A DNA stretch of 64,000 bases from Gemmatimonadota bacterium. Its GTDB lineage: Bacteria; Gemmatimonadota; Gemmatimonadetes; Gemmatimonadales; Gemmatimonadaceae. Under the pieces are notes generated by a model that was not told the DNA's origin, ran no database searches, and saw only the letters and a list, made by a program, of their open reading frames with translations. The DNA lies in NCBI GenBank assembly GCA_028287305.1, contig JAQBPX010000038.1, forward strand, positions 372,001 through 436,000, in the 5' to 3' direction. The position numbers and the translations under genes are program-made. Shown in pieces: positions 1-64,000 of the stretch (the stretch's first letter is position 1; each line of letters starts with the position of its first letter).

Positions 1-643
1 ACAGCGCCGAGTCGCGGCCAAACCTCGTCATCACGCCAACAAAAACGAACTCGCGGTCGAACGCCTCCACCAGCTTCGCGCCCTCCAGCCCCAGCACGCG
101 ATCGTCCGCCTCCGCCTGCTTGATGGCCGAGAGGGTCGCCCTGGCCGCCAGCTCGATGCGGATGCGCTCGTTCTCCACGCCCTCCGCCTCACCGATGAAG
201 GTCTCCTCACCCTTCCGCAACGTCACGCGGCAGGCGATACCCTTGCTCCGGCTCCGGCGAACTTCCACGTCCTCGAAGTAGATCCGCCGGCCACTCGTGG
301 CCACCGGGCTCTCCGCCACCACCGCCGGCAGCTCGAGCTCCTCCACCAGCGCCTGCGTCGCACCACTGCTGCGCCTGGGCGGCTGCGTCTCGTAGCTGGT
401 CGCCACGCTGATCTTCTTGTGGCTCACCCGCATCCCCAAGTGCGCGATCAGTGCGCTCTCGATGTTGCGTACGGTGCTCTTCGCCGGCACGTCGGTCGTG
501 GTCAGCACGTGGATCTCTTCCACGGCCCCGTTCTGCGCCGCCACGATGCGCGCCGAAATCACCCCCGGCAGGGTGGCCAGCAGCTCCTCCGCCCGCTGGA
601 TGGGCAGCACGCTCCCCGCGATCATCGCGTCAGGAGCAGGCAC
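1..643 (-). CDS. Conserved hypothetical protein, 3' end cut by window edge
   Basis: Reading the complement from about 643 gives an open frame that runs off the left edge, so the C-terminus is missing. The visible ~214 residues fall into two parts. Residues ~8-80 carry the strings LPGVISARIV, EEIHVLTT and VRNIESAL; residues ~115-214 carry FEDVEV, GEAEGVENERIRIELAA and ATLSAIKQAE. The pattern resembles conserved uncharacterised bacterial proteins, but I cannot name a family or function. There is no signal peptide or membrane segment. The start is uncertain: GTG at 643 and ATG at 625 are in frame, a stop lies upstream at 734-736, and no clear ribosome binding site precedes either start. Confidence 0.6.
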   Translation of the reverse strand, partial: MPAPDAMIAGSVLPIQRAEELLATLPGVISARIVAAQNGAVEEIHVLTTTDVPAKSTVRNIESALIAHLGMRVSHKKISVATSYETQPPRRSSGATQALVEELELPAVVAESPVATSGRRIYFEDVEVRRSRSKGIACRVTLRKGEETFIGEAEGVENERIRIELAARATLSAIKQAEADDRVLGLEGAKLVEAFDREFVFVGVMTRFGRDSAL

Positions 644-964
644 GGCATGGTTCGAGGGTTGCGACAACGGCGGGATCTCTCGGTCTTCGTCAGGGCGGGA
701 ACGGCAATTACGACCGATGCTCTGCGCGAGCCGTCATCGTCGAGCGTCTCTCAGCGCAGGGTGGCGAATATGGCCGCACGAGCTCGTTTGATCAAGCGCG
801 CGTTCCTATGATACCGGCCACCCTGAAAGACGGACCAACGTGCCCTGCGTCACAATGTTTTCTGGTCACTTTTGGCGACCAGAGTTCATACACTGACTAC
901 TTCACCGCTCCCGCCAGCTCACGGCAGCGGTGCGCAGCTCAGCCCATCGAATGGGGAGCGGGCC
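644..964. other. Intergenic stretch of about 320 bases
   Basis: This lies between the start of the partial hypothetical gene and the stop of the sigma-54 activator gene, both read leftwards, so it should contain the promoter of the hypothetical gene. I see no convincing gene, no strong repeat and no tRNA. A weak inverted repeat, TGGTC at 863-867 and GACCA at 877-881, is present, but it is too short to call a terminator. Confidence 0.4.
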
Positions 965-2556
<1,592 letters not shown>

Positions 2557-2560
<4 letters not shown>

Positions 2561-3084
2561 TGCGGGCTTTGGGCTTTGGGCTTTGGGCTTTGGGAACTGC
2601 CACCGTGATCCGTAGGGCGATCGGTGAGAACTGCCACCGCGTGATCCACGATCGGGTCGAGCGCGGCCAGCGCATCCGTCACGCCGCTCGTGCTGCCCGG
2701 GAGGTTCACGATCAGCGTCCTCGCGCGCGTGCCGGCCAGGCCGCGGCCGAGTGCGGCGCGCGGGAACGTCTCCATCATCACGCCGCGAATGCGCTCGGCG
2801 ATCCCGGGTGCCTCGCGCTCGAGGATCGCGCGCGTGGCCTCGGGGGTCACGTCGCGCGGGCTCAGGCCGGTGCCGCCGGTGGTGAGCACGACGTCGCAGT
2901 CGTTCTGGTCGCACCACGCGAGCAGCAGCGGCGTGATGCGGTGCACGTCGTCGGGCACCAGCTCGCGATGCGCAATGCTCCACCCGCGGCGCGTCGCCCA
3001 CTCGGCGATCGCGTCACCACTGGTGTCGGCGCGCTCGCCGCGGGCGCCGGCGTCGCTGATGGTGAGGATCGCGAGGCGGGTCAT
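2557..3084 (-). CDS. Mog/MoaB family molybdenum cofactor protein
   Basis: This 175-residue protein belongs to the MogA/MoaB family, which adenylates molybdopterin before molybdate insertion. Visible family motifs are TTGGTGLSPRD, TPEATRAI and LIVNLPGST. The product would serve the molybdenum (or tungsten) formate dehydrogenase encoded 16-21 kb away. The last ~12 residues (SQSPKPKAQSP) are encoded by a tandem GGGCTTT repeat and are unlike the family, so the native C-terminus was probably altered by repeat insertion. The gene sits between gcvT (four bases upstream) and the sigma-54 activator, whose GTG start overlaps this stop. I cannot decide between Mog and MoaB from the sequence alone; the RDVTPEAT string leans towards Mog. 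Confidence 0.9.
2564..2594. repeat. Tandem heptamer repeat (GGGCTTT)4-GGG
   Basis: Four consecutive GGGCTTT units plus GGG cover the junction of the Mog/MoaB gene and the sigma-54 activator gene. The repeat encodes the unusual SPKPKAQSP-like tail of the upstream protein. A diverged copy lies at 17606-17637 just before the fhs start codon. Confidence 0.9.
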
Positions 3085-3087
3085 CTG

Positions 3088-4200
3088 CTAGAGATGCGAC
3101 CCATCCTTGTAGAACGGCGGCTTCACCACCGTGGCCGGCACGCGCTTGCCGCGAATCTCCACCTCGAACTGCGTCCCCTCCTTCGCCTGCGCGGTGGGCA
3201 GGTACGCCGTTCCGATCGGGATTCCCAGCGAGGGTGACATCGTGCCGCTGCGCACCTCGCCACTCGCGTTGCCGTCGGCGTCGAACACGGGGAAGCCATG
3301 GCGCGCGATGTTGCGATCCGGCAGCGTGAAGCCCACCAGCTTGCGCGGCACGCCGCCCTCCTTCTGCTTCTTCAGCGCATCGCTGCCGATGAAGTCGCCC
3401 TTCGCGAGCTTCACCAGCCACTGGAGGTTGGCCTCGAGCGGCGTGGTGGTGTCGTCGATGTCGTTGCCGTAGAGCGCCATCCCCATCTCGAGGCGCAGGG
3501 TGTCGCGCGCGCCGAGCCCGGCCGGCGTCACGCGCCCGGTGCCGACCAGCGCTTCCCAGAGCTTCACGCCGTGTTCGTTCCTGTGATAGAGCTCGAAGCC
3601 GTCCTCGCCCGTGTAGCCGGTGCGGCTCACGATCATCGGCATCCCCGCCACCTCGCCCTCGGTGAAGTGGTAGTAGCCGATGTCGGCGAGCTTCACCTGC
3701 GTGAGCGGCTGCAGAATTTCCTGCGCCTTGGGTCCCTGCAGCGCGAGCAGGGCGTATCCGTCGCTCGCGTCTTCCAGCTTCACGCCGAACTGCGCGGTGT
3801 GCGGCGCGATGTGCGCGTAGTCCTTGGCGGCGTTGCTGGCGTTCACCACCATCATCACCTTGTCGGCGAAGCGGTACACCAGGCAGTCGTCCACGATGGT
3901 GCCGCCGTCGTGGAGGATGGTGCTGTAGTGCGCCTGCCCCACCGCGAGCTTCGGCACGTCATTGGTGGTCACGTAGTTGACGAAGTCCACCGCGCGCTCG
4001 CCGGTCACGAAGAACTCGCCCATGTGGCTCACGTCGAACAGCCCGCACTCGCGCCGCACCGCGTTGTGCTCCACCGTGATCCCGGCCGGGTACTGCACCG
4101 GCATCTCGTACCCGGCGAAGGGGACGATCTTGGCGCCGAGCGCCTTGTGGATGTCGTAGAAGGGGGTGCGCTTGAGGGGTGCGTTCGAGGCGTCGCTCAT
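3088..4200 (-). CDS. gcvT: Glycine cleavage system T protein (aminomethyltransferase)
   Basis: This 370-residue protein transfers the methylene group from the aminomethyl-lipoyl H protein to tetrahydrofolate, releasing ammonia. The N-terminus starts with RTPFYDIHKALGAK and FAGYEMPVQY. Folate-site strings GLFDVSHMGE and YTGEDGFELY are present, as is the C-terminal OB-like domain (ending FYKDGSHL). Length matches the family (~360-370). ATG 4200 is chosen because homology begins right after it, although the frame stays open upstream; no good ribosome binding site is seen. The other gcv genes are not in the window. The product, 5,10-methylene-THF, links to the formate-THF ligase gene further along. 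Confidence 0.96.
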   Translation of the reverse strand: MSDASNAPLKRTPFYDIHKALGAKIVPFAGYEMPVQYPAGITVEHNAVRRECGLFDVSHMGEFFVTGERAVDFVNYVTTNDVPKLAVGQAHYSTILHDGGTIVDDCLVYRFADKVMMVVNASNAAKDYAHIAPHTAQFGVKLEDASDGYALLALQGPKAQEILQPLTQVKLADIGYYHFTEGEVAGMPMIVSRTGYTGEDGFELYHRNEHGVKLWEALVGTGRVTPAGLGARDTLRLEMGMALYGNDIDDTTTPLEANLQWLVKLAKGDFIGSDALKKQKEGGVPRKLVGFTLPDRNIARHGFPVFDADGNASGEVRSGTMSPSLGIPIGTAYLPTAQAKEGTQFEVEIRGKRVPATVVKPPFYKDGSHL

Positions 4201-4295
4201 GGTCTGCCGTGCGTCAGGATGGCGGGTTTCGTGAGGGACAGGGAATATGCCGAAACGGCAGGGGCTCTGTAAGGGCAGAAGCTGCACTGTCACAA

Positions 4296-4334
4296 ACGCA
4301 CTCAGTGCGTTATCGTACATGGGGGAGATAACGC
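4296..4334. promoter_or_regulatory. Pair of overlapping palindromes between gcvT and a small plus-strand gene
   Basis: ACGCACT-C-AGTGCGT (4296-4310) is a perfect 7-base-arm palindrome. It overlaps GCGTTATC...GATAACGC (4307-4314 and 4327-4334), an 8-base inverted repeat. They lie about 100 bases upstream of gcvT on the minus strand and 75 bases upstream of the small plus-strand gene. They could be operators or RNA hairpins in a gcvT leader. The sequence does not look like a glycine riboswitch. Function is inferred from position only. Confidence 0.35.
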
Positions 4335-4408
4335 CCCGCCCGATTCGCCGCATGCGGGCACCTGCCATCCTCTGGGGTGGCGAAGACGAACGATGCCGGT
4401 CCCGCCAA

Positions 4409-4579
4409 ATGGAAGTGCCCCCCGCCCGCCTCGCAGTCCTCATGGACGAGGCACGCGCACGCCTCCATCCCGTCCGCGGCGATATGGATGACGCGACCTT
4501 CGACGCGCTCGTGAAGAGCGTCAGCGCCCGCCAGTATCGCGAGGAGCTCGCCGGCCAGCGGGGCCGGCTCCGGGTCTAG
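4409..4579 (+). CDS. Small hypothetical protein
   Basis: A 56-residue product is predicted from ATG 4409: it contains LAVLMDEARARLHPVRGDMDDATFDALVKSVS and is charged and mostly helical, without a signal peptide or membrane segment. Codon composition looks coding over this stretch but poor in the longer upstream frame, hence the late start. Its stop overlaps the stop of the convergent hydrolase gene by four bases. I do not recognise the family, and it could be spurious. Confidence 0.45.
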   Translation: MEVPPARLAVLMDEARARLHPVRGDMDDATFDALVKSVSARQYREELAGQRGRLRV

Positions 4580-5730
4580 CGAGGGTTCGAGCGGGGGGCG
4601 AGCGTCTCCCTGAAAAACCCCAGCAACAGGTCGCTCACCATCTCGAACTGCGCCTGCGCCGACAGCGTGGTGCCCGTGTTCCAGAGCAGCAGGGGCATCA
4701 CGAACGGCGCATCGCTGAACGACAGGTGATTGCTCCCCGGCAGCTTGCGCGTGGTGCCGCGCACGTCGTTCGCGCTCTTGAGCGAGATCCCGGTCCACAT
4801 CAGGTCGCGCGCGCGCCCCATCTCTGCGCGCCTCGCGCGCCCGTTCGCTTCCGCCGTGTCGGCGGGGGGATTCGCGCTCGTGGCCGGCTGGCTGAGCAGC
4901 ACCAGGAAGTTCTTCGCGACGCCTCCCTTCTCCGTCGCGCTCGACGGATCGCCGTCCATGTCGGCGCACGCGCGAATCAACGGCGACGCACACGCCATCA
5001 GCGCGGCCGCGCCCCCGATCGAGTGCCCCAGGTAGCCGATGCGCGCGCGGTCGATCGGCAACCTGCTCGCCCTGATCAGCGCGGGCAGCGCGGCCACCGC
5101 CTCGTTCGCCCACGCCTGCACGGTCCAGTCGAACGCCGAGTCGAGGCTCGCGTCCATGTGGTCGGCGGTGAGCCGCTTGCGGAGCGAGTCGCCACCCGGC
5201 TGCATCACGCGCCCCTGCGCGTCGAGCGCAAAGCCGCCGAAGGGATGGTCGAGCACGATCACGACGTATCCCTCGCTCGCCAGCTGCTGCACCAGCGCGG
5301 TGTACTGCTGGCGCGCGATGCCGAACCCCGGCGAGAAGAGGAGCAGTGGCCAGCCCCCCGTGGGCGCCTTCGCCGCTGGCGCATCGAGCGTGGCCGCCGT
5401 GCGCACGTTGCGCAGGGAGTCGAGCACCTCGCGCGGCAGGTCCAGGTAGGAGCGCGCGATCATCGAGTCCACCAGCGCGGACTGCGCGATGTAGGGCGCG
5501 CGCTTCGCCCCCGCCTTCGCGATGGGGTACCACGCCTGCGCCTGCAGCACGCGCACCAGTCCCGGCCTGGGGCGCGCGGGCGTGAAGCGCTGCGACGGAA
5601 GCATCGCGGTGCCCACCGCGTACTGCCCCTGCGGGAGCGGCAGGGGCACCACGGCGGCGGAATCTCCCTGCTGCGCGAGCAGGGGCTGGGTGGCAGCGCA
5701 GAGGAACAGCGCGAGGCGAGCGAGGGTCAT
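4576..5730 (-). CDS. Secreted alpha/beta hydrolase, PAF-acetylhydrolase-like
   Basis: This 384-residue protein has a signal peptide (MTLARLALFLCAATQPLLAQ). It shows the features of the platelet-activating-factor acetylhydrolase isoform II/dienelactone-hydrolase group: LLLFSPGFG (oxyanion region), YVVIVLDHPFGG, nucleophile elbow GHSIGG, the acid in ADMDGD and the late histidine in SNHLSF. All three members of the catalytic triad are therefore visible. It probably cleaves short-chain esters or phospholipid acetyl groups in the periplasm or outside the cell; the real substrate is unknown. It has no obvious operon partner; the gene on its right is a separate secreted protein 61 bases away. Confidence 0.85.
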   Translation of the reverse strand: MTLARLALFLCAATQPLLAQQGDSAAVVPLPLPQGQYAVGTAMLPSQRFTPARPRPGLVRVLQAQAWYPIAKAGAKRAPYIAQSALVDSMIARSYLDLPREVLDSLRNVRTAATLDAPAAKAPTGGWPLLLFSPGFGIARQQYTALVQQLASEGYVVIVLDHPFGGFALDAQGRVMQPGGDSLRKRLTADHMDASLDSAFDWTVQAWANEAVAALPALIRASRLPIDRARIGYLGHSIGGAAALMACASPLIRACADMDGDPSSATEKGGVAKNFLVLLSQPATSANPPADTAEANGRARRAEMGRARDLMWTGISLKSANDVRGTTRKLPGSNHLSFSDAPFVMPLLLWNTGTTLSAQAQFEMVSDLLLGFFRETLAPRSNPR

Positions 5731-5791
5731 GAGCCGGCTGTGGGGGATGAACTGCTGTCCCCAAAGATACGGCGTCGCTCGCCCTGCGCCG

Positions 5792-6211
5792 CTACGGTTT
5801 CGTCATCACGAAGCTCACCGCGCCATGCCCGCAGAGCATCACCCCGCGCAGCTCCGCGCCCTTGAGCACCGCCGTGGTGCCGCACACCTGCCCCATGAGC
5901 TCCTGGCTCCAGGAGATCTCGGTGGTGGTGATCGCGAACTTGCTCGTCGTCATCTCCTGCATGCTGCCATCCATCTCGGCGGCGAACTGGGTGATGGAGA
6001 GCGCGCTGTCCTTCGCGATCACGAGCTTGAGCGCGCCGGAGGGACCATTGGGCATGCTGTAGGTCCCCTGCCACGTGCCGGCCAGGCGCGCGGTGGTGTC
6101 GGTCGCCGCGGCCTTTGCGGCGGATGCCTGGGCGGGTGCCTGGGCATGCGCGAGGTGCGCGGCGACGAGGGCGGCGAGTGCGCCGATGATGACGATGCGA
6201 TGAGCCTTCAT
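5792..6211 (-). CDS. Small secreted hypothetical protein
   Basis: This 139-residue protein has a clear signal peptide (MKAHRIVIIGALAALVAAHLA, cleavage after AHAQ). The mature part begins TARLAGTWQGTYSMPNG, a string typical of small beta-rich lipocalin-like or extracellular domains of unknown function, and contains two cysteines (QVCG, VMLCG) that could form a disulfide. It lies upstream of the hydrolase gene in the same direction, 61 bases apart, and may be co-transcribed. No enzymatic motif is visible. Confidence 0.75.
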   Translation of the reverse strand: MKAHRIVIIGALAALVAAHLAHAQAPAQASAAKAAATDTTARLAGTWQGTYSMPNGPSGALKLVIAKDSALSITQFAAEMDGSMQEMTTSKFAITTTEISWSQELMGQVCGTTAVLKGAELRGVMLCGHGAVSFVMTKP

Positions 6212-6276
6212 GATTGATCCCTGTGTGAGTGTGTGTCGTTCGGTTACTTCACTGTTACTGCACTGTTACTGCACTG

Positions 6277-7587
6277 TTATCGCAGTCGCACGCGCTCGAG
6301 GCGCACGCCGTTCAGGCTGAATGCGCTGAGGTACGCGACGCCGTTCGCGCCGAATCCCTCGAGCGTCCGTCCCTCGGGCAGCCGCACGCGCTCCACGATG
6401 CGCCCGTCGCGGTCCACCACGTCGTACAGCAGTCCCTTGCCCGACTGCGCGCTCGTCGCGGGCAGGATCCAGACGCGACCCTGGGGATCGGCGCGCATCA
6501 TCCCCGTGCGCACCACTGGCGGGTAGTAGTCCGGCATCTCGCTCGCGGGCGCGACCAGCGGCAGCTCGAGCGGCGCGGGCACCGGCGTTGCCGCCTGCGC
6601 CGCGCCACTACGACCGTCACCACCGATCGGCATGATGGTCATGCTGTGTCCCTGTGCCTGCCCCGGTACGGGTGGCAACGCGGCCTGCCGCGCGAGCACT
6701 TTCTTCGCGGAGTCCACCAGCGCGTCCTTCTCGTCGTCAGTGAGCCGCTTCCAGTCGAAGGGCATCTTCGCCGTCGCGCGCCGCGCGTCGCCGGCGATCC
6801 AGTCCAGGTGATAGTCGCTGCCGCGCAGCACGGCCACGGAGCCATCGGGCAGCGCCACCCAGTCGTCCACGGTGGACACCGGCATCACCATGGGGCTGAG
6901 ACGCACCGCACCATTGGGGAGGTACTCGGTGTGCGCGAGCATCTTCGGGATGCGCAGCCATGCGATGGTGTCTGCCACGCGCGTGTCGAAGTTCACGCGC
7001 AGCAGAGGAGCGGAGTCGGGGAGCATGGGCGGCACGTACTGCTTGCCCGCGACCGGCGCCCGGAACGCGGGGAACAGGAACGATCGATAGATCAGCCGGC
7101 CGGCCGCATCCATTCGCGGGCTTCCCTGCGACGACGTGGCGAGCGTCTGCACGTCGTTCGGCCGCGGCGCCGACATCACGCGCGCCACCGACCCCGTGGG
7201 GCCCAGCACCACCAGCGCGCGGCCCACGCCGTCCACGAACAGCGTGGAGTCGCCCGCATAGGGGATGATGGCCGAGGCACGCGCGCCGTACTGGAGCGCG
7301 GCGCCCGCGGTGGTATCGGCGATCACGCGCCCCAGCGCGAGTGCACCGTCCAGCAGCATCAGCCTGCGACCCCTGGGGTCGTTCACCATCACGCGGCCGT
7401 CGGACAGCTCGCGCACGCCGGTGATCGCGCGAAAGGTGTCGCGCGACACCGCCTCCGCGGCGGGCAGCGTGCGCACCGGAATCGCCTGCTGCGCGAAAGC
7501 TGGCCGCGCGGCAGCGAGCGTCATCGCGCACGCGATGTGGAAGTACGTGGCGTGTTTCATCATCCTGCTCCCGTTGTGTGCGTTCAT
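6277..7587 (-). CDS. Secreted beta-propeller protein (6-bladed, NHL/TolB-like)
   Basis: This protein of about 436 residues has a signal peptide around MMKHATYFHIACAMTLAAA. Repeated strand-rich units such as GVRELSDGRVMVNDPRGRRLMLLD, DGVGRALVVLGPTG, VALPDGSVAVLRGSDYHLDW and ADPQGRVWILP are spaced as in 6-bladed propellers. The first ATG (7587) overlaps the stop of the upstream receptor as ATGA, indicating translational coupling. ATG 7560 is an alternative with GGGAG seven bases upstream and a more usual signal-peptide length. The product probably works at the cell surface together with the receptor; its ligand is unknown. Confidence 0.8.
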   Translation of the reverse strand: MNAHNGSRMMKHATYFHIACAMTLAAARPAFAQQAIPVRTLPAAEAVSRDTFRAITGVRELSDGRVMVNDPRGRRLMLLDGALALGRVIADTTAGAALQYGARASAIIPYAGDSTLFVDGVGRALVVLGPTGSVARVMSAPRPNDVQTLATSSQGSPRMDAAGRLIYRSFLFPAFRAPVAGKQYVPPMLPDSAPLLRVNFDTRVADTIAWLRIPKMLAHTEYLPNGAVRLSPMVMPVSTVDDWVALPDGSVAVLRGSDYHLDWIAGDARRATAKMPFDWKRLTDDEKDALVDSAKKVLARQAALPPVPGQAQGHSMTIMPIGGDGRSGAAQAATPVPAPLELPLVAPASEMPDYYPPVVRTGMMRADPQGRVWILPATSAQSGKGLLYDVVDRDGRIVERVRLPEGRTLEGFGANGVAYLSAFSLNGVRLERVRLR

Positions 7588-10500
7588 CGGTGGATCATCA
7601 CGGCCGACGACGACGGATCCACCGTGCCGCCATTCCAGCCCATCTGCGCCAGCATGCCGAGCGCGCCCAGGCTGGCGCCGCCCGCGGTGGATGACCGCAC
7701 CGCCGCGAGGTAGCGCCTGTCGAGCGACGTGAGCGTGGTGGCGGGCAGCCTCCGCAGCTGCTCCTCGCTCAGCAGCGCGCGCACGGCGGGGGCGAGCGCG
7801 CGAAGCACGTCGATCGTCGCCTCGCGCGCGCCCCGATAGCGCGCATACGCCTCGGCGCGATCGTACTCGGGTGGCAACGCCACCAGGTAGCGCGCGACCG
7901 GAGTCCAGATGGAGTCGTAGGCCACCGCGTACACACGATTGAGCGTGGAGATGCTGTCCGCCTGCACGCGCGTGAGGTGCAGCGTGTCGGCCTCGCGCAT
8001 GATCCAGCCCATGGGGTTCTGCGGAATGAGCGCCGCGCTCATGCCGCGAATGTCCTGCTCGCTGCTGCGCGCGCCGGTGCGGCCGCGCCCGCGGTCGAGC
8101 GTCTGCGTGAGCAGCTGCCGCTCGCGCGTGTATCCCAGGTCGTAGCGGAACTGCAGCGTCGCCACCAGCGGGTTGCGCGCGATGGACTCCCGCGTGTTGG
8201 TTGAGCCGAAGCGCGGGTTCACCTCATAGCGGAAGCGCTGGCTGGCCGCGTCGAACCCGCGCACGAACAGCAGGGTTGGGTCGGGCGTCACCGCCTGCCA
8301 GCGCAACGGGTTGTTGACGTAGAGTGACGCGTTGAGCCGCTGTGGAAAGCGGAACTTCACTGGGTTGAAGCCGATCGTCAGCGTGGACGTGGACGTCCAC
8401 GGTTCCTGGCAGCTGTTGCGCCCCGCCACCTGTCCCAGCTGTCGCACCAGGCAGCGCTGCGCCGCGCCGCGGCCGGAGAGCAATGCCTGCATCCCCGCCG
8501 CCACCTGCCCGTCCTGCGCCGACAACGCCGGGTCGAACACGTATGCGCGGTCGTTGCGGAACCCGTCACCATTGATGTCAGCGTTGACCATTGGCGTGTA
8601 GGGACGGCCGGAGCGGAACGAGCCCGAGAATCCGATCGGCATCCATCCGAACAGGTCGTACGATCCGTTGAGCGACAGCTGGTGACGCGAGTCGAGCGCG
8701 GAACGCGCGCTCGTGTTCGTGCGCGGGTCCCCACCGGTGCTGGCGAACCCCGGCTGTGCGTCGCGGGTGTTCGAGTACACGTAGCTCGCGCTCCACGAGT
8801 ACCGCGCGCGCCAGGTGGCGGGCTGCAGCGAGACGGTGAACTGGCGGTTGGTGGACGAGAACGCGGAGCGCTGCTCGAGCACGTTCCCGAAGCGCGAGTC
8901 CCGTCGCGCCGCGGCGGAGGCGATCGAACCAGTGGCGCCCACGACATTCGACGCCGTCACGTACACGGGGCGATTGCCCTCCGCGGCCAGTCGGAAGCCC
9001 ACCGCGGGCGCGAAGTTGAGGTTCACCACGCCCGCCTGGTCGCTGTTCACGGAGTACGTGGCGTCTGCGGTCGCCAGCAGGCGGTTGCCGAGCACCGCGC
9101 CACTCCAGTTCAGGTTGGAGCGCGCGCTGCGCTGCGCCGCGTATCCGGTGCTGAAGAGCGAGACGTCGGGCGCGCTGTTGGCGAAGCTGCTCCCGGCTGA
9201 GCCATCGGCACACGCGGTGGGAGCGTTGCCCTCGCCCGCTGCGTAGGCGCGCCAGTCGGCACGCGGAACGGCAGCGCCCACGCACACGAGCTGCGACACG
9301 GCCTGCGGCAGTCCGGTGTTCGAGATCGCCGAGGCCACCAGCTGCGCCGACGGCGTGTTCTGGAAGATGCCGAATCCACCGCGCACCACGGCGCGCGGCG
9401 ACCGCACGTATCCCTCGGCCACCGCAAGCTGCGCGGACTGCCCGTAGGTCCAGGCGAACCCCACGCGCGGGCTGAGGTACAGCCGTTCCGGAAGCTGCGT
9501 GTTGTCCGATCCGAATGCGGCGGCCACGTTCTCGTTGCGCTGCGGGGCGCGCAGGTAGCGATTGGCGTCGGCACGCACGCCGTACTGCAGCTGGAAGTCG
9601 GGCCTGATGCGGAAGGCGTCGCCCATCGCGAGCCCGCCCACCAGCTGGCGCCCGCTGCGGATGCGCGGCGCCAGCGTGCGGGTGTACTGCGCCGCCGTGC
9701 CCGCGGCGAGCTCCGCCAGCGAGTTGTAGGCGAAGCTGCCAAGCGCGTTGGACGTGAGGTCCTGCCTCACGTCGTCGTATCGCAGCGACGAGGTGAGCTG
9801 CAGGCGGTGCCGATTGTCCACGCTGAACCAGGAGAGCTGGTTCTGCACCGAGGCTGTACCAGTGACTGAGCTCGTGCGCTGCGTGGGGCTGCCGCCGAAG
9901 GTCAGCCCGGCGATGGCGGAAGAGCCGTCGTCGAACAGCGACGTCACCCGCACGCCGCCGCTCGGCAGCGCAAGGTACGGGGTGGTGCTCGCGCGCAGCT
10001 GGCTCACGCCGGCCTGCGTCTCACTGAGGATGGTGTTGCGCAGGTAGGTGGTCTGGCGGGCCTGCAGCGCGCCGGTCCAGCTGGCACTGCGCACGTCGTT
10101 GGTCGGCAGCGCGGTGAGTTGCGCGAAGGGCGCATTGGAGCGCCCGATGCTCGTGGCGGCCGTGATGGTCAGCGCCTGCCCCGTGGTGCTCCCGCGTGGC
10201 GCCCAGTCGAAGTTGGCGAGCAGCAAGCCGCGGTCTGACACCTTCTGCGCGGGAAGTCCGGTCACTGAAAGCGGCGCGCCGGCAAGCCCCACCAGGGAGC
10301 GCAGCCGCGCGGCCGAATCACTCGCGACACCGGCCATCCGCAGTGCGAGGTCGCTCGCGTTCGCGAGCGTGGGCACGTCGCTCACGCGCCGGTCCACCTG
10401 GTAGCCGATGCTGTAGAAGCTCCTGTCCATCTTCACGGGTCCGGCGGTGGCCGCGCCGACCGACAGCGCCCCGTATGCCGCGCCGAGTGCGCGGCCGGCG

Positions 10501-11279
10501 CGATCCACCACCTGCGCGGCTGGTGCGTTCATCAGCGTGCTCATGGCGCGCGAGCTGAAGTTCGAGCCCGCCTGCGTGGAGAGCCCGAGCTGCGCGCCAC
10601 TGAACCCGCCGCGCGACACGTCCCATGGGCTGGTGCTCAGTCCAGCGCGCGTGCCCGCGTCGCGGGGAATGTCGTTGCCGCCGAAGCCCAGGCCATTGAG
10701 CGTGGTGGAGTTCTGGTCACCGCCCAGGCCGAACACCGAGAACTGGTCGGCCGCGCCGTCAGCGCCTGGAATCAACTGCACTCCCGGAGCGGAGGCCGCC
10801 ATTGCGGCCAGGTTGCCCGCGTCATTGGGGTCGGCGGTGGTGCTGCCCACCGACTTCTCGGTGCCGCTGACGTCAACTGCGCCGCCGGCACGGTCCGGCC
10901 GCGCGCGGTCAGCCTGGATGCGCATCGCCTCGAGGTTCACCGCCATCACCTGCAGCCGCACGTCGCCCACCAGGATGGCCTCATCAGCCAGCCGCTTCAC
11001 CTCGAAACGGCGCGGGGCATATCCGATCGCGCTCACGGCAACCCAGTAGTCGCCGTCGCCACTCGCGACGGACACCGCATAGCGCCCATCGCGATCGGTG
11101 GCGGCATTGTGTGGCACGTTCCCTGGAATTGACGTCACCGTGACGCGCGCGTTCTCCACGCCCTTGCCGTCCGGCGCGCTCACGCGCCCCCGGATCATGT
11201 CCGCCTGCTGTGCGGGCAGCGCCCGCGCCGTGGCGAGGGCGGCGACGAGCGCGATGGCGTGGATGAGCGGGGAGCGCAT
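7584..11279 (-). CDS. TonB-dependent receptor with N-terminal CarboxypepD-like domain and C-terminal helical tail
   Basis: This 1231-residue outer-membrane protein begins with a signal peptide (MRSPLIHAIALVAALATARALPAQ). Residues ~28-115 form a carboxypeptidase-regulatory-like fold (IRGRVSAPDGKGVENARVTVT...YAPRRFEVK), followed by a plug-type region (GVQLIPGADGAADQFSVFGL) and a long barrel rich in alternating strands. It resembles the TonB/OMP group common in Gemmatimonadota and Acidobacteria. After the barrel the last ~150 residues are helical and contain LTRVQADSISTLN and LLSEEQLRRLP, resembling LTxxQ periplasmic proteins. GGAGG lies four bases before ATG 11279. It is coupled by ATGA to the propeller gene. 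The substrate is unknown. Confidence 0.87.
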   Translation of the reverse strand: MRSPLIHAIALVAALATARALPAQQADMIRGRVSAPDGKGVENARVTVTSIPGNVPHNAATDRDGRYAVSVASGDGDYWVAVSAIGYAPRRFEVKRLADEAILVGDVRLQVMAVNLEAMRIQADRARPDRAGGAVDVSGTEKSVGSTTADPNDAGNLAAMAASAPGVQLIPGADGAADQFSVFGLGGDQNSTTLNGLGFGGNDIPRDAGTRAGLSTSPWDVSRGGFSGAQLGLSTQAGSNFSSRAMSTLMNAPAAQVVDRAGRALGAAYGALSVGAATAGPVKMDRSFYSIGYQVDRRVSDVPTLANASDLALRMAGVASDSAARLRSLVGLAGAPLSVTGLPAQKVSDRGLLLANFDWAPRGSTTGQALTITAATSIGRSNAPFAQLTALPTNDVRSASWTGALQARQTTYLRNTILSETQAGVSQLRASTTPYLALPSGGVRVTSLFDDGSSAIAGLTFGGSPTQRTSSVTGTASVQNQLSWFSVDNRHRLQLTSSLRYDDVRQDLTSNALGSFAYNSLAELAAGTAAQYTRTLAPRIRSGRQLVGGLAMGDAFRIRPDFQLQYGVRADANRYLRAPQRNENVAAAFGSDNTQLPERLYLSPRVGFAWTYGQSAQLAVAEGYVRSPRAVVRGGFGIFQNTPSAQLVASAISNTGLPQAVSQLVCVGAAVPRADWRAYAAGEGNAPTACADGSAGSSFANSAPDVSLFSTGYAAQRSARSNLNWSGAVLGNRLLATADATYSVNSDQAGVVNLNFAPAVGFRLAAEGNRPVYVTASNVVGATGSIASAAARRDSRFGNVLEQRSAFSSTNRQFTVSLQPATWRARYSWSASYVYSNTRDAQPGFASTGGDPRTNTSARSALDSRHQLSLNGSYDLFGWMPIGFSGSFRSGRPYTPMVNADINGDGFRNDRAYVFDPALSAQDGQVAAGMQALLSGRGAAQRCLVRQLGQVAGRNSCQEPWTSTSTLTIGFNPVKFRFPQRLNASLYVNNPLRWQAVTPDPTLLFVRGFDAASQRFRYEVNPRFGSTNTRESIARNPLVATLQFRYDLGYTRERQLLTQTLDRGRGRTGARSSEQDIRGMSAALIPQNPMGWIMREADTLHLTRVQADSISTLNRVYAVAYDSIWTPVARYLVALPPEYDRAEAYARYRGAREATIDVLRALAPAVRALLSEEQLRRLPATTLTSLDRRYLAAVRSSTAGGASLGALGMLAQMGWNGGTVDPSSSAVMIHR

Positions 11280-11451
11280 GGAACCTCCAGCGGGTGGACC
11301 TGGACACTGCTACACAGGTCAGTCTAGGGCGCGCGATCGCTCCCAATGTCAGAAGCGCATCAAAGCTCACGGGTACCTCGCTTCATCCCGCGCGCGGCGC
11401 GCTTCGTCACCGCCGCGCGCCATTGCGCCCGCCGCCATGCGGAATTGCTGT

Positions 11452-12216
11452 ATGACCACGCACTTGATCCGCATCCTCGCGCTCGCGGCGCTCGCGTCCT
11501 GCGGCTTTCCGCACGACAGCACCGCCCCCGCCACGCCGCTCGACGGCGGCGGCCGCCACCTGCTCTTCATCGGCAACAGCTTCACCTACGTCAACGACCT
11601 GCCGCGCACGGTCGCCGACCTCGCCGCGAGCGCGGGCGACACCATTCGCGTGAAGTCAGTGGCGCTCCCCGACTACGCCGTGATCGATCACGCGCTCGGC
11701 GGGAGCAACGCGGCCAGCGTCATTCGCGCCGAGCACTGGGACGTGGTGCTCCTGCAGCAGGGGCCGACTCCCGCGGGGCTGGACCGCGACACGCTGGTGC
11801 TGGCCGCGAAGATCTTCGCGCCACTCGCGACCGCGTCTGGCGCGCGCACCGCCGCCCTCATGACATGGCCGGGCGCGCAGCAGCAGCTGCAGTATCCGTC
11901 GCTCTTCGACGAGACTCGCGACAGCTGCATGGCCGAGGCGAGCGCGGTGAGCGGGGTGTGCTACCCGGCGGGAGAGGCGTGGCGCGCCGCGTGGAAGGCC
12001 GATCCGCAGCTCGCCCTCTATGGAGGCGACGGATATCACCCGTCGCCACTCGGCACCTACCTCACCGCGCTGGTGATTTACGAGGAGGTCACGGGCCACG
12101 ACGCGCGCACGCTGCCGTCACGCGCCACGGTGGCTGGCGCGCAACTCTCGGCGAGCGAGACCACGGTGCGCCTGCTGCAGGCAGCGGCGCACGAGGTGGT
12201 CACAAGGTATCGGTGA
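11452..12216 (+). CDS. SGNH/GDSL-type hydrolase lipoprotein
   Basis: This 254-residue protein from ATG 11452 starts with a lipoprotein signal (HLIRILALAALASC, lipobox LASC). SGNH blocks are recognisable: LLFIGNSFTYVNDLP (block I nucleophile Ser), GGSNA (block II Gly), VVLLQQG (block III-like) and DGYHPSPLGTYLTA (block V Asp-His). The family hydrolyses esters, often acetyl groups on carbohydrates. It points away from the TonB receptor gene across about 170 bases and ends 17 bases inside the convergent Ig-like lipoprotein gene. In-frame starts further upstream give no better signal peptide. Confidence 0.82.
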   Translation: MTTHLIRILALAALASCGFPHDSTAPATPLDGGGRHLLFIGNSFTYVNDLPRTVADLAASAGDTIRVKSVALPDYAVIDHALGGSNAASVIRAEHWDVVLLQQGPTPAGLDRDTLVLAAKIFAPLATASGARTAALMTWPGAQQQLQYPSLFDETRDSCMAEASAVSGVCYPAGEAWRAAWKADPQLALYGGDGYHPSPLGTYLTALVIYEEVTGHDARTLPSRATVAGAQLSASETTVRLLQAAAHEVVTRYR

Positions 12217-12556
12217 CCTGGACGAGCAGCGAGTCCTTGAGGCCGCCGCTCGTGATGCCCTTGATGTAGGCGGCGCCGGCCTTCTTCGCGGTCACCGTGC
12301 CCGTGGCGGTGATGCTCACCGCGGGAGTGCTCGCCGTCCAGCTCGCCGCCTGGATCACGCCGAGGAACTGCCCCTGCGCGTCGAACCCGTGCAGCGACGC
12401 CACCGATTCGGTGTTCACGTACATGCTCGGGAATTCGTACTTCACCTTCACGCTGGCCAGGGGGCCGAGCGTGGGCGCCACGGCCTTGTCGCCACCGCAG
12501 GCGGTGGCGAGGAGGAGCGCGACGAATGCGATCGAGGTACGAATGGTGGTCGTCAT
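12200..12556 (-). CDS. Small lipoprotein with bacterial Ig-like (Big_2) domain
   Basis: This 118-residue protein has a lipoprotein signal MTTTIRTSIAFVALLLATAC. It is followed by one immunoglobulin-like domain with the Big_2 signature pattern: SVKVKYEFPSMYV, ASWTASTPAVSITATGTVTAKKAGAAYIKG. Such domains usually mediate adhesion or protein contacts at the surface. ATG 12556 is chosen because it gives the exact lipoprotein signal; the open frame extends upstream without coding character. The 3' end overlaps the convergent SGNH hydrolase gene by 17 bases. Confidence 0.8.
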   Translation of the reverse strand: MTTTIRTSIAFVALLLATACGGDKAVAPTLGPLASVKVKYEFPSMYVNTESVASLHGFDAQGQFLGVIQAASWTASTPAVSITATGTVTAKKAGAAYIKGITSGGLKDSLLVQVTDTL

Positions 12557-12686
12557 GTCGGTTCGGTGATGAATCGCCTGTCGGATGAAAGCTAGCACGG
12601 GGGGCCGTGAGCGACCCCATCGTAAGGAATCGGACAGGACCGGGCCGGCGCTGGTGACGGACGCCGGGATGCGAGGGTAGATAGGA

Positions 12687-13847
12687 GTGATGCAAGGCCG
12701 CGTGCTGCTCGCGCTGTTGGTCACCTTGCCGCTGTCCCGCGTCCAGGGGCAGCGGCTCGACGTCGCGCTCGGCTCCGCCGTGGGCACGCCACGCTTCGGC
12801 GCGCCCGCGGGCGCGGGGCTCGACCGGAGCATCTCGGCGCGCCTCGCGGGACTTCAGGGCCCGTCGCGCAGGGTGGCCGTGTCGTGGTCCGGGTCGCTCG
12901 ACTACACCCCTGCGGCAACCCGCGCGCAGCGCGAGGCGCTCGGCGCCATTCGCCTGCTGGCCGGCACGGGTCGCCGGGGCTTTTCGCTCGACGTGGACGC
13001 CGGCGCGCGACGCGGCCCGCAGTCGCGGAGCGACCTGGGAGTGGGCGCGAGCGCATGGCAGAGGCGCGGCCACTTTCTCCTCTCGTATTCGCTCGCCCAG
13101 CGCATCACCCCCTGGCAGGCGTCGGCGCCAGGCGCACAGCGTGGGGACACCGCCATCTCGATCTTCAGTGACACGCTGGTGCGCGGGCCCGACACCATCC
13201 TGTCGCACCCGGTCACGCCGCCCACGCAGTCGAGTCGTGCGAGCGAGGGCAGCAGGTTGCGCAGCACCACGGAGGCCACCACGCGGCTGTTCTGGTCGAG
13301 CGAGCGCTTCACCGCCCTCGCGAGCGTGGGGTGGGCGACGACCGTGGGTCAGCGCACGGGCCGGCCGTGGGCGTCGCTTGGAGCCACCGCCACGGTGGGA
13401 ACGCGGGTCGCGCTCGTGGGCAGCCTCAGTTCGCGTCCACCGGACTTCGGCGTGGGCGGGCGCTCCATTCGGCGCGCGCAGCTCGGGCTGCGCGTGTCGC
13501 GGTCGCGCGTGTCCGAGTCGCTCGTTCCGCCCGAGCTGCTGCTCGCGCCCTTGGCGTTCGTGCTGGAGGGGGACAGCAGCGCGCGGCGCATCACCATCCG
13601 CGTGTCGGCGCGCGAGCGGGTGGAGCTGGCGGGCGACTTCACGCAGTGGGAGCCGGTGTTCCTCGAGCGCGGCGTGCAAGGCGCGCGGGGTTCGGGCGAT
13701 GACGCATGGACGGCGGTGCTCTCGCTGCCGCCAGGCACCCACCGCGTGAGCATTCGCGTGGATGGCGGCGCCTGGCTGCCCGCCCCCGGGTTGCCCGTGA
13801 CCCTCGATGACTTTGGCGGCCGAGTGGCGCTGCTGGTCGTTCCCTGA
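12687..13847 (+). CDS. Outer-membrane-like protein with C-terminal glycogen-binding (CBM48-like) domain
   Basis: This 386-residue protein has a signal peptide (RVLLALLVTLPLSRVQGQ). Residues ~20-285 alternate hydrophobic and polar residues as in a beta-barrel (VAVSWSGSLDYTP, GHFLLSYSLAQ, LGLRVSRSRVS). Residues ~295-386 match the early-set/AMPK glycogen-binding fold: RVELAGDFTQWEPVFLER, WTAVLSLPPGTHRVSIRVDGG and LPVTLDDFGG. GTG 12687 or ATG 12690 can start; GAGGG lies about 12 bases before the ATG. It is the first gene of a four-gene plus-strand operon with an ECF sigma factor and a membrane protein carrying the same C-terminal fold, which suggests a surface component of that signalling unit. 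Confidence 0.78.
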   Translation: MMQGRVLLALLVTLPLSRVQGQRLDVALGSAVGTPRFGAPAGAGLDRSISARLAGLQGPSRRVAVSWSGSLDYTPAATRAQREALGAIRLLAGTGRRGFSLDVDAGARRGPQSRSDLGVGASAWQRRGHFLLSYSLAQRITPWQASAPGAQRGDTAISIFSDTLVRGPDTILSHPVTPPTQSSRASEGSRLRSTTEATTRLFWSSERFTALASVGWATTVGQRTGRPWASLGATATVGTRVALVGSLSSRPPDFGVGGRSIRRAQLGLRVSRSRVSESLVPPELLLAPLAFVLEGDSSARRITIRVSARERVELAGDFTQWEPVFLERGVQGARGSGDDAWTAVLSLPPGTHRVSIRVDGGAWLPAPGLPVTLDDFGGRVALLVVP

Positions 13848-13875
13848 TCGCGGCTTGCGGTGACGATCCCGCTGG

Positions 13876-14442
13876 ATGGCGGGTAGCCCACTCGTGACGG
13901 CCACGGACGCACAGCTGGTCCAGCGCGCCCTCGCGGGTGAGCAGGCGGCGTTCCGCGAGCTCGTGGATCGCCACTCGCCCGCCTGCCTGCGCTACGCCAC
14001 GCGCGTGCTCGGCAACAGGCACGATGCGGAAGACGTGGTGCAGGATTCGTTCGTGCGTGCCTTCCGCGCGCTCGATCGCTATGACCCGCAGCGTGACTTT
14101 CGCGGCTGGCTGTTCGCGATCGTGGTGAACCGCTGTCGCTCGGCGGCGGTGGTGCGCTCGCGTCGCTGGAACCGGCTGGTGCCTGAGGCGGCGGAGCATC
14201 GGCAGGTGCCGGTGCGCGAGGCGGACGCGAGGCACGGGGAGCTGGAGGAAGTGCAGGAGGCGCTTGCGCAGCTCGACCCGGCGCTGCGCGAGGCGTTCCT
14301 GCTCAAGTACGTGGAGGACATGAGCTACGACGAGATGTCGCGCGTGACCGGCGTTGGTGCGCCGGCCCTGCGCATGCGCGCGATGCGCGCGTGCCGGCGG
14401 TTGCGCGCGCTGCTGACAGGTGAGGATGCTCCCGATGCATGA
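13876..14442 (+). CDS. ECF-family RNA polymerase sigma factor
   Basis: This 188-residue sigma factor has region 2 with AFRELVDRHSPACLRYATRVLGNRHDAEDVVQDSFVRAFRAL and the conserved FRGWLFAIVVNRCR. It has region 4 with LAQLDPALREAFLLKYVEDMSYDEMS, although the expected recognition-helix region reads GVGAPALRMRAMRACRRLR. It follows the glycogen-binding-fold gene by 28 bases and overlaps the next gene by eight bases, so the four genes are one transcript. The neighbour with one membrane segment is the probable anti-sigma factor. GTG 13893 is a possible alternative start. The regulon is unknown. Confidence 0.93.
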   Translation: MAGSPLVTATDAQLVQRALAGEQAAFRELVDRHSPACLRYATRVLGNRHDAEDVVQDSFVRAFRALDRYDPQRDFRGWLFAIVVNRCRSAAVVRSRRWNRLVPEAAEHRQVPVREADARHGELEEVQEALAQLDPALREAFLLKYVEDMSYDEMSRVTGVGAPALRMRAMRACRRLRALLTGEDAPDA

Positions 14443-15007
14443 CGACGAGGATGACGCGATGACGCCGGAAACCATCAGGGCCGCGCAGGCGCTGCGCGCC
14501 GACGTGCTGCCCACTGAGGCATGGAGCGAGGCCGTGGTGCAGCGCGCGATGTCCGCCCGCCGCGCACGCGGCTGGTTCAGGGTGGGCGCGGGCATGCTCG
14601 CGGCCGCGGGTGTCGCATTCGCGGCGGGGCTGCTGGTCGGCGGGCGCGACACGCCGCGTGCCGCCACGGCGGTCGCCGCGCGCGACAGCGGGAACGTCCC
14701 AGTCCAGACCGTGGCCTGGAGCGAAGCGGGCGCGGACAGCGGTATTGCGCGGTTCGTGGCGGTCGCGCCGGACGCGCAGAGCGTGGAGGTGGTGGGCGAC
14801 TTCAACCTCTGGGCGCGCGGGCGCACGCCGCTGGCGCGCATGGCCGACGGGCGCACGTGGAGCGTGCAGCTGCCATTGGGCGTGGGTCGTCACACGTATG
14901 CGTTCGTGATCGATGGACAGCTCGTGCGCGACCGCAATGCGCCCGCGTCGGCCGACGATGACTTCGGCGTGCCGTCGTCGGTGCTGCTCGTTCAGGGGAG
15001 GCGCTGA
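14435..15007 (+). CDS. Probable anti-sigma factor: single membrane segment plus periplasmic glycogen-binding fold
   Basis: This 190-residue protein starts at ATG 14435, with GGTGAGG ending nine bases upstream and overlapping the end of the sigma factor gene. The cytoplasmic N-terminus (~45 residues) is followed by one membrane helix (VGAGMLAAAGVAFAAGLLVGG) and a periplasmic domain with VEVVGDFNLWARGRTPL, TWSVQLPLGVGRHTYAFVIDG and DDDFGVPSSVLLV. The latter matches the AMPK/CBM48 glycogen-binding fold found in the first gene of the operon. The zinc motif of ZAS anti-sigma factors is not seen. Topology and coupling to an ECF sigma factor argue for an anti-sigma or sensor role; this is an inference. 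Confidence 0.72.
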   Translation: MHDDEDDAMTPETIRAAQALRADVLPTEAWSEAVVQRAMSARRARGWFRVGAGMLAAAGVAFAAGLLVGGRDTPRAATAVAARDSGNVPVQTVAWSEAGADSGIARFVAVAPDAQSVEVVGDFNLWARGRTPLARMADGRTWSVQLPLGVGRHTYAFVIDGQLVRDRNAPASADDDFGVPSSVLLVQGRR

Positions 15008-15588
15008 TGCGGCGCGGGCTCGCGGTCGCTGCCGCGGTGGCGCTGCTCGGCGGGCGCGCCAGCGCGCAGGCCCGTATCATGAGCGATGCGGCAGCACGTG
15101 AAGTCACGTTGCTCGCCGACTCGGCCTCGAAGGCCGGAGCGCCGGTGAGCGCGCTGCGCGCCAAGGCCGGTGAAGGATTGCTCAAGGGTGCGGACGACGC
15201 GCGCATCGTGGCGGCGGTGCGTTCACTGCTCGGTGAGCTGCTGGCGTCACGCCAGGCACTGGGCCCGCAGTCCGGCGACGCCGACGTGATTGCCGCCGCA
15301 AGCGCGCTGCATGCGGGCGCGACCACCGCGGACCTTCGCCGCCTGGTGCGGGCGATGGGTCGCGATCGCGGACGGTCGCTCGCCGTGCCCTTCACCGTGT
15401 TCGCCGACCTGCTCACGCGCGCCGTGCCGCGCGAGGCGGCGGTGAGCCAGCTGGCGCGGCTGCTCGAGCAGCATGCGCGCGAGGCCGACTTCAGCGTGAT
15501 GCGAAGCGCGATCGAGATGGACATCGCCCGCGGGGTGAGTCCGGGCACGTCGCTCGAGCGGCGCGCCTCGGCCATGCTGCCGCCGTGA
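15007..15588 (+). CDS. Secreted hypothetical protein, last gene of the sigma operon
   Basis: This 193-residue protein has a signal peptide (MRRGLAVAAAVALLGGRASAQ). The rest is alanine-rich and helical with strings such as LLADSASKAGAPVSALRAKAGEGLLKGADD and LLGELLASRQALG; I recognise no family. Its ATG overlaps the stop of the membrane protein gene (TGATG), so it is translationally coupled to the sigma/anti-sigma pair and probably works in the same envelope process. Confidence 0.72.
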   Translation: MRRGLAVAAAVALLGGRASAQARIMSDAAAREVTLLADSASKAGAPVSALRAKAGEGLLKGADDARIVAAVRSLLGELLASRQALGPQSGDADVIAAASALHAGATTADLRRLVRAMGRDRGRSLAVPFTVFADLLTRAVPREAAVSQLARLLEQHAREADFSVMRSAIEMDIARGVSPGTSLERRASAMLPP

Positions 15589-15592
15589 ACGG

Positions 15593-15862
15593 CTACTCGA
15601 TCAGGCGCCGCGGCTTGCCCGCGACCTCTGCGGACTTGCAGAGGGCCAGGAGCTCGTCGTCATTGAGCGTGTGCCAGTCCTTGGGACACGGCGAGAGGCG
15701 ACGACGCTCTTCGGGGCACTCGAAGGTGAGCCAGCCCTGCGCGTAGTGCTTCCGCACGGCGGGCGCGCCGTTGGTGAAGCGCTCGTTGGTGACGCCCATC
15801 GGGATCACGTCCCAGATCTTCCAGGTCGTGCCCTGCGGATCCTGCAACTCCCGATAGGCCAT
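15593..15862 (-). CDS. Small conserved hypothetical protein
   Basis: This 89-residue soluble protein begins MAYRELQDPQGTTWKIWDV and includes GWLTFECPEERRRLSPCP and WHTLNDDELLALCKSA. The mixture of tryptophans, cysteines and charged residues looks like a genuine small domain, but I cannot name it. A promoter-like pair (TTGCGT at 15896-15891, TATTCT at 15874-15869) places the expected transcription start on the A of the ATG, suggesting a leaderless mRNA. It ends four bases from the end of the convergent secreted protein gene. Confidence 0.65.
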   Translation of the reverse strand: MAYRELQDPQGTTWKIWDVIPMGVTNERFTNGAPAVRKHYAQGWLTFECPEERRRLSPCPKDWHTLNDDELLALCKSAEVAGKPRRLIE

Positions 15863-15896
15863 TCATTGAGAATACTTGGTACGACCCGGAACGCAA
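15862..15896 (-). promoter_or_regulatory. Candidate leaderless promoter
   Basis: On the minus strand TTGCGT (15896-15891), a 16-base spacer and TATTCT (15874-15869) form a reasonable sigma-70-type promoter. The usual seven-base distance from the -10 box leads to position 15862, the first base of the ATG. No ribosome binding site could then be present. This is an inference from spacing only. Confidence 0.4.
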
Positions 15897-15929
15897 CGAG
15901 CAACGTCCGATTTGTACCGTCCTCAGCCA

Positions 15930-17603
15930 CTAGAAGAGCCCCGCGATCTCCCCGTTCTCGCCCACCGACATGCGCTCGGACGCAGGCTCCTTCGGCAGCC
16001 CCGGCATGGTCATGATGTCTCCGCACTGCGCCACCACGAAGCCCGCACCCGCCGAGCCGCGCACCTCGTTCACCGTGATCCGGAAGCCGGTCGGGCGACC
16101 GAGGCGCGTGGCGTCATCGGTCAGTGAGTACTGGGTCTTGGCCATGCAGACGGGGGTCTTCCCCATCCCGATCGACGTCAGGTATTCGATCGCCCGCTCG
16201 GCGACCGGCGTGTAGTCCACGCCATCGCCGCCGTACACGCGCTTCACGATCGTCTCGATCTTCTCCTTGATCGGGAGGTCGCTGTCGTAGAGGGGCTTGA
16301 AGTGCGCGCCGCCGGTGGCGAGCAGCGACATCACCTCGCGCGCGAGCGCCTCACCGCCCTCGCCGCCCTTCGCCCACACCTCGCAGAGCGCTACGCGCAC
16401 GCCGCGCGTCTCGCAGAAGTCGGCGACGAGCTTCAGCTCGGCCTCGGTGTCGGCGGTGAAGCGGTTGATGGCGACGACGACCGGCACCCCGAACTGCCGC
16501 ACGTTCTCGATGTGGCGCTCGAGGTTGCCCATCCCCTGCTCGAGCGCACCGAGGTTCTCCGTGCCGAGCTGCTTCTTGTCGGCGCCGCCCTGCATCTTGA
16601 GCGAGCGCACCGTGGCGACGATCACCGCCGCTTCCGGATTCAGCCCACCGAAGCGGCACTTGATGTCGAAGAACTTCTCGGCGCCCAGGTCGCTGCCGAA
16701 ACCGGCCTCGGTGACCACCACGTCGGCGAGCGCGAGCGCGCTTCGCGTCGCGAGGATGGAGTTGCATCCGTGCGCGATGTTGCCGAACGGCCCCGCGTGC
16801 ACGAACGCCGGCCCGCCCTCGAGCGTTTGTACGAGGTTCGGGCGAAGTGCGTCCTTCAGCAGCATCGTCATGGCACCGGCCACCTTCAGGTCGCCCGCGC
16901 GAATCGGCTTGCGTTCCTTGCCCGCGGTGGCGCCCACGATGATGCGCGAGAGCCGCTCCTCCAGGTCCTTCATGGACGTCGCCAGCGCGACGATCGCCAT
17001 CACCTCGCTCGCCGGGATGATGACCCACTTCTCCTCGCGCGGGATGCCGTCGCCAACCCCGCCCAGCCCGATCACCGCGTTGCGCAGCGCGCGATCGTTC
17101 ATGTCGATCGTCCGTGGCCAGGTGATCCGGCGCGGATCGATCTTCAGGTCGTTGCCCTGCTGCAGGTGATTGTCGAGCACCGCCGCCAGGAGCGCGTGCG
17201 CCGTGGAGATCGCGTGGAAGTCGCCGGTGAAGTGGAGGTTGATGTCCTCCATCGGGATCACCTGCGAGTAGCCGCCGCCCGCGGCGCCGCCCTTCACGCC
17301 GAACACCGGTCCGAGCGAGGGCTCGCGCATGCAGAGCACGGCATTCTGCCCGATCTTCCGCAGCGCCTGCGTGAGCCCCACGGTGACGGTGGACTTCCCT
17401 TCGCCCGCTGGCGTGGGGTTCATGGCGGTGACGAGCACCAGTCGCCCGCGTACCGGGCGCTGCGCGATCTCGAGCGGCAGCTTCGCCTTGTACTTGCCGT
17501 AAAGGTCGAGGTCGTCTTCGCCGAGACCGAGCTGCGCGGCAATCTCGGTGATGCGCTTCGGCTTGGCGCGCTGGGCGATTTCGATGTCTGAAGGGACAGT
17601 CAT
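15930..17603 (-). CDS. fhs: Formate--tetrahydrofolate ligase
   Basis: This 557-residue cytoplasmic enzyme makes 10-formyl-THF from formate, THF and ATP. The P-loop region NPTPAGEGKSTVTVGL is present, together with the conserved strings EPSLGPVFGVKGGAAGGGYSQV, DINLHFTGDFHAI and PVCMAKTQYSLTDDATRLG. Length fits the family (~555-560). It lies near the formate dehydrogenase and fdhD genes and, with gcvT, points to folate-linked one-carbon metabolism in which formate is either oxidised or activated. The region just upstream of the ATG is a GGGCTTT-type repeat, so no ribosome binding site is visible. Confidence 0.97.
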   Translation of the reverse strand: MTVPSDIEIAQRAKPKRITEIAAQLGLGEDDLDLYGKYKAKLPLEIAQRPVRGRLVLVTAMNPTPAGEGKSTVTVGLTQALRKIGQNAVLCMREPSLGPVFGVKGGAAGGGYSQVIPMEDINLHFTGDFHAISTAHALLAAVLDNHLQQGNDLKIDPRRITWPRTIDMNDRALRNAVIGLGGVGDGIPREEKWVIIPASEVMAIVALATSMKDLEERLSRIIVGATAGKERKPIRAGDLKVAGAMTMLLKDALRPNLVQTLEGGPAFVHAGPFGNIAHGCNSILATRSALALADVVVTEAGFGSDLGAEKFFDIKCRFGGLNPEAAVIVATVRSLKMQGGADKKQLGTENLGALEQGMGNLERHIENVRQFGVPVVVAINRFTADTEAELKLVADFCETRGVRVALCEVWAKGGEGGEALAREVMSLLATGGAHFKPLYDSDLPIKEKIETIVKRVYGGDGVDYTPVAERAIEYLTSIGMGKTPVCMAKTQYSLTDDATRLGRPTGFRITVNEVRGSAGAGFVVAQCGDIMTMPGLPKEPASERMSVGENGEIAGLF

Positions 17604-17605
17604 TA

Positions 17606-17637
17606 GGGGGCTTGGGGCTTTGGGCTTTGGGCTCTGG
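17606..17637. repeat. Diverged GGGCTTT tandem repeat before fhs
   Basis: This second copy of the heptamer repeat reads GGGGGCTTGGGGCTTTGGGC and onwards. It begins two bases before the fhs ATG (minus strand) and occupies the position where a ribosome binding site would be expected. The other copy is at 2564-2594. Confidence 0.8.
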
Positions 17638-17716
17638 CAAGGGCGGCTGACCGCGCGCTCAATCGTGCATCACCAATACTGTGGCCGGGGACGAAGGGGC
17701 GGAATAGCTTGCACTG

Positions 17717-18316
17717 ATGCGACTGGATCACTTGCTCGTTCGCGCCGCGGGGTTGCTTGCCCTGGCAACCGGTTTCGGATGCGGGCGACCCGTAACGAGC
17801 TCGACACCTGCCATTGCCGCGCGAACGACCCTCTACGCGTGCGGGCGATGGACGGGCGGTATCCCGATTACCTCGCTCGTGGATGTCGATGTCTTCCTGC
17901 CGGAGGAGGGAGGCACGGTGCTCATGGGGCCCCGCGTCGAGGACCGCGAGCTCGTCCGGCGGTTGGGCGGACTGCTCCTGTACTCATTCCATGTCCGGGG
18001 CGTGCGAGCGCGAATTCCACGTGACAGTGTGCCCATTCTCGGTCGCCTTGCGGAGGCGATCTATCGGGTGGATAATGACCGACACGACGTGCCGTTCGCC
18101 GCGAGATATCATCCCGATCGTCACGCGGCGGCCGTGTCAGCAATGCACCTCGCTGATGCAAAGTTGACACACGAGCTGACGCAAACTCGCCTTCTTGCCG
18201 GCGCCATTCCCGACGAGCGCCTTCCGACCGCGCTCGCAGCCGGCGATTTCGAATCGTTCACCGCGACGGGCCTGCTCGGGTGCCTTACGGATCAGAGAAT
18301 CGCCCCGCCACAATAG
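17717..18316 (+). CDS. Hypothetical lipoprotein
   Basis: This 199-residue protein has a lipoprotein signal (LLVRAAGLLALATGFGC, lipobox-like TGFGC). The body contains TLYACGRWTGGIPITSLVDVDVFLPEEGG and VRRLGGLLLYSFHVRGVRARIP, with no recognised family. Base composition is slightly lower in GC than its neighbours by eye, which might indicate a later arrival. It points away from fhs and overlaps the end of fdhD by 25 bases, tail to tail. Confidence 0.62.
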   Translation: MRLDHLLVRAAGLLALATGFGCGRPVTSSTPAIAARTTLYACGRWTGGIPITSLVDVDVFLPEEGGTVLMGPRVEDRELVRRLGGLLLYSFHVRGVRARIPRDSVPILGRLAEAIYRVDNDRHDVPFAARYHPDRHAAAVSAMHLADAKLTHELTQTRLLAGAIPDERLPTALAAGDFESFTATGLLGCLTDQRIAPPQ

Positions 18317-19122
18317 ACGGTCGCCTCGTTTCCCCTGAGCAGCCCGACAAGCGTGATCCCTGCAGCCTCGGCCATCCGCACCGCCAACGCTGTAGGTCTC
18401 GACACCGCTGCCAGCAGCTCGACGCCGCTCACCGCGCACTTCTGCACGAGTTCGTAGCTGGCGCGACTGGTCACGACCAGGAATCCATCGCGCGCGTCGC
18501 GGTTGGAACGGGCGAGTGCGCCGATCACCTTGTCGAGCGCGTTGTGACGGCCGACGTCCTCGCGGGCGATCACCACTTCACCATCGCGCGTGGCCCACGC
18601 GGCCGCGTGAACCGCGCGCGTCTCGCGATTGATCGCCTGCGCGGCCTCGAGCTCTCGGCCGGCGCGATAGAGGGCCTCGCGCGTGATGGTGAGCTGGGAG
18701 CCCACGCGGGGAACGGCGCGCAGCGCGTCGTCGATCATCTCGACGCCGCACAGGCCGCAGCCACTGCGGCTCACCATCCCGCGCGCGCGGTCGCGCAGTG
18801 CGTCGACGGCGGCATCCGGAATCTCGACGTGCACCTCGATGCCGCGGCTGTGCCTGTCCACGCGAACAGCGCCGATGTCGGCGGCGGTCGGCACTATCGA
18901 CTCGCTCAAGGTGAATCCAACGGCCAGGTCCTCGAGGTCTTGCGGCGTGCACATCACCACCACGTGCGAGCGGCCGCCGTAGACCAGGGCTACTGGAACC
19001 TCTTCCGCCAGTACGGAGTCGGTGGGTTCGTGGCGGGCGGTGGGCGCGCTGAGGCCGATCCCTGGGAAGGGGCCAGGGGCGGTCAACGGCAGATCCCTCG
19101 CTTCGCTCAGGATGACACCCAC
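18292..19122 (-). CDS. fdhD: Formate dehydrogenase accessory sulfurtransferase FdhD
   Basis: FdhD moves sulfur from a cysteine desulfurase to the molybdenum cofactor of formate dehydrogenase, which is needed for activity. Motifs seen are AEEVPVALVYGG, LEDLAVGFTLSESI, the cysteine loop SRSGCGLCGVE, REDVGRHNALDKV and VTSRASYELVQKCA. The conserved part begins around residue 38. The annotated GTG start at 19122 lies inside a dispersed CTCAGGATGAC repeat, which encodes the odd N-terminal string VILSEARDLP, so the real start may be the in-frame TTG some 13 codons later. It follows the formate dehydrogenase Fe-S subunit gene by four bases. Confidence 0.93.
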   Translation of the reverse strand: MGVILSEARDLPLTAPGPFPGIGLSAPTARHEPTDSVLAEEVPVALVYGGRSHVVVMCTPQDLEDLAVGFTLSESIVPTAADIGAVRVDRHSRGIEVHVEIPDAAVDALRDRARGMVSRSGCGLCGVEMIDDALRAVPRVGSQLTITREALYRAGRELEAAQAINRETRAVHAAAWATRDGEVVIAREDVGRHNALDKVIGALARSNRDARDGFLVVTSRASYELVQKCAVSGVELLAAVSRPTALAVRMAEAAGITLVGLLRGNEATVYCGGAIL

Positions 19123-19136
19123 TCGCTCAGGATGAC
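19088..19136. repeat. Dispersed CGCTCAGGATGAC repeat, two partial units
   Basis: The sequence GGCAGATCCCTCGCTTCGCT followed by CAGGATGAC, and a second partial unit CTCGCTCAGGATGAC, span the junction of the FDH Fe-S subunit gene and fdhD. Read in the gene direction it codes ILSEARDLP, a peptide typical of this kind of repeat when it is trapped in frames. A second locus with two units lies at 46769-46830. Confidence 0.85.
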
Positions 19137-20119
19137 GGCTCCTTCCGCGGCTGCACGAACCGCCAGCCGAATCTCCCCTTGATGCAGAGGTTGCCCATGG
19201 TCACGCTGTTCTCCATCGGGCTCGTGGCCTTCACGATCTGGTTGTCCTGCACGTGCAGGCTCAGCGTGCATCCCACGCCGCAGTACGGACAGATCGTGTC
19301 GGTCACCGACTGCTCCGATTCCTTCCACGCGCCCGCCTGCCGCATGTCCCACTCCTGCTTCGACATCAGCGCCCCCGTCGGGCACACCGCGATGCAGTTG
19401 CCGCAGTACACGCACGCAGAGTCGGGGAGCGGGGTCGCGAACTCCGTCGAGACGCGTGCGTCGAAGCCGCGACCCGCAATCGCGATCGCGAAGGTGTTCT
19501 GGTGGTCCGGACCGCAGGCCTCCACGCACTTGTAGCAGAGGATGCACTTCGCGTAGTCGCGCACGTACAGGTCGTTGTCCACCTTCACCGGCTGCTGCAC
19601 GGTGGCCGCGTACTCCACGCTCGGCTCATGATGGTGACCGGTGAGCGCCAGGTCGCGTTCGTCGCTCGCGGGCATCGGCGGACCATAGCGCGCCGGCTCC
19701 GCTTCATACTCCGCGATCCACTCGGCGGCCTTCGGCGTGGTGGACAGGTCCACCGAGCTCGCCAGGAACTCGAGCACCATGCGGCGCGCGCTCATCACGC
19801 GCTCGCTGCGCGTGTGAATCACCATCCCCTGCTCCACCGGCCGCGAGCAGCTCGGCACCAGCACGCGCGCGCCCTCCACCTCCACCATGCACACCCGGCA
19901 CACGTTCACCGGGCGCAGCGTCTCCGCGAAGCAGAGCGTGGGAATTTCAGGCACGTCGAGCGACCGGCAAGCAGCGAGAATCGTCGTCCCTTCCTCCACG
20001 CGAACCGCGCGGCCATCGATGCTGCACTCCACCATCGGCACCTCGCGCCGCTTGCCGGCGCGCTCCAGTCGCACCAGCGGAGAGAGCACCTGCCCTGCGT
20101 GTGGGGCAATTCCGGTCAT
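19127..20119 (-). CDS. Formate dehydrogenase Fe-S subunit: ferredoxin domains plus detached Fe4S4 domain of the alpha subunit
   Basis: This 330-residue protein matches the N-terminal third of NAD-dependent formate dehydrogenase alpha chains. In order it has a 2Fe-2S domain (IPTLCFAE...NVCRVCMVEVEG, SCSRPVEQG), two 4Fe-4S ferredoxin motifs (CILCYKCVEAC and CVYCGNCIAVCP), and the molybdopterin-oxidoreductase cluster domain CPYCGVGCTL...NLCIKGRFGWRFV. It stops where the catalytic domain would normally continue, and its last residues and stop codon lie at the edge of the CTCAGGATGAC repeat. Its start overlaps the stop of the NuoEF-like subunit gene (ATGA). Electrons would pass from the active site through these clusters to the flavin subunit. 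Confidence 0.92.
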   Translation of the reverse strand: MTGIAPHAGQVLSPLVRLERAGKRREVPMVECSIDGRAVRVEEGTTILAACRSLDVPEIPTLCFAETLRPVNVCRVCMVEVEGARVLVPSCSRPVEQGMVIHTRSERVMSARRMVLEFLASSVDLSTTPKAAEWIAEYEAEPARYGPPMPASDERDLALTGHHHEPSVEYAATVQQPVKVDNDLYVRDYAKCILCYKCVEACGPDHQNTFAIAIAGRGFDARVSTEFATPLPDSACVYCGNCIAVCPTGALMSKQEWDMRQAGAWKESEQSVTDTICPYCGVGCTLSLHVQDNQIVKATSPMENSVTMGNLCIKGRFGWRFVQPRKEPSS

Positions 20120-21999
20120 GAATGCGCCTCATGGAACAGGCCCAGCCTATGAATTGCGGTCTCGACTGCTGAGTACGCGGTTTGCCCCAAACCACAGATG
20201 GACGCATCGCGCATCGCGAGTCCCACGTCGTTCAGCAACGCGACCTCCGCCTGCACACCGCCGCGCGGCACCCCCCGCGCGAGCCGGTGCAGCGATTCCT
20301 CCTGCCGCACGGTGCCCACCCGGCAGGGCACGCACTGGCCGCAACTCTCGTCGCGAAAGAATCCCGCGATGCGGAGCACCGCGTCCGTCACGCTTGCGCG
20401 GTCGTCGAACAGCATGATGACGCCCGACCCCAGCGTGGCCTTCGCCGCCCGCGCGCCCTCGAAGGAAAGCGGGATGTCGATCTCGTCGCCGCGAATGAAC
20501 GCCCCCGCCGCGCCGCCGAGCAGCACCGCCTCGAGCGTGCGACCCTCCGGAACGCCGCCGGCCATCTCGATCAGCGCGCGCAACGACGTGCCGCACTCCA
20601 CCTCGTACACACCCGGCCGCTGCACGGTGCCGCTCAGGCAGAAGAGGCGCGTCCCCGTGGAATCGGGCGTGCCGAGCTTCGCGTACTCCGCGCCGCCCAT
20701 GAGCAGGATGGGCATCACGTTCGCCAGCGTCTCCACGTTGTTCACGAGCGTCGGCTTGCCGAACAGCCCCGCCTGGAAGGGGAACGGCGGCTTGTTGCGC
20801 GGCTCCCCGCGATATCCCTCGATCGAGTTGAAGATCGCCGTCTCCTCGCCGCAGATGTACGCGCCGGAGCCGCGCCTCAGCTCGATGTCGAAGCTCCACC
20901 CGTGGCCGAGGATGTCATTGCCGAGCAGGTTGGCCGCGCGCGCCTGGCGCAGGGCGCTGGACATGCGCAGGCTCGCCAGTGGATACTCGCCGCGCAGGTA
21001 GAGGAAGCCGTGCGTGCACCCCGTGGCGAATGCGGCGATGGTCATCCCCTCGATCACCGCGAACGGGTCGTTCGCCAGCAGTTCGCGATCCTTGAACGTG
21101 CCCGGCTCGGACTCATCGGCGTTGCAGATGAGGTAGCGCGTGGTCTCGGGCTGAGAGGCGACGGCGTCCCACTTGCGCCCCGTGGGAAAGGCTGCGCCGC
21201 CGCGGCCGAGCAGCTTCGCGGCGGTCACCTCGGCGCGAACGGCGGGAGGGCCGATCTCGAGCGCCTTCCGCAGCGCGAGAAAGCCGGACTCCCCGGTATA
21301 CGCCTCGAGTGACTCCGGATCGGTGCCCTTCGCGATCCGCTGCAGGAGCAGCGGCCGGCCAACTGTAGGAGTCGTGCGCAACGGTGCGAGGGGCAGCATT
21401 TCATACTTGCCTGCCAGCATCAGCGCGGCATGCGCATGCGTCACGTCGCCGCGCAGCAGCTCGAGCGGCTCCTCGGCCGCCTCCACCATCAGCGCGGCAG
21501 GCGCCACGTCGCACATGCCGAGACAGGGTGACTTCATCCACGCCTGGTCGGGAAGCTCCACGTGATCGCCAGCGGGCTGGTGATCGATGGCCGCTCCATG
21601 GCTCTTCTCGAGCGCCGCGCAGAGTTCCCGCGCGCCGCGCAGCCGGCAGCCGATGTCGTCGCAGACGTGCAGCACGCGCTTCGGGCGGGGCGCGGTGGCG
21701 AGCAGGCCGTAGAACGTCGCCACGCCCCACGCATCTGCGGGCGGCACGTTCAGTCGCTCACAAGCGTAGTTCAGTCCGCCCTCGCTGATCCAGCCGGCGC
21801 GCAACTGCAGCGCCTGCAGGGCGGGCAGCAGCAGGTGCCGTCGCGCGCGCGAGGCCGCGCCGCCCACGTACGAGACGTGCGCGTCGAATGCGCTCCCGCG
21901 CGCCGCGCCCTCCCACGCGCTCACTGGTGCGCCGAGCAGCGCGTCGACCGCTTCGCGTTCCTCCGTGGTGGGTGGGGCGTCGCGAAGCCTGATGTCCAT
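20116..21999 (-). CDS. fdhB: NAD-reducing flavin subunit of formate dehydrogenase, NuoE-NuoF fusion
   Basis: This 627-residue diaphorase subunit oxidises the Fe-S chain and reduces NAD+. Residues ~1-200 are a NuoE-like thioredoxin-fold 2Fe-2S domain (GVATFYGLL, HVCDDIGCRLRG, SPCLGMCDVAPA). The NuoF-like part follows, with FMN site GRGGAAFPTGRKW, NADESEPGTFKDREL, YICGEETAIFNSIEG, an SLBB segment and the 4Fe-4S site CGQCVPCRVGT...SICGLGQTA. ATG 21999 overlaps the stop of the catalytic subunit gene (TGATG). In many formate dehydrogenases the NuoE and NuoF parts are separate genes; here they are one. The product acts in the cytoplasm. Confidence 0.94.
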   Translation of the reverse strand: MDIRLRDAPPTTEEREAVDALLGAPVSAWEGAARGSAFDAHVSYVGGAASRARRHLLLPALQALQLRAGWISEGGLNYACERLNVPPADAWGVATFYGLLATAPRPKRVLHVCDDIGCRLRGARELCAALEKSHGAAIDHQPAGDHVELPDQAWMKSPCLGMCDVAPAALMVEAAEEPLELLRGDVTHAHAALMLAGKYEMLPLAPLRTTPTVGRPLLLQRIAKGTDPESLEAYTGESGFLALRKALEIGPPAVRAEVTAAKLLGRGGAAFPTGRKWDAVASQPETTRYLICNADESEPGTFKDRELLANDPFAVIEGMTIAAFATGCTHGFLYLRGEYPLASLRMSSALRQARAANLLGNDILGHGWSFDIELRRGSGAYICGEETAIFNSIEGYRGEPRNKPPFPFQAGLFGKPTLVNNVETLANVMPILLMGGAEYAKLGTPDSTGTRLFCLSGTVQRPGVYEVECGTSLRALIEMAGGVPEGRTLEAVLLGGAAGAFIRGDEIDIPLSFEGARAAKATLGSGVIMLFDDRASVTDAVLRIAGFFRDESCGQCVPCRVGTVRQEESLHRLARGVPRGGVQAEVALLNDVGLAMRDASICGLGQTAYSAVETAIHRLGLFHEAHS

Positions 22000-23957
22000 C
22001 AGTCGGTTCCGGCCGTGGCCAGCACGTTGGTGGTGCCGCGCGCGAGTCCTCGCACACGCGCGGGCTCGAGCTTCACCGCGCACGCCTTGAACTCGGCGGT
22101 GCCGCTCTTGGGATCCGCGATGTCGATTGTGAGCAGGTTGGTGGCGACGTCATCGGGAAAGTGCAGCGTCATGAAGACGACGCCGGCACGCAGTCCCCTG
22201 TCGATGTGCGCGGGGGCGTCCACCGTGCCGCGTCGAGACGTGATCGTCAGCAGGTCGCCGTGCTGCACGCCGAGCATCGCTGCGTCCTCGGGTGAGATGT
22301 CGACCGACTCGCCGCGATGCAGCGGAGAATCGTAGCCGCCACTCTGCACGCCGGTGTTGTACGACTCGAGCCGCCGGCCGGTGGTGAGGAGGAATGGATA
22401 GTCGGCGTCCGGCATCTCGACGGGGCCGGCGTGCTCGACCACCGAGAAGGGGGCGAGTCGCCCCTGTGCCGGCACTTCCCAGAGCCGCGCGTGGAGGAAG
22501 AGCGAGCCGGGATCGTCGAGCGTGCGGCAGGGCCATTGCAGGCCGCCGAGTTTTTCCAGGCGCTCGTAGCTCATGCCGAACAGCTTGGGCGAGAGCTCGC
22601 GCACTTCGTTCCAGACATCCTCGGCCGAGGGCTTTCCCCAGTCGTGGCCGAGGCGCTTCGCCAGCTCCGACAGGATCCACAGCTCGTCGCGCGCGCCCTC
22701 GGGCGGCTCGACCGCCTTGCGCACGCGCTGCACGCGGCGCTCGCTGTTGGTCACCGTGCCCTCGGCCTCGCACCAGCTCGCGGTGGCGGGGAGCACCACG
22801 TGCGCGAGCTGCGCGGTCTTCGTGAGGAAGATCTCCTGCACCACCAGGTGGTCGAGCTTGCGCAGCACCTTCTCCACGTGATGCGCGTCGGCGTCGCTCT
22901 GCGCGGGATTCTCCCCCACCACCAGCAGCGACGTCATCTCCTCGCGGTCCATCGCCATCAGCATCTCGGTGAGGTTCCACCCGTACGTCGGCTGGATCCG
23001 CACGCCCCATCGCGCCTCGTACTTCGCGCGCGCCTCGTCGTCCCGGATGTCCTGGAATCCCGGGAGGCGATTGGGCAGCGCGCCCATGTCGCCGCCGCCC
23101 TGCACGTTGTTCTGCCCGCGCAGCGGGTTCACGCCGCAGCCGTAGCGCCCCACGTGTCCCGTGAGCAGCGCCAGGTTGATCAGCGCGAGCACGTTGTCCA
23201 CCGCGTTATGGTGCTCGGTGATGCCGAGCGTCCAGCAGATCATCGCCTTGTCGGCCTTCGCGTAGGCGTGCGCGGCCTCGCGAATCACCTCGGCGGGTAT
23301 GCCGGTGAGCTGCGCGCCATGCTCCAGCGTGTAGGGCTCGACGCAGGCGCGGTACGCGTCGAATCCGCTCGTGGCGTTGGCGATGAAGCTCTCGTGCGCG
23401 AGGCCCGCGTGGATGATCTCGCGCGCCATGGTGTTCGCGAGCGCGACGTCGGCGCCCACGTGCAGCCCCAGCCACACGTCGGCCCACTGGGCGCTCGACG
23501 TGCGTCGCGGGTCCACGACGTAGAGTCGCGTCCCGTTGCGAATGCCCTTCAGGAGGTGGTGGAACCAGATCGGGTGTGCTTCACGCGCGTTCGATCCCCA
23601 GAGGAGGACCACGTCGGTCTCCTCCGCCTCCTGGTAGGAGCTGGTGCTCCCACCGGCGCCCAACACCGTCGTCAGACCGACGACGCTAGGAGCGTGTCAC
23701 GTTCGGTTGCAACTGTCGATGTTGTTGTTGCCGAACGCGACGCGCGCGAGCTTCTGCGCGAGGAAGTTGACCTCGTTGGTCGACTTCGAGCAGGAGAAGA
23801 TGCCGGCGGCATTTGGCCCGTGCGCCGACAAATTGCGCCTGAACCCGGCTGCTGCCGCGTCGAGCGCCTCGTCCCATGACGCAGCGCGCAACTCGCCATT
23901 GGAGCGGATGAGCGGCGTGGTGAGCCGCTGGTAGCCGGGACTGCGGGACTTCCTCAT
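21999..23957 (-). CDS. fdhF: Formate dehydrogenase catalytic subunit, selenocysteine-containing (in-frame TGA = Sec87)
   Basis: The catalytic molybdopterin subunit oxidises formate to CO2. Two open frames, 23697-23957 and 21999-23696, are in the same phase and are separated only by one TGA at 23697-23699. Read through, they give FGNNNIDSCNRT-Sec-HAPSVVGLTT, the exact active-site context of selenocysteine formate dehydrogenases. The TGA is followed 18 bases later by a GGUCU loop on a 7-bp stem. Total length is 652 residues. The C-terminus has the dinucleotide-binding domain (FLLTTGRRLESYNTG, GLRAGVVFMTLHFP). ATG 23957 is chosen for the AAGG six bases upstream. The N-terminal Fe4S4 domain is absent and is encoded by the 19127-20119 gene. 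Confidence 0.93.
23667..23699 (-). promoter_or_regulatory. Selenocysteine TGA and SECIS hairpin of fdhF
   Basis: Minus strand: TGA at 23699-23697, then 18 bases to an apical loop GGTCT (23678-23674). The loop is closed by CGTCGTC (23685-23679) paired with GACGACG (23673-23667). The stem is perfect over seven pairs. The GGUCU loop and the 18-base distance match what is known for the Escherichia coli fdhF SECIS element, which recruits SelB. Confidence 0.9.
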
Positions 23958-24018
23958 GGTTCGCCTTGAGAGGTGATACAGGAGGATGCCTTCCCGCGCA
24001 TGGAGAGGCAAGGGATCA

Positions 24019-24096
24019 GGAGCTCAGGGGCTGAGGAGCTGGGGACCGCAATTCCAAACCTCAGCCCCCCAAATCCTCAGCGCCTCAGCCCCTGCA
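24019..24096. repeat. Inverted repeat of the GGGGCTGAGG family
   Basis: Arm 24025-24044 (CAGGGGCTGAGGAGCTGGGG) pairs with 24075-24094 at 18 of 20 positions, with a 30-base loop. The right arm encodes the last residues and the stop codon of the H-NOX gene. It may act as a terminator or RNA-stabilising hairpin between that gene and fdhF. Related copies are at 27651-27681 (inside hslU) and 36191-36294. Confidence 0.8.
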
Positions 24097-24634
24097 GTCT
24101 CACCGACACCAGACACCGCGCATTCCCCCGGAGCATGCACTCCGGCTGCGAGATCACGACCGTCTCCCCGAAGTGATCGGCCAGCCCCTGCGCGATCCCC
24201 TCCGCCACCATGCAGAGCTTTCGCGGCGACGTGTAGTGGATCAGCACCTCGTCATCCGCCACGCGACGCGACTTGAGGTACGGCGGACCCGCGCTGGGAT
24301 CCTTGATGCGCACGGCGGTGTGGATGCGCTCCTCCGTGTTCTCGATCACTTCGAGCGTTCGCCACTCGGGCTTCACGAGCGGCGAGTACACGCGCAACAG
24401 CGCCGGCGCGAGGAAGTTCCCGAAGGAGCGGAGGACCTCGGGCACGGGCGTCTCCGCGAGCGCCGCGGCGCGCACCACGGCGGCCACGATGACCTCGTCG
24501 GCCACCTGCACGTCCAGGCTCGGGGGCGCCTCGGTCAGCACGCCGGGCGCGACGTCGGTGACGTCGAGCCACGCATCGCGTCCCAGCTTGTCGATGACGA
24601 ACAGGCGCAGCTGGTTCGCGATGAGTCCATGCAT
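24077..24634 (-). CDS. Stand-alone H-NOX (haem nitric oxide/oxygen binding) protein
   Basis: This 185-residue haem sensor domain carries the family hallmarks at the canonical spacing: a proximal histidine at 105 in EERIHTAV, the AGPP proline turn and the YxSxR haem-propionate motif as YTSPR (Tyr134, Ser136, Arg138). The end region HFGETVVISQPECMLRGNARC is also typical. Such proteins bind NO (sometimes O2) and usually regulate a histidine kinase or diguanylate cyclase nearby; none is present here. Instead it is 20 bases downstream of a PNPOx-fold gene and about 120 bases upstream of the formate dehydrogenase genes. The C-terminal residues LQGLRR come from a repeat. Confidence 0.88.
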   Translation of the reverse strand: MHGLIANQLRLFVIDKLGRDAWLDVTDVAPGVLTEAPPSLDVQVADEVIVAAVVRAAALAETPVPEVLRSFGNFLAPALLRVYSPLVKPEWRTLEVIENTEERIHTAVRIKDPSAGPPYLKSRRVADDEVLIHYTSPRKLCMVAEGIAQGLADHFGETVVISQPECMLRGNARCLVSVRLQGLRR

Positions 24635-24653
24635 GGGCGAAAGCTAGCGAGAG

Positions 24654-25226
24654 CTAGCTCGTGCGGTGCGACTCCTTGATCTCGCGGGCGTCCAGCTCGC
24701 GCTGGTCCGACACCTTTGGCGGCTCGCCGGTGATCATCGCCTTGGCGATCGCGAACAGCGCCATGGGCATAGGCCGGTCGGCCTTCGAGTAGATCACGCT
24801 CTGCGCATCCACAAGGATCAGCGCGAGGCGCGGGTCGTCGGGGCCACCGTCGTGGTCGCCACCCTCGTCCCCGAACCAGGCCTTCCAGTCCGGCTTGTAG
24901 AACTCGTGCACGAGCCGCTTGTCCTGCGTGATGACGGCCGCGCCACTCACCGATACCCACTCTCGCGTGCGGTCCTTGTAGAAGGCGAGGTTGACATGTG
25001 GGTCGTGGACGAGCTCGTCGAGCTTGTCGCTCGAGATGTCGGTCACGAACCAGAGGTCCGTGCCGCTCCGCCGCTCCTGCACCTGCATCGGCCGGCTCAC
25101 GAGGTGCCCATCCTGGCGACGCGTGGTGAACATCGCCGTCTCGATCCCGTCGATCAGCGCGTAGAGGTCGTCGAGCTTCTTCTCGAGGGGGACTTCGTTA
25201 TCTTCGTTCTTCTCTTTCGCGGACAT
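24654..25226 (-). CDS. Pyridoxamine 5'-phosphate oxidase-fold protein (general stress protein 26-like)
   Basis: This 190-residue protein has the split beta-barrel flavin-binding fold. Strings DDLYALIDGIETAMFTTRR, GHLVSRPMQVQ, LWFVTDISSDKLDEL, VNLAFYKDRTREWVSVSGAA and EFYKPDWKAWF are those of the general stress protein 26 group, whose members bind FMN or FAD. The exact reaction is unknown. ATG 25226 is preferred because family similarity begins shortly after; the frame extends upstream. It is followed 20 bases later by the H-NOX gene, so the pair is probably co-transcribed. Confidence 0.88.
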   Translation of the reverse strand: MSAKEKNEDNEVPLEKKLDDLYALIDGIETAMFTTRRQDGHLVSRPMQVQERRSGTDLWFVTDISSDKLDELVHDPHVNLAFYKDRTREWVSVSGAAVITQDKRLVHEFYKPDWKAWFGDEGGDHDGGPDDPRLALILVDAQSVIYSKADRPMPMALFAIAKAMITGEPPKVSDQRELDAREIKESHRTS

Positions 25227-25295
25227 GGACGGGCGGTGTGAGGGGTGCGGTGTGCGGCATGCGGAACTGCCACACACGGGGCACACACCGTGCCC

Positions 25296-25759
25296 TCAGC
25301 CCTTCAGCTGCTCCAGCGCCCCGGCGACCTCGGCGGCGTGGCCCTCCGCATCCACCTTCCGCATCGCCTTCGCAACAGTCCCGTCCGGCGCGACGATGAA
25401 GGTGCTGCGCACCACGCCCCAGTACTTCCGCCCCCAGAACAGCTTCTCCTGCCACGTGCCGTAGAGCTCGGCCACGCGATGCTCCTCGTCCACGAGCAGC
25501 GGGTATGTCAACTGGCGCTTCCGCTTGAACTTCGCATGGCTCTTCTGGCTGTCGGGGCTGATCCCCAGCACCACCGCATCGAGCCCCTCGAACCGAGGGG
25601 TGGCGTCGCGAAACTCGCACGCCTCGATGGTTCAGCCGCTGGTGTCGTCCTTGGGGTAGAAGAAGAGCACCACCCATCCGCCCCGCAGCGCTGAGAGCGT
25701 AATCGCGCGTCCCGTGTCGTCCAGCAGCGTGAAGTCGGGCGCGACGTGACCCTCCTCGA

Positions 25760-25763
<4 letters not shown>
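25296..25763 (-). CDS. bcp: Bcp/PrxQ-type peroxiredoxin with selenocysteine at the peroxidatic position (in-frame TGA = Sec44)
   Basis: This thiol peroxidase reduces hydroperoxides. Two in-phase frames are separated only by TGA at 25632-25634. Reading the TGA as Sec gives [13 protein letters not shown][12 protein letters not shown], where the family has FYPKD.TPGCT.EAC. The Sec therefore replaces the peroxidatic cysteine, and the resolving cysteine five residues on is kept. The total is 155 residues, the normal Bcp length, and the whole sequence after the TGA remains conserved ([32 protein letters not shown]). A stem-loop follows at SECIS distance. The ATG overlaps the argF stop (ATGA), so it is the last gene of the hslV-hslU-argF run. 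Confidence 0.92.
25584..25634 (-). promoter_or_regulatory. Selenocysteine TGA and candidate SECIS hairpins of the peroxiredoxin gene
   Basis: Minus strand: TGA at 25634-25632. Bases 9-30 after it (25623-25602) fold as GGCGT-GCGA, loop GTT, TCGC, bulged G, ACGCC: nine pairs with the loop starting 17 bases after the TGA and a G in its first position. A second perfect hairpin, CCCCTCG-GTT-CGAGGGG (25600-25584), follows. The first fits the distance and loop rule known for bacterial SECIS elements better. Confidence 0.78.
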
Positions 25764-26671
<908 letters not shown>

Positions 26672-26689
26672 GAATGATTGGCGGAGTAG

Positions 26690-28152
<1,463 letters not shown>

Positions 28153-28156
<4 letters not shown>

Positions 28157-28671
28157 GCTTCGAGGACCGTGAGGTTCGTGTTCGTGTAGACGCATATCTC
28201 GCCGGCGATCGTGAGCGCGCGTTCCACGATCTCCTTCGGCGGCAGGTCGGTGTTCGAGTAGAGCGCTCGTGCGGCAGCGAGCGCGTACGGCCCGCCCGAC
28301 CCGATCGCCAGCACGCCGTCGTCGGGCTCGATCACCTCGCCCGTGCCCGACAGCAGGAACCCGTTCTGCGAATCGGCCACGATGAGGAGCGCCTCGAGCC
28401 GGCGCAGGACGCGATCGCTGCGCCACTCCTTCGCGAGCTCCACGGCGGCGCGCGGCAGGTTGCCGGGGTAGCGCTCGAGCTTCTCCTCGAACTTCTCGAA
28501 CAGGGTCAGCGCGTCAGCCGCAGAGCCCGCGAAGCCAGCCAGGACGCGGCCGCCCTTGAGCGTCCGCACCTTGTTCGCGCGGGACTTCATGACGGTGTCC
28601 CCCATGGACACCTGCCCGTCGCCACCCAGGGCGACCTTCCCGTCTCGGCGGACGGCCAGAATGGTGGTCAT
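28153..28671 (-). CDS. hslV: ATP-dependent protease peptidase subunit HslV
   Basis: This 172-residue N-terminal-nucleophile peptidase of the HslUV complex has its catalytic Thr right after the initiator methionine ([11 protein letters not shown]). Other family strings are [34 protein letters not shown] and [15 protein letters not shown]. It heads the hslV-hslU-argF-peroxiredoxin run; the next gene upstream on this strand is xerC, beyond a plus-strand membrane protein gene. Confidence 0.97.
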
Positions 28672-28726
28672 GGACGAAAGTTAAGGGGGTGGCGGCCCCG
28701 GCCCACCCTATGCACTGGAGTCCGCC

Positions 28727-29092
28727 ATGCGCATCGAGACCATCCCCCTGATCTTTGGCGTCATCCTCGCGATCCTCGGCATCGGGCTGGTCTTCGACGC
28801 CACCACGCCGGACGCGATCGTAGCCGCGGAGGAGCGCCGGAGGAAGCCGCGCTCGGAGCGCCATCGCAAGGGCGAGGGGATGGTCGGACTGGGCGTCATC
28901 TGCGCCGCCGCGGCCTTCCTGGGGCGAGACGCCTGGCGCTATGACACCATCGCCGTGATCGTGGGCGCCATCCTGATGCTCTGGGGGCTGTTGCTCAACA
29001 GGAAGCACCTGTCCGAGTGGCTCTCGAACCGAGGTGCCCTGCGCCGAGGCTACACCCCCAAGCCGCCGCGCACGCCCAAAACGCCCGTTTAG
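28727..29092 (+). CDS. Small membrane protein
   Basis: This 121-residue protein has three hydrophobic helices: IPLIFGVILAILGIGLVF (~5-22), MVGLGVICAAAAFLG (~52-66) and TIAVIVGAILMLWGLLL (~74-90). They are linked by a basic loop EERRRKPRSERHRKGEG, and the tail is proline- and lysine-rich. No family is recognised. It is the only plus-strand gene in this block and interrupts the otherwise minus-strand xerC/hslV neighbourhood. Confidence 0.72.
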   Translation: MRIETIPLIFGVILAILGIGLVFDATTPDAIVAAEERRRKPRSERHRKGEGMVGLGVICAAAAFLGRDAWRYDTIAVIVGAILMLWGLLLNRKHLSEWLSNRGALRRGYTPKPPRTPKTPV

Positions 29093-29132
29093 TTTCTTCC
29101 GGCGGAGCACTGGAACTACCGAACTGCCAACT

Positions 29133-29297
29133 GCCTTGAGCCACGGGTTGCACTGATCGCGCCTCTGGCGCGACAACACTGCAGTTCTATCCGCGCAAAA
29201 AGGCATCCTCTCGTCATTCGAGACGAAGCTTTGATTGCCACTACTGGCGTAACGGTGTCGCCGCCGAAGGCGGCCAGTGAAACCCGTGGCTCAAGGC
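29133..29297. repeat. Palindromic element, copy 1, with conserved cloverleaf plan
   Basis: The left arm 29133-29155 (core CTTGAGCCACGGGT) and the right arm 29275-29297 are inverted repeats matching at 22 of 23 positions. Just inside each arm is a separate hairpin: TCGCGCC-TCT-GGCGCGA (29157-29173) and GCCGCC-GAA-GGCGGC (29260-29274). Outside the right arm a further CAGTTTCAGTG-type segment extends to 29328. A second copy is at 46623-46735. No coding capacity is seen. Position is the 3' side of both flanking genes. Confidence 0.85.
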
Positions 29298-29344
29298 CGT
29301 TGCAGTTGCAGTCGAGGCAGTTTCAGTGCGGGCATGCGAACGAG

Positions 29345-30268
29345 CTACGCCCTCGGGTGCGCCTGCTGGTACACCTGCTTCAGCCGCTCCACCGACGTGT
29401 GCGTGTAGATCTGCGTCGTGCTCACCGACGCGTGGCCGAGCAGCTCCTGCACCGCGCGCAGGTCCGCGCCCGCATCCAGCAGGTGCGTCGCAAAGGTGTG
29501 GCGCAGCGAGTGCACGCTGAGGCCCGCGTCCTCATCCACCTGCGACAGGAACGCCGTCACCGACAGCTGCACCGCGCGCACCCCGATCCGCTTCCCCGTG
29601 CGCGCGAGAAAGAACGCGATGCGCTCCGGCTTCACGTCGCGCTCACCGAAGTGCCGGTCCCGCGCGGATTCATACTTCCGGAGCGCGAGCGTGGCCGTGT
29701 CGCCGATCGGCACGATGCGCTCCTTCCTCCCCTTCCCTCGCACCTTCACCTGCTGGCTCACCAGGTCCAGGTCCGCCCGGTTGATTCCCGCCAGCTCCGA
29801 CAGGCGCATTCCCGTCGAGTAGAACAGCTCGAGGATCGCGAGGTTGCGCACGTCGGGGAACTTCCCCTCCTGCGCCTTGAGCTCCGCCACCTGGAAGAGC
29901 AGGTCGATCTGCGCGCGGTCCAGGTATCCCGGCAGGTACTTCTCGAGCTTCGGCGCCTGCACCGCGCGCGCGGGGTTCGCGTCCACCACCTCGTTCAGGT
30001 GCAGCCAGCGATAGAAGCTGCGCAGCGCCGACAGCGTGCGCGACATCGAGCGCTTCGCGAGCCCCTTCCGCTGCAGGTGCGCCAGGAACCCGCGCATCGC
30101 AAGCCGGTCGATCCCCTGCCAGCTCCACTCGCCACCGCCGTAGTAGTGGCCGAGATATTCCACAAACTCCGACAGGTCGCGCGTGTACGCCACGATCGTG
30201 TTCGGCGAGACGTCCCGCTCCTTCGCCAGGTGCATGAGGTACTCCCGCACCTCATCGCCGTCGCTCAC
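29345..30268 (-). CDS. xerC: Tyrosine recombinase XerC/XerD
   Basis: This 307-residue recombinase resolves chromosome dimers at dif. The N-terminal SAM-like domain ([30 protein letters not shown]) is followed by the catalytic domain with Arg in [11 protein letters not shown], Lys in [33 protein letters not shown], and H/Tyr in [15 protein letters not shown]. The GTG start overlaps the trmFO stop. The order topA-trmFO-xerC-(hslV-hslU) is the conserved arrangement known from Firmicutes and others, so this is a housekeeping enzyme rather than a phage integrase. Confidence 0.95.
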
Positions 30269-31605
30269 CGCGGCGCACCCACCAGCGAGTGCGCATCCCG
30301 CCACTCGGTCATGGCCGCGAGCCCGCGCTCAGCCAGCCGCTCGCGCTTCACCTTCTTGTCCTTCACGCGCTCGTTCAGGTCGTCCATCAGCCCGAAGTTC
30401 GCGTTCATCGGCTGGAAGTGCTTCGGCGCCGCCTCGCGCAGGTAGCGATAGAGCGCGCCGAGCATGGTGGTCGGCGGCGGCACCACCGGCTCCTCACCCG
30501 CGAGCATGCGCGCGAGGTTGATCCCGGCGAGCAGGCCGGTCGCGGTGCTCTCGGTGTATCCCTCCACACCCGTGATCTGCCCCGCGAACAGCACCTGTGC
30601 ATCGCTCCTGAGCGAAAGGTGCGGCGTGAGCGCCGCTGGCGAGTTCACGTATGAGTTGCGATGGATGGAGCCGAAGCGCAGGAACTCCGCATTCTCGAGC
30701 CCCGGGATCATGCGGAACACGCGCTGCTGCTCGGGATAGCGCAGCCGCGTCTGGAACCCGACCAGGTTCCACATGCGACCGCCCTTGTCCTCCATGCGCA
30801 ACTGCACGATCGCATACGCCTCGCGCCCCGTGCGCGGGTCGCGCAGCCCCACCGGCTTCATGGGCCCGAAGCGGAGCGACTCGCGCCCGCGGCGCGCGAT
30901 CTCCTCCACCGGCATGCACCCCTCGAAGTACGGCACCTTGTCGAACTCGTGCGCCGTGGCCTGGTCGGCGACGCCGATCGCGTCGAGGAATCCCTCGTAC
31001 TGCTCTCGGCTCATGGGGCAATTGAGGTACGCGCCCTCGTCGCCCTCGCCGGGCATCGTCTCCTTGCCGTAGCGCGACGCGCGAAACACGACGTCGTGAT
31101 CCAGCGAGTCCACGTCCACGATCGGCGCGATCGCATCGTAGAACGCGAGCGACTCCACGCCCAGCCGCCCGCGAATCTCTTCCGCCAGCGCATCGCTCGT
31201 GAGCGGGCCGGTGGCGATGATTCCCGGACTCGGCAGCGTGACCGCCTCCTCGCGAACCACCGAGATGCGCGGGTGCTGCGTCACCCGCTCGTGCACCCCG
31301 CCCGAGAACACGTCGCGGTCCACGGTGAGCGCACTGCCGCCGGGGACGCGAGCGGCGTCGGCGCACTCCAGCACCATGGAGCCGAGCAGGCGCATCTCGG
31401 CCTTGAGCAAGCCGTGCGCGTTCGACACCTCCGTGCTCTTGAAGGTGTTGGAGCACACCAGCTCGGCCAGCTTGTCGGTCTTGTGCGCCTCGGTGCCGCG
31501 GACGCCGCGCATCTCGTGGAGCACCACGCTCACGCCGCGCTCCGCCAGCTGCCAGGCGGCCTCCGAGCCCGCGAGGCCGCCGCCGATGATGTGAACGGCC
31601 GTCAC
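30265..31605 (-). CDS. trmFO: Folate-dependent tRNA uridine-54 methyltransferase TrmFO
   Basis: This 446-residue flavoprotein makes m5U54 in tRNA using methylene-THF. The N-terminal FAD motif [21 protein letters not shown] is present, with [56 protein letters not shown] and [12 protein letters not shown], all family strings. The GTG start overlaps the topA stop and its stop overlaps the xerC start. It consumes the same methylene-THF pool that gcvT supplies. Confidence 0.97.
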
Positions 31606-34061
31606 CCCGCCAGCGCCGCCTCCGGCTCCGTTGCATCGTTCACCGGCGGCACGTCCCACTCGTTGCCGCACTTGAGGCACTTCCGGAAGTCGCCGCGCGC
31701 CGTGGTGAACTTCATCTCGGCGCCCACGTAGCCGCACTCGGCGCACGTCTCCGCCACCGGCTTGTTCCACGCCACGAAGTCGCACGTCTCGTTCGCGCAC
31801 GCATAGAACGCGGTGCCGCGCTTCTTGGAGCGGCGCTCGACCAGCTCGCCGCCGTCCTTGGGGCAGAAGACGCCCGTGGGCATGGAGCGCGTGCCGCGAC
31901 ACTTCGGGAAGGTGCTGCAGCCGAGGAACTCGCCGCTGCGCCCCTGGCGCACCACCATCATCTCGCCGCAGAGGTGACAGGGAATGTCCGTCATCTTCGG
32001 CTTCGCCTTCTCGCCCTTGAGGGGGCGCGTGTACTTGCACGTCTTCGGGTGGTTCTCGCAGGCGAGGAAGGGCCCGAAGAATCCGCCACGCGGCTCCAGC
32101 TTGCCGCCACAATCCGGGCAGCGAGTGGTCTCGAGCTCGGACAGGTCGTGCGCCTCGCGAATCAGCGCGCCCGCATCCACCTTGCTGAGGCTCTTCGCGA
32201 ATGGCGAGTAGAAGTCCTGCAGCACGGTGCGCCACCCAAGGGTGCCGTCCTCCACCTTGTCGAGCTCGAGCTCCATGGACGACGTGAAGCGCACGTTGAA
32301 GATGTCCGGGAACTGCATCACCATCACCTTCTCCACGGTCTCGCCGAGCTCCGTGGGGAAGAAGCGGCGCTGCTCGAGCAGCACGTAGCGGCGGTCCGCG
32401 AGCACCGAGATGATGGATGCGTACGTGGACGGGCGGCCGATGCCGAGCCGCTCGAGCTCCTTCACCAGGCTCGCCTCGGAGAAGCGCGGCGGCGGCTCGG
32501 TGAAGTGCTGCGCGGGGATGATCTCCCGCACGGGCACGGCCTCGCCCAGCGCGACGCTCGGCAGCGCCTGCTCGTCCTCGAGCGCCTTGGAGTCACCCTC
32601 CTCGCGCGCTTCCTTGTACAGCGCCAGGAAGCCCTGGAACTTGATGATGCTGCCGGTGGCGCGGAACAGGTAGCTGCGACGGCCGATCATCGGCTGCTCC
32701 GCGGCTTCCATGTCGAAGTCCACCGTGGTGGTGTCGAACACCGCCGGCGCCATCTGCGACGCCATGAAGCGCTGCCAGATCAGCTGGTAGAGCTTGAACT
32801 GGTCGGGGGTGAGATACTTGCGCATCTCATCGGGACGCTTGGTGGGGTCCGTGGGACGCACCCCTTCGTGCGCGTCCTGTGTGTTCGGCTTCTTGCTGTC
32901 GCCGTAGAGCTGCAGCCCCTTGGCCAGGAATTCCTGACCGAACAGCACGCGCAGGTAGTCGTGCGCCTGCGTTGCCGCGCTCTCCGCCACGCGCGTGGAA
33001 TCCGTGCGCATGTAGGTGATGAGGCCCACTGCTCCCTCGTCGCCGACCTCGATGCCTTCATAGAGGTCCTGCGCCACGCGCATGGTCCGCTTGGAGCCGA
33101 AGCCGAGCTTCTTCGCGCCTTCCTGCTGCAGCGTGCTGGTGGTGAATGGCGCCGACGGGTTCTTGCGACGCTCGCGTCGCTTGAGGTCCGTGACGGTGAA
33201 GGTCTTGCGCCCCTCGAGGTCGGTGAGGATGCGATCGGCTTCGGCCTTGTTGTGGATCTCCGCCTTGTGCCCATCGATGTGATGGAGCTTGGCGGTGAAC
33301 TTCGTGCCGTCCTTGTCCAGGGTGGCGGCCACCGACCAGTACTCGACCGGCGTGAACGCGCGGATCTCGCGCTCGCGCTCCACGATCATGCGCAGCGCGA
33401 CGGTCTGCACGCGGCCGGCCGAGATGCCCTTCTTCACCGTCTTCCAGAGCACCGGGCTCGCCTTGTACCCCACCAGGCGATCGAGCACGCGGCGCGCCTG
33501 CTGCGCCTCCACCTTCCTGTCGTCGATGGTGCCGGCCATCGAGATGGCCTTCTGCACCGCTTCCTTGGTGATCTCGTGGAAGAGCACGCGACGGATCGGG
33601 ATCACCGCGGCGCCGGCCACCTTCCGCTTGGGGCGGAGCTGCTCGGCCACGTGCCACGCGATCGCCTCTCCCTCGCGGTCAGGATCGGTCGCGATGAAGA
33701 TCTCGCGGGCATCTTTCGCCGCGCTCTTCAGGTCGGCGATCGTCTTTTCCTTGCCCGGAATGGGCACGAGGTCGGGCTCGAAGCCGTTGTCGACGTCGAT
33801 GCCCAGCTTCTTCTCGGGCAGGTCCATGATGTGGCCGACGGTCGCCTTCACCTTGTAGCCACGGCCGAGGTACTTGCCGATGGTCTTGGCCTTGGCCGGC
33901 GACTCGACGATCACGAGCGAGGTGGAACCGGGCGCCGGTGGCGGCCCCTCGTCCTCCTCCACCGCCACGGCCTTCTTCGCCGCGCGGCCCTTCTTCGCAG
34001 CGCTGCCCACGGCCTTCCTGGCCGTCGCGCGCTTTTTGGGTGCCGCCTTCTTCGTTGCCAT
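31602..34061 (-). CDS. topA: DNA topoisomerase I with histone-like N-terminal tail
   Basis: This 819-residue type IA topoisomerase has a Toprim domain with [18 protein letters not shown] and [14 protein letters not shown], and the active-site tyrosine at ~350 in [12 protein letters not shown]. The C-terminus carries three Cys4 zinc-ribbon units ([22 protein letters not shown], and [10 protein letters not shown] with KCGNEW). The first ~45 residues ([20 protein letters not shown]...) are Lys/Ala-rich, like the C-terminus of histone H1, and would add non-specific DNA binding. It is preceded by a small smg-like gene and coupled to trmFO. Confidence 0.97.
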
Positions 34062-34149
34062 ATCTCTCCGGCGCCAGCAGGCGCCCTCATTGATCAGTAT
34101 GCAGTGCCTTCCCGACTTCCCCAGCTCCCGCTCCCCGAAATCCTGCCGT

Positions 34150-34383
34150 TCAGTGTACCGTCTGTCCTTCGTCCGATCCGGACTCCTCGAAGCCGACCCC
34201 TTCCATGATGGTCCTCAGGTCGTCCAGCCCGATCCGCCCATCCACCTGCATCAGGGCCCGCTCGATCACGTGCTCCAGCTCCGCCGAGTTCAGCGCCCCG
34301 GCGGCGTGCAGGGACAGCAGCTGTCCCCACGCGTCTGGAGCGAAACGACCCCGCTCATGCGGACCGAGCACCCGGAAAGTCAT
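34150..34383 (-). CDS. Smg-like (DUF494) small protein
   Basis: A 77-residue protein is predicted from ATG 34383: MTFRVLGPHERGRFAPDAWG, then SLHAAGALNSAELEHVIERALM and GRIGLDDLRTIMEGVGF. This matches the C-terminal half of Smg/DUF494 proteins; the usual N-terminal half is missing, so it is short for the family. Context supports the call, since smg lies beside topA in many proteobacteria. A perfect TATAAT box ends eight bases before the ATG, which suggests a leaderless start and rules out the upstream ATG 34392. The function of the family is not established. Confidence 0.68.
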   Translation of the reverse strand: MTFRVLGPHERGRFAPDAWGQLLSLHAAGALNSAELEHVIERALMQVDGRIGLDDLRTIMEGVGFEESGSDEGQTVH

Positions 34384-34396
34384 CGTCACCATTATA
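34383..34396 (-). promoter_or_regulatory. Consensus -10 box (TATAAT) placing the start site at an ATG
   Basis: Minus strand TATAAT at 34396-34391 inside TATACTATAATGG. The expected transcription start falls at 34384-34383, the ATG of the smg-like gene. A clear -35 box at 17 bases is lacking (CTTCCA), although TTGACG is present too close. It may drive smg-like, topA, trmFO and xerC. Confidence 0.45.
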
Positions 34397-34429
34397 GTAT
34401 AGGCCCCGTCAACTGGAAGCCCGTCATTA

Positions 34430-34951
34430 CTACACCGCAGGGCGGCGCAATTTCCCCAGCCCATCCACGACCTGAGCCGTAACCTGTTGCGGTGAAAGGT
34501 GTTCGACGTCAAGCACGAGCTCGGCACGCTCGTAATATTCCCGGCGTTCGGAAAAAGTCCCGCGAAGGCGCGCCAGAGCATCGCCAGCGAGCAGTGGACG
34601 GCTCGCGACGCCCACTCCAAGGCGCCTCAGGGCGCCCTCAGGGCTGATTCGCAGGTAGGCGAGCACTCCCGGCGGGACGAGCAGCGCCACGGCATCCGCA
34701 CTCGTGATCCAGCCCCCGCCGGGTGCCACCACCAGCTCCGGCTCAGGGGCCAGCGTCCGGGTGGCCTCGAGCTCCAGCCGCCGGAACGCGGACTCGCCCT
34801 CTCGGGCGAACACCTCCGGAATGGACCGACCGGCCAGCCGCTCGACTCGCTCATCCAGGTCCACGAACCCGCGACCCAGCCGCTCGGCGATCATGGGGCC
34901 CACGGTGCTCTTCCCGGCCCCCGGGAGGCCCACGAGCACGAGGTGCGGCAC
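34430..34951 (-). CDS. aroK: Shikimate kinase
   Basis: This 173-residue enzyme phosphorylates shikimate in the chorismate pathway. It has P-loop GLPGAGKST, the shikimate-binding DLDERVERLAGRSI and FAREGESAFRRLE, the GGGW turn after VVAPG and the lid arginine in ASRPLL. It is separated by two bases from the chorismate synthase gene, so the two are co-transcribed (aroC-aroK). Confidence 0.96.
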   Translation of the reverse strand: MPHLVLVGLPGAGKSTVGPMIAERLGRGFVDLDERVERLAGRSIPEVFAREGESAFRRLELEATRTLAPEPELVVAPGGGWITSADAVALLVPPGVLAYLRISPEGALRRLGVGVASRPLLAGDALARLRGTFSERREYYERAELVLDVEHLSPQQVTAQVVDGLGKLRRPAV

Positions 34952-34953
34952 CC

Positions 34954-36144
34954 TCAGGTCCGCTGCGCCACGTGCGCCAGGTACGCGTCGTAGTTGCGAC
35001 GCGTCTCGCCCAGCGAGTCCCCGCCGAACTTCTCGAGCATCGCGTTGGCGAACACGAACGCGAGCATCGCCTCGGCGATCACTCCCATGGCGGGAACGGC
35101 GGTCACGTCGCTGCGCTCGGCCACTGCCTCGGCCTTCTCGCCGGTCGCCATGTCCACCGTGCCGAGTGGTCGCATGAGCGTGGAGATGGGCTTCATGGCG
35201 ACGCGCACCACCAGTGGCTCACCCGTGGTCATGCCGCCTTCCAGCCCGCCCGCGCGATTCGTGGCGCGCCGCACGCCGCCGGATAGCGTGCGTCCGGGAG
35301 CGGGGTGAATCTCGTCGTGCACCTCGGAGCCGAGCGCGCGCGCGGCCGCGAAGCCGATCCCGATCTCCACTCCCTTCACCGCGGGAATCGACATCATCGC
35401 GGCACCGATGCGCCCGTCGAGCTTGCGGTCCCACGACACATGCGATCCGAGCCCCACGGGGAGGCCGTCAACGACCACCTCGCAGGTGCCGCCGAGCGTG
35501 TTGCCGTCGCGCTTCGCCTGGTCGATGCGCTCGATCATGAGCGACTCGGCGTTCGCGTCGAGCGTGCGGAGGGGCGAGGCGTCGGCGGCAGCATTGACGT
35601 CGGCCGGAAACGGATCGGGACGCGAGGCATCCACGCCGCCGAGGTTGACCAGGTGGCTGCCGATGGTGATGTCGAACTGCGCGAGGAAGACGCGGCAGAT
35701 CGCGGCAGCGGCGACGCGCGCCGTGGTCTCGCGCGCGGAGGCGCGCTCGAGGATGTCGCGTGCGTCGTCGCGGTCGTACTTGAGGAGCCCCGTGAGGTCG
35801 GCGTGACCGGGGCGCACGCGCGTCACGGCGCGACGTCGCATGGTGTCGGCGGTCTCGCCCTCGCGCGGCGCGGGATCCATGACGTCCTGCCAGTTCTTCC
35901 AGTCGCGGTTGGGGATCAGCAGCGCGATGGGCGCGCCGATGGTCTCGCCGGCGCGAATGCCCGAGAGGATCTCGGCGGCGTCGCGCTCGATCTGCATGCG
36001 GCGCCCGCGGCCGTAGCCCTGCTGCCGCCGCGCGAGCTGCGCGTCGATGTCAGCGGAGAGCACGGGCACGCCAGCGACCATGCCCTCGAGGATGGCGACG
36101 AGGGCCTGACCGTGGGACTCGCCAGCGGTGGTGAACTTGAGCAC
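34954..36144 (-). CDS. aroC: Chorismate synthase
   Basis: This 396-residue enzyme converts 5-enolpyruvylshikimate-3-phosphate to chorismate using reduced FMN. It has FTTAGESHGQALVAILEGMVAG, RRQQGYGRGRRMQIE, TRVRPGHADLTGLLKY, ASARETTARVAAAAICR and GGMTTGEPLVVRVAMKPI, all conserved. It is the first gene of the aroC-aroK unit; upstream is a region of nested palindromes. Confidence 0.97.
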   Translation of the reverse strand: MLKFTTAGESHGQALVAILEGMVAGVPVLSADIDAQLARRQQGYGRGRRMQIERDAAEILSGIRAGETIGAPIALLIPNRDWKNWQDVMDPAPREGETADTMRRRAVTRVRPGHADLTGLLKYDRDDARDILERASARETTARVAAAAICRVFLAQFDITIGSHLVNLGGVDASRPDPFPADVNAAADASPLRTLDANAESLMIERIDQAKRDGNTLGGTCEVVVDGLPVGLGSHVSWDRKLDGRIGAAMMSIPAVKGVEIGIGFAAARALGSEVHDEIHPAPGRTLSGGVRRATNRAGGLEGGMTTGEPLVVRVAMKPISTLMRPLGTVDMATGEKAEAVAERSDVTAVPAMGVIAEAMLAFVFANAMLEKFGGDSLGETRRNYDAYLAHVAQRT

Positions 36145-36190
36145 TGCGGTTTGGGGTGTGCGGTTTGCGGTGTGCGGACGACGGGTGTGT

Positions 36191-36294
36191 GGGGCTGAGG
36201 GACTGGGGTGTGAGGGACCGCAACTGCGGACGGCACACTGGAATTAATCCGGTGTGCCGTCCCCATACCTCAGCCCCTCAAACCTCAGCCCCCC
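36191..36294. repeat. GGGGCTGAGG-family repeat with nested hairpin
   Basis: Left arm GGGGCTGAGGGACTGGGG and right-arm strings CCTCAGCCCCTC and CCTCAGCCCC flank a near-perfect hairpin, GGACGGCACACTGGA (36228-36242) against TCCGGTGTGCCGTCC (36248-36262), with loop ATTAA. GGGACCGCAA is shared with the copy at 24019-24096. It lies between the end of a lipoprotein gene and aroC; both are read leftwards, so it is in the aroC promoter region. Confidence 0.8.
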
Positions 36295-36325
36295 ATCAAG
36301 GCGTCGCCTACGGCGACGCCTTGAT
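36295..36325 (-). terminator. Perfect 14-bp hairpin overlapping a stop codon
   Basis: ATCAAGGCGTCGCC (36295-36308) pairs perfectly with 36312-36325 around a three-base loop. On the minus strand the hairpin contains the last codons and the TAG stop of the long lipoprotein gene and so probably ends the pilM-Q transcript. No T-run follows. Confidence 0.6.
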
Positions 36326-38887
36326 GTCGGCCGCCGTCAGGTCGATCACGATCAAGCCGTTCTCCGTGAGCGCGAACAGCTTGAGCACCACGTTCGGCGG
36401 ATCACCCGGCAGCCGCCGGCTGGCGCGCAGCGGTCCATAGATCGCCTTCTTGAGCTGGAGCCGGCCGCGGTTCACGTAATGCGCCACGTCCATGATCTCG
36501 ATCTGCCCGCTCTGCGCGGCGATGAAGGCGACCCGTTCCGCTTCCGGTGTCAGCGTTCCGCGCGCACCCGGATGGAATGCCAGGCCCGCACCGTTGTCGA
36601 ACGAGTCGTACTTGCCGTCGAGTCGCAGGTGAAACGGATTGTCGATGGCCGAGTTGTACGTCTGCTGGCCATGCGACGCCACCTGGAGGCCCACGCTGTC
36701 TATCGCCAACCCGAATACAGGTTCTGAGGCGTTATCCATGAGGTCTCGAGTCGTGACCTGCGGCGAGAAGAAGGGCGGCGCAGCCAGCGAGGGGTCAGGA
36801 TCGTTCACGAGCACCACTCGTCCAGCCAGCGTCTTGGTGTTGCCCTCGCCGAAGCCCACCCACGAGCGGTCGCCGGCGGCGGCCACGAAGGTGGTGTCCT
36901 TGAGGTCGAGCGACAGCAGGTCCAGGCGATACACCAGCTCGGCGTCGCTCCCGCCCGCATTCGCCAGCGAGACGGCGTTCACCGGGATCGTGTCGAACAC
37001 GGTCACGGCGCCGCTCGCCTGGCCATACGGGTGGTCGAAGATGAACAGCGTGTCGGAGTTCAGCGAGCTCGGGAGCGTGGCGCCGATCGCGATCGAGTCC
37101 ACGTTGAAGAGCGTGTAGATCACCGTGGTGCTCGCCTGCAGGATGTTGCCGTACTGCCAGATCTGGCGCGGGTCGGGCACCGGCAGGCTGGGGTCGAGCC
37201 AGCGGATGGTGCCGGCCGGCGCGGTGACGGTGGGGCGCGTGGAGTAGAACACGCGGCCACCCGCCGACTGCGCGACGTACTGCGGGCGGTCGGAGTAGCT
37301 GAACGGTCCGGCCGCGGTCAGCGAGATCTTGCCGGACTTGTCGTCCTTCGTGACCGTGACCTGGTAGACGTAGGTGTTGCGCGTGCGGATGCGGCGGTCG
37401 AGCGGCTCCACGACTTCGCGCGGGTTGCCCGAGGTGCCGAGGAACACGCGGCTGATGGTGGTCGCGCCGGAGTTCGCCACGAGCAGCGTGTCCGGGCTGT
37501 TGCCGATGAACATGCCCCAGGGAAGCGAACCGACGCTCACGCCAAGGGAATCGAACTGCTTCGCCGCGTTCTGGAAGATCTCGAGGCGATTGAGGTTGAT
37601 GTTCGAGAGGAAGATGTTGCCGCGCTTCGTGTCCACGACCACGTCACCAATGACGCCGTTGCGCGGCAGCTTGAAGGTGCGGCCGTACACGATCAGCGAC
37701 GAATCCGCAAAGGCCAGTGCGGCGCTTCCCTGCGGCGTGGTGGTGCCGGTCTTGACCGAGAAGCCCACGCGACCGGACTGGTCGTAGGCGAAGCTCGACA
37801 CCTGCACGCGGCGCCCCTGGTCCGTGGTGGCCAGGTTGAGCGGCAGCTGCACGCGGGCGTTCGAGGTGAACGGCTGCGGCAGCGTCACGCTGTCGCGCTT
37901 GATCAGGCGGCCGGCGCTGTCGGTGACCACGAAGCCCACGATGCGAATGCCGTCGCCCGCGGCGGAGACGATCACCGAGTCGGTGATCTCCGAGCGCGAG
38001 AGCACTTCCTGCGTGACGCGGGGCTGCGCGCTGCTGCCGCTGCGCACGATCACCACCAGCGGTGCAGTGGCGCCGGGCTGGCGGTTGATGTCCACCGCGT
38101 CGGTGGTGACGGTGATGCGGCCGCGCACGGGCGCATCGATCGGGATGCGAACGGTGCCCGAGACATTCACTTCACGCGTGTTCGCGCCGGTGAACGACGA
38201 CTTGATGGTGGTGTCGAGCTTCGTGGGCCAGTTGGCCTCACCCACCACGTGCACGCTGAGCGAGGCGACGCCGTCATTCGACGTGGCACGCGCCGCGATC
38301 GAGAGGCCGACGCCCGCAGGCACGGAATCACCGGCGGCCGGGCTGAGCAGCGTGACGCGCGGTCCGGCGACGATGTTGACGCGCTTGAACACGGTGTCCG
38401 TGTTGCCGGCGGAGTCGAACACGACCGCCTGGATCACGAGGCTGTCGAGCGACGTGTCGACCGGCACGGCGGGCTTCAGGTAGCGGCGCACGAGGGTGTC
38501 GCGAAGCCCCGCCCGGAAGATGTCGCCGCCCGAGGGCGCCAGCACGGGGCTGTAGCGGACCGTCTTCACCAGCGTGCCGAGCGCGGCGCTGCCCTTGTAG
38601 GTCAGCCCCGTGATCTCGACGCCGGCCAGCGCCTTGTCGTCATGCAGCTTGGCGACGACCAGGATCGAGTCGCCCGTGTTGACGAGCAGCCCCGTGGCGG
38701 GCGTGTCGATCGACACGGTCGGCTTCGACAGGTCGGTGCCGCCCTTGCCGGTCGTGGTGGTGCCCGTCCCGCTTCCGGACGGCGTTCCACCGAAGGCAAC
38801 CGGCTCGGTGGGCGCACCCGAGTCGCAGCTGAGAATGATGGCGATGGCGCCCGCGAGGGCGGCAAGCCGATAATGAACGATTCGCAT
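36308..38887 (-). CDS. Large surface lipoprotein with Ig-like domains and a beta-propeller
   Basis: This 859-residue protein has a lipoprotein signal (ALAGAIAIILSC). After a Gly/Thr-rich linker (GGTPSGSGTGTTTTGKGG) come Ig-like or cadherin-like domains (TVSIDTPATGLLVNTGDSILVVAKL, TLLSPAAGDSVPAGVGLSIAARAT, ITVTTDAVD). The second half, from about residue 400, has propeller-like repeats (GVIGDVVVDTKRGNIFLSNINLNRLEIF, PWGMFIGNSPDTLLVANSGATTISRVFL). GTG 38890 is the alternative start. It follows pilQ by 24 bases as the last gene of the pilMNOPQ operon, which suggests a role in pilus-linked adhesion; this is inferred from position. Confidence 0.82.
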   Translation of the reverse strand: MRIVHYRLAALAGAIAIILSCDSGAPTEPVAFGGTPSGSGTGTTTTGKGGTDLSKPTVSIDTPATGLLVNTGDSILVVAKLHDDKALAGVEITGLTYKGSAALGTLVKTVRYSPVLAPSGGDIFRAGLRDTLVRRYLKPAVPVDTSLDSLVIQAVVFDSAGNTDTVFKRVNIVAGPRVTLLSPAAGDSVPAGVGLSIAARATSNDGVASLSVHVVGEANWPTKLDTTIKSSFTGANTREVNVSGTVRIPIDAPVRGRITVTTDAVDINRQPGATAPLVVIVRSGSSAQPRVTQEVLSRSEITDSVIVSAAGDGIRIVGFVVTDSAGRLIKRDSVTLPQPFTSNARVQLPLNLATTDQGRRVQVSSFAYDQSGRVGFSVKTGTTTPQGSAALAFADSSLIVYGRTFKLPRNGVIGDVVVDTKRGNIFLSNINLNRLEIFQNAAKQFDSLGVSVGSLPWGMFIGNSPDTLLVANSGATTISRVFLGTSGNPREVVEPLDRRIRTRNTYVYQVTVTKDDKSGKISLTAAGPFSYSDRPQYVAQSAGGRVFYSTRPTVTAPAGTIRWLDPSLPVPDPRQIWQYGNILQASTTVIYTLFNVDSIAIGATLPSSLNSDTLFIFDHPYGQASGAVTVFDTIPVNAVSLANAGGSDAELVYRLDLLSLDLKDTTFVAAAGDRSWVGFGEGNTKTLAGRVVLVNDPDPSLAAPPFFSPQVTTRDLMDNASEPVFGLAIDSVGLQVASHGQQTYNSAIDNPFHLRLDGKYDSFDNGAGLAFHPGARGTLTPEAERVAFIAAQSGQIEIMDVAHYVNRGRLQLKKAIYGPLRASRRLPGDPPNVVLKLFALTENGLIVIDLTAADIKASP

Positions 38888-38911
38888 CACGTTACTCCAC
38901 GCACGCCAGGG

Positions 38912-40912
38912 TCAGCGTACAGTCGGGGGAATGACCGGCGGCGCCGGCGCTTCCCCCTCGTCGATGATATGCGGCGTGATGAGGATCAGCAGGTCACGCT
39001 TGGTTTCCTGCTTGTTCGTCACGCCGAACAGGCGACCGATGAACGGAAGGTCCACCAGCACCGGGATTCCGGATTTCGTCACTGACACACGCGTCTGCGT
39101 CAGGCCACCGACCACGGCCGTTTCGCCATCCGCCACGAGCATCTCGTTGTTGACGCTCTGCGTCGGGAACACCGCGCCCACGTCGCCCGACTGGAACTGC
39201 ACGTCGGAATTCTCGGCGTGGATGCTCATGAGAATCTGCCGGTTGTTCGTGATCTGCGGCGTGACCTGGAGCACCACACCGGTCTGCCGGAACGACACCG
39301 TGGCGCGTGCGCCCGTTCCGGACCCCGCCTCCACGACTCGAATGGGGACCTGCGTACCGGCCGAGAGGTCCGCCGTGCGGTTGTTGAGCGTGGTCACGCT
39401 CGGCTCCGCCTGGACGTCGAGGAGCGACACGTCCTGCAGGGCCTCGAGGAAGCTCGTGAGGTTGTACTTGCCGAGCGCGGCCGAGTAGACCAGCTGCAGC
39501 GCCGCGTTCGGGATGACACCGGATGCATTGGCGAGCGCGGCCAGCGCGCTGCCGCCCAGGTTGAAGATGCCGGCGCCCGTGGTCGTGATCGCCGCGCCGG
39601 TGGAGTCGAGGCGCGGGACGAGCGTATTGAAGAAGTGGTCGTTCGTGCCGAGGTCGTACTTGATGCCGAGCGCCTCGAGCTGCGTGCGATCCACCAGGAT
39701 GATCTTCGCCTTGATGTTCACCTGCGGCTGGCGCAGGTCGAGCGAGCGGGCGTAAGCCTCGAGCGCCTCGATGTTGCGCGCGACGTCGGTGATCGAGATC
39801 GAGTTGGTCAGCGAGTCAGCCGTCACGGCGCCGCGCTGCGGGCAGCGCAGGTCCGTGGTGACGGCAAGGCCGGTCTGCGACGTGGGCGCATTGCCGCCGG
39901 TCGCGGCGGGCGTGCCGGGGTTGGCGCTCGCGCCGGCGTTGCCGCTCGCCGCGTTGTTGGCGTTGTTGTTGGCGGTGTTGGTGCTCGGGACCACGCACTG
40001 GCGCGAGAGGCGCTCGCGCACCGGGCCCGCCGCGGAGTAGGCCCGCGTGTAGTTCAGGCGGAAGGTGCGCGTGAGCAGCGGCTCGCTGAGCCCGCGCGTC
40101 GCGATCGACTCGTAGGTGTCCACCACGATGATGCCCTCGGCATCCTCGCGGGCGTCGAAGCCGTTCGCGTTGAGGATCGCGCGCATCGCCACGTCCCAGG
40201 GCTTGTCGGCGATTTCCGCGGTGACCTGCCCCTTCACGTCCTTGGCCGGGATGATGGTGCGTCCCGAGAACGCCGCGAAGGCGGAGAGCACGTCGGCGAT
40301 CGGCGAATCCTGGAAGGCGATCGTGATGCGCGGCTGCGTGGACTGCTGGAACAGCGGGCCGGTGAGCGCGGTGAACTGCGCCTTGGGATCCTTCTGGTCG
40401 GGCGTGCTGGCGCGGTCGCCCGCGTCGCCCTGCGGGATCACGGCGGCCTGCTCGTCCACGTGAACGGCCACGCGGGCGTTGCCGTCGCCACCGGTGCGCC
40501 ACGAGGCGAACTCGGTGCGCTCGGTCTCGATCGAGAGGTGCACGGCGCCATCCTGCTGCGACACCGTGTAGCGGTGCGGCGAATCGAGCGTCACCACCAC
40601 CCGCACCACGTTCCGGCGGAACTGGGAGTAGCGCACGTCCACGATGCCACCGCGCGCCACGCGGTCATAGCCACGATTGGCCATGCCGAGCGAGGCACCG
40701 GTGATGTCGAGCACGATCTTTTCCGGTCCGTGCATGACGAAGTCCTGCACCCGCACCGCCCCATCCACGCCGACGACCACGTCGGCGCGACCGGAGGAGG
40801 GCTGGATGCTCAGACTCGTCACGGCGCCCTCGTCCACCGGCAGGGCATGCGCGCGGGGCGCAGCCGCCAGGCCGACGAGGAATGCGGAGACGACCATCAG
40901 CGAACGCTTCAT
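38912..40912 (-). CDS. pilQ: Type IV pilus secretin PilQ
   Basis: This 666-residue outer-membrane secretin lets the pilus pass. Signal peptide MKRSLMVVSAFLVGLAAAPRAHA; AMIN-like domain near residues 35-130 (LVMHGPEKIVLDITGASLG-like string); secretin N domains (IADVLSAFAAFSGRTIIPAKDVKGQV, NSISITDVARNIEALEAYAR, QVNIKAKIILVDRTQLEALGI); and the C-terminal secretin barrel (EPSVTTLNNRTADLSAGTQVPIRV, VNNEMLVADGETAVVGGL, IPVLVDLPFIGRLFGVTNK, LLILITPHII). An Asn/Ala/Gly-rich insertion lies near residue 320. The start overlaps the pilP stop. Confidence 0.95.
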   Translation of the reverse strand: MKRSLMVVSAFLVGLAAAPRAHALPVDEGAVTSLSIQPSSGRADVVVGVDGAVRVQDFVMHGPEKIVLDITGASLGMANRGYDRVARGGIVDVRYSQFRRNVVRVVVTLDSPHRYTVSQQDGAVHLSIETERTEFASWRTGGDGNARVAVHVDEQAAVIPQGDAGDRASTPDQKDPKAQFTALTGPLFQQSTQPRITIAFQDSPIADVLSAFAAFSGRTIIPAKDVKGQVTAEIADKPWDVAMRAILNANGFDAREDAEGIIVVDTYESIATRGLSEPLLTRTFRLNYTRAYSAAGPVRERLSRQCVVPSTNTANNNANNAASGNAGASANPGTPAATGGNAPTSQTGLAVTTDLRCPQRGAVTADSLTNSISITDVARNIEALEAYARSLDLRQPQVNIKAKIILVDRTQLEALGIKYDLGTNDHFFNTLVPRLDSTGAAITTTGAGIFNLGGSALAALANASGVIPNAALQLVYSAALGKYNLTSFLEALQDVSLLDVQAEPSVTTLNNRTADLSAGTQVPIRVVEAGSGTGARATVSFRQTGVVLQVTPQITNNRQILMSIHAENSDVQFQSGDVGAVFPTQSVNNEMLVADGETAVVGGLTQTRVSVTKSGIPVLVDLPFIGRLFGVTNKQETKRDLLILITPHIIDEGEAPAPPVIPPTVR

Positions 40913-41517
40913 GGGATCCTCACCTTTGACGTATCACCCATCACCAGGGAGTCCCGGCGATTGAATCCAAACTCTTCGATCGAGAAGATCACGGCGCGCG
41001 GCTTGATCATGACGACGCGCATGCGCCCCACGAGCTGGCCGATCAGCGCACGGTACTGCTGCTTGGTGGTCAGGTCGCGCATGATCGCCACCGGACGCTT
41101 GCCACTCATGTCGTAGAGCACGCCCACCAGCCGCAGGTCGGCGAGCGCGGGACGCAGGTCACCGGAGGCGAGCAGCGAGACGAATGGGTCGCGACGCCCG
41201 CTGCGGTCGTAGTCGAACACCTCGCGCGTGAGCGGCGCGATGCCGGGGATGGCCTTGGGGTCGGCCTTGCCCGCGACACCAGCAGCGCCGGCAGTGACCG
41301 GCGCCGTGGGAGGCGCGCCCTTCACGCCCTTCGGCGGCGCAACCTTCTCGTCGCCGTTCTGCTGCGCGATCACGGCACCATCGGTGGCCTTGGCGGCGCG
41401 CTTGGCCGCGCCGATGGCCGAGCCGATCGGCGGCGCGGACTGCGCACCGGCGACCAGCAGCGCCGCGGGCACGACGCAGGCGGAAATCAGGAGACTGCGC
41501 ACGGCGGACGGCCTCAT
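40909..41517 (-). CDS. pilP: Type IV pilus assembly protein PilP
   Basis: This 202-residue periplasmic protein has a signal or anchor (SLLISACVVPAALLVAGAQ), a long Pro/Ala linker and a C-terminal beta domain with YDRSGRRDPFVSLL, ADLRLVGVLYDMSGKRPVAIMRD and a late string VVMIKPRAVIFSIEEFGF, which corresponds to the PilP fold that bridges PilNO and PilQ. Overlaps of ATGA type with both neighbours place it firmly in the operon. Confidence 0.85.
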   Translation of the reverse strand: MRPSAVRSLLISACVVPAALLVAGAQSAPPIGSAIGAAKRAAKATDGAVIAQQNGDEKVAPPKGVKGAPPTAPVTAGAAGVAGKADPKAIPGIAPLTREVFDYDRSGRRDPFVSLLASGDLRPALADLRLVGVLYDMSGKRPVAIMRDLTTKQQYRALIGQLVGRMRVVMIKPRAVIFSIEEFGFNRRDSLVMGDTSKVRIP

Positions 41518-42137
41518 GGCTTCTTCTCCACCGGCGGCGGCAGCTTGGACTGGCCGGGCGCGTGGGAGACGTAGGTCTGGATCTGGAGCTTGGCGTCGAG
41601 GATCGCGACGAACTTGTTCTTCTGGTTGACCGGCACGTTCCGCGAGGTGGGCAGCAGCGCCAGGTTCATCGGCGCCACGATCCGCTGGAGCGATCCCACG
41701 TTCGTGAGGAACGCGGCGATGTTATGGTAGGAACCCGTGACGCCGATCTTGTAGCGCTGGGCGTCGAAGTTGTCGCCGATCTGGTTGACGTCGGGCGCCA
41801 CGTCGGAGAGGTCGAGGCCCGCGCGACGCGCAGCCGTCGACACCTGCTCGAGCAGCACCGGCACCTCGTTCTCCGACGGGACCAGCTGCCGCATGAGCGC
41901 CAGGTCGTGGGAGAGCGCCTCCGCCTGCACCTTGAACGATGCGGCGGTGCCGCGCTTCACGTCGGCCTGGGTCTGCGCATTGCGCTGCTCCAGGGAATCC
42001 ACGTGCTGCTCGAGCGCGTCGAGGGTGATCTCCTGCGGCGAGTACACGAAGTTCCAGTAGGCGCCGGCGCCGCCGAGTGCGAGGACGACGATCAGCGCCA
42101 TCAACTGGTCGCGCGGATTGGATGGGAGGAGTGCCAT
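41514..42137 (-). CDS. pilO: Type IV pilus inner-membrane protein PilO
   Basis: This 207-residue protein has one N-terminal membrane helix (LMALIVVLALGGAGAYWNFVY), a coiled coil (LEQHVDSLEQRNAQTQADVKRG) and the ferredoxin-like domain typical of PilO (LLEQVSTAARRAGLDLSDVAPD, KIGVTGSYHNIAAFLTNVGSL). It pairs with PilN to form the alignment complex between PilM and PilP. It is immediately downstream of pilN. Confidence 0.93.
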   Translation of the reverse strand: MALLPSNPRDQLMALIVVLALGGAGAYWNFVYSPQEITLDALEQHVDSLEQRNAQTQADVKRGTAASFKVQAEALSHDLALMRQLVPSENEVPVLLEQVSTAARRAGLDLSDVAPDVNQIGDNFDAQRYKIGVTGSYHNIAAFLTNVGSLQRIVAPMNLALLPTSRNVPVNQKNKFVAILDAKLQIQTYVSHAPGQSKLPPPVEKKP

Positions 42138-42938
42138 CTATTTCACCGAGAGCGCAACGGGAACGCGCTTCACTTCAGCGGGAGTGGGTCGCGTGTACAC
42201 GGCTTCGAGCTCGAACTGCGTGACGTCGCGGCCACCGTCCACGGCCGGCTCCGTCTTGGTGAGCTGGATCGAGCCGAGGAAGGGCGAGGCCTCGAGGTCA
42301 CGCATGTAGCGCGTGAGCGCCTGCATGTCGACGGTGCGGCCGAGGATGCGAACGTGAATGGTGTCGAGCGGGATGACGCCCGAGTCCTTCTTCTTCTTGG
42401 GCGGCGCCTTGGCGGCGGCAGCGGCGGCAGCGGCAGCGGCGGCCGTGTCACCAGGGGCGACGGCAGCGGGCGCGGGCGGCTTGGGCGCCGCGAGCACGTT
42501 CACCGTGCCCTGCGGGGTGCCCCCATACGTGATGGAAGTGAGCCAGGTGTACGGCGGCAGGTTCTCGCTCGCCGCCGCCATGATGTGCGGCCAGATGAAG
42601 CGGTCGTCGTCGATGGCGCGGATGATGTTGAGCTGGCGCACCACCGTGTCGCGTCGCGCTTCCCACTGCGCGCGGTCGGCGAGCAGGGTGGCATACTGCG
42701 TCGAGTCCTTCACGGCCTTGTCCTGCCGCGTCTCGAGCCCCACCTGCTTGCTGTGCGCGGTGAGGAACATGAACGCCACGGCGCCGATGCCCACGATGCC
42801 CGCGCCCACGCCGCTGGCGAGGTACTTGTCCTTGACGCGCTCGGAGACCTTCGCGAACGCCGCACGGGGATTGAACCCCGCACCGCCGCTGCGACGGACC
42901 TTTTTCTTGGCGCCTGGGAGGAGATTGATCTCGATCAT
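42138..42938 (-). CDS. pilN: Type IV pilus assembly protein PilN
   Basis: This 266-residue protein starts with the diagnostic cytoplasmic motif MIEINLLPG, which binds PilM. A membrane helix (GAGIVGIGAVAFMFLTAH) is followed by a coiled coil and a periplasmic domain. The periplasmic part carries a long alanine run (PGDTAAAAAAAAAAAKAPPKKKKD) that separates it from the end domain, longer than usual for PilN. It lies eleven bases after pilM. Confidence 0.93.
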   Translation of the reverse strand: MIEINLLPGAKKKVRRSGGAGFNPRAAFAKVSERVKDKYLASGVGAGIVGIGAVAFMFLTAHSKQVGLETRQDKAVKDSTQYATLLADRAQWEARRDTVVRQLNIIRAIDDDRFIWPHIMAAASENLPPYTWLTSITYGGTPQGTVNVLAAPKPPAPAAVAPGDTAAAAAAAAAAAKAPPKKKKDSGVIPLDTIHVRILGRTVDMQALTRYMRDLEASPFLGSIQLTKTEPAVDGGRDVTQFELEAVYTRPTPAEVKRVPVALSVK

Positions 42939-42949
42939 GATGCCATGCC

Positions 42950-43993
42950 TCAGCCAACCTGCCGAAGCGCCAGCCCAAGGGGCAACATCAGAAGCGGCGC
43001 GATTTCATCAGTGACGAGCGACTCGAGGGCGCCGTCACGCACGTGCAAGTTTGCCAAGGGGTTGGCCCCCTCCACTTGAAGTCTTAGGCGATCTGCCAGC
43101 ATCGCGCCGATCCCCGGAATCCGGGAGCCGCCACCGCACAGGTAGATGTGCGAGACCTGGCTTCCGCTGCGGGAGTTGGCCGAGAGGAACGCGGCTGCGC
43201 GCTCGATGCCCACGGCGATCTCCTCACCGCGCCCGGGAACCACGGCATCCAGGTGCGGCGAGCGATCCATCCCCTGCACGAGTCCCTGCGCCTCTTCCGG
43301 CGACAGCCCGCGCTCACGCTGCAGGTCCTCGGCGAACCGCCGGGTACCGACGGTGAGGTCTCGCGTGAGGACGGGAACACCCTCCTCGAGGATGTTGATG
43401 TTGGTCACTTCGTGGCCGATGTTCACCAGCGCCACCACGCCCTGCATGGCATCGGGGTGATTCAGCTCGAAGGCGTTGTGCAGCGCGAAGGCGTCCACGT
43501 CCACCAGCGCGGGCTCCAGGCCGGCGTCGGTGAGGATGCGGATCTTGGACTCGATCAGCTCGCGCTTGGCCGCCACGAGGAGCACGCTCATCTCGAGCCC
43601 CTCGTCGTCCGGGTCGAGGATCTGGAAATCCAGCTCCACCGACTCCATGTCGAAGGGGACGTGCTGCTCCGCCTCCCAGCGCATCAGCTCGCGCGCCTGC
43701 TGCTCCTTGACGCGCTCGATCTGGATCTTCTTGATGATCACGTCGCGGCCGCCCACGGCGGTCACGACCTGCTTCGTCTTGACGTCAGCCGCGGCGAGGG
43801 CCGCCTGGATGGCTTCCGCGACGATCCCCGGATCCATGACTTCGCCCTCGACGATGGCATCGGGGAGGAGGGGATGCACGGCGACTCGCACGAGCTCTGG
43901 CTCACTCTTGGAGTGGTCGATGACCACCACCTTGATGAGTCCGGAGCCGATGTCCAGGCCAACCGTAGTTTTCTTGCGACCGAAGAGAGCCAT
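42950..43993 (-). CDS. pilM: Type IV pilus actin-like ATPase PilM
   Basis: This 347-residue protein is FtsA/actin-like and binds the PilN tail in the cytoplasm. ATP-site strings are LDIGSGLIKVVVI, VALVNIGHEVTNINIL and LCGGGSRIPGIGAMLADRL; IIKKIQIERVKEQQARELMRWEAEQHVPFD is also family-typical. ATG 43993 is chosen because the homology starts MALFGRKK; the frame stays open upstream. First gene of pilMNOPQ. Confidence 0.96.
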   Translation of the reverse strand: MALFGRKKTTVGLDIGSGLIKVVVIDHSKSEPELVRVAVHPLLPDAIVEGEVMDPGIVAEAIQAALAAADVKTKQVVTAVGGRDVIIKKIQIERVKEQQARELMRWEAEQHVPFDMESVELDFQILDPDDEGLEMSVLLVAAKRELIESKIRILTDAGLEPALVDVDAFALHNAFELNHPDAMQGVVALVNIGHEVTNINILEEGVPVLTRDLTVGTRRFAEDLQRERGLSPEEAQGLVQGMDRSPHLDAVVPGRGEEIAVGIERAAAFLSANSRSGSQVSHIYLCGGGSRIPGIGAMLADRLRLQVEGANPLANLHVRDGALESLVTDEIAPLLMLPLGLALRQVG

Positions 43994-44279
43994 ATGGTAG
44001 GGACCCAGTCGCGGCCGGTAACCGGCGCGCACCGCGATAGAGGAGGACTGCGGAGGGACGCAAGCGGGAGCGCGAAGTTGAAGGGGCGCTCCCCTACCTG
44101 TCAACGGGCTTTAAGCGAGCGGCTTTATGAATTGCCACGCTTGAACTTGACTAGCGTATGGCAAGAGCGTCACAGCCCGCTTTCGAAGTGGGACCGAGCG
44201 TCCGGTCCCTCCGCCGAATTACGACCGACCCGACTGCAGGTAACAAGGCAGCGCTCGTCACGCTGCGGCATCGCAGCGC
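43994..44279. other. Intergenic region upstream of pilM
   Basis: About 286 bases lie between the pilX-like gene and pilM, both on the minus strand. They contain a hairpin at 44066-44093 and, further up, TTGACA (minus strand 44104-44099) without a convincing -10 box. No gene is evident; the open plus-strand frame here is a shadow of the pilX-like gene. Confidence 0.5.
44066..44093 (-). terminator. Hairpin between minor-pilin genes and pilM
   Basis: GGGAGCGC (44066-44073) and GCGCTCCC (44086-44093) form a perfect 8-bp stem with a 12-base loop. It could end the minor-pilin transcript or shape the pilM leader. There is no T-run, so the terminator role is uncertain. Confidence 0.4.
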
Positions 44280-45254
44280 TCAGGGGAGCTCGATCCAGCC
44301 CCAGCGAGAGACTGGCGCCACTCGCCCAAACTGCCGGGAAAGCGCCAGGAGCGTGCAGCTCGAACGTTGTAACTCGAAGCCGGACATAAGGTTGATGGGT
44401 CCGCTCGCCACGAGCGCCCCTTTCAGGTGCACCGCGCCGGCCTCCACGCTCCCTCGCACCACGATCATACCATTGAAGGCGAAGGGCGGTCTGAGACGCA
44501 GGTCACCATTCACCATGAGGATGCCGGTTCCCGAGCCTTCGCTCATGGTGGTACTGCCATTCACGAGCACGATCGAGCCGGGCGCCACGCAGCCCTGGCC
44601 CAGGCACCAGATGGTCCGCCCATCGAGCGACGGCGCCTCGAACGATGCCCCTGCGCGCGCGGCCAGCTCCGGCCAGGAAAGGCCGCCCACGCTGTCGGGC
44701 GGGGATGACGCTGTATCGGTCGCCGTGATGGGCTTCACGGGGCGGGAGTCGCATGCGGGGACGTCGGCATCCGTCGCGGTCACCAGGGCATCAGCTGCCG
44801 ACGTCACCTGGCCGCGCACCGTGAGCGGTGAGTCTCCGGCGGACGTAGGCGCGCGCCACTCGATGATGCGCGCGGCGCGGCGGCGCGCCGCAGTGCTGCG
44901 GGCGCGCGCGTTCGATCCGCCGGAGTCCACAAGAGCGACCGCCTCCACGGTGAGCCACCAGGTCGTCGCGCTCGCGCGCGTGATCCAGCGTCGTGCCGAG
45001 GCGCTGGAACCGGCGACGGGCCCGAGCTCCACTGTTCCGCGCACTGCGTCCGCCAGGCGGGCCGTCGTATCCCATTCGGCCAGCGTTCGCGAGATCGCGA
45101 GGTCCACCAGTGCGGCGCTGGCGTGGACTCCCTGGGTGCGGCGGGCGGCGTCCATCGCGTGCAGGCTGGTCCACCACGCCGCGGCGAGGAGGGCCGACGA
45201 CACGGCGAGCACCAGCAGGGCGATGGGCAGTGCGATGCCCCGGCGCCGCCTCAC
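44280..45254 (-). CDS. PilX-like type IV pilus minor protein
   Basis: This 324-residue protein has a short basic start (MRRRRGIALP) followed by one hydrophobic helix (IALLVLAVSSALLAAAWWTSLHAM), as in PilX/GspK-like proteins of minor-pilin clusters. The rest is a soluble domain with ISRTLAEWDTTARLADAV and SIVLVNGSTTMSEGSGTGILMVNGDL. The GTG start overlaps the stop of the pilW-like gene. Gene order (pilV-, pilW-, pilX-like) is the usual one and supports the role in priming pilus assembly. Confidence 0.72.
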   Translation of the reverse strand: MRRRRGIALPIALLVLAVSSALLAAAWWTSLHAMDAARRTQGVHASAALVDLAISRTLAEWDTTARLADAVRGTVELGPVAGSSASARRWITRASATTWWLTVEAVALVDSGGSNARARSTAARRRAARIIEWRAPTSAGDSPLTVRGQVTSAADALVTATDADVPACDSRPVKPITATDTASSPPDSVGGLSWPELAARAGASFEAPSLDGRTIWCLGQGCVAPGSIVLVNGSTTMSEGSGTGILMVNGDLRLRPPFAFNGMIVVRGSVEAGAVHLKGALVASGPINLMSGFELQRSSCTLLALSRQFGRVAPVSRWGWIELP

Positions 45255-46180
45255 CGGTGGCTGCGCAGGGCGATCACCGCCATGGCCGAGTCGCCGAGCG
45301 TGAAGCCGAGAGGTAGAGAGCCCGCCAGGTCGCGCGATGGCGGCGGCGCAGGCGAGCGCGCAGTGACCTCGATGCGGCGCGCAGCGGATGGATCAGCCAG
45401 CGGAAGCGCGAGCGGCGCATCGGTCGAGTCATGGATCGAGAGGTGGAAGCCGGTTTTCGAGGGGTCGCTGCTGTAGGGTGCGAGGGGCCCGGCCACGGGC
45501 TGGATGACGTCGAAGCGACCGAGTGCCCCGTTCCATCCGCGCCAGCCCAGCCACCAGCTCTTGTCCGAGGCCTTGTAGAGTGACCATCGCGCTCGTCGGC
45601 GGATGAGCACCATGTCGCCGACGGCGGGGGGCGTGTCGGCGCTGTCGGTGCGGACGAGGTTGATGATCCAGCGTGCGGATGCCGGCTGTCGCCACTCGGT
45701 GGTGTCGCTGCCGTCGCAGCGGTTGCCCGAGCGTGCGGCGCCGGTTACGGCGCCGGCATGCCAGCGCTGTCGCCCTCCGGTGCCGGCGAGCCAGCGAATG
45801 TCGTCGCCGTTCTCCGGCGGCGTGTTGGCCGTGCCGAGAGTCGCGGTGCCCGGGGTGGTGGGAATGGCGACGACGACTTCACTCGCGCTCGCGGCGCAGG
45901 CGAGGCCCGCGAGCAGCGTGGATTCGATTTCGACCGCGCTGTCGCGGGTGGTCCCGACGATGTCGGCCGCGTCGATGGCGAGGAGAGACGCGGCGAGGGC
46001 ATCGACGGCGGCGTCGACCTGTGCGCGGGACTGCGACGAGCGGGCAAGCGCATCGAGCACGCGCTGCTCGTGGAGGCTGGCGCTGGCGATGGCCGCGCCG
46101 ACGAGACCGAAGAGCGAGAGCGCGATGAGCGCTTCGACCAGCGTGTTGCCGCGGCGTGGAGCGTAGCCGCGCCTCAGCAT
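45251..46180 (-). CDS. PilW-like minor pilin
   Basis: This 309-residue protein starts at ATG 46180 and begins MLRRGYAPRRGNTLVEALIALSLFGLVG, a prepilin-type leader cut before N/T-LVEAL with the conserved Glu5-like residue. The hydrophobic helix is followed by a large soluble domain with two cysteines. It overlaps the pilV-like gene by seven bases and the pilX-like gene by four. The frame upstream of 46180 is not coding. Confidence 0.75.
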   Translation of the reverse strand: MLRRGYAPRRGNTLVEALIALSLFGLVGAAIASASLHEQRVLDALARSSQSRAQVDAAVDALAASLLAIDAADIVGTTRDSAVEIESTLLAGLACAASASEVVVAIPTTPGTATLGTANTPPENGDDIRWLAGTGGRQRWHAGAVTGAARSGNRCDGSDTTEWRQPASARWIINLVRTDSADTPPAVGDMVLIRRRARWSLYKASDKSWWLGWRGWNGALGRFDVIQPVAGPLAPYSSDPSKTGFHLSIHDSTDAPLALPLADPSAARRIEVTARSPAPPPSRDLAGSLPLGFTLGDSAMAVIALRSHR

Positions 46181-46506
46181 GGCGCCTCGGTGGTGAGCGT
46201 ACGCTCGCGGGTGCCTCGCGTGGTGCGGGTGCTCGTGGTCGCCTCGAGCTCGCGCGAGCGCCCGGCGCTGCGGGCGCGCCAGTGTTCGGCGATGCGTCCG
46301 TCGTCGGCCGAGCCGGTGGAGGGGGTGCAGCCGAGCGACCGGAGGTGTTCGAGGCGGCGCCAGGCGCGTGAGGCGGCTTCGTGCTCGCGCGTGCCCTGGG
46401 CCTGGCGGCGGAGCGCGAGTGCGGTGCTCGCGGTGATGCCGAGCAGGCCGATGGCGAGCAGCACGAGAGCGACGAGCAGTTCGACGAGCGAGAGTCCGCG
46501 GCGCAT
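46174..46506 (-). CDS. PilV-like minor pilin
   Basis: This 110-residue protein begins MRRGLSLVELLVALVLLAIGLLG, a textbook type III signal cut at G/LSLVE, followed by a short arginine-rich soluble part. Start 46506 has AGG seven bases upstream. The frame continues far upstream into repeat DNA where it is not coding. First of the three minor pilin genes. Confidence 0.8.
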   Translation of the reverse strand: MRRGLSLVELLVALVLLAIGLLGITASTALALRRQAQGTREHEAASRAWRRLEHLRSLGCTPSTGSADDGRIAEHWRARSAGRSRELEATTSTRTTRGTRERTLTTEAPC

Positions 46507-46622
46507 GCGGGAACCTGTCGTCGTCTGGTGCCTGGTGCGGCACCGGAGTGTTGCGGGGTGGGGCGTGGTTACGCAGGTCGCTCGGTGTCGCCCACCAACT
46601 GAAACTGCCTCAACTGCAACTG

Positions 46623-46735
46623 ACTTGAGCCACGGGTCGCACTGGCGCCTGCTGCGCAGGCGCATCACTGCCATCACTGTCATCAGTGGGCAGTGTCAGC
46701 CGCGCAGCGGCTCAGTGCAACCCGTGGCTCAAGGC
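46623..46735. repeat. Palindromic element, copy 2, with conserved cloverleaf plan
   Basis: Left arm 46623-46644 and right arm 46713-46735 share the core CTTGAGCCACGGGT with copy 1; the right arm of copy 2, reversed, is identical to the left arm of copy 1. Inside each arm is a hairpin: GCGCCTGC-TGC-GCAGGCGC (46645-46663) and AGCCGC-GCA-GCGGCT (46698-46712). The hairpin positions agree with copy 1 while their sequences differ. Confidence 0.85.
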
Positions 46736-46768
46736 TGTTGCTGTTTGGTTGTTTCAGTGGCGGCGAAC

Positions 46769-46830
46769 GGCAGATCCTTCGCTGTCGCTCAGGATGACAG
46801 GGAGGATCCTTCGCTGTCGCTCAGGACGAC
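46769..46830. repeat. Two units of the CTCAGGATGAC dispersed repeat
   Basis: GGCAGATCCTTCGCTGTCGC-TCAGGATGAC followed by GGATCCTTCGCTGTCGCTCA-GGACGAC. The first unit matches 19088-19116 apart from small changes. It lies directly after the palindromic element and 30 bases before the pilin stop. Confidence 0.85.
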
Positions 46831-46860
46831 CTGGCGCCGGTGCGAAGCACCCGCGTCAGG

Positions 46861-47244
46861 TCAATTGCACGCCGGCTCGCCCTCGCCCGCGGTGGTGACC
46901 GTCGGGTTCGTGGTGTTCACGCCGATGCCGCAGGTCTTGCCGGAGAGCTGCGAGTGCGACACCGTCGCCGTCCAGAAGCCCGCGCCCGTCACGATCGTCG
47001 GCGGGTTCACGCCCGTGGACTCCTTGAAGTTGATCGCGGTCGTGCTGGTCGTGTACTTCGCCGAATCCGAGAAGAACGCCTCCTCAGCGGTCGTCAGGTT
47101 CTTGAGGTCGGACTTCATGGCGGTGATGTACGCCTTCGACTTGGTGTTCGCGAACTTCGGGATCGCGATCGCGGCAAGGATGCCGATGATCACGACCACG
47201 ATCAACAGTTCGATCAGCGTGAAGCCCTTACGAGTGCGCAGCAT
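46861..47244 (-). CDS. pilA: Major type IV pilin (PilA/GspG-like)
   Basis: This 127-residue prepilin has leader MLRTRKG cut before FTLIELLIVVVIIGILAAIAIPKFA, with Glu5. The soluble domain has two cysteines near the end (KTCGIGV and EPACN) suited to the C-terminal disulfide, and many Thr/Ser residues (TTSTTAINF, TNPTVTTAG) that could be glycosylated. GGAG lies eight bases before the ATG, and a sigma-54-like site lies ~50 bases upstream. The genes just upstream encode two glycosyltransferases and PilSR-like regulators. Confidence 0.92.
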   Translation of the reverse strand: MLRTRKGFTLIELLIVVVIIGILAAIAIPKFANTKSKAYITAMKSDLKNLTTAEEAFFSDSAKYTTSTTAINFKESTGVNPPTIVTGAGFWTATVSHSQLSGKTCGIGVNTTNPTVTTAGEGEPACN

Positions 47245-47294
47245 GGATTCGCTCCGGAGGTTGATGGACAGGCGTCAAAATCGGAGAGCCGTAG

Positions 47295-47310
47295 TGCAAT
47301 GCCGGGTCCG
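47295..47310 (-). promoter_or_regulatory. Candidate sigma-54 promoter of the pilin gene
   Basis: Minus strand CGGACCCGGCATTGCA has GG and GC separated by ten bases, as needed for the -24/-12 boxes, and a good TTGCA at -12; the -24 half (CGGAC) is imperfect. It lies ~50 bases upstream of the pilin ATG. The adjacent pilR-like gene encodes a sigma-54 activator. Inference from pattern and context. Confidence 0.4.
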
Positions 47311-47340
47311 CTCGGCACCCGGTCATCAAGTCCTGACGTG

Positions 47341-49098
47341 TCAAGGATTTAGTGGCTTCGTGCTCCCCGGGGATACCACCGGCGCGCTCGCATTTCGCCA
47401 GCGCTCTGGCAACTTGCCAGTGGAATCGAGCACGATGCCATGCCGCGCGAATCCAGCCTTCGCGCTGTCCGCCGTGTGGATCAGCGCGCGCAGCTGCCGC
47501 ACGTTGCCGCCCGAGCGAATCCCCTCCAGGGCCTCGTGCTTCGCCTCGTCGAACTTGTAGTTCACCAGCAGGCACCACGCGAGGCCGGCGCGTCCCTTGT
47601 TGAAGAAGGGGTCGAGCTGCCAGGCCCACCGATAGAGCTTCTCCGCGGGCTCGCAGATCCCCACCGCGCGATACTGCTCCGCCAGGTTGTACGCCATGAA
47701 GGGGTCGTACGGAAAGAGCTTGAGCGCGCGGCGGTAGTACACCTCGCCCTCGCTCTTCCGGTGCAGCTGGAACAGCCACGCGCCCAGCATGTAGTTGGCC
47801 CGATAGCTGTCGGGCGCGTCGATCACCGCCTGCCGGAAGAAGGTGTCGTTGTCCTTCCACACCGGCGCGCGCGTCGCGCTGCGCACCACCCCCAGCGCCA
47901 GCAGCAGCACGACAGTCGCCGTGGTCCACCCGGCGACCCGCCGCGCGGGCACGCCATCGCGCGTCATGCGGGCCACCAGCGCCGACACACCGTACGCCAC
48001 CGCAATCACGAAGCCCACGCTCGGAAGCAGCAGCGTGCGCTCCGCAATGATGAAGCCCGCGGGGATGAAGAAGTTGCTCACCGGCGACAGGGCCACCACG
48101 AACCAGCCGATCCCGAACGCCACCGGGCGATGCCGCTTCCAGCAGGCGATGGCCAGCGCGAGCAGCCCGAAGATCATCAGCACGCCGGGCAGCTGCAGCA
48201 GGCTCGGGCCCTCCGCCATGTCGATCAGCGGCGGCGCGTATTCACTGCGCAGGGTCTCGGGCCAGAAGAGCAGGCGGATCCACTGCGGCGCCGCACCGAA
48301 CATCGTGAGGATGCGATTCCCGTTCGAGAGCTTGAGCGACTGGAAGGGAACGTACGGCGCGAACCCCGACAGCCCACCCGCGAGCACGCGCGAGCGCGCA
48401 AGCAGGTAGGCGGCGGCGACCAGCACCATCACCAGCATCAGGGGACGCAACGCCACCGCGCGCCGGCGCAGCGACACCGCCTCATCCCTGGGCACCGCGA
48501 GCAGCTCGGCCACCACGATCAACCCGGGGAGCACGATGGCGTGCTCCTTGGCGAACAGCGCCGCCGCGAACAGCGCGCAGATTCCCGCGGCGGTGCCCAT
48601 GGTGAGCGGCCCGCGCTGGCGGTCGCGAATGTAGAGTCCCGTCGCCAGCGTGAGCGCCAGTCCCACCAGCAGCTCCGACTGGCCCACGGTGTTCGCCACC
48701 GCCTCCACGTGCACCGGGTGCACGGCGAAGAAGGCAGCCGCGATCCACGCCCCCGCCTCCGGCAGCAGCATGCCCGCCAGCCAGAAGACCGACACGCTCA
48801 GCGCGACGTACATCAGCACGTTCGCGATGTGGAACACGAGCGGCGCGCCCTTCCCCGCCGCCCACTCGAGCGTGAAGAACAGCATGGTCATCGGCCGGTA
48901 GCCATCCCCGCCATACGCTTCCGTCCAGTACGTCTGCCCGAACAGGCGCCACCATCCCCCGAGCGCGTGCAGCTTGGGGTTCTGCTGGATGATGTAGATG
49001 TCGTCGTACGTGAAGCCGTTCCGCAGCGACGTGAACGACGACAGCAGCGCCAGCACCGCGATCGAGAGCGCCAGCGCCCACCACCGGCGGCGCGTCAT
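47341..49098 (-). CDS. TMTC-like membrane glycosyltransferase with C-terminal TPR repeats
   Basis: This 585-residue protein has about ten membrane helices and the GT-C signature acidic pair early in the first loop (FTYDDIYIIQQNP). Further typical strings are YRPMTMLFFTLEW and HPVHVEAVANTVGQSELL, and a C-terminal TPR part (YRANYMLGAWLFQLHRKSEGEVYYRRALKLFP, YDPFMAYNLAEQYRAVG). This combination matches TMTC/O-mannosyltransferase-type enzymes that use dolichol- or polyprenyl-phosphate sugar. ATGA overlap joins it to the GT2 gene. It is followed by the pilin gene, so pilin is the likely acceptor. Confidence 0.85.
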   Translation of the reverse strand: MTRRRWWALALSIAVLALLSSFTSLRNGFTYDDIYIIQQNPKLHALGGWWRLFGQTYWTEAYGGDGYRPMTMLFFTLEWAAGKGAPLVFHIANVLMYVALSVSVFWLAGMLLPEAGAWIAAAFFAVHPVHVEAVANTVGQSELLVGLALTLATGLYIRDRQRGPLTMGTAAGICALFAAALFAKEHAIVLPGLIVVAELLAVPRDEAVSLRRRAVALRPLMLVMVLVAAAYLLARSRVLAGGLSGFAPYVPFQSLKLSNGNRILTMFGAAPQWIRLLFWPETLRSEYAPPLIDMAEGPSLLQLPGVLMIFGLLALAIACWKRHRPVAFGIGWFVVALSPVSNFFIPAGFIIAERTLLLPSVGFVIAVAYGVSALVARMTRDGVPARRVAGWTTATVVLLLALGVVRSATRAPVWKDNDTFFRQAVIDAPDSYRANYMLGAWLFQLHRKSEGEVYYRRALKLFPYDPFMAYNLAEQYRAVGICEPAEKLYRWAWQLDPFFNKGRAGLAWCLLVNYKFDEAKHEALEGIRSGGNVRQLRALIHTADSAKAGFARHGIVLDSTGKLPERWRNASAPVVSPGSTKPLNP

Positions 49099-49841
49099 GC
49101 GCCGAGGCTGTACTTCGCGATGTGCCAGAATGCGGCGACGCCATCCCGCCAGCCGATCTTCTTGCCCTCCGCGTAGGTGCGGCCCGCGTAGCTGATCGGC
49201 ACCTCGTAGATGCGCGCGTCCGCCTTCGCCAGCCGCGCCGTGATCTCCGGCTCGAAGCCGAAGCGATCGGCGGTGAGCCTCGGAAGGATCGAGCGCGCGA
49301 GGTCCCCACGCATGGCCTTGTAGCAGGTCTCCATGTCCGTGAGGTTGAGGTTCGTCATCATGTTGCTGAACGTGGTCAGCATGCGGTTGCCGATCGAGTG
49401 CCAGAAGTAGAGCACGCGATGCGGGCCACCCAAAAAGCGGCTGCCGAAGCTCGCGTCCGCCCGGCCATCCAGGATCGGCTCGAGCAGAACGGGCCAGTCG
49501 GCGGGGTCGTATTCGAGGTCGGCGTCCTGCACGATCACGATGTCGCCCGTGGAGAGCGCGAGCGCCTGCCGGATGGCCGCGCCCTTCCCCTGGTTGTTCG
49601 GCTGGAGGTGCAACTTGTCGATCAGCCCCGCATCGCGCAGCTCGGCGAGCTTCTCGCGCGTGCCGTCGGTGGAGCAGTCGTCCACGCAGATCACCTGCTT
49701 CCGGATCGGCGTGGCGTGCACCTGGTCGAGGATGGTGCGGATGGTGTCCAGCTCGTTGTAGACGGGGATCAGCACCGACAGCACCACGCGCTCGCGATCC
49801 ATCGGCGTGCGGGTGCGGGTCTTCATGGCGACCGAGCTCAT
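49095..49841 (-). CDS. Family 2 glycosyltransferase, polyprenyl-phosphate sugar synthase-like
   Basis: This 248-residue GT2 enzyme has LSVLIPVYNELDTIRTILDQV, VDDCSTDGTREKL, NNQGKGAAIRQALALSTGDIVIVQDADLEYDP and a late DRFGFEPEIT; these are typical of dolichol-phosphate mannose/undecaprenyl-phosphate glucose synthases. There is no membrane helix, so the lipid carrier product would be used by the adjacent membrane enzyme. ATG 49841 overlaps the pilR stop; the frame upstream is a shadow. Confidence 0.92.
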   Translation of the reverse strand: MSSVAMKTRTRTPMDRERVVLSVLIPVYNELDTIRTILDQVHATPIRKQVICVDDCSTDGTREKLAELRDAGLIDKLHLQPNNQGKGAAIRQALALSTGDIVIVQDADLEYDPADWPVLLEPILDGRADASFGSRFLGGPHRVLYFWHSIGNRMLTTFSNMMTNLNLTDMETCYKAMRGDLARSILPRLTADRFGFEPEITARLAKADARIYEVPISYAGRTYAEGKKIGWRDGVAAFWHIAKYSLGA

Positions 49842-51220
49842 TGCTCGACTCCGTAGCGGGAGAGCTTGCGATACAACGTGGACGGATCGATGCCCAGCAC
49901 TTCCGCGGCGCGGCTCTTGTTGCCGCCCTCGCTCTGCAGCACCCAGGTGATGTACGCGCGCTCGATGGCCTCGAGCGTGGGATTCGTGGGCGTGCGCGCC
50001 TGCACCAGCGGCTCGGCCTTTCGCTCGGTGACGCGCACCGGCAGCGCCTCGAGCGTGATGGTGTCGCCGGCGGTGAGGATCACCGCGCGCTCCAGCGCAT
50101 TCTCCAGCTCGCGCACGTTGCCCGGCCACTGGTACGCCTGCAGCACCTCGAGGACGTCGGCGTCCACCTGCTTCACCGGCTCCTGCCGCTGCTCGGCGAT
50201 GCGATGGATGAAGTGCTCCACCAGCAGCGGGATGTCCTCCGAGCGATGGCGCAGCGGCGGCAAATGGATGTTGATGACGTTGAGGCGGTAATAGAGGTCG
50301 CTGCGGAAGCGCCCCGCCTTGATGTCCTCCTCCAGGTCGCGATTCGTAGCGGCCACCAGTCGCGTGTCGATCGGGATCGCCTCGGTGGCGCCCACGGGGA
50401 TCACCTCGCGATGCTGCAGCACGCGCAGGAGCTTCACCTGCGTGGCCGGCGTGGTCTCCCCCATCTCGTCCAGGAAGAAGGTGCCCCCCTTGGCCGCGGT
50501 GAAGAGTCCCGCCTTGTCCTTGGTGGCGCCCGTGAACGAGCCCTTCACGTGGCCGAACAGCTCACTCTCCAGCAGGCTCTCCGGCAGCGCGCCGCAGTTG
50601 ATCGAGAGGAAGGGCCCCTCGGTGCGGTTCGACAGCTGGTGGATGTAGCGCGCGATCACTTCCTTGCCGGTGCCCGACTCGCCCTGGATGAGCACCGTGC
50701 TCTCCGTGGGCGCCACGGTCTCCGACAGGCGCAGGATGTCGAGCCACGACTTGCTCGTGCCCACCGGCCGGTCGCCGAGCGTGTGGTCGCGGCGGCGGAT
50801 CTCCTGGCGCAGCGACTTGTTCTCCGTCTTCAGCTTGCGATGCTCGGCGGCGCGGCGGAGGATCGCGAGCAGCTCGTCGTTGCGGAAGGGCTTCTGGATG
50901 TAGTAGAAGGCGCCCTCGTTCACCGCCTGCATGGCCGACTGCAGGGTGGCCTGCGCGGTCATCAGGATCACCGGGCAGTCCGGATGCTGCGCGCGCGTGG
51001 CGGAGAGGATCTCGACGCCGCTGATGCTCGGCATGCGCACGTCGGTGAGCACGATGTCGGGCGTCATCGACTCGATCAGCTCGAGGCCCTTCTTGCCGCC
51101 ATGCGCGAGCGTGCAGTTGAAGCCCTCGTTCCGCAGCAGGATGCCGAGGGATTCGAGGATGCCCGATTCGTCGTCCACCACGAGCACGCTGGTGCGGTCG
51201 TCGGCGCGGGGAGTGTTCAC
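49838..51220 (-). CDS. pilR: PilR-like sigma-54 response regulator
   Basis: This 460-residue activator has a receiver domain (VLVVDDESGILESL, phospho-acceptor DIVLTDVRMP, IQKPF), a AAA+ domain (GESGTGKE, GSFTGA instead of the common GAFTGA, GGTFFLDEMGE, DLYYRLNVINIHLPPLRHR) and a Fis-type helix-turn-helix (NKSRAAEVLGIDPSTLYRKLSRYG). GTG 51220 overlaps the pilS stop. Neighbouring pilS and the pilin gene suggest control of pilin transcription. Confidence 0.9.
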   Translation of the reverse strand: MNTPRADDRTSVLVVDDESGILESLGILLRNEGFNCTLAHGGKKGLELIESMTPDIVLTDVRMPSISGVEILSATRAQHPDCPVILMTAQATLQSAMQAVNEGAFYYIQKPFRNDELLAILRRAAEHRKLKTENKSLRQEIRRRDHTLGDRPVGTSKSWLDILRLSETVAPTESTVLIQGESGTGKEVIARYIHQLSNRTEGPFLSINCGALPESLLESELFGHVKGSFTGATKDKAGLFTAAKGGTFFLDEMGETTPATQVKLLRVLQHREVIPVGATEAIPIDTRLVAATNRDLEEDIKAGRFRSDLYYRLNVINIHLPPLRHRSEDIPLLVEHFIHRIAEQRQEPVKQVDADVLEVLQAYQWPGNVRELENALERAVILTAGDTITLEALPVRVTERKAEPLVQARTPTNPTLEAIERAYITWVLQSEGGNKSRAAEVLGIDPSTLYRKLSRYGVEQ

Positions 51221-52875
51221 GTGGGGAGGGTGCGAGGGGAGATGGGGCTGGCCTGCGGGAGCACGATGGTGAAGCGCGAGCCGTTCGGGTTGGTGTCGAG
51301 GTACACGAGGCCCTGGTGCGCCTCGATGGCGCGATGCACGATCGCGAGCCCGAGACCGCTGCCGCCCGGCTTGGTGGTGAAGAAGGGATCGAACAGGCGG
51401 TCGCGAATCTCGGCGGGAATCCCGCTGCCCTGGTCGGTGACGCGCATGGAAATGGCGCCACCCTCGAACTGCACCGCGTCGGGCAGCGCCTGCTGGTCCA
51501 CCGCCGCCACCTCGAGCTTCACCTCACCGTCGGCGGGCGACGCCTGTACCGCGTTGAGCAGCAGGTTGAACAGCGCGCGATGCAGCAGGTCCTCGTCGCC
51601 CTGCACGGTGACGTCGATGCCCACCGGGATGGCGCACGTCACGCGCACGCCCTCCTTCTTGTCGGGATGCGCGCCGGCCAGGCCCGCCGCGCCGCGCGCC
51701 AGGGACGCGAGGTCCACCGGCGACGTTCGCGTCACGCTCACGCGCGCAAAGTCCAGGAACTCCGAGAGCAGCCGCGAGAGGCGATCGGACTCACGCAGCA
51801 CGAGGCTCATGAGCGCCTTCTCGTCGTCGCCCGATTGCGGGCGGTGCGACAGCTGCTCCACCGCGCTGCGGATGGAGGCGAGCGGATTCTTGATCTCGTG
51901 CGCGAGCGACGCGCTGAGCTCCGCGATGCCTTCCAGCCGCTCGGCGCGCAGCCGCAGCGACTCCATGCGCTTCTGGTCGGAGATGTCCTGGAAGATCGCG
52001 GTGGCGGTGCGGCCGGTGCCGTCGGCGGCGTTGCCCTCGGTGTACGTGGTAGTCACGCCAACCGGGAAGCGGCGTCGCACCGTGGAGATGATTCCCTCGG
52101 CGCGCGTGGTGCGGATGCGCTCGCGCACCGAGCGGTGGATCGCCTGCGCGAGCTCGGGGGCGGTGCTGGCGATGGCCTCGAGGATCGGCTCGCCGATCTT
52201 CTCCACCAGGTCGATGCCGAGCAGCTGCTCGGCCATGGGGTTCACGTAGAGCAGGCGGCACTCGCTGTCCACCGTGAGCACGCCGCTGCGGATGTTGCGG
52301 AGGATCTCCTCGGCCTGCAGCCGCGCGTGGGCCAGCTCCTGGACCAGCAGCTCCTGCGTGAAGGCGCCGGCGCTGCGGAGCTGGGCGCTGAGGTACGCGC
52401 TGCCGAGGGCGACGAACGCGAACACCGCCAGCTGGAGCCAGACCGCCACGGAGAGCGTGGTGTCGACTCCCCAGATGACGTCGGCGACGTAAAGGACGTT
52501 GCCGAACGCGGCCACGAGGAGGCCGCCCCCCACCGGGAGGAGCAGGGTGGCCGCGGCGATGACCAGGATGTAGAGCGCCGAGAACTGCGAGACGCTGCCG
52601 CCCGTGACATGCACGACCGCCGTGACGAGCAGGAGGTCGAAGACGGACTGGAGGTAGAGGAATGTGGCGCTGGGCTGGCGCCGGTATATTTCACTGTAGG
52701 TGAGGCTCGCGGCGGTCGCGACGGTGGTGACCGCAAAGGCGAGGGAGGCGACGAGGAGCTTGCCGGTGTCGGTGTCCTCGCGCGTCCAGACGGACACAGC
52801 CGCAATGAAGATCGCGCTGGCGATCGACATGCGTCCCATGTAGACCCACCGCAGGAAGTTGCGGGGGTCGAGCAT
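51217..52875 (-). CDS. pilS: PilS-like sensor histidine kinase
   Basis: This 552-residue protein has about six membrane helices (FIAAVSVWTRED region, LLVASLAFAVTTVATAASLTY, ALYILVIAAATLLLPVGGGLLVAA), a PAS domain (ILRNIRSGVLTVDSECRLLYVNPMAEQLLG), a HisKA domain with SASLAHEIKNPLASIRSAVEQL, and the ATP domain with N and G boxes (LFNLLLNAVQA, VTDQGSGIP, GGSGLGLAIVHRAIEAHQG). ATG 52875 is preferred over starts nearer 52959 because a TATAAT box occupies 52964-52959. It partners with the PilR-like protein. Confidence 0.92.
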   Translation of the reverse strand: MLDPRNFLRWVYMGRMSIASAIFIAAVSVWTREDTDTGKLLVASLAFAVTTVATAASLTYSEIYRRQPSATFLYLQSVFDLLLVTAVVHVTGGSVSQFSALYILVIAAATLLLPVGGGLLVAAFGNVLYVADVIWGVDTTLSVAVWLQLAVFAFVALGSAYLSAQLRSAGAFTQELLVQELAHARLQAEEILRNIRSGVLTVDSECRLLYVNPMAEQLLGIDLVEKIGEPILEAIASTAPELAQAIHRSVRERIRTTRAEGIISTVRRRFPVGVTTTYTEGNAADGTGRTATAIFQDISDQKRMESLRLRAERLEGIAELSASLAHEIKNPLASIRSAVEQLSHRPQSGDDEKALMSLVLRESDRLSRLLSEFLDFARVSVTRTSPVDLASLARGAAGLAGAHPDKKEGVRVTCAIPVGIDVTVQGDEDLLHRALFNLLLNAVQASPADGEVKLEVAAVDQQALPDAVQFEGGAISMRVTDQGSGIPAEIRDRLFDPFFTTKPGGSGLGLAIVHRAIEAHQGLVYLDTNPNGSRFTIVLPQASPISPRTLPT

Positions 52876-52958
52876 GGCGAGGACGCGGGCGTCGGTGGAG
52901 CGGAGGGGAAGTCGCACGGGCGGGGGTCTTGCAAAGTGCAGGATATCGAACGCCTTCA

Positions 52959-52964
52959 ATTATA
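52959..52964 (-). promoter_or_regulatory. Consensus -10 box upstream of pilS
   Basis: TATAAT on the minus strand at 52964-52959, in an otherwise GC-rich region; predicted start near 52952. No good -35 box is found at standard spacing. The divergent arfB gene starts 53 bases away. Confidence 0.4.
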
Positions 52965-53016
52965 TCGCATTCTGCACTGTGAGGACGATCAATATGGGTC
53001 CCGGGTTTCGCGCGTC

Positions 53017-53448
53017 ATGACCGAGGAAGTCCTGCCGGTCAATGAACAGGTGAGTATTCCCCGCCACGAGCTCTCCCACCGGGCCACCCGGAGCGGCGGG
53101 GCCGGTGGCCAGCACGTGAACACCTCATCCACCCGGATCGAACTGCTCTGGGACCTGCCGAACTCCACGGCGGTCGATGACGAGACCCGCGAGCGCCTGA
53201 AGCGGAAGCTGGTGCGGCGCCTGGATTCCGAGGGGATGCTTCGGGTGGTGTCCAGCGAGCACCGGAGCCAGGGCCAGAACCGGGCGGAAGCCGAGAAGCG
53301 GCTGGCCAACATCGTGAGGGCGGCGCTCATGATCCCGAAGGCGCGCAGGAAGACCAAACCCACGCGCGCCTCGAAGGAGGAGCGGCTCACTCAGAAGAAG
53401 CGGCGGGGAGAGGTGAAGCGGAATCGTCGCCCTGAAGCCGACGCTTGA
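53017..53448 (+). CDS. arfB: Peptidyl-tRNA hydrolase ArfB (ribosome rescue)
   Basis: This 143-residue protein releases peptidyl-tRNA from stalled ribosomes. The catalytic GGQ motif is in RSGGAGGQHVNTSSTRIEL. The basic C-terminal tail (KARRKTKPTRASKEERLTQKKRRGEVKRNRR) enters the mRNA channel. ATG 53017 begins the conserved region; the open frame to the left is a shadow of pilS. Its 3' end overlaps the convergent TPR gene by 62 bases, and that overlap encodes the basic tail. Confidence 0.94.
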   Translation: MTEEVLPVNEQVSIPRHELSHRATRSGGAGGQHVNTSSTRIELLWDLPNSTAVDDETRERLKRKLVRRLDSEGMLRVVSSEHRSQGQNRAEAEKRLANIVRAALMIPKARRKTKPTRASKEERLTQKKRRGEVKRNRRPEADA

Positions 53449-54112
53449 GGTCCATGATGTGGGCGCGCGCGTGGCCTGCCTGCGTGCTGTCCGGATAGCG
53501 ATCGATGATACGGCGGAGCTCCACGAGGGCCCGCCCCGGCTCGGCCAGGGGACCGAGGTAGAGGTCTGCCAGCCGGTTCGACGCGTGGATGTCGTCGCCG
53601 GCGCTCACCGTGGGCAGGCGCTGGATCTCCCTGAATAGCTCCGCGGCCCGGCGCGGGTTCGCTCCCTCGCCCGCGTAGAGCTCAGCCGCCTTTCGCCGAA
53701 CCGGAACACTCGTGGCATCCGCGGCGATGTGGCCCTCGAAGGACTCGAGCGCGGCGGGCACGTTCCCCTGCATCACGAGCGACTGCTCGTAGCTGTAGCT
53801 CTCTTCATATGGAGTGCTCTCGCCGCTCGGCCACAGAAAGGCCAGGAATCCCTTGCCTGCCTTGTCCACCAGCTCGAGCGCGCCCAGCGTGGCGAATGCC
53901 CAGGTGGTGATCACCACGTCGAGCACCCACGCGAGCTCCCACAGGTCGTTGTCCCAGCGCATGCGCTGGTCGGCGATCACCGCCCACATGGGGATGCTCA
54001 TCGCCGAGATGGCGGTGGAGTAGAAGAACAGGCGCATGATGTGCGCGCCGTCCGGCCCGTGGCGGTCGAGGAACGTGGTCTTGTAGGCCGGCTCGGGAGG
54101 GGATTCTGGCAT
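53387..54112 (-). CDS. Membrane protein with TPR-like repeats
   Basis: This protein of about 241 residues has two membrane helices (LFFYSTAISAMSIPMWAVIA, LDVVITTWAFATLGALELV) followed by TPR-like helices (VMQGNVPAALESFEGHIAADATSVPVRRKAAELYAGEG, PRRAAELFREIQRLP, NRLADLYLGPLAEPGRALVELRRIIDRYPDS). GTG 54148 is an alternative start. The role is unknown; TPR units suggest a scaffold. The 3' 62 bases overlap arfB on the other strand. Confidence 0.72.
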   Translation of the reverse strand: MPESPPEPAYKTTFLDRHGPDGAHIMRLFFYSTAISAMSIPMWAVIADQRMRWDNDLWELAWVLDVVITTWAFATLGALELVDKAGKGFLAFLWPSGESTPYEESYSYEQSLVMQGNVPAALESFEGHIAADATSVPVRRKAAELYAGEGANPRRAAELFREIQRLPTVSAGDDIHASNRLADLYLGPLAEPGRALVELRRIIDRYPDSTQAGHARAHIMDLKRRLQGDDSASPLPAASSE

Positions 54113-54393
54113 CTGGATGGGGTGCGCGCGGCGAGCCGTGTTCTCCACTACGGACGGAAGTGACGTTCAAGGTGCGAGGGCAGGTTGGGACTCGCAATCA
54201 CCAGAGTGCCGGGATTGGCGTTTCCGTCTCCCGGGGGGCACCTTACCCGGGAACCCGAGTATCAGGTCGCAGGGAAATCTCGTCGGGCTGCGTTCGGCAT
54301 GTCCCTTGCCGATTTCAGCCGCTCCAGGAGGAGCGGTCCGAACAGCCTCCGATGCCGGCACGACACCAACTGCGGCTCGTCCGCGGGGGCTCA
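54113..54393. other. Divergent intergenic region
   Basis: About 280 bases between the TPR gene and the metallopeptidase fusion gene. It has a CCGCTCC-AGGA-GGAGCGG hairpin around 54320-54338 and several short GC-rich inverted repeats. No gene or recognisable riboswitch was found. Confidence 0.4.
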
Positions 54394-57300
54394 ATGATTC
54401 GTCCTGCTCGCCTAGCGGTGGTGCTCGTCGCACTCATCGCCGGCGCCGGTTCCGCACACGCGCAGTACTTCGGCCGGAACAAGGTCCAGTACGAGAAGTT
54501 CGACTGGCGCATCCTGCGGACCGACCATTTCAACCTGTTCTTCTATCCGAGTGAATCGCTGAAGGTGCACGACGCCGGCAGCATGGCCGAGCGTTGGTAC
54601 ACGCGCCACTCCGACAGCTTCCGCCACACCTTCGACCGCAAGTCGATCGTGCTGTACGCGGACCATCCGGACTTCGAGCAGACGAACGTCATCGGCGAGC
54701 AGCCCGAGGAAGGGACGGGCGGCGTCACCGAGGGCATGCGCACGCGCGTGATCATGCCGTTCACCGGTTCGTATGCCGACGACGATCACGTCCTCGGCCA
54801 CGAGCTCGTGCACGTCTTCCAGTACAACATCGCCGAGACCTCCGGTGGTGGCCTGGCGCGGCTGAACATGCTGCCGCTGTGGCTCATCGAGGGCATGGCC
54901 GAATACTTCTCGCTCGGCCGTGACGATCCGCTCACCGCCATGTGGATGCGTGATGCGGTCCTGCGCGACAAGTTCCCGACCATCAAGCAGCTGACCACGG
55001 ACCCGCGCTTCTTCCCGTATCGCTACGGCCAGGCGCTGTGGGCGTACGTGGGCGGGCGCTGGGGCGATCGCGCCGTGGTGGACGTCTACCGCGCGGCGCT
55101 GCGCCTGGGCTGGGACCAGGCGCTGGTGCGCGTGCTTGGCGAGTCGAGCGACTCGCTGTCGAAGGACTGGATCGCGGCCAACAAGGCGCTCTACCAGCCG
55201 ATGATGGCGGACCGCCAGAAGCCGAAGGAGCTGAGTGACGTGGTGATCGGCCTGAGCAAGCGCGGGGGCGACATGAACCTCGCGCCCACGCTCAGCCCCG
55301 ACGGGCGTTTCGTGGCGTTCTTCGCGCGCCGTGGCCTGTTCACCATCGACCTGTTCGTGGCCGACGCGATCACCGGCCGCGTGATCAAGAAGCTGGGCGG
55401 ACCCACGAGCGACCCGCACTTCGACGCGATCAGCTTCATCAACTCCGCCGGCGCCTGGTCGCCGGATGGCGAGCAGTTCGCGTTCGTCGTCTATGCGCAG
55501 GGCAACAACGAGATCGCGATCCTGCGCACGCGCGACGGCAACGTGGAGTCGAGCATCAGGATCCCGGGCGTGGGCGCGGTGACGTCCGTCGCGTGGTCCC
55601 CTGACGGCAAGACGCTCGCGTTCTCGGGCGTCAACGGCGGCGTGAGCGACATCTATACGATGGAGATCGCGACGAAGGCCGTGAAGCAGCTGACGAACGA
55701 TCGCTTCGCCGACCTGCAGCCTGCCTTCTCGCCCGACGGGCGCACCATCGCGTTCGCCACCGATCGCGGCCCCATCACGAACTTCGAGTCGTTCACATAT
55801 TCCGCGCTGCAGATCGGCATGGTGCCGGTCGACGGTGGCAGCGTGCGCGTGCTGAACCTGTTCGCGCGCGGCAAGCACATCAACCCGCAGTACTCGCCGG
55901 ACGGGCGCGACGTGTTCTTCGTCTCCGACCAGGACGGATTCCCGGACATCTACCGCGCGCCGATCGACGGCAGCGCCGGCATCCAGCGCATCACGCGCGT
56001 GGCGACTGGCGTCAGCGGCATCACGACGATCTCGCCGGCGATCTCGGTGGCGCCGCGCACGGGGCGGCTGCTCTACTCGCTCTTCCAGGAGCAGGGCTAC
56101 TCGGTGCACGGCCTCGACTCGGCGCGCACGCACGGACCGCTGGTCGACGCGACGCTCAAGACGCAGGTGGCGAGCATCCTGCCCCCGGGCGACGTGGCTG
56201 GTCGCGCGACCGTCACGAGCTACCTGAAGGATCCACTCACGGGACTCCCGCAGGTCGCGGACTTCCGCACGGTGAGCTACAAGCCAAGCTTCTCACTCGA
56301 TGCGCTCGGCCAGCCGAGCCTCGGCGTGGCGAGCGGGCCATTCGGCACCGGCGTGGCGGGCGGCATCTCCGGCCTGTTCGGGGACCAGCTGAGCGACCAG
56401 CAGATCGTGGCCGCCATCCAGGCCAACGGCACCGTGAAGGACATCGGTGGCCAGGTGGTCTACCAGAATTTGAAGAATCGCCTCAACTGGAGCGTGGGGG
56501 CGGAGCACATCCCGTACCTCACGGGAGGCGTGCTGATCTCCGGCGGGCAGACGCAGGCCGGCATCGACAGCATCAAGTACGAGCAGATCCTGCAGCGCAT
56601 CTTCGTGGACCAGGTGCAGGCGACGGCGGCGTATCCCTTCTCGACCACGCGACGCGTGGAGATCGGGGCCTCGCTCACCCGGCTGGGCTTCAGCCAGCAG
56701 CGTGACATCCTGACGGTGCTCGGGAACCAGGTGGTGGATCGCACCATCCAGACCGACGCCGGGCCGCCGCCGATCTTCTACGCACAGCCGACCATCGCGC
56801 TGGTGGGCGACAACTCGTTCAGCGCCTTCGTGGGTCCCGTGGCCGGCGGTCGCTGGCGCGCAGAGTACTCGCCCACCATGGGCAAGATCACCTTCCAGAC
56901 GGCGCTGCTCGACTACCGGAAGTACATGTTCATGCGGCCGGTGACCTTCGCGATCCGCGGCATGCACTACGGTCGCTACGGAAAGGACGCCGACAACTAC
57001 AACCAGCTCTCCCCGATCTACGTGGGCGAGGAGACGCTGATTCGCGGCTACGGCTACGGCTCGATCGACGTGACCGAGTGCCAGACGGGGGGCGCGAGCT
57101 CGACCACCTGCCCGGTGTTCGACCGGATGCTCGGCAGCCGCATCGGGGTGTTCAATGCGGAGATGCGGATCCCGCTGTTCGGCACCGGGGAGTTCGGCCT
57201 GATCGACTTCCCCGTGTTTCCCACGGAGATCTCGCCGTTCTTCGACGCGGGCATCGCCTACACGGGCGACCAGCCGCCGAGCCTGCGGTGGTCGACGTCG

Positions 57301-57513
57301 CCGTCGGATGCGACGCCGGCCAGCTGCGCGAGCCGCAACGCGGCCGCGGCGCAGTTCCTCAACTGCGTGGAGCGCGTACCGGTGTTCAGCACCGGTGTCT
57401 CGGCGCGCATCAACGTGCTCGGCTACATGGTGGTGGAGGCGTACGTGGCGCACCCCTTCCAGCGTCCGAAGAAGAACTGGGTGTTCGGATTCCAGCTGGC
57501 GCCGGGGTGGTGA
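54394..57513 (+). CDS. Metallopeptidase - TolB-like propeller - Omp85-like barrel fusion
   Basis: This 1039-residue secreted/outer-membrane protein has a signal peptide (LAVVLVALIAGAGSAHAQ). Residues ~30-270 are a gluzincin-type peptidase domain with HELVH (His136, Glu137, His140) and LIEGMAEYFS giving the third ligand (Glu166). Residues ~285-600 are TolB/WD40-like repeats (LAPTLSPDGRFVAF, AWSPDGEQFAFV, QPAFSPDGRTIAFATD, NPQYSPDGRDVFFVSD). Residues ~740-1039 form a beta-barrel of the BamA/surface-antigen type ending with an aromatic residue (FGFQLAPGW). One hairpin terminator follows. Substrate is unknown. Confidence 0.85.
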   Translation: MIRPARLAVVLVALIAGAGSAHAQYFGRNKVQYEKFDWRILRTDHFNLFFYPSESLKVHDAGSMAERWYTRHSDSFRHTFDRKSIVLYADHPDFEQTNVIGEQPEEGTGGVTEGMRTRVIMPFTGSYADDDHVLGHELVHVFQYNIAETSGGGLARLNMLPLWLIEGMAEYFSLGRDDPLTAMWMRDAVLRDKFPTIKQLTTDPRFFPYRYGQALWAYVGGRWGDRAVVDVYRAALRLGWDQALVRVLGESSDSLSKDWIAANKALYQPMMADRQKPKELSDVVIGLSKRGGDMNLAPTLSPDGRFVAFFARRGLFTIDLFVADAITGRVIKKLGGPTSDPHFDAISFINSAGAWSPDGEQFAFVVYAQGNNEIAILRTRDGNVESSIRIPGVGAVTSVAWSPDGKTLAFSGVNGGVSDIYTMEIATKAVKQLTNDRFADLQPAFSPDGRTIAFATDRGPITNFESFTYSALQIGMVPVDGGSVRVLNLFARGKHINPQYSPDGRDVFFVSDQDGFPDIYRAPIDGSAGIQRITRVATGVSGITTISPAISVAPRTGRLLYSLFQEQGYSVHGLDSARTHGPLVDATLKTQVASILPPGDVAGRATVTSYLKDPLTGLPQVADFRTVSYKPSFSLDALGQPSLGVASGPFGTGVAGGISGLFGDQLSDQQIVAAIQANGTVKDIGGQVVYQNLKNRLNWSVGAEHIPYLTGGVLISGGQTQAGIDSIKYEQILQRIFVDQVQATAAYPFSTTRRVEIGASLTRLGFSQQRDILTVLGNQVVDRTIQTDAGPPPIFYAQPTIALVGDNSFSAFVGPVAGGRWRAEYSPTMGKITFQTALLDYRKYMFMRPVTFAIRGMHYGRYGKDADNYNQLSPIYVGEETLIRGYGYGSIDVTECQTGGASSTTCPVFDRMLGSRIGVFNAEMRIPLFGTGEFGLIDFPVFPTEISPFFDAGIAYTGDQPPSLRWSTSPSDATPASCASRNAAAAQFLNCVERVPVFSTGVSARINVLGYMVVEAYVAHPFQRPKKNWVFGFQLAPGW

Positions 57514-57555
57514 ACTGCAGCAAACAGGAATCGGGAATCAGGGAATAGGGAATGC

Positions 57556-57592
57556 GGAAGGGCACACCGGACTGAGTCTGGTGTGCCCTTCC
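57556..57592. terminator. Bidirectional terminator-like hairpin
   Basis: GGAAGGGCACACCGGACT pairs with AGTCTGGTGTGCCCTTCC at 17 of 18 positions, in the 90-base space between the two convergent genes. It shares the GGCACACC/GGTGTGCC core with the hairpin at 36228-36262. Confidence 0.75.
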
Positions 57593-57604
57593 TGCATCAC
57601 GCCA

Positions 57605-59920
57605 TCACTTCCTTTCGTACAACACCGCATACATCGCCCGATTCCGCTGGACGTTCCTCACGTAGTCCCGCGTCTCCTCGAAGGGGATGCTCTCGGCGAA
57701 CAGTTCGGCGTCGGCGCTGCCGGACTTCTTGGCCCAGCGCTGCACGCGCGCCTGGCCGGCGTTGTAGGCGGCCAGTGCGCGCGGGAGGTCGTCGAACTGC
57801 CGCAGGAAGTTCGCGAGGTGCTCGGTGCCCATCTCCAGGTTCGCGTCGGGCTCGAGCAGGAGTGCGTTATCCCATACGGGGAAGCCGAGCGCGGAGCCCA
57901 GCTGGCGGCCGACGTCCGGCATCACCTGCATCAGACCGCGCGCACCGGCGGCAGACACCGCGCGGGGGTTGAAGCTGGACTCCTGGCGAATGAGGGCGGC
58001 GACCAGCCAGGGATCCAGGCTTCGCTTCGTGGCGAGCGTCACCAGTGCCTCGCCATGAACCAGCGGATACGCCAGCATGTAGGCGCTGCGCGAGCGATCG
58101 CCGGCCTCGATCGCCCGAATGGCAAGTCGGCTCGCCCGGCTAGCCTGCCCCGCCTCCGCAAGCGCAGCCGCCGCCGGCAGGAGCGAGGCGGCGGAAGCAC
58201 CCGATGCCTCCTCGAGCGCATCGAACTCCACCCGTTGCTCGGCGTCCATGCCCAGGCTGTCCAGCAGCGCGACGCGGCGCACGAACGCGTGCTGCGACGC
58301 CAGCTGAACGGGAGCGATACTCGTTCCCGAGTCGGTTGGCGCTGCCCACGGGCGCCCGAGCCGCGCCGACGACATCAGCGCGTAGTACGACGCGGGCTCC
58401 TGTGCGATGATGCGCTCCCAGTGCGTGCGCGCGGCGGCGCTGTCGCCGGACGCAGCCAGCGCGCGACCGCTCCAGTACGAGGCGGACAGGTGCTCGTCAG
58501 ACTTCGGGAATCGCTCTGCAACCGAGTCGAATTCCGCTGCCACCGCGCGCGAGGGCTGCGCGACGTAGCCGAGGAGCGCGGCCCGGAAGCTTGCCTCGGG
58601 CGCGCGCGGGCTGCCGGGAAATTTCTGCGCGAGTGTCCGGAACAGCGTGCGTGCCCCAGCCTCGTCGCCATCGTCGGTGGTGAGGTCAGCGAGCAGGAAG
58701 AGGGCTGCATCGCTCTCGGCGAGGGTGGACCAGCGCTCGGTGGCGGCGTGCAGCGTGGCGCGCGTGCCCGCGGCGTCGCCGAGTGCGAGCTGGCTGCGCG
58801 CGCGCTGATAGGCGGCGCGCGCGCCGAGCGCGGATGCGTCGGTGATCGAGTCGAACTGCGCGATCGCCTCGCGATGCTTGCCGACCTTCGCGAGGGCCTG
58901 TCCGTACGCGAGCCGATCCGACTGCGCGAGTGATGGCGCGCGGCCGAAGCCCGTCACCGCGCGCGCCGCGAGGCCCGCACCGAGTGCCGCACGCGCGAGC
59001 ACCAGCTCGTCCTGCGGCGACAGCGGCGTGAAGTACTTGTCGAGCACGTCCACCGCCGCGCGGACGTCGGTGGCGACGCCCTGTGGATGCGCCTCCATCC
59101 ACGAGAGCAGCTCGCGCCTGAGGAGAGACACGTGTCCGCTGTCACCGCGAATCGCCATCGCGCGCAACCTGATGGACGACACCGTGGCGCCGAGCGCCGC
59201 ATACTTGCGCGCGGCGGCGGCCGCATTGCCGAAGCGCTCGAGCGCCTGCGCCTCGGTGTTGGCAATGCGGGTTCGCGCGGCAGGCAGGCGCACGCCGGCA
59301 TAGAGGCGCGATCGCGCGGCGCTGTCCATCTGCACGCCGGCGGCGCGCAGCAGCAGCCAGTCGCGCACCTCGGGGAGCTGCGCGGCTGCGCGCTCGTAGG
59401 TGGCGCGCGCACTGTCCCGCACCTCGCGGCGATCGAGCGCGCGGGCCAGCAGCACCAGGCGCATCGCGCGGGCGCGCGACGCTGGCGCGGCCTTCACCGC
59501 CGCCAGTGCGCGCCCGACCGCCAGCGTGTCGGCCGACCTGGAAAGTGCCGAGCGCGCCAGCAACTCGAGTCCCTCTCCGCCGAAGCGCGAGCCGAGCCAC
59601 GACTGCGATGCGAGCAGTCGCTCCACTTCGCTCCATCCGTCCCATGCGGCGGCAGCACGCGCGGCCACGAGCCGCAGCTCCGCCGAATTCGCCTTCGCAC
59701 CGCGCAGCAATGGCGCGAGCCGACGCGTCGCAAGCCACGGATGGCCGGCGGCGATCTCGGCCGCCGCGGCCTTCGCATCGGGATCGGTGAGCGGCGCGCT
59801 GGGAGCGGTCGCCACAGCCAGTTCCGACGAGGGTGCGACCTCGCCCGCCGACAGCTGCTGGGAGTCGCGGCAGGCGCAGAGCGACAGCGCGACGGCGATG
59901 GATCGAAGGAGGGTCATCAC
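57605..59920 (-). CDS. slt: Soluble lytic murein transglycosylase (Slt70-like) lipoprotein
   Basis: This 771-residue cell-wall enzyme cleaves peptidoglycan glycan strands. It has a lipoprotein-type signal (LLRSIAVALSLCAC), a long superhelical alpha domain with many helix-hairpin repeats, and a C-terminal SLT domain with catalytic Glu647 in LIRQESSFNPRAV, GARGLMQVMPDVG and the late AAYNAGQARVQRW. GTG 59920 or ATG 59917 starts it. It converges with the metallopeptidase fusion gene. Confidence 0.93.
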   Translation of the reverse strand: MMTLLRSIAVALSLCACRDSQQLSAGEVAPSSELAVATAPSAPLTDPDAKAAAAEIAAGHPWLATRRLAPLLRGAKANSAELRLVAARAAAAWDGWSEVERLLASQSWLGSRFGGEGLELLARSALSRSADTLAVGRALAAVKAAPASRARAMRLVLLARALDRREVRDSARATYERAAAQLPEVRDWLLLRAAGVQMDSAARSRLYAGVRLPAARTRIANTEAQALERFGNAAAAARKYAALGATVSSIRLRAMAIRGDSGHVSLLRRELLSWMEAHPQGVATDVRAAVDVLDKYFTPLSPQDELVLARAALGAGLAARAVTGFGRAPSLAQSDRLAYGQALAKVGKHREAIAQFDSITDASALGARAAYQRARSQLALGDAAGTRATLHAATERWSTLAESDAALFLLADLTTDDGDEAGARTLFRTLAQKFPGSPRAPEASFRAALLGYVAQPSRAVAAEFDSVAERFPKSDEHLSASYWSGRALAASGDSAAARTHWERIIAQEPASYYALMSSARLGRPWAAPTDSGTSIAPVQLASQHAFVRRVALLDSLGMDAEQRVEFDALEEASGASAASLLPAAAALAEAGQASRASRLAIRAIEAGDRSRSAYMLAYPLVHGEALVTLATKRSLDPWLVAALIRQESSFNPRAVSAAGARGLMQVMPDVGRQLGSALGFPVWDNALLLEPDANLEMGTEHLANFLRQFDDLPRALAAYNAGQARVQRWAKKSGSADAELFAESIPFEETRDYVRNVQRNRAMYAVLYERK

Positions 59921-59970
59921 GGTAGTTCAGGTCATGTTCCGTACCACCCGTGACCGCCGACGGAAAACGA

Positions 59971-60004
59971 CACACCCATCAGGCCAGGAGCCTCGATGGG
60001 TGTG
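59971..60004 (-). terminator. Hairpin between S9 peptidase and transglycosylase genes
   Basis: CACACCCATC (59971-59980) and GATGGGTGTG (59995-60004) form a 10-bp stem with a 14-base loop, 70 bases after the end of the S9 peptidase gene. The CACACC core is again shared with the hairpins at 36228 and 57556. Confidence 0.55.
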
Positions 60005-60074
60005 CCGCAATCCTGCCCGATCCTGTCCAGCAGTCCTCCGCCGTTGTCCCGGCGAATGGCCGCGGCGCGAAGCG

Positions 60075-62246
60075 CTATCGGTTCCCCCCACCAGCGGCGG
60101 TCGCCGTTGCCCCCTTCCCGTCCACAAGCCAGTACGAGAACCACTGCCGCAGGCGTCCCAGGCGGTCGACCACCAGCCACGGCTCACCGGAGCGCGACAG
60201 CTCATGCGTCGAGCGTGGGTAGCGCACGAACTCGGCGGGCACGCCCTGCTTCTTGAGCGCGATGAACCAGAGCTCCGCATTCCCCATCGGCGTGCGGAAG
60301 TCCTCCTCGCTCTGCACCAGCAGCGTGGGCGTGCGGACCTTCGTCACGTGCCTGATCGGCGACAGCGAGTCGTACATCGCGAAGTTGTCCCAGGGCTTGC
60401 CGTAGAACTCGAACTCCGTGAGTCCCTGCGCGTCGCTCGCGCCGTACCAGTAGGTCCACTCGCTGATCATGCGGTCGGTCTGCGCCGCCTTGAAGCGGTT
60501 GGTCTTCGTGGTGATCCACGCCGTCATGAAGCCGCCGTACGACCCGCCGGTGACGCCCATCTTCGTGGAGTCCACGTCGGGGCGCACCGCGGCGATGTCC
60601 ACGGCCTTCATGAGGTCCTGGTAATCCTCGGCGCCCCAGCGGCCGCGCGTGGAGAAGGTGAACTCGGTGCCGTAGCCGCTCGAGCCGCGCGGGTTCGTGT
60701 ACAGCACCCACATCCCCTGCGCGGCGAGGTTCTGGAATTCGTCGAACCACCGCTCCTCGTACGCCGAGTGCGGGCCGCCGTGGATGTAGAGCACCAGCGG
60801 ATACTTCTTCCCGGGCTGGTAGCCGTACGGCTTCATCAGCCATCCCTCGATGGGCGTGTTGCCCACGGAGGTGTAGGTGAAGCGCTCGGCGTCGCTGAAG
60901 GCGACCTCGCTCGAGATCTTGTCGTTGAAGCTCGTCACGCGACGCTCATTCTTTCCGTCCGCGTCGGCCACGAAGAGCTCCCACGGCTTGGTGACCGTGG
61001 TCGAGACGTAGGCGACCTTGCCGCCGCTCGCGTCGTACGTCAGGCCGGACACCTGCCGGCGGCCGCCAATCACCTCGGTGAGCGCCTTCGTCTTCGGGTC
61101 GAGCAGGAACGCTCCCGCGCGTCCTCCGACGTGCGCGCCGAACGCCAGCTGCCCGCTGGGAAGCCACGTCATGCCACCGCCGAATCCGACGTCGGGCTCG
61201 TACTGCCAGTTGCCGAGCAGGTTTGTGGCGGAGCCACCGGCGACCGCCACGGTATAGATGCGCGAGTTCTTGAGGCGACTTGGCCGTCCCACGAAGGCGA
61301 CCTGACTGCCGTCGGGCGACCACGTGATGCCGCCCTCGTCGCCCATCATGGTGACGAGCTTGCGCGGCTCACCGCCGTTGATCGACATCACGAAGATCTC
61401 GCTGTCATTCGTCTCGGCTTCGTCGCGCTTCGCGTTGTAGGGGAGCTTCGCGAGCGAATCTCCCTCGGCGGCGACCACGGAATCGGGACGCAGCCTGCTG
61501 TCCGCGATGAAGGCCACCCACTGGCCGTCGGGCGAGACGCTGACGCCGGTGTGCGAGTACAGCGTGTTCGTCAGCTTCTTCTTGCCGGTGCCGTCGAGGT
61601 TCTGCATCCAGACCTGCGCCGGCCGCCAGCGACGCGCCTCTCGCGCGCTCGGCACGTAGCCCGCGCCATTCGCCTTGAAGCGCATGTCGGTGATGTGCCG
61701 GCCGTCGAAGCGCGCGGGATCCGCCGGCTTCGTGATGGCGCCGAACGGCGGGCGCGCCATCGGCTGCATCCGCTCGAACGGGTCCACCTTCTTCGTGGTG
61801 TCCGGAATGATCGAGTCGCCATCGGCCCACACGGCGAACCGCCCGTCCTTCGGGAAGGAACCGCGCGTCGGGAATGCATCGAGCTGGAAGGCCTCACCCG
61901 GGCCGTCCATGCGCAGCACCCACGTGCTTCCCTTTCCCCCGGGACGGTTCGAGGTGAACAGCAGGTACTTGCCGTCGGGCGAGAAGCGCGGGTTCGAGCT
62001 CTCGGTGGAGGGCGACGTGAAGCGAGTGGCGGAACCACCGCTGGTGGGCGCGACCCAGACTTCCTGGTGATACTTGTCGCCCTTTTCGTCCACCGTCTGC
62101 ACGGTGAAGGCGACGCGGCCGCCATCGGGCGACATGGCCGGCTGCGAGAGCGTGGTGATCTTGTACCAGTCGGAAAGCTGGAATGCACGGCCCTGCGCGC
62201 CGAGGGGGGAGGCGGCAAGGACAAGCAGCGGGAGCAAGCGACGCAT
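60075..62246 (-). CDS. Secreted S9 family (prolyl oligopeptidase-like) peptidase
   Basis: This 723-residue serine peptidase is of the acylaminoacyl/dipeptidyl-peptidase type. Signal peptide MRRLLPLLVLAASPLGAQ; N-terminal beta-propeller with SPDG repeats (QPAMSPDGGRVAF, NPRFSPDGKYLLF, GVSVSPDGQWVAF); and C-terminal alpha/beta hydrolase domain with LVLYIHGGPHS, catalytic Ser569 in GGSYGGFMTAW and a late His in PRSTHELSRSGEPW. It follows the LTxxQ protein gene after a terminator hairpin, so it has its own promoter. Confidence 0.94.
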   Translation of the reverse strand: MRRLLPLLVLAASPLGAQGRAFQLSDWYKITTLSQPAMSPDGGRVAFTVQTVDEKGDKYHQEVWVAPTSGGSATRFTSPSTESSNPRFSPDGKYLLFTSNRPGGKGSTWVLRMDGPGEAFQLDAFPTRGSFPKDGRFAVWADGDSIIPDTTKKVDPFERMQPMARPPFGAITKPADPARFDGRHITDMRFKANGAGYVPSAREARRWRPAQVWMQNLDGTGKKKLTNTLYSHTGVSVSPDGQWVAFIADSRLRPDSVVAAEGDSLAKLPYNAKRDEAETNDSEIFVMSINGGEPRKLVTMMGDEGGITWSPDGSQVAFVGRPSRLKNSRIYTVAVAGGSATNLLGNWQYEPDVGFGGGMTWLPSGQLAFGAHVGGRAGAFLLDPKTKALTEVIGGRRQVSGLTYDASGGKVAYVSTTVTKPWELFVADADGKNERRVTSFNDKISSEVAFSDAERFTYTSVGNTPIEGWLMKPYGYQPGKKYPLVLYIHGGPHSAYEERWFDEFQNLAAQGMWVLYTNPRGSSGYGTEFTFSTRGRWGAEDYQDLMKAVDIAAVRPDVDSTKMGVTGGSYGGFMTAWITTKTNRFKAAQTDRMISEWTYWYGASDAQGLTEFEFYGKPWDNFAMYDSLSPIRHVTKVRTPTLLVQSEEDFRTPMGNAELWFIALKKQGVPAEFVRYPRSTHELSRSGEPWLVVDRLGRLRQWFSYWLVDGKGATATAAGGGNR

Positions 62247-62334
62247 GTACGGCTCCTGGAGGGTTGTGGGGAACCCCTGATTCTACGTCGCGGAGCGTTC
62301 GCGCGCTGCCCCGCGCGGCGGCCGGGAACGCAAA

Positions 62335-62362
62335 ACGGGGCGCTCCCGAAGGAACGCCCCGC
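62335..62362 (-). terminator. Terminator hairpin after the LTxxQ protein gene
   Basis: ACGGGGCGCTCC-CGAA-GGAACGCCCCG folds with a single mismatch and a CGAA tetraloop. It lies 26 bases after the stop of the LTxxQ gene and before the S9 peptidase start. Confidence 0.7.
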
Positions 62363-62387
62363 CGTGCAAAGCCTGCCTGCGCAGGAA

Positions 62388-63029
62388 CTACTCGCCGGCT
62401 GCCGGCGGGCCCTGTCGGCCACGGCCGCGGAAGCCCTTCCCGCCACCGAAGCCCTGCCCACCCTGGCCGCCCCTGCCACCGCGACGTGCCCCACCCTGCG
62501 GGCCACCCTGGCCACGCTGCGCCATGCGATCCTTCAGCTGCGCGACGTTCGTGTCGAACTGCTTCTGGTGCTCGGCGGTGAGTGCACCGCGGACCTCGCC
62601 CTGCTGTCGCTGCATCAGCTGCGCGAACTGCGTGCGGGACTCCTCGGCCTTCGCACGGAACGCCTTCAGCGCAACCGTGTCCTTCTTCTCGCGCGCCGCG
62701 CGGAGCTGCTCGCGATTCGCGTCCATCTTGTCCTCGTTCGCGTCGCGAAGCCTGAGGCCCTCGTCGCGGTACTTGCGGCGGATCGTCTTCACCTTCGCCT
62801 GCTCGGCGTCAGTCAGCGTGATCCCCTGGAACAGCGCGCGCTCGGGACCGCCGCGCATGCCGCGCCCGCCCGGTCCGCCGGGCCCACCCGGGCCGCGACC
62901 TTCCGGTCCGCCCTGCTGGCCACGCTGCGCACGACCGCCCTGCCTGCCCTGCGCCTGCTGCGCTACGGACACACCGGCGACCGAGGCCGCCAGCACGAGC
63001 CCGATGGAAACCTTACGAAGCATCGACAT
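62388..63029 (-). CDS. Periplasmic LTxxQ (Spy/CpxP-like) protein with Gly/Arg-rich flanks
   Basis: This 213-residue protein has a signal peptide (MLRKVSIGLVLAASVAGVSVAQ). The central helical part carries LTDAEQAKVKTIRRKYRDEG and a second motif LTAEHQKQFDTNVAQLKDR, the two LTxxQ-like units of Spy/CpxP chaperones. It is flanked by Gly/Arg/Gln-rich tracts (GQGGPEGRGPGGPGGPGG and GGARRGGRGGQGGQGFGG). GGAGG sits seven bases before ATG 63029. It probably binds misfolded envelope proteins or metals; Gly/Arg tracts may add nucleic-acid or surface binding, which is a guess. Confidence 0.82.
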   Translation of the reverse strand: MSMLRKVSIGLVLAASVAGVSVAQQAQGRQGGRAQRGQQGGPEGRGPGGPGGPGGRGMRGGPERALFQGITLTDAEQAKVKTIRRKYRDEGLRLRDANEDKMDANREQLRAAREKKDTVALKAFRAKAEESRTQFAQLMQRQQGEVRGALTAEHQKQFDTNVAQLKDRMAQRGQGGPQGGARRGGRGGQGGQGFGGGKGFRGRGRQGPPAAGE

Positions 63030-63106
63030 TGCATTTCCTCCGTATTGAGCAAGATCGCGCGTCATCGCGCGCATCTGTCATGGTAGACGGCGGCGCCGAT
63101 TCGTTG

Positions 63107-63499
63107 TTAAGGCAGGTAGGCGATGCAGCTGATCTCCACGAGGAATCCATGCAGGCCGGCCCCCAGCGCCGTGCGCGTGGGATATGGCGGGCTGAACACT
63201 GTCTTGTAGACGTCATTGAAGGTGTCCCAGTCCTGGATGTCGCTGAGGTAGACCGTGACGGATACGACGTCGGCCAGCGTCGCCCCCGCGGCGGCCAGGG
63301 TTCGCTCGACGTTTCGAAGTACCTGGCGTGTCTGCTCCGCCACATTCTCCGGGGCCATCTCGCCATTGTCGAGGTCGCGCGGAACCTGTCCCGACACGAA
63401 CACCAGGTTCCCGGCGCGAAGTGCGGGAGAGTAGGCGCCAACCGGGGGTGGGATGTCCGGCAGGGTGATCGGTTGCCAGCGTCGCTCTGTGGATGTCAT
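63107..63499 (-). CDS. ridA: RidA family enamine/imine deaminase
   Basis: This 130-residue protein of the RidA/YjgF family hydrolyses reactive enamines made by PLP enzymes. It has PPVGAYSPALRAGNLVFVSGQV, VLRNVERTLAAAGATLADVVSVTVYL and the substrate-binding arginine in PTRTALG, with VEISCIAY near the end. GAGGAGAT precedes ATG 63499. It is divergent from the fold-type III PLP enzyme gene, a functionally sensible neighbour. Confidence 0.94.
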   Translation of the reverse strand: MTSTERRWQPITLPDIPPPVGAYSPALRAGNLVFVSGQVPRDLDNGEMAPENVAEQTRQVLRNVERTLAAAGATLADVVSVTVYLSDIQDWDTFNDVYKTVFSPPYPTRTALGAGLHGFLVEISCIAYLP

Positions 63500-63561
63500 A
63501 TCTCCTCGTGTCTCGTGGTCGCGCCCATCGGGGCGATGGCTCCTCCCCGCCAACATAACGA

Positions 63562-64000
63562 ATGACTGCCTCGCTCGACGCGCTCGAAACACCCGCCGCG
63601 CTCGTGGACCTCGACCGCATGGAGCGCAACCTGTCACGCGCGGCCGATTACGCTCGTGAGCATGCGATCTCGCTCCGACCGCACGTCAAGACGCACAAGT
63701 CCCCGCGCATCGCGGCGGAGCAGCTGCGGCTCGGCGCGGTGGGCGTCACCTGCGCCACTCCGCACGAGGCGGAGGTGATGAGCGCGGTGTGCGACGACGT
63801 GCTGGTCGCGTATCCACCAGTGGGCCGCGCGCGCGCCGAGCGCCTGGCGTCGCTGCCCGCCGGCGTGACGCTCACCGTGGCGCTGGACTCGGAGCAGGCG
63901 ATGCGCGACATCGCAGCGGCCGCGCAGGGCGCCGACCGCGCGGTGCGCGTGCTCGTGGAGGTGGACGTCGGCATGCACCGCGTGGGACTGCCGCAGCTGC
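63562..64000 (+). CDS. Fold-type III PLP enzyme (D-threonine aldolase/D-serine dehydratase-like), 3' end cut
   Basis: The first ~146 residues are visible: MTASLDALETPAALVDLDRM, then the PLP lysine region in LRPHVKTHKSPRIA, GVTCATPHEAEVM, VLVEVDVGMHRVGL. This matches the alanine-racemase-like N-terminal barrel of D-threonine aldolases and D-serine dehydratases. The C-terminal metal-binding part that would separate the two lies outside the window. It is divergent from ridA across 62 bases. Confidence 0.88.
   Translation, partial: MTASLDALETPAALVDLDRMERNLSRAADYAREHAISLRPHVKTHKSPRIAAEQLRLGAVGVTCATPHEAEVMSAVCDDVLVAYPPVGRARAERLASLPAGVTLTVALDSEQAMRDIAAAAQGADRAVRVLVEVDVGMHRVGLPQL

Follow-up and report, generated by a model that had tools for sequence, protein, structure and literature searches.

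Cloverleaf palindromes dispersed in a Gemmatimonadota genome and their possible mobilisation by GxxExxY proteins, a family of predicted nucleases

Two palindromes in the DNA of a Gemmatimonadota bacterium (assembly GCA_028287305.1, contig JAQBPX010000038.1, positions 372,001 to 436,000, a stretch of 64,000 nucleotides referred to here as the window) raise the question of what kind of element they represent, and of how hairpins that differ between copies come to be paired in each of them. A sequence-only reading had described a dispersed palindromic element with a cloverleaf plan and variable inner hairpins, and had proposed either a structured RNA or hairpin DNA moved by a REP-type (Y1) transposase. 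The description was borne out, and the element proved larger, with about 44 members in the genome. The motif CTTGAGCCACGGGT has four exact sites in the window, paired at 29135/29295 and 46624/46733, where 0.54 sites would be expected by chance with up to two mismatches allowed. These pairs confirm the arms of the copies first placed at 29133-29297 and 46623-46735; the true extents (Table 1) are longer than those because an outer arm pair (ACTGAAAC... / ...GTTTCAGT) prolongs the stem. Both copies are cloverleaf palindromes of about 160-220 bp, and when folded as single-stranded DNA they reached -61.8 kcal/mol (copy 1, z -7.4) and -70.0 kcal/mol (copy 2, z -12.0), with no shuffled sequence folding as well in either case. 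Either fold consists of one long stem bearing left, central and right hairpins, and the left and right hairpins pair in both copies in spite of their different sequences, as had been claimed.

Table 1. Features of the two copies in the window, the genes flanking copy 1, and the two GxxExxY genes found between arms of the same family elsewhere in the genome
Feature	Position	Strand	Basis or context
Element copy 1	29109..29328		~161-bp-core type with terminator, between convergent genes
Copy 1 left outer arm ACTGGAACTACCGAACTGCCAACTGC	29109..29134		Pairs with 29296-29328 in the fold; conserved among copies
Copy 1 left core arm CTTGAGCCACGGGTTGCACTG	29135..29155		CTTGAGCCACGGGT site search
Copy 1 left inner hairpin TCGCGCC-TCT-GGCGCGA	29157..29173		DNA fold and hairpin table
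Copy 1 central terminator-like hairpin (GCATCCTCTCGTC..GACGAAGCTTTG)	29203..29229		DNA fold
Copy 1 right inner hairpin GCCGCC-GAA-GGCGGC, GNA triloop	29260..29274		DNA fold and hairpin table
Copy 1 right core arm CAGTGAAACCCGTGGCTCAAG	29275..29295		CTTGAGCCACGGGT site search
Copy 1 right outer arm, ending in GTTTCAGTG	29296..29328		DNA fold and alignment of copies
Element copy 2	46598..46759		Between two minus-strand pilin-like genes
Copy 2 left outer arm ACTGAAACTGCCTCAACTGCAACTGA	46598..46623		DNA fold and alignment of copies
Copy 2 left core arm CTTGAGCCACGGGTCGCACTG	46624..46644		CTTGAGCCACGGGT site search
Copy 2 left inner hairpin GCGCCTGC-TGC-GCAGGCGC	46645..46663		DNA fold and hairpin table
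Copy 2 central stem CACTGCC..GGCAGTG, nested CACTG/CAGTG	46666..46695		DNA fold
Copy 2 right inner hairpin AGCCGC-GCA-GCGGCT, GNA triloop	46698..46712		DNA fold and hairpin table
Copy 2 right core arm CAGTGCAACCCGTGGCTCAAG	46713..46733		CTTGAGCCACGGGT site search
Copy 2 right outer arm GCTGTTGCTGTTTGGTTGTTTCAGTG	46734..46759		DNA fold and alignment of copies
121-codon ORF flanking copy 1	28727-29092	+	Convergent with recombinase gene
XerC/D-like recombinase gene flanking copy 1	29345-30304	-	Convergent with 121-codon ORF
GxxExxY gene L050	C12:190374		In central loop, between two hairpins
GxxExxY gene L052	C4:628541		In central loop, between two hairpins

Across the whole genome (G000, 4.37 Mb) the terminal inverted repeat (TIR) gave 66 matches at up to two mismatches, whereas its reversed control gave none, the number of elements being that of loci counted by eye. 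The commonest form is 151 bp in total; others have a 161-bp core and, in the central loop at the position of the terminator-like hairpin of copy 1, an A/T-flanked hairpin. A second subfamily, CTTGAGACACGGATTTCAC...GTGAAATCCGTGTCTCAAG, is separated from the first by a two-sided change. Each end is composed of an inverted arm of CACGGAT-like units with a mini-hairpin inside it. The sequence-only reading had named copies lacking hairpins, or fewer than a handful of copies, as evidence against itself; instead, 82 of the 83 real element ends carry a hairpin directly inside the arm. Four ends in the hairpin table had none, of which three were chance pattern matches and were excluded, leaving one (L239). 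The hairpins fall into 37 different sequences with stems of 5-8 bp, which vary in length and sequence from one subfamily to another, and about 31 are perfectly paired when the table is read by eye. In 24 of the 37 types the triloop on the strand leaving 3' outward is GCA, GAA or GTA (GNA) closed by C-G, and C(GNA)G triloops are unusually stable DNA mini-hairpins. The two ends of one copy usually differ in their stems and have the same kind of loop, with the GNA loops lying on opposite strands, a symmetry that fits an end-recognition signal on DNA.

The compensation that had been claimed for the hairpins holds between subfamilies only, since in the 151-bp subfamily, the commonest (15 copies with 94% identity), mutations are one-sided: cells counted on an RNAalifold structure, which is not exactly the cloverleaf, comprised 0 double, 27 one-sided and 18 unpaired. 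Covariation inside this subfamily was therefore rejected. The longest direct repeat at the ends of 23 copies averaged 3.65, against 3.75 for mismatched flanks, and thus gave no sign of target-site duplication. At up to two mismatches the TIR was absent from all 58 related genomes searched, so that the sequence family is limited to its own lineage among the genomes compared, and the copies in the window lack an empty-site counterpart. In three loci (L018, L030 and L037:2183-2333) the inner part stands in the opposite orientation, relative to the outer arms, to that in most copies, which suggests an inversion between the arms.

The Y1 transposase (RAYT) suggested earlier was rejected as the partner, there being no PF01797 match in the whole genome in a search that matched its positive controls, and none of the TIR pairs located there has a transposase inside it. 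The sole ORF found between arms of the family is a GxxExxY gene (TIGR04256/PDDEXK_3), which occurs there twice (L050 and L052), between the same arms as those of the ORF-less copies. The short copies thus resemble MITEs, which are likewise ORF-less and have terminal inverted repeats in common with a longer gene-bearing element, but they differ in having no target-site duplication, in the enclosed gene being no known transposase, and in their subterminal hairpins at both ends. Seven GxxExxY genes are present in the genome and only these two are within the family; since such elements take up roughly 0.6% of the genome, we estimate the chance of two out of seven falling there to be near 1e-3. Four of the other five (L046-L049) have inverted arms of other sequence, and the fifth (L051) has no inverted arms.

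Both proteins pass the cut-offs of the two profiles, with TIGR04256 scores of 101 and 111.5 bits (cut-off 35) and a PF13366 (PDDEXK_3) score of 113.8 (cut-off 22). Among 38 related proteins, E38, D77, E87, K89 and Q101 are invariant and Y105 is conserved in at least 90%. These residues match the PD-(D/E)XK plus QxxxY signature of the Cas4/RecB type, so that the catalytic motif is intact and nuclease activity is predicted. An AlphaFold2 model (pLDDT 90) found Cas4 SSO0001 (4.7e-5) and then Archaeoglobus Hjc (3e-3) as its top Foldseek matches. The TM-scores were moderate (0.4-0.6), Cas4 profiles match GxxExxY weakly and there are no sequence homologues among PDB structures; the predicted relation to Cas4 and Hjc is one of fold only. 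We know of no association of Cas4 or Hjc nucleases with dispersed palindromes. GxxExxY proteins go by a uniform name, but the openly accessible journal literature searched describes no function for them, and both GxxExxY and PF13366 are seldom mentioned there.

The linkage of gene and palindrome extends well beyond this genome. When the 350-400 bp before a GxxExxY gene were compared with the reverse complement of an equal length after it, inverted repeats were found to flank 30 of the 47 loci sampled across many phyla (above the 99th percentile of control positions, p<0.01) and 19 of 38 loci in the genome's own family (higher than all 2000 controls), about half of the loci in the latter set having no flanking repeats. 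The pairing is present in Chlamydiota, Verrucomicrobiota, Pseudomonadota and others, and the arms are built of units of 8-12 nt, such as ACAGGATTAACAGGATT, CACGGATGAACACGGAT and CACGGAGACACGGAG, with a period of 8-10. Phyla are only partly mixed in the GxxExxY tree (21 label changes, where the minimum is 10 and shuffling gives 30.3). At three loci (L212, L165 and L213) the flanking repeats include seemingly coding stretches or long unrelated palindromes. In G063 and its sister species G011, two palindromes of about 190 bp flank the GxxExxY gene, and each of these repeats has about 40 copies per genome. Alignment of their neighbourhoods showed several sites that are filled in one species and reduced to only ~20-65 bp in the other, besides shared sites; as the genomes are 75-80% identical, these sites are not base-precise and gain is not separable from loss. 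At one of these sites the repeat immediately adjoins the orthologous GxxExxY gene. The repeats therefore come and go and the gene, which is at an orthologous place in both species and need not move, stays, as in RAYT systems. The idea of REP-type hairpin DNA is thus upheld in the many copies, in the hairpins at nearly all ends and in the presence and absence of a homologous family between sister species, but not in its Y1/RAYT partner, in whose place GxxExxY was found.

The explanation we favour, which we put at even chances, is that the copies in the window are REPIN-like, non-autonomous, ORF-less members of a palindromic mobile family whose complete form carries GxxExxY, and that movement is driven by this nuclease. 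The complete element would have GxxExxY as its single gene, placed in the cloverleaf's central loop. In DNA that is single-stranded or supercoiled, the arms could extrude as a cruciform or cloverleaf, and GxxExxY, with its predicted PD-(D/E)XK active site and Cas4/Hjc-like fold, would recognise the arms and hairpins and cut at the junction. The freed fold-back DNA might then be copied in at another intergenic site during repair or replication. One arm would serve as the template for the other, and for this reason new copies would come out as nearly perfect palindromes irrespective of their sequence. We infer a mobilising role for GxxExxY in these elements, along with the cut site, the intermediate and the fold-back copying route.

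It could also be that the repeats are MITE- or REPIN-like sequences moved by a conventional transposase, now lost, unassembled or unrecognised, and that GxxExxY is passive cargo. We consider this rather unlikely. A case of cargo does exist: in genome G060 (L198-L204) a truncated GxxExxY with its own CACGGAG-type arms lies inside an ordinary IS-type MITE with the TIR TAGTGGGTCAGTTT/AAACTGACCCACTA, so that such a MITE can carry GxxExxY pieces. These repeats were rejected as internal-deletion derivatives of a GxxExxY element and, since they proved to be an ordinary MITE bearing a TIR of its own, are not counted as evidence. Moreover, RAYT genes are absent in some carriers of REPs, and CGTC repeats have no dedicated transposase (PMC3733652). 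Against this stand the lack in the genome of a Y1 gene or of any TIR pair enclosing a transposase, the absence of target duplications, and the pairing of gene and palindrome across so many phyla, which needs one explanation.

The palindromes of a Chlamydiota MAG (L079/G083) bear on how the arms are kept alike. It has one GxxExxY element of 766 bp, whose arms are common to about 35 ORF-less palindromes of ~221 bp. In 16 copies 98.2% of cells were paired (shuffled, 92.7), 28 pairs had changed on both sides (shuffled, 12.5), and double-changed cells numbered 88 (shuffled, 25.2); none of these values was reached in 500 shuffles, and slid controls were near zero. Because the shuffles do not keep the relatedness of the copies, the ratio between double and single changes carries more weight as an argument. 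Many of the changes are transversions (GC/UA, and AU/CG/UA at a single pair) and half-way states are few, a pattern that speaks for copying of one arm from the other and not for stepwise compensation. In several of these copies (L308-L327, outermost bases) the inverted repeat runs on into the flanks in sequence peculiar to each copy, which gives the impression that these copies were inserted in, or extended into, other palindromes. Two-sided changes with few intermediates are also the outcome to be expected if host replication errors, namely template switching and fold-back synthesis, amplified and perfected the palindromes, with GxxExxY acting as a resolvase that lives off or limits them. Template switching in quasipalindromes is documented (PMC7202029), and the Hjc-like fold would suit a resolvase. 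Template switching, however, perfects a palindrome in place and does not explain how about 40 unrelated sites came to have one sequence in common; we find this account improbable.

Selection on an RNA fold would give more G-U than A-C mismatches on the coding strand, but the counts were 60 and 65 in one set and 100 and 106 in the other, so that this test was neutral as to RNA-level selection on the arms. Together with the two-sided changes in the chlamydial family, the lack of G-U bias favours templating at the level of DNA over selection on RNA. That the elements are a conserved structured RNA or a bidirectional terminator kept for its RNA function, as the position of copy 1 between convergent genes, its central terminator-like hairpin and the A/T-flanked hairpins central in other 161-bp copies might suggest, is very doubtful in view of the missing G-U excess, the GNA loops on opposite strands at the two ends, and the absence of any Rfam match at the gathering threshold, by which a known RNA family was rejected. 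The central hairpin of copy 1 may have a side effect on transcription.

Returning to a mobile family served by GxxExxY, REPINs are the nearest described system. A clover fold has been proposed for them and they show compensatory spacer changes (PMC3116915), and both have counterparts here, as do the two inverted hairpin ends with a spacer, the intergenic location, the tens of copies, and a nuclease gene between or beside copies. The inverted hairpin doublet is the dispersed unit here also, with inverted pairs ~100-160 bp apart. The differences are that the genome has no Y1/HUH transposase, the associated gene instead encoding a PD-(D/E)XK nuclease, and that the arms are iterated CACGGAT-like units and the GNA triloop is conserved. 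In described REPs the tag is GTAG or CGTC, and RAYT genes are associated with the GTAG class alone (PMC3733652); by inspection neither tag is beside the hairpins in the aligned copies, which are bounded by CACTG/CACGG and ACACTG/ACACGG.

A second type of locus has a similar plan. The intervening sequences of 23S rRNA, from which IVP (S23) proteins are known, likewise have a palindromic stem whose loop holds one small gene. IVP proteins belong to another protein family, a four-helix bundle, and the element described here is not in rRNA. The genome has eight dispersed IVP (PF05635) genes (L132-L139), seven of them with inverted-repeat arms, as have 22 of 27 IVP genes in the family (L169-L197), and one IVP arm is also present at a few places where the gene is missing. 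The arms are mostly heptad tandem repeats, in contrast to the period of 8-10 in GxxExxY arms. Dispersed 23S_rRNA_IVP genes with their arms are a sister class of palindromic element. Since enzyme gene and scattered palindromes pair in other phyla too, GxxExxY may drive widespread mobile DNA. Tentatively, and short of an even chance in our judgement, GxxExxY proteins might be the enzymes that mobilise a class of inverted, hairpin-bearing palindromes widespread in bacteria, acting by a Cas4/Hjc-like cut of cruciforms and fold-back rebuilding and giving rise to dozens of ORF-less derivatives per genome, with IVP elements as a second class of the same plan. The chemistry so proposed would be that of none of the known transposase folds. 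In any event, an uncharacterised and widespread protein family is linked to dispersed palindromic repeats of the CACGGAT/ACAGGATT type that adjoin it in many bacteria, and the two-sided arm changes offer natural data on fold-back copying of DNA. The results bear on what moves palindromic families without RAYT, and on the role of GxxExxY and of IVP proteins, the latter still being described as functionally uncharacterised (PMC11270868).

A further palindromic repeat, GATCCYTCGCTNCGCTCAGGATGAC, has 112 copies in the genome, one location in the window being 46760-46834, and about half of the elements have it at a fixed distance on their ACTGAAACAACC side. We take this repeat to resemble the CGTC-type REPs.
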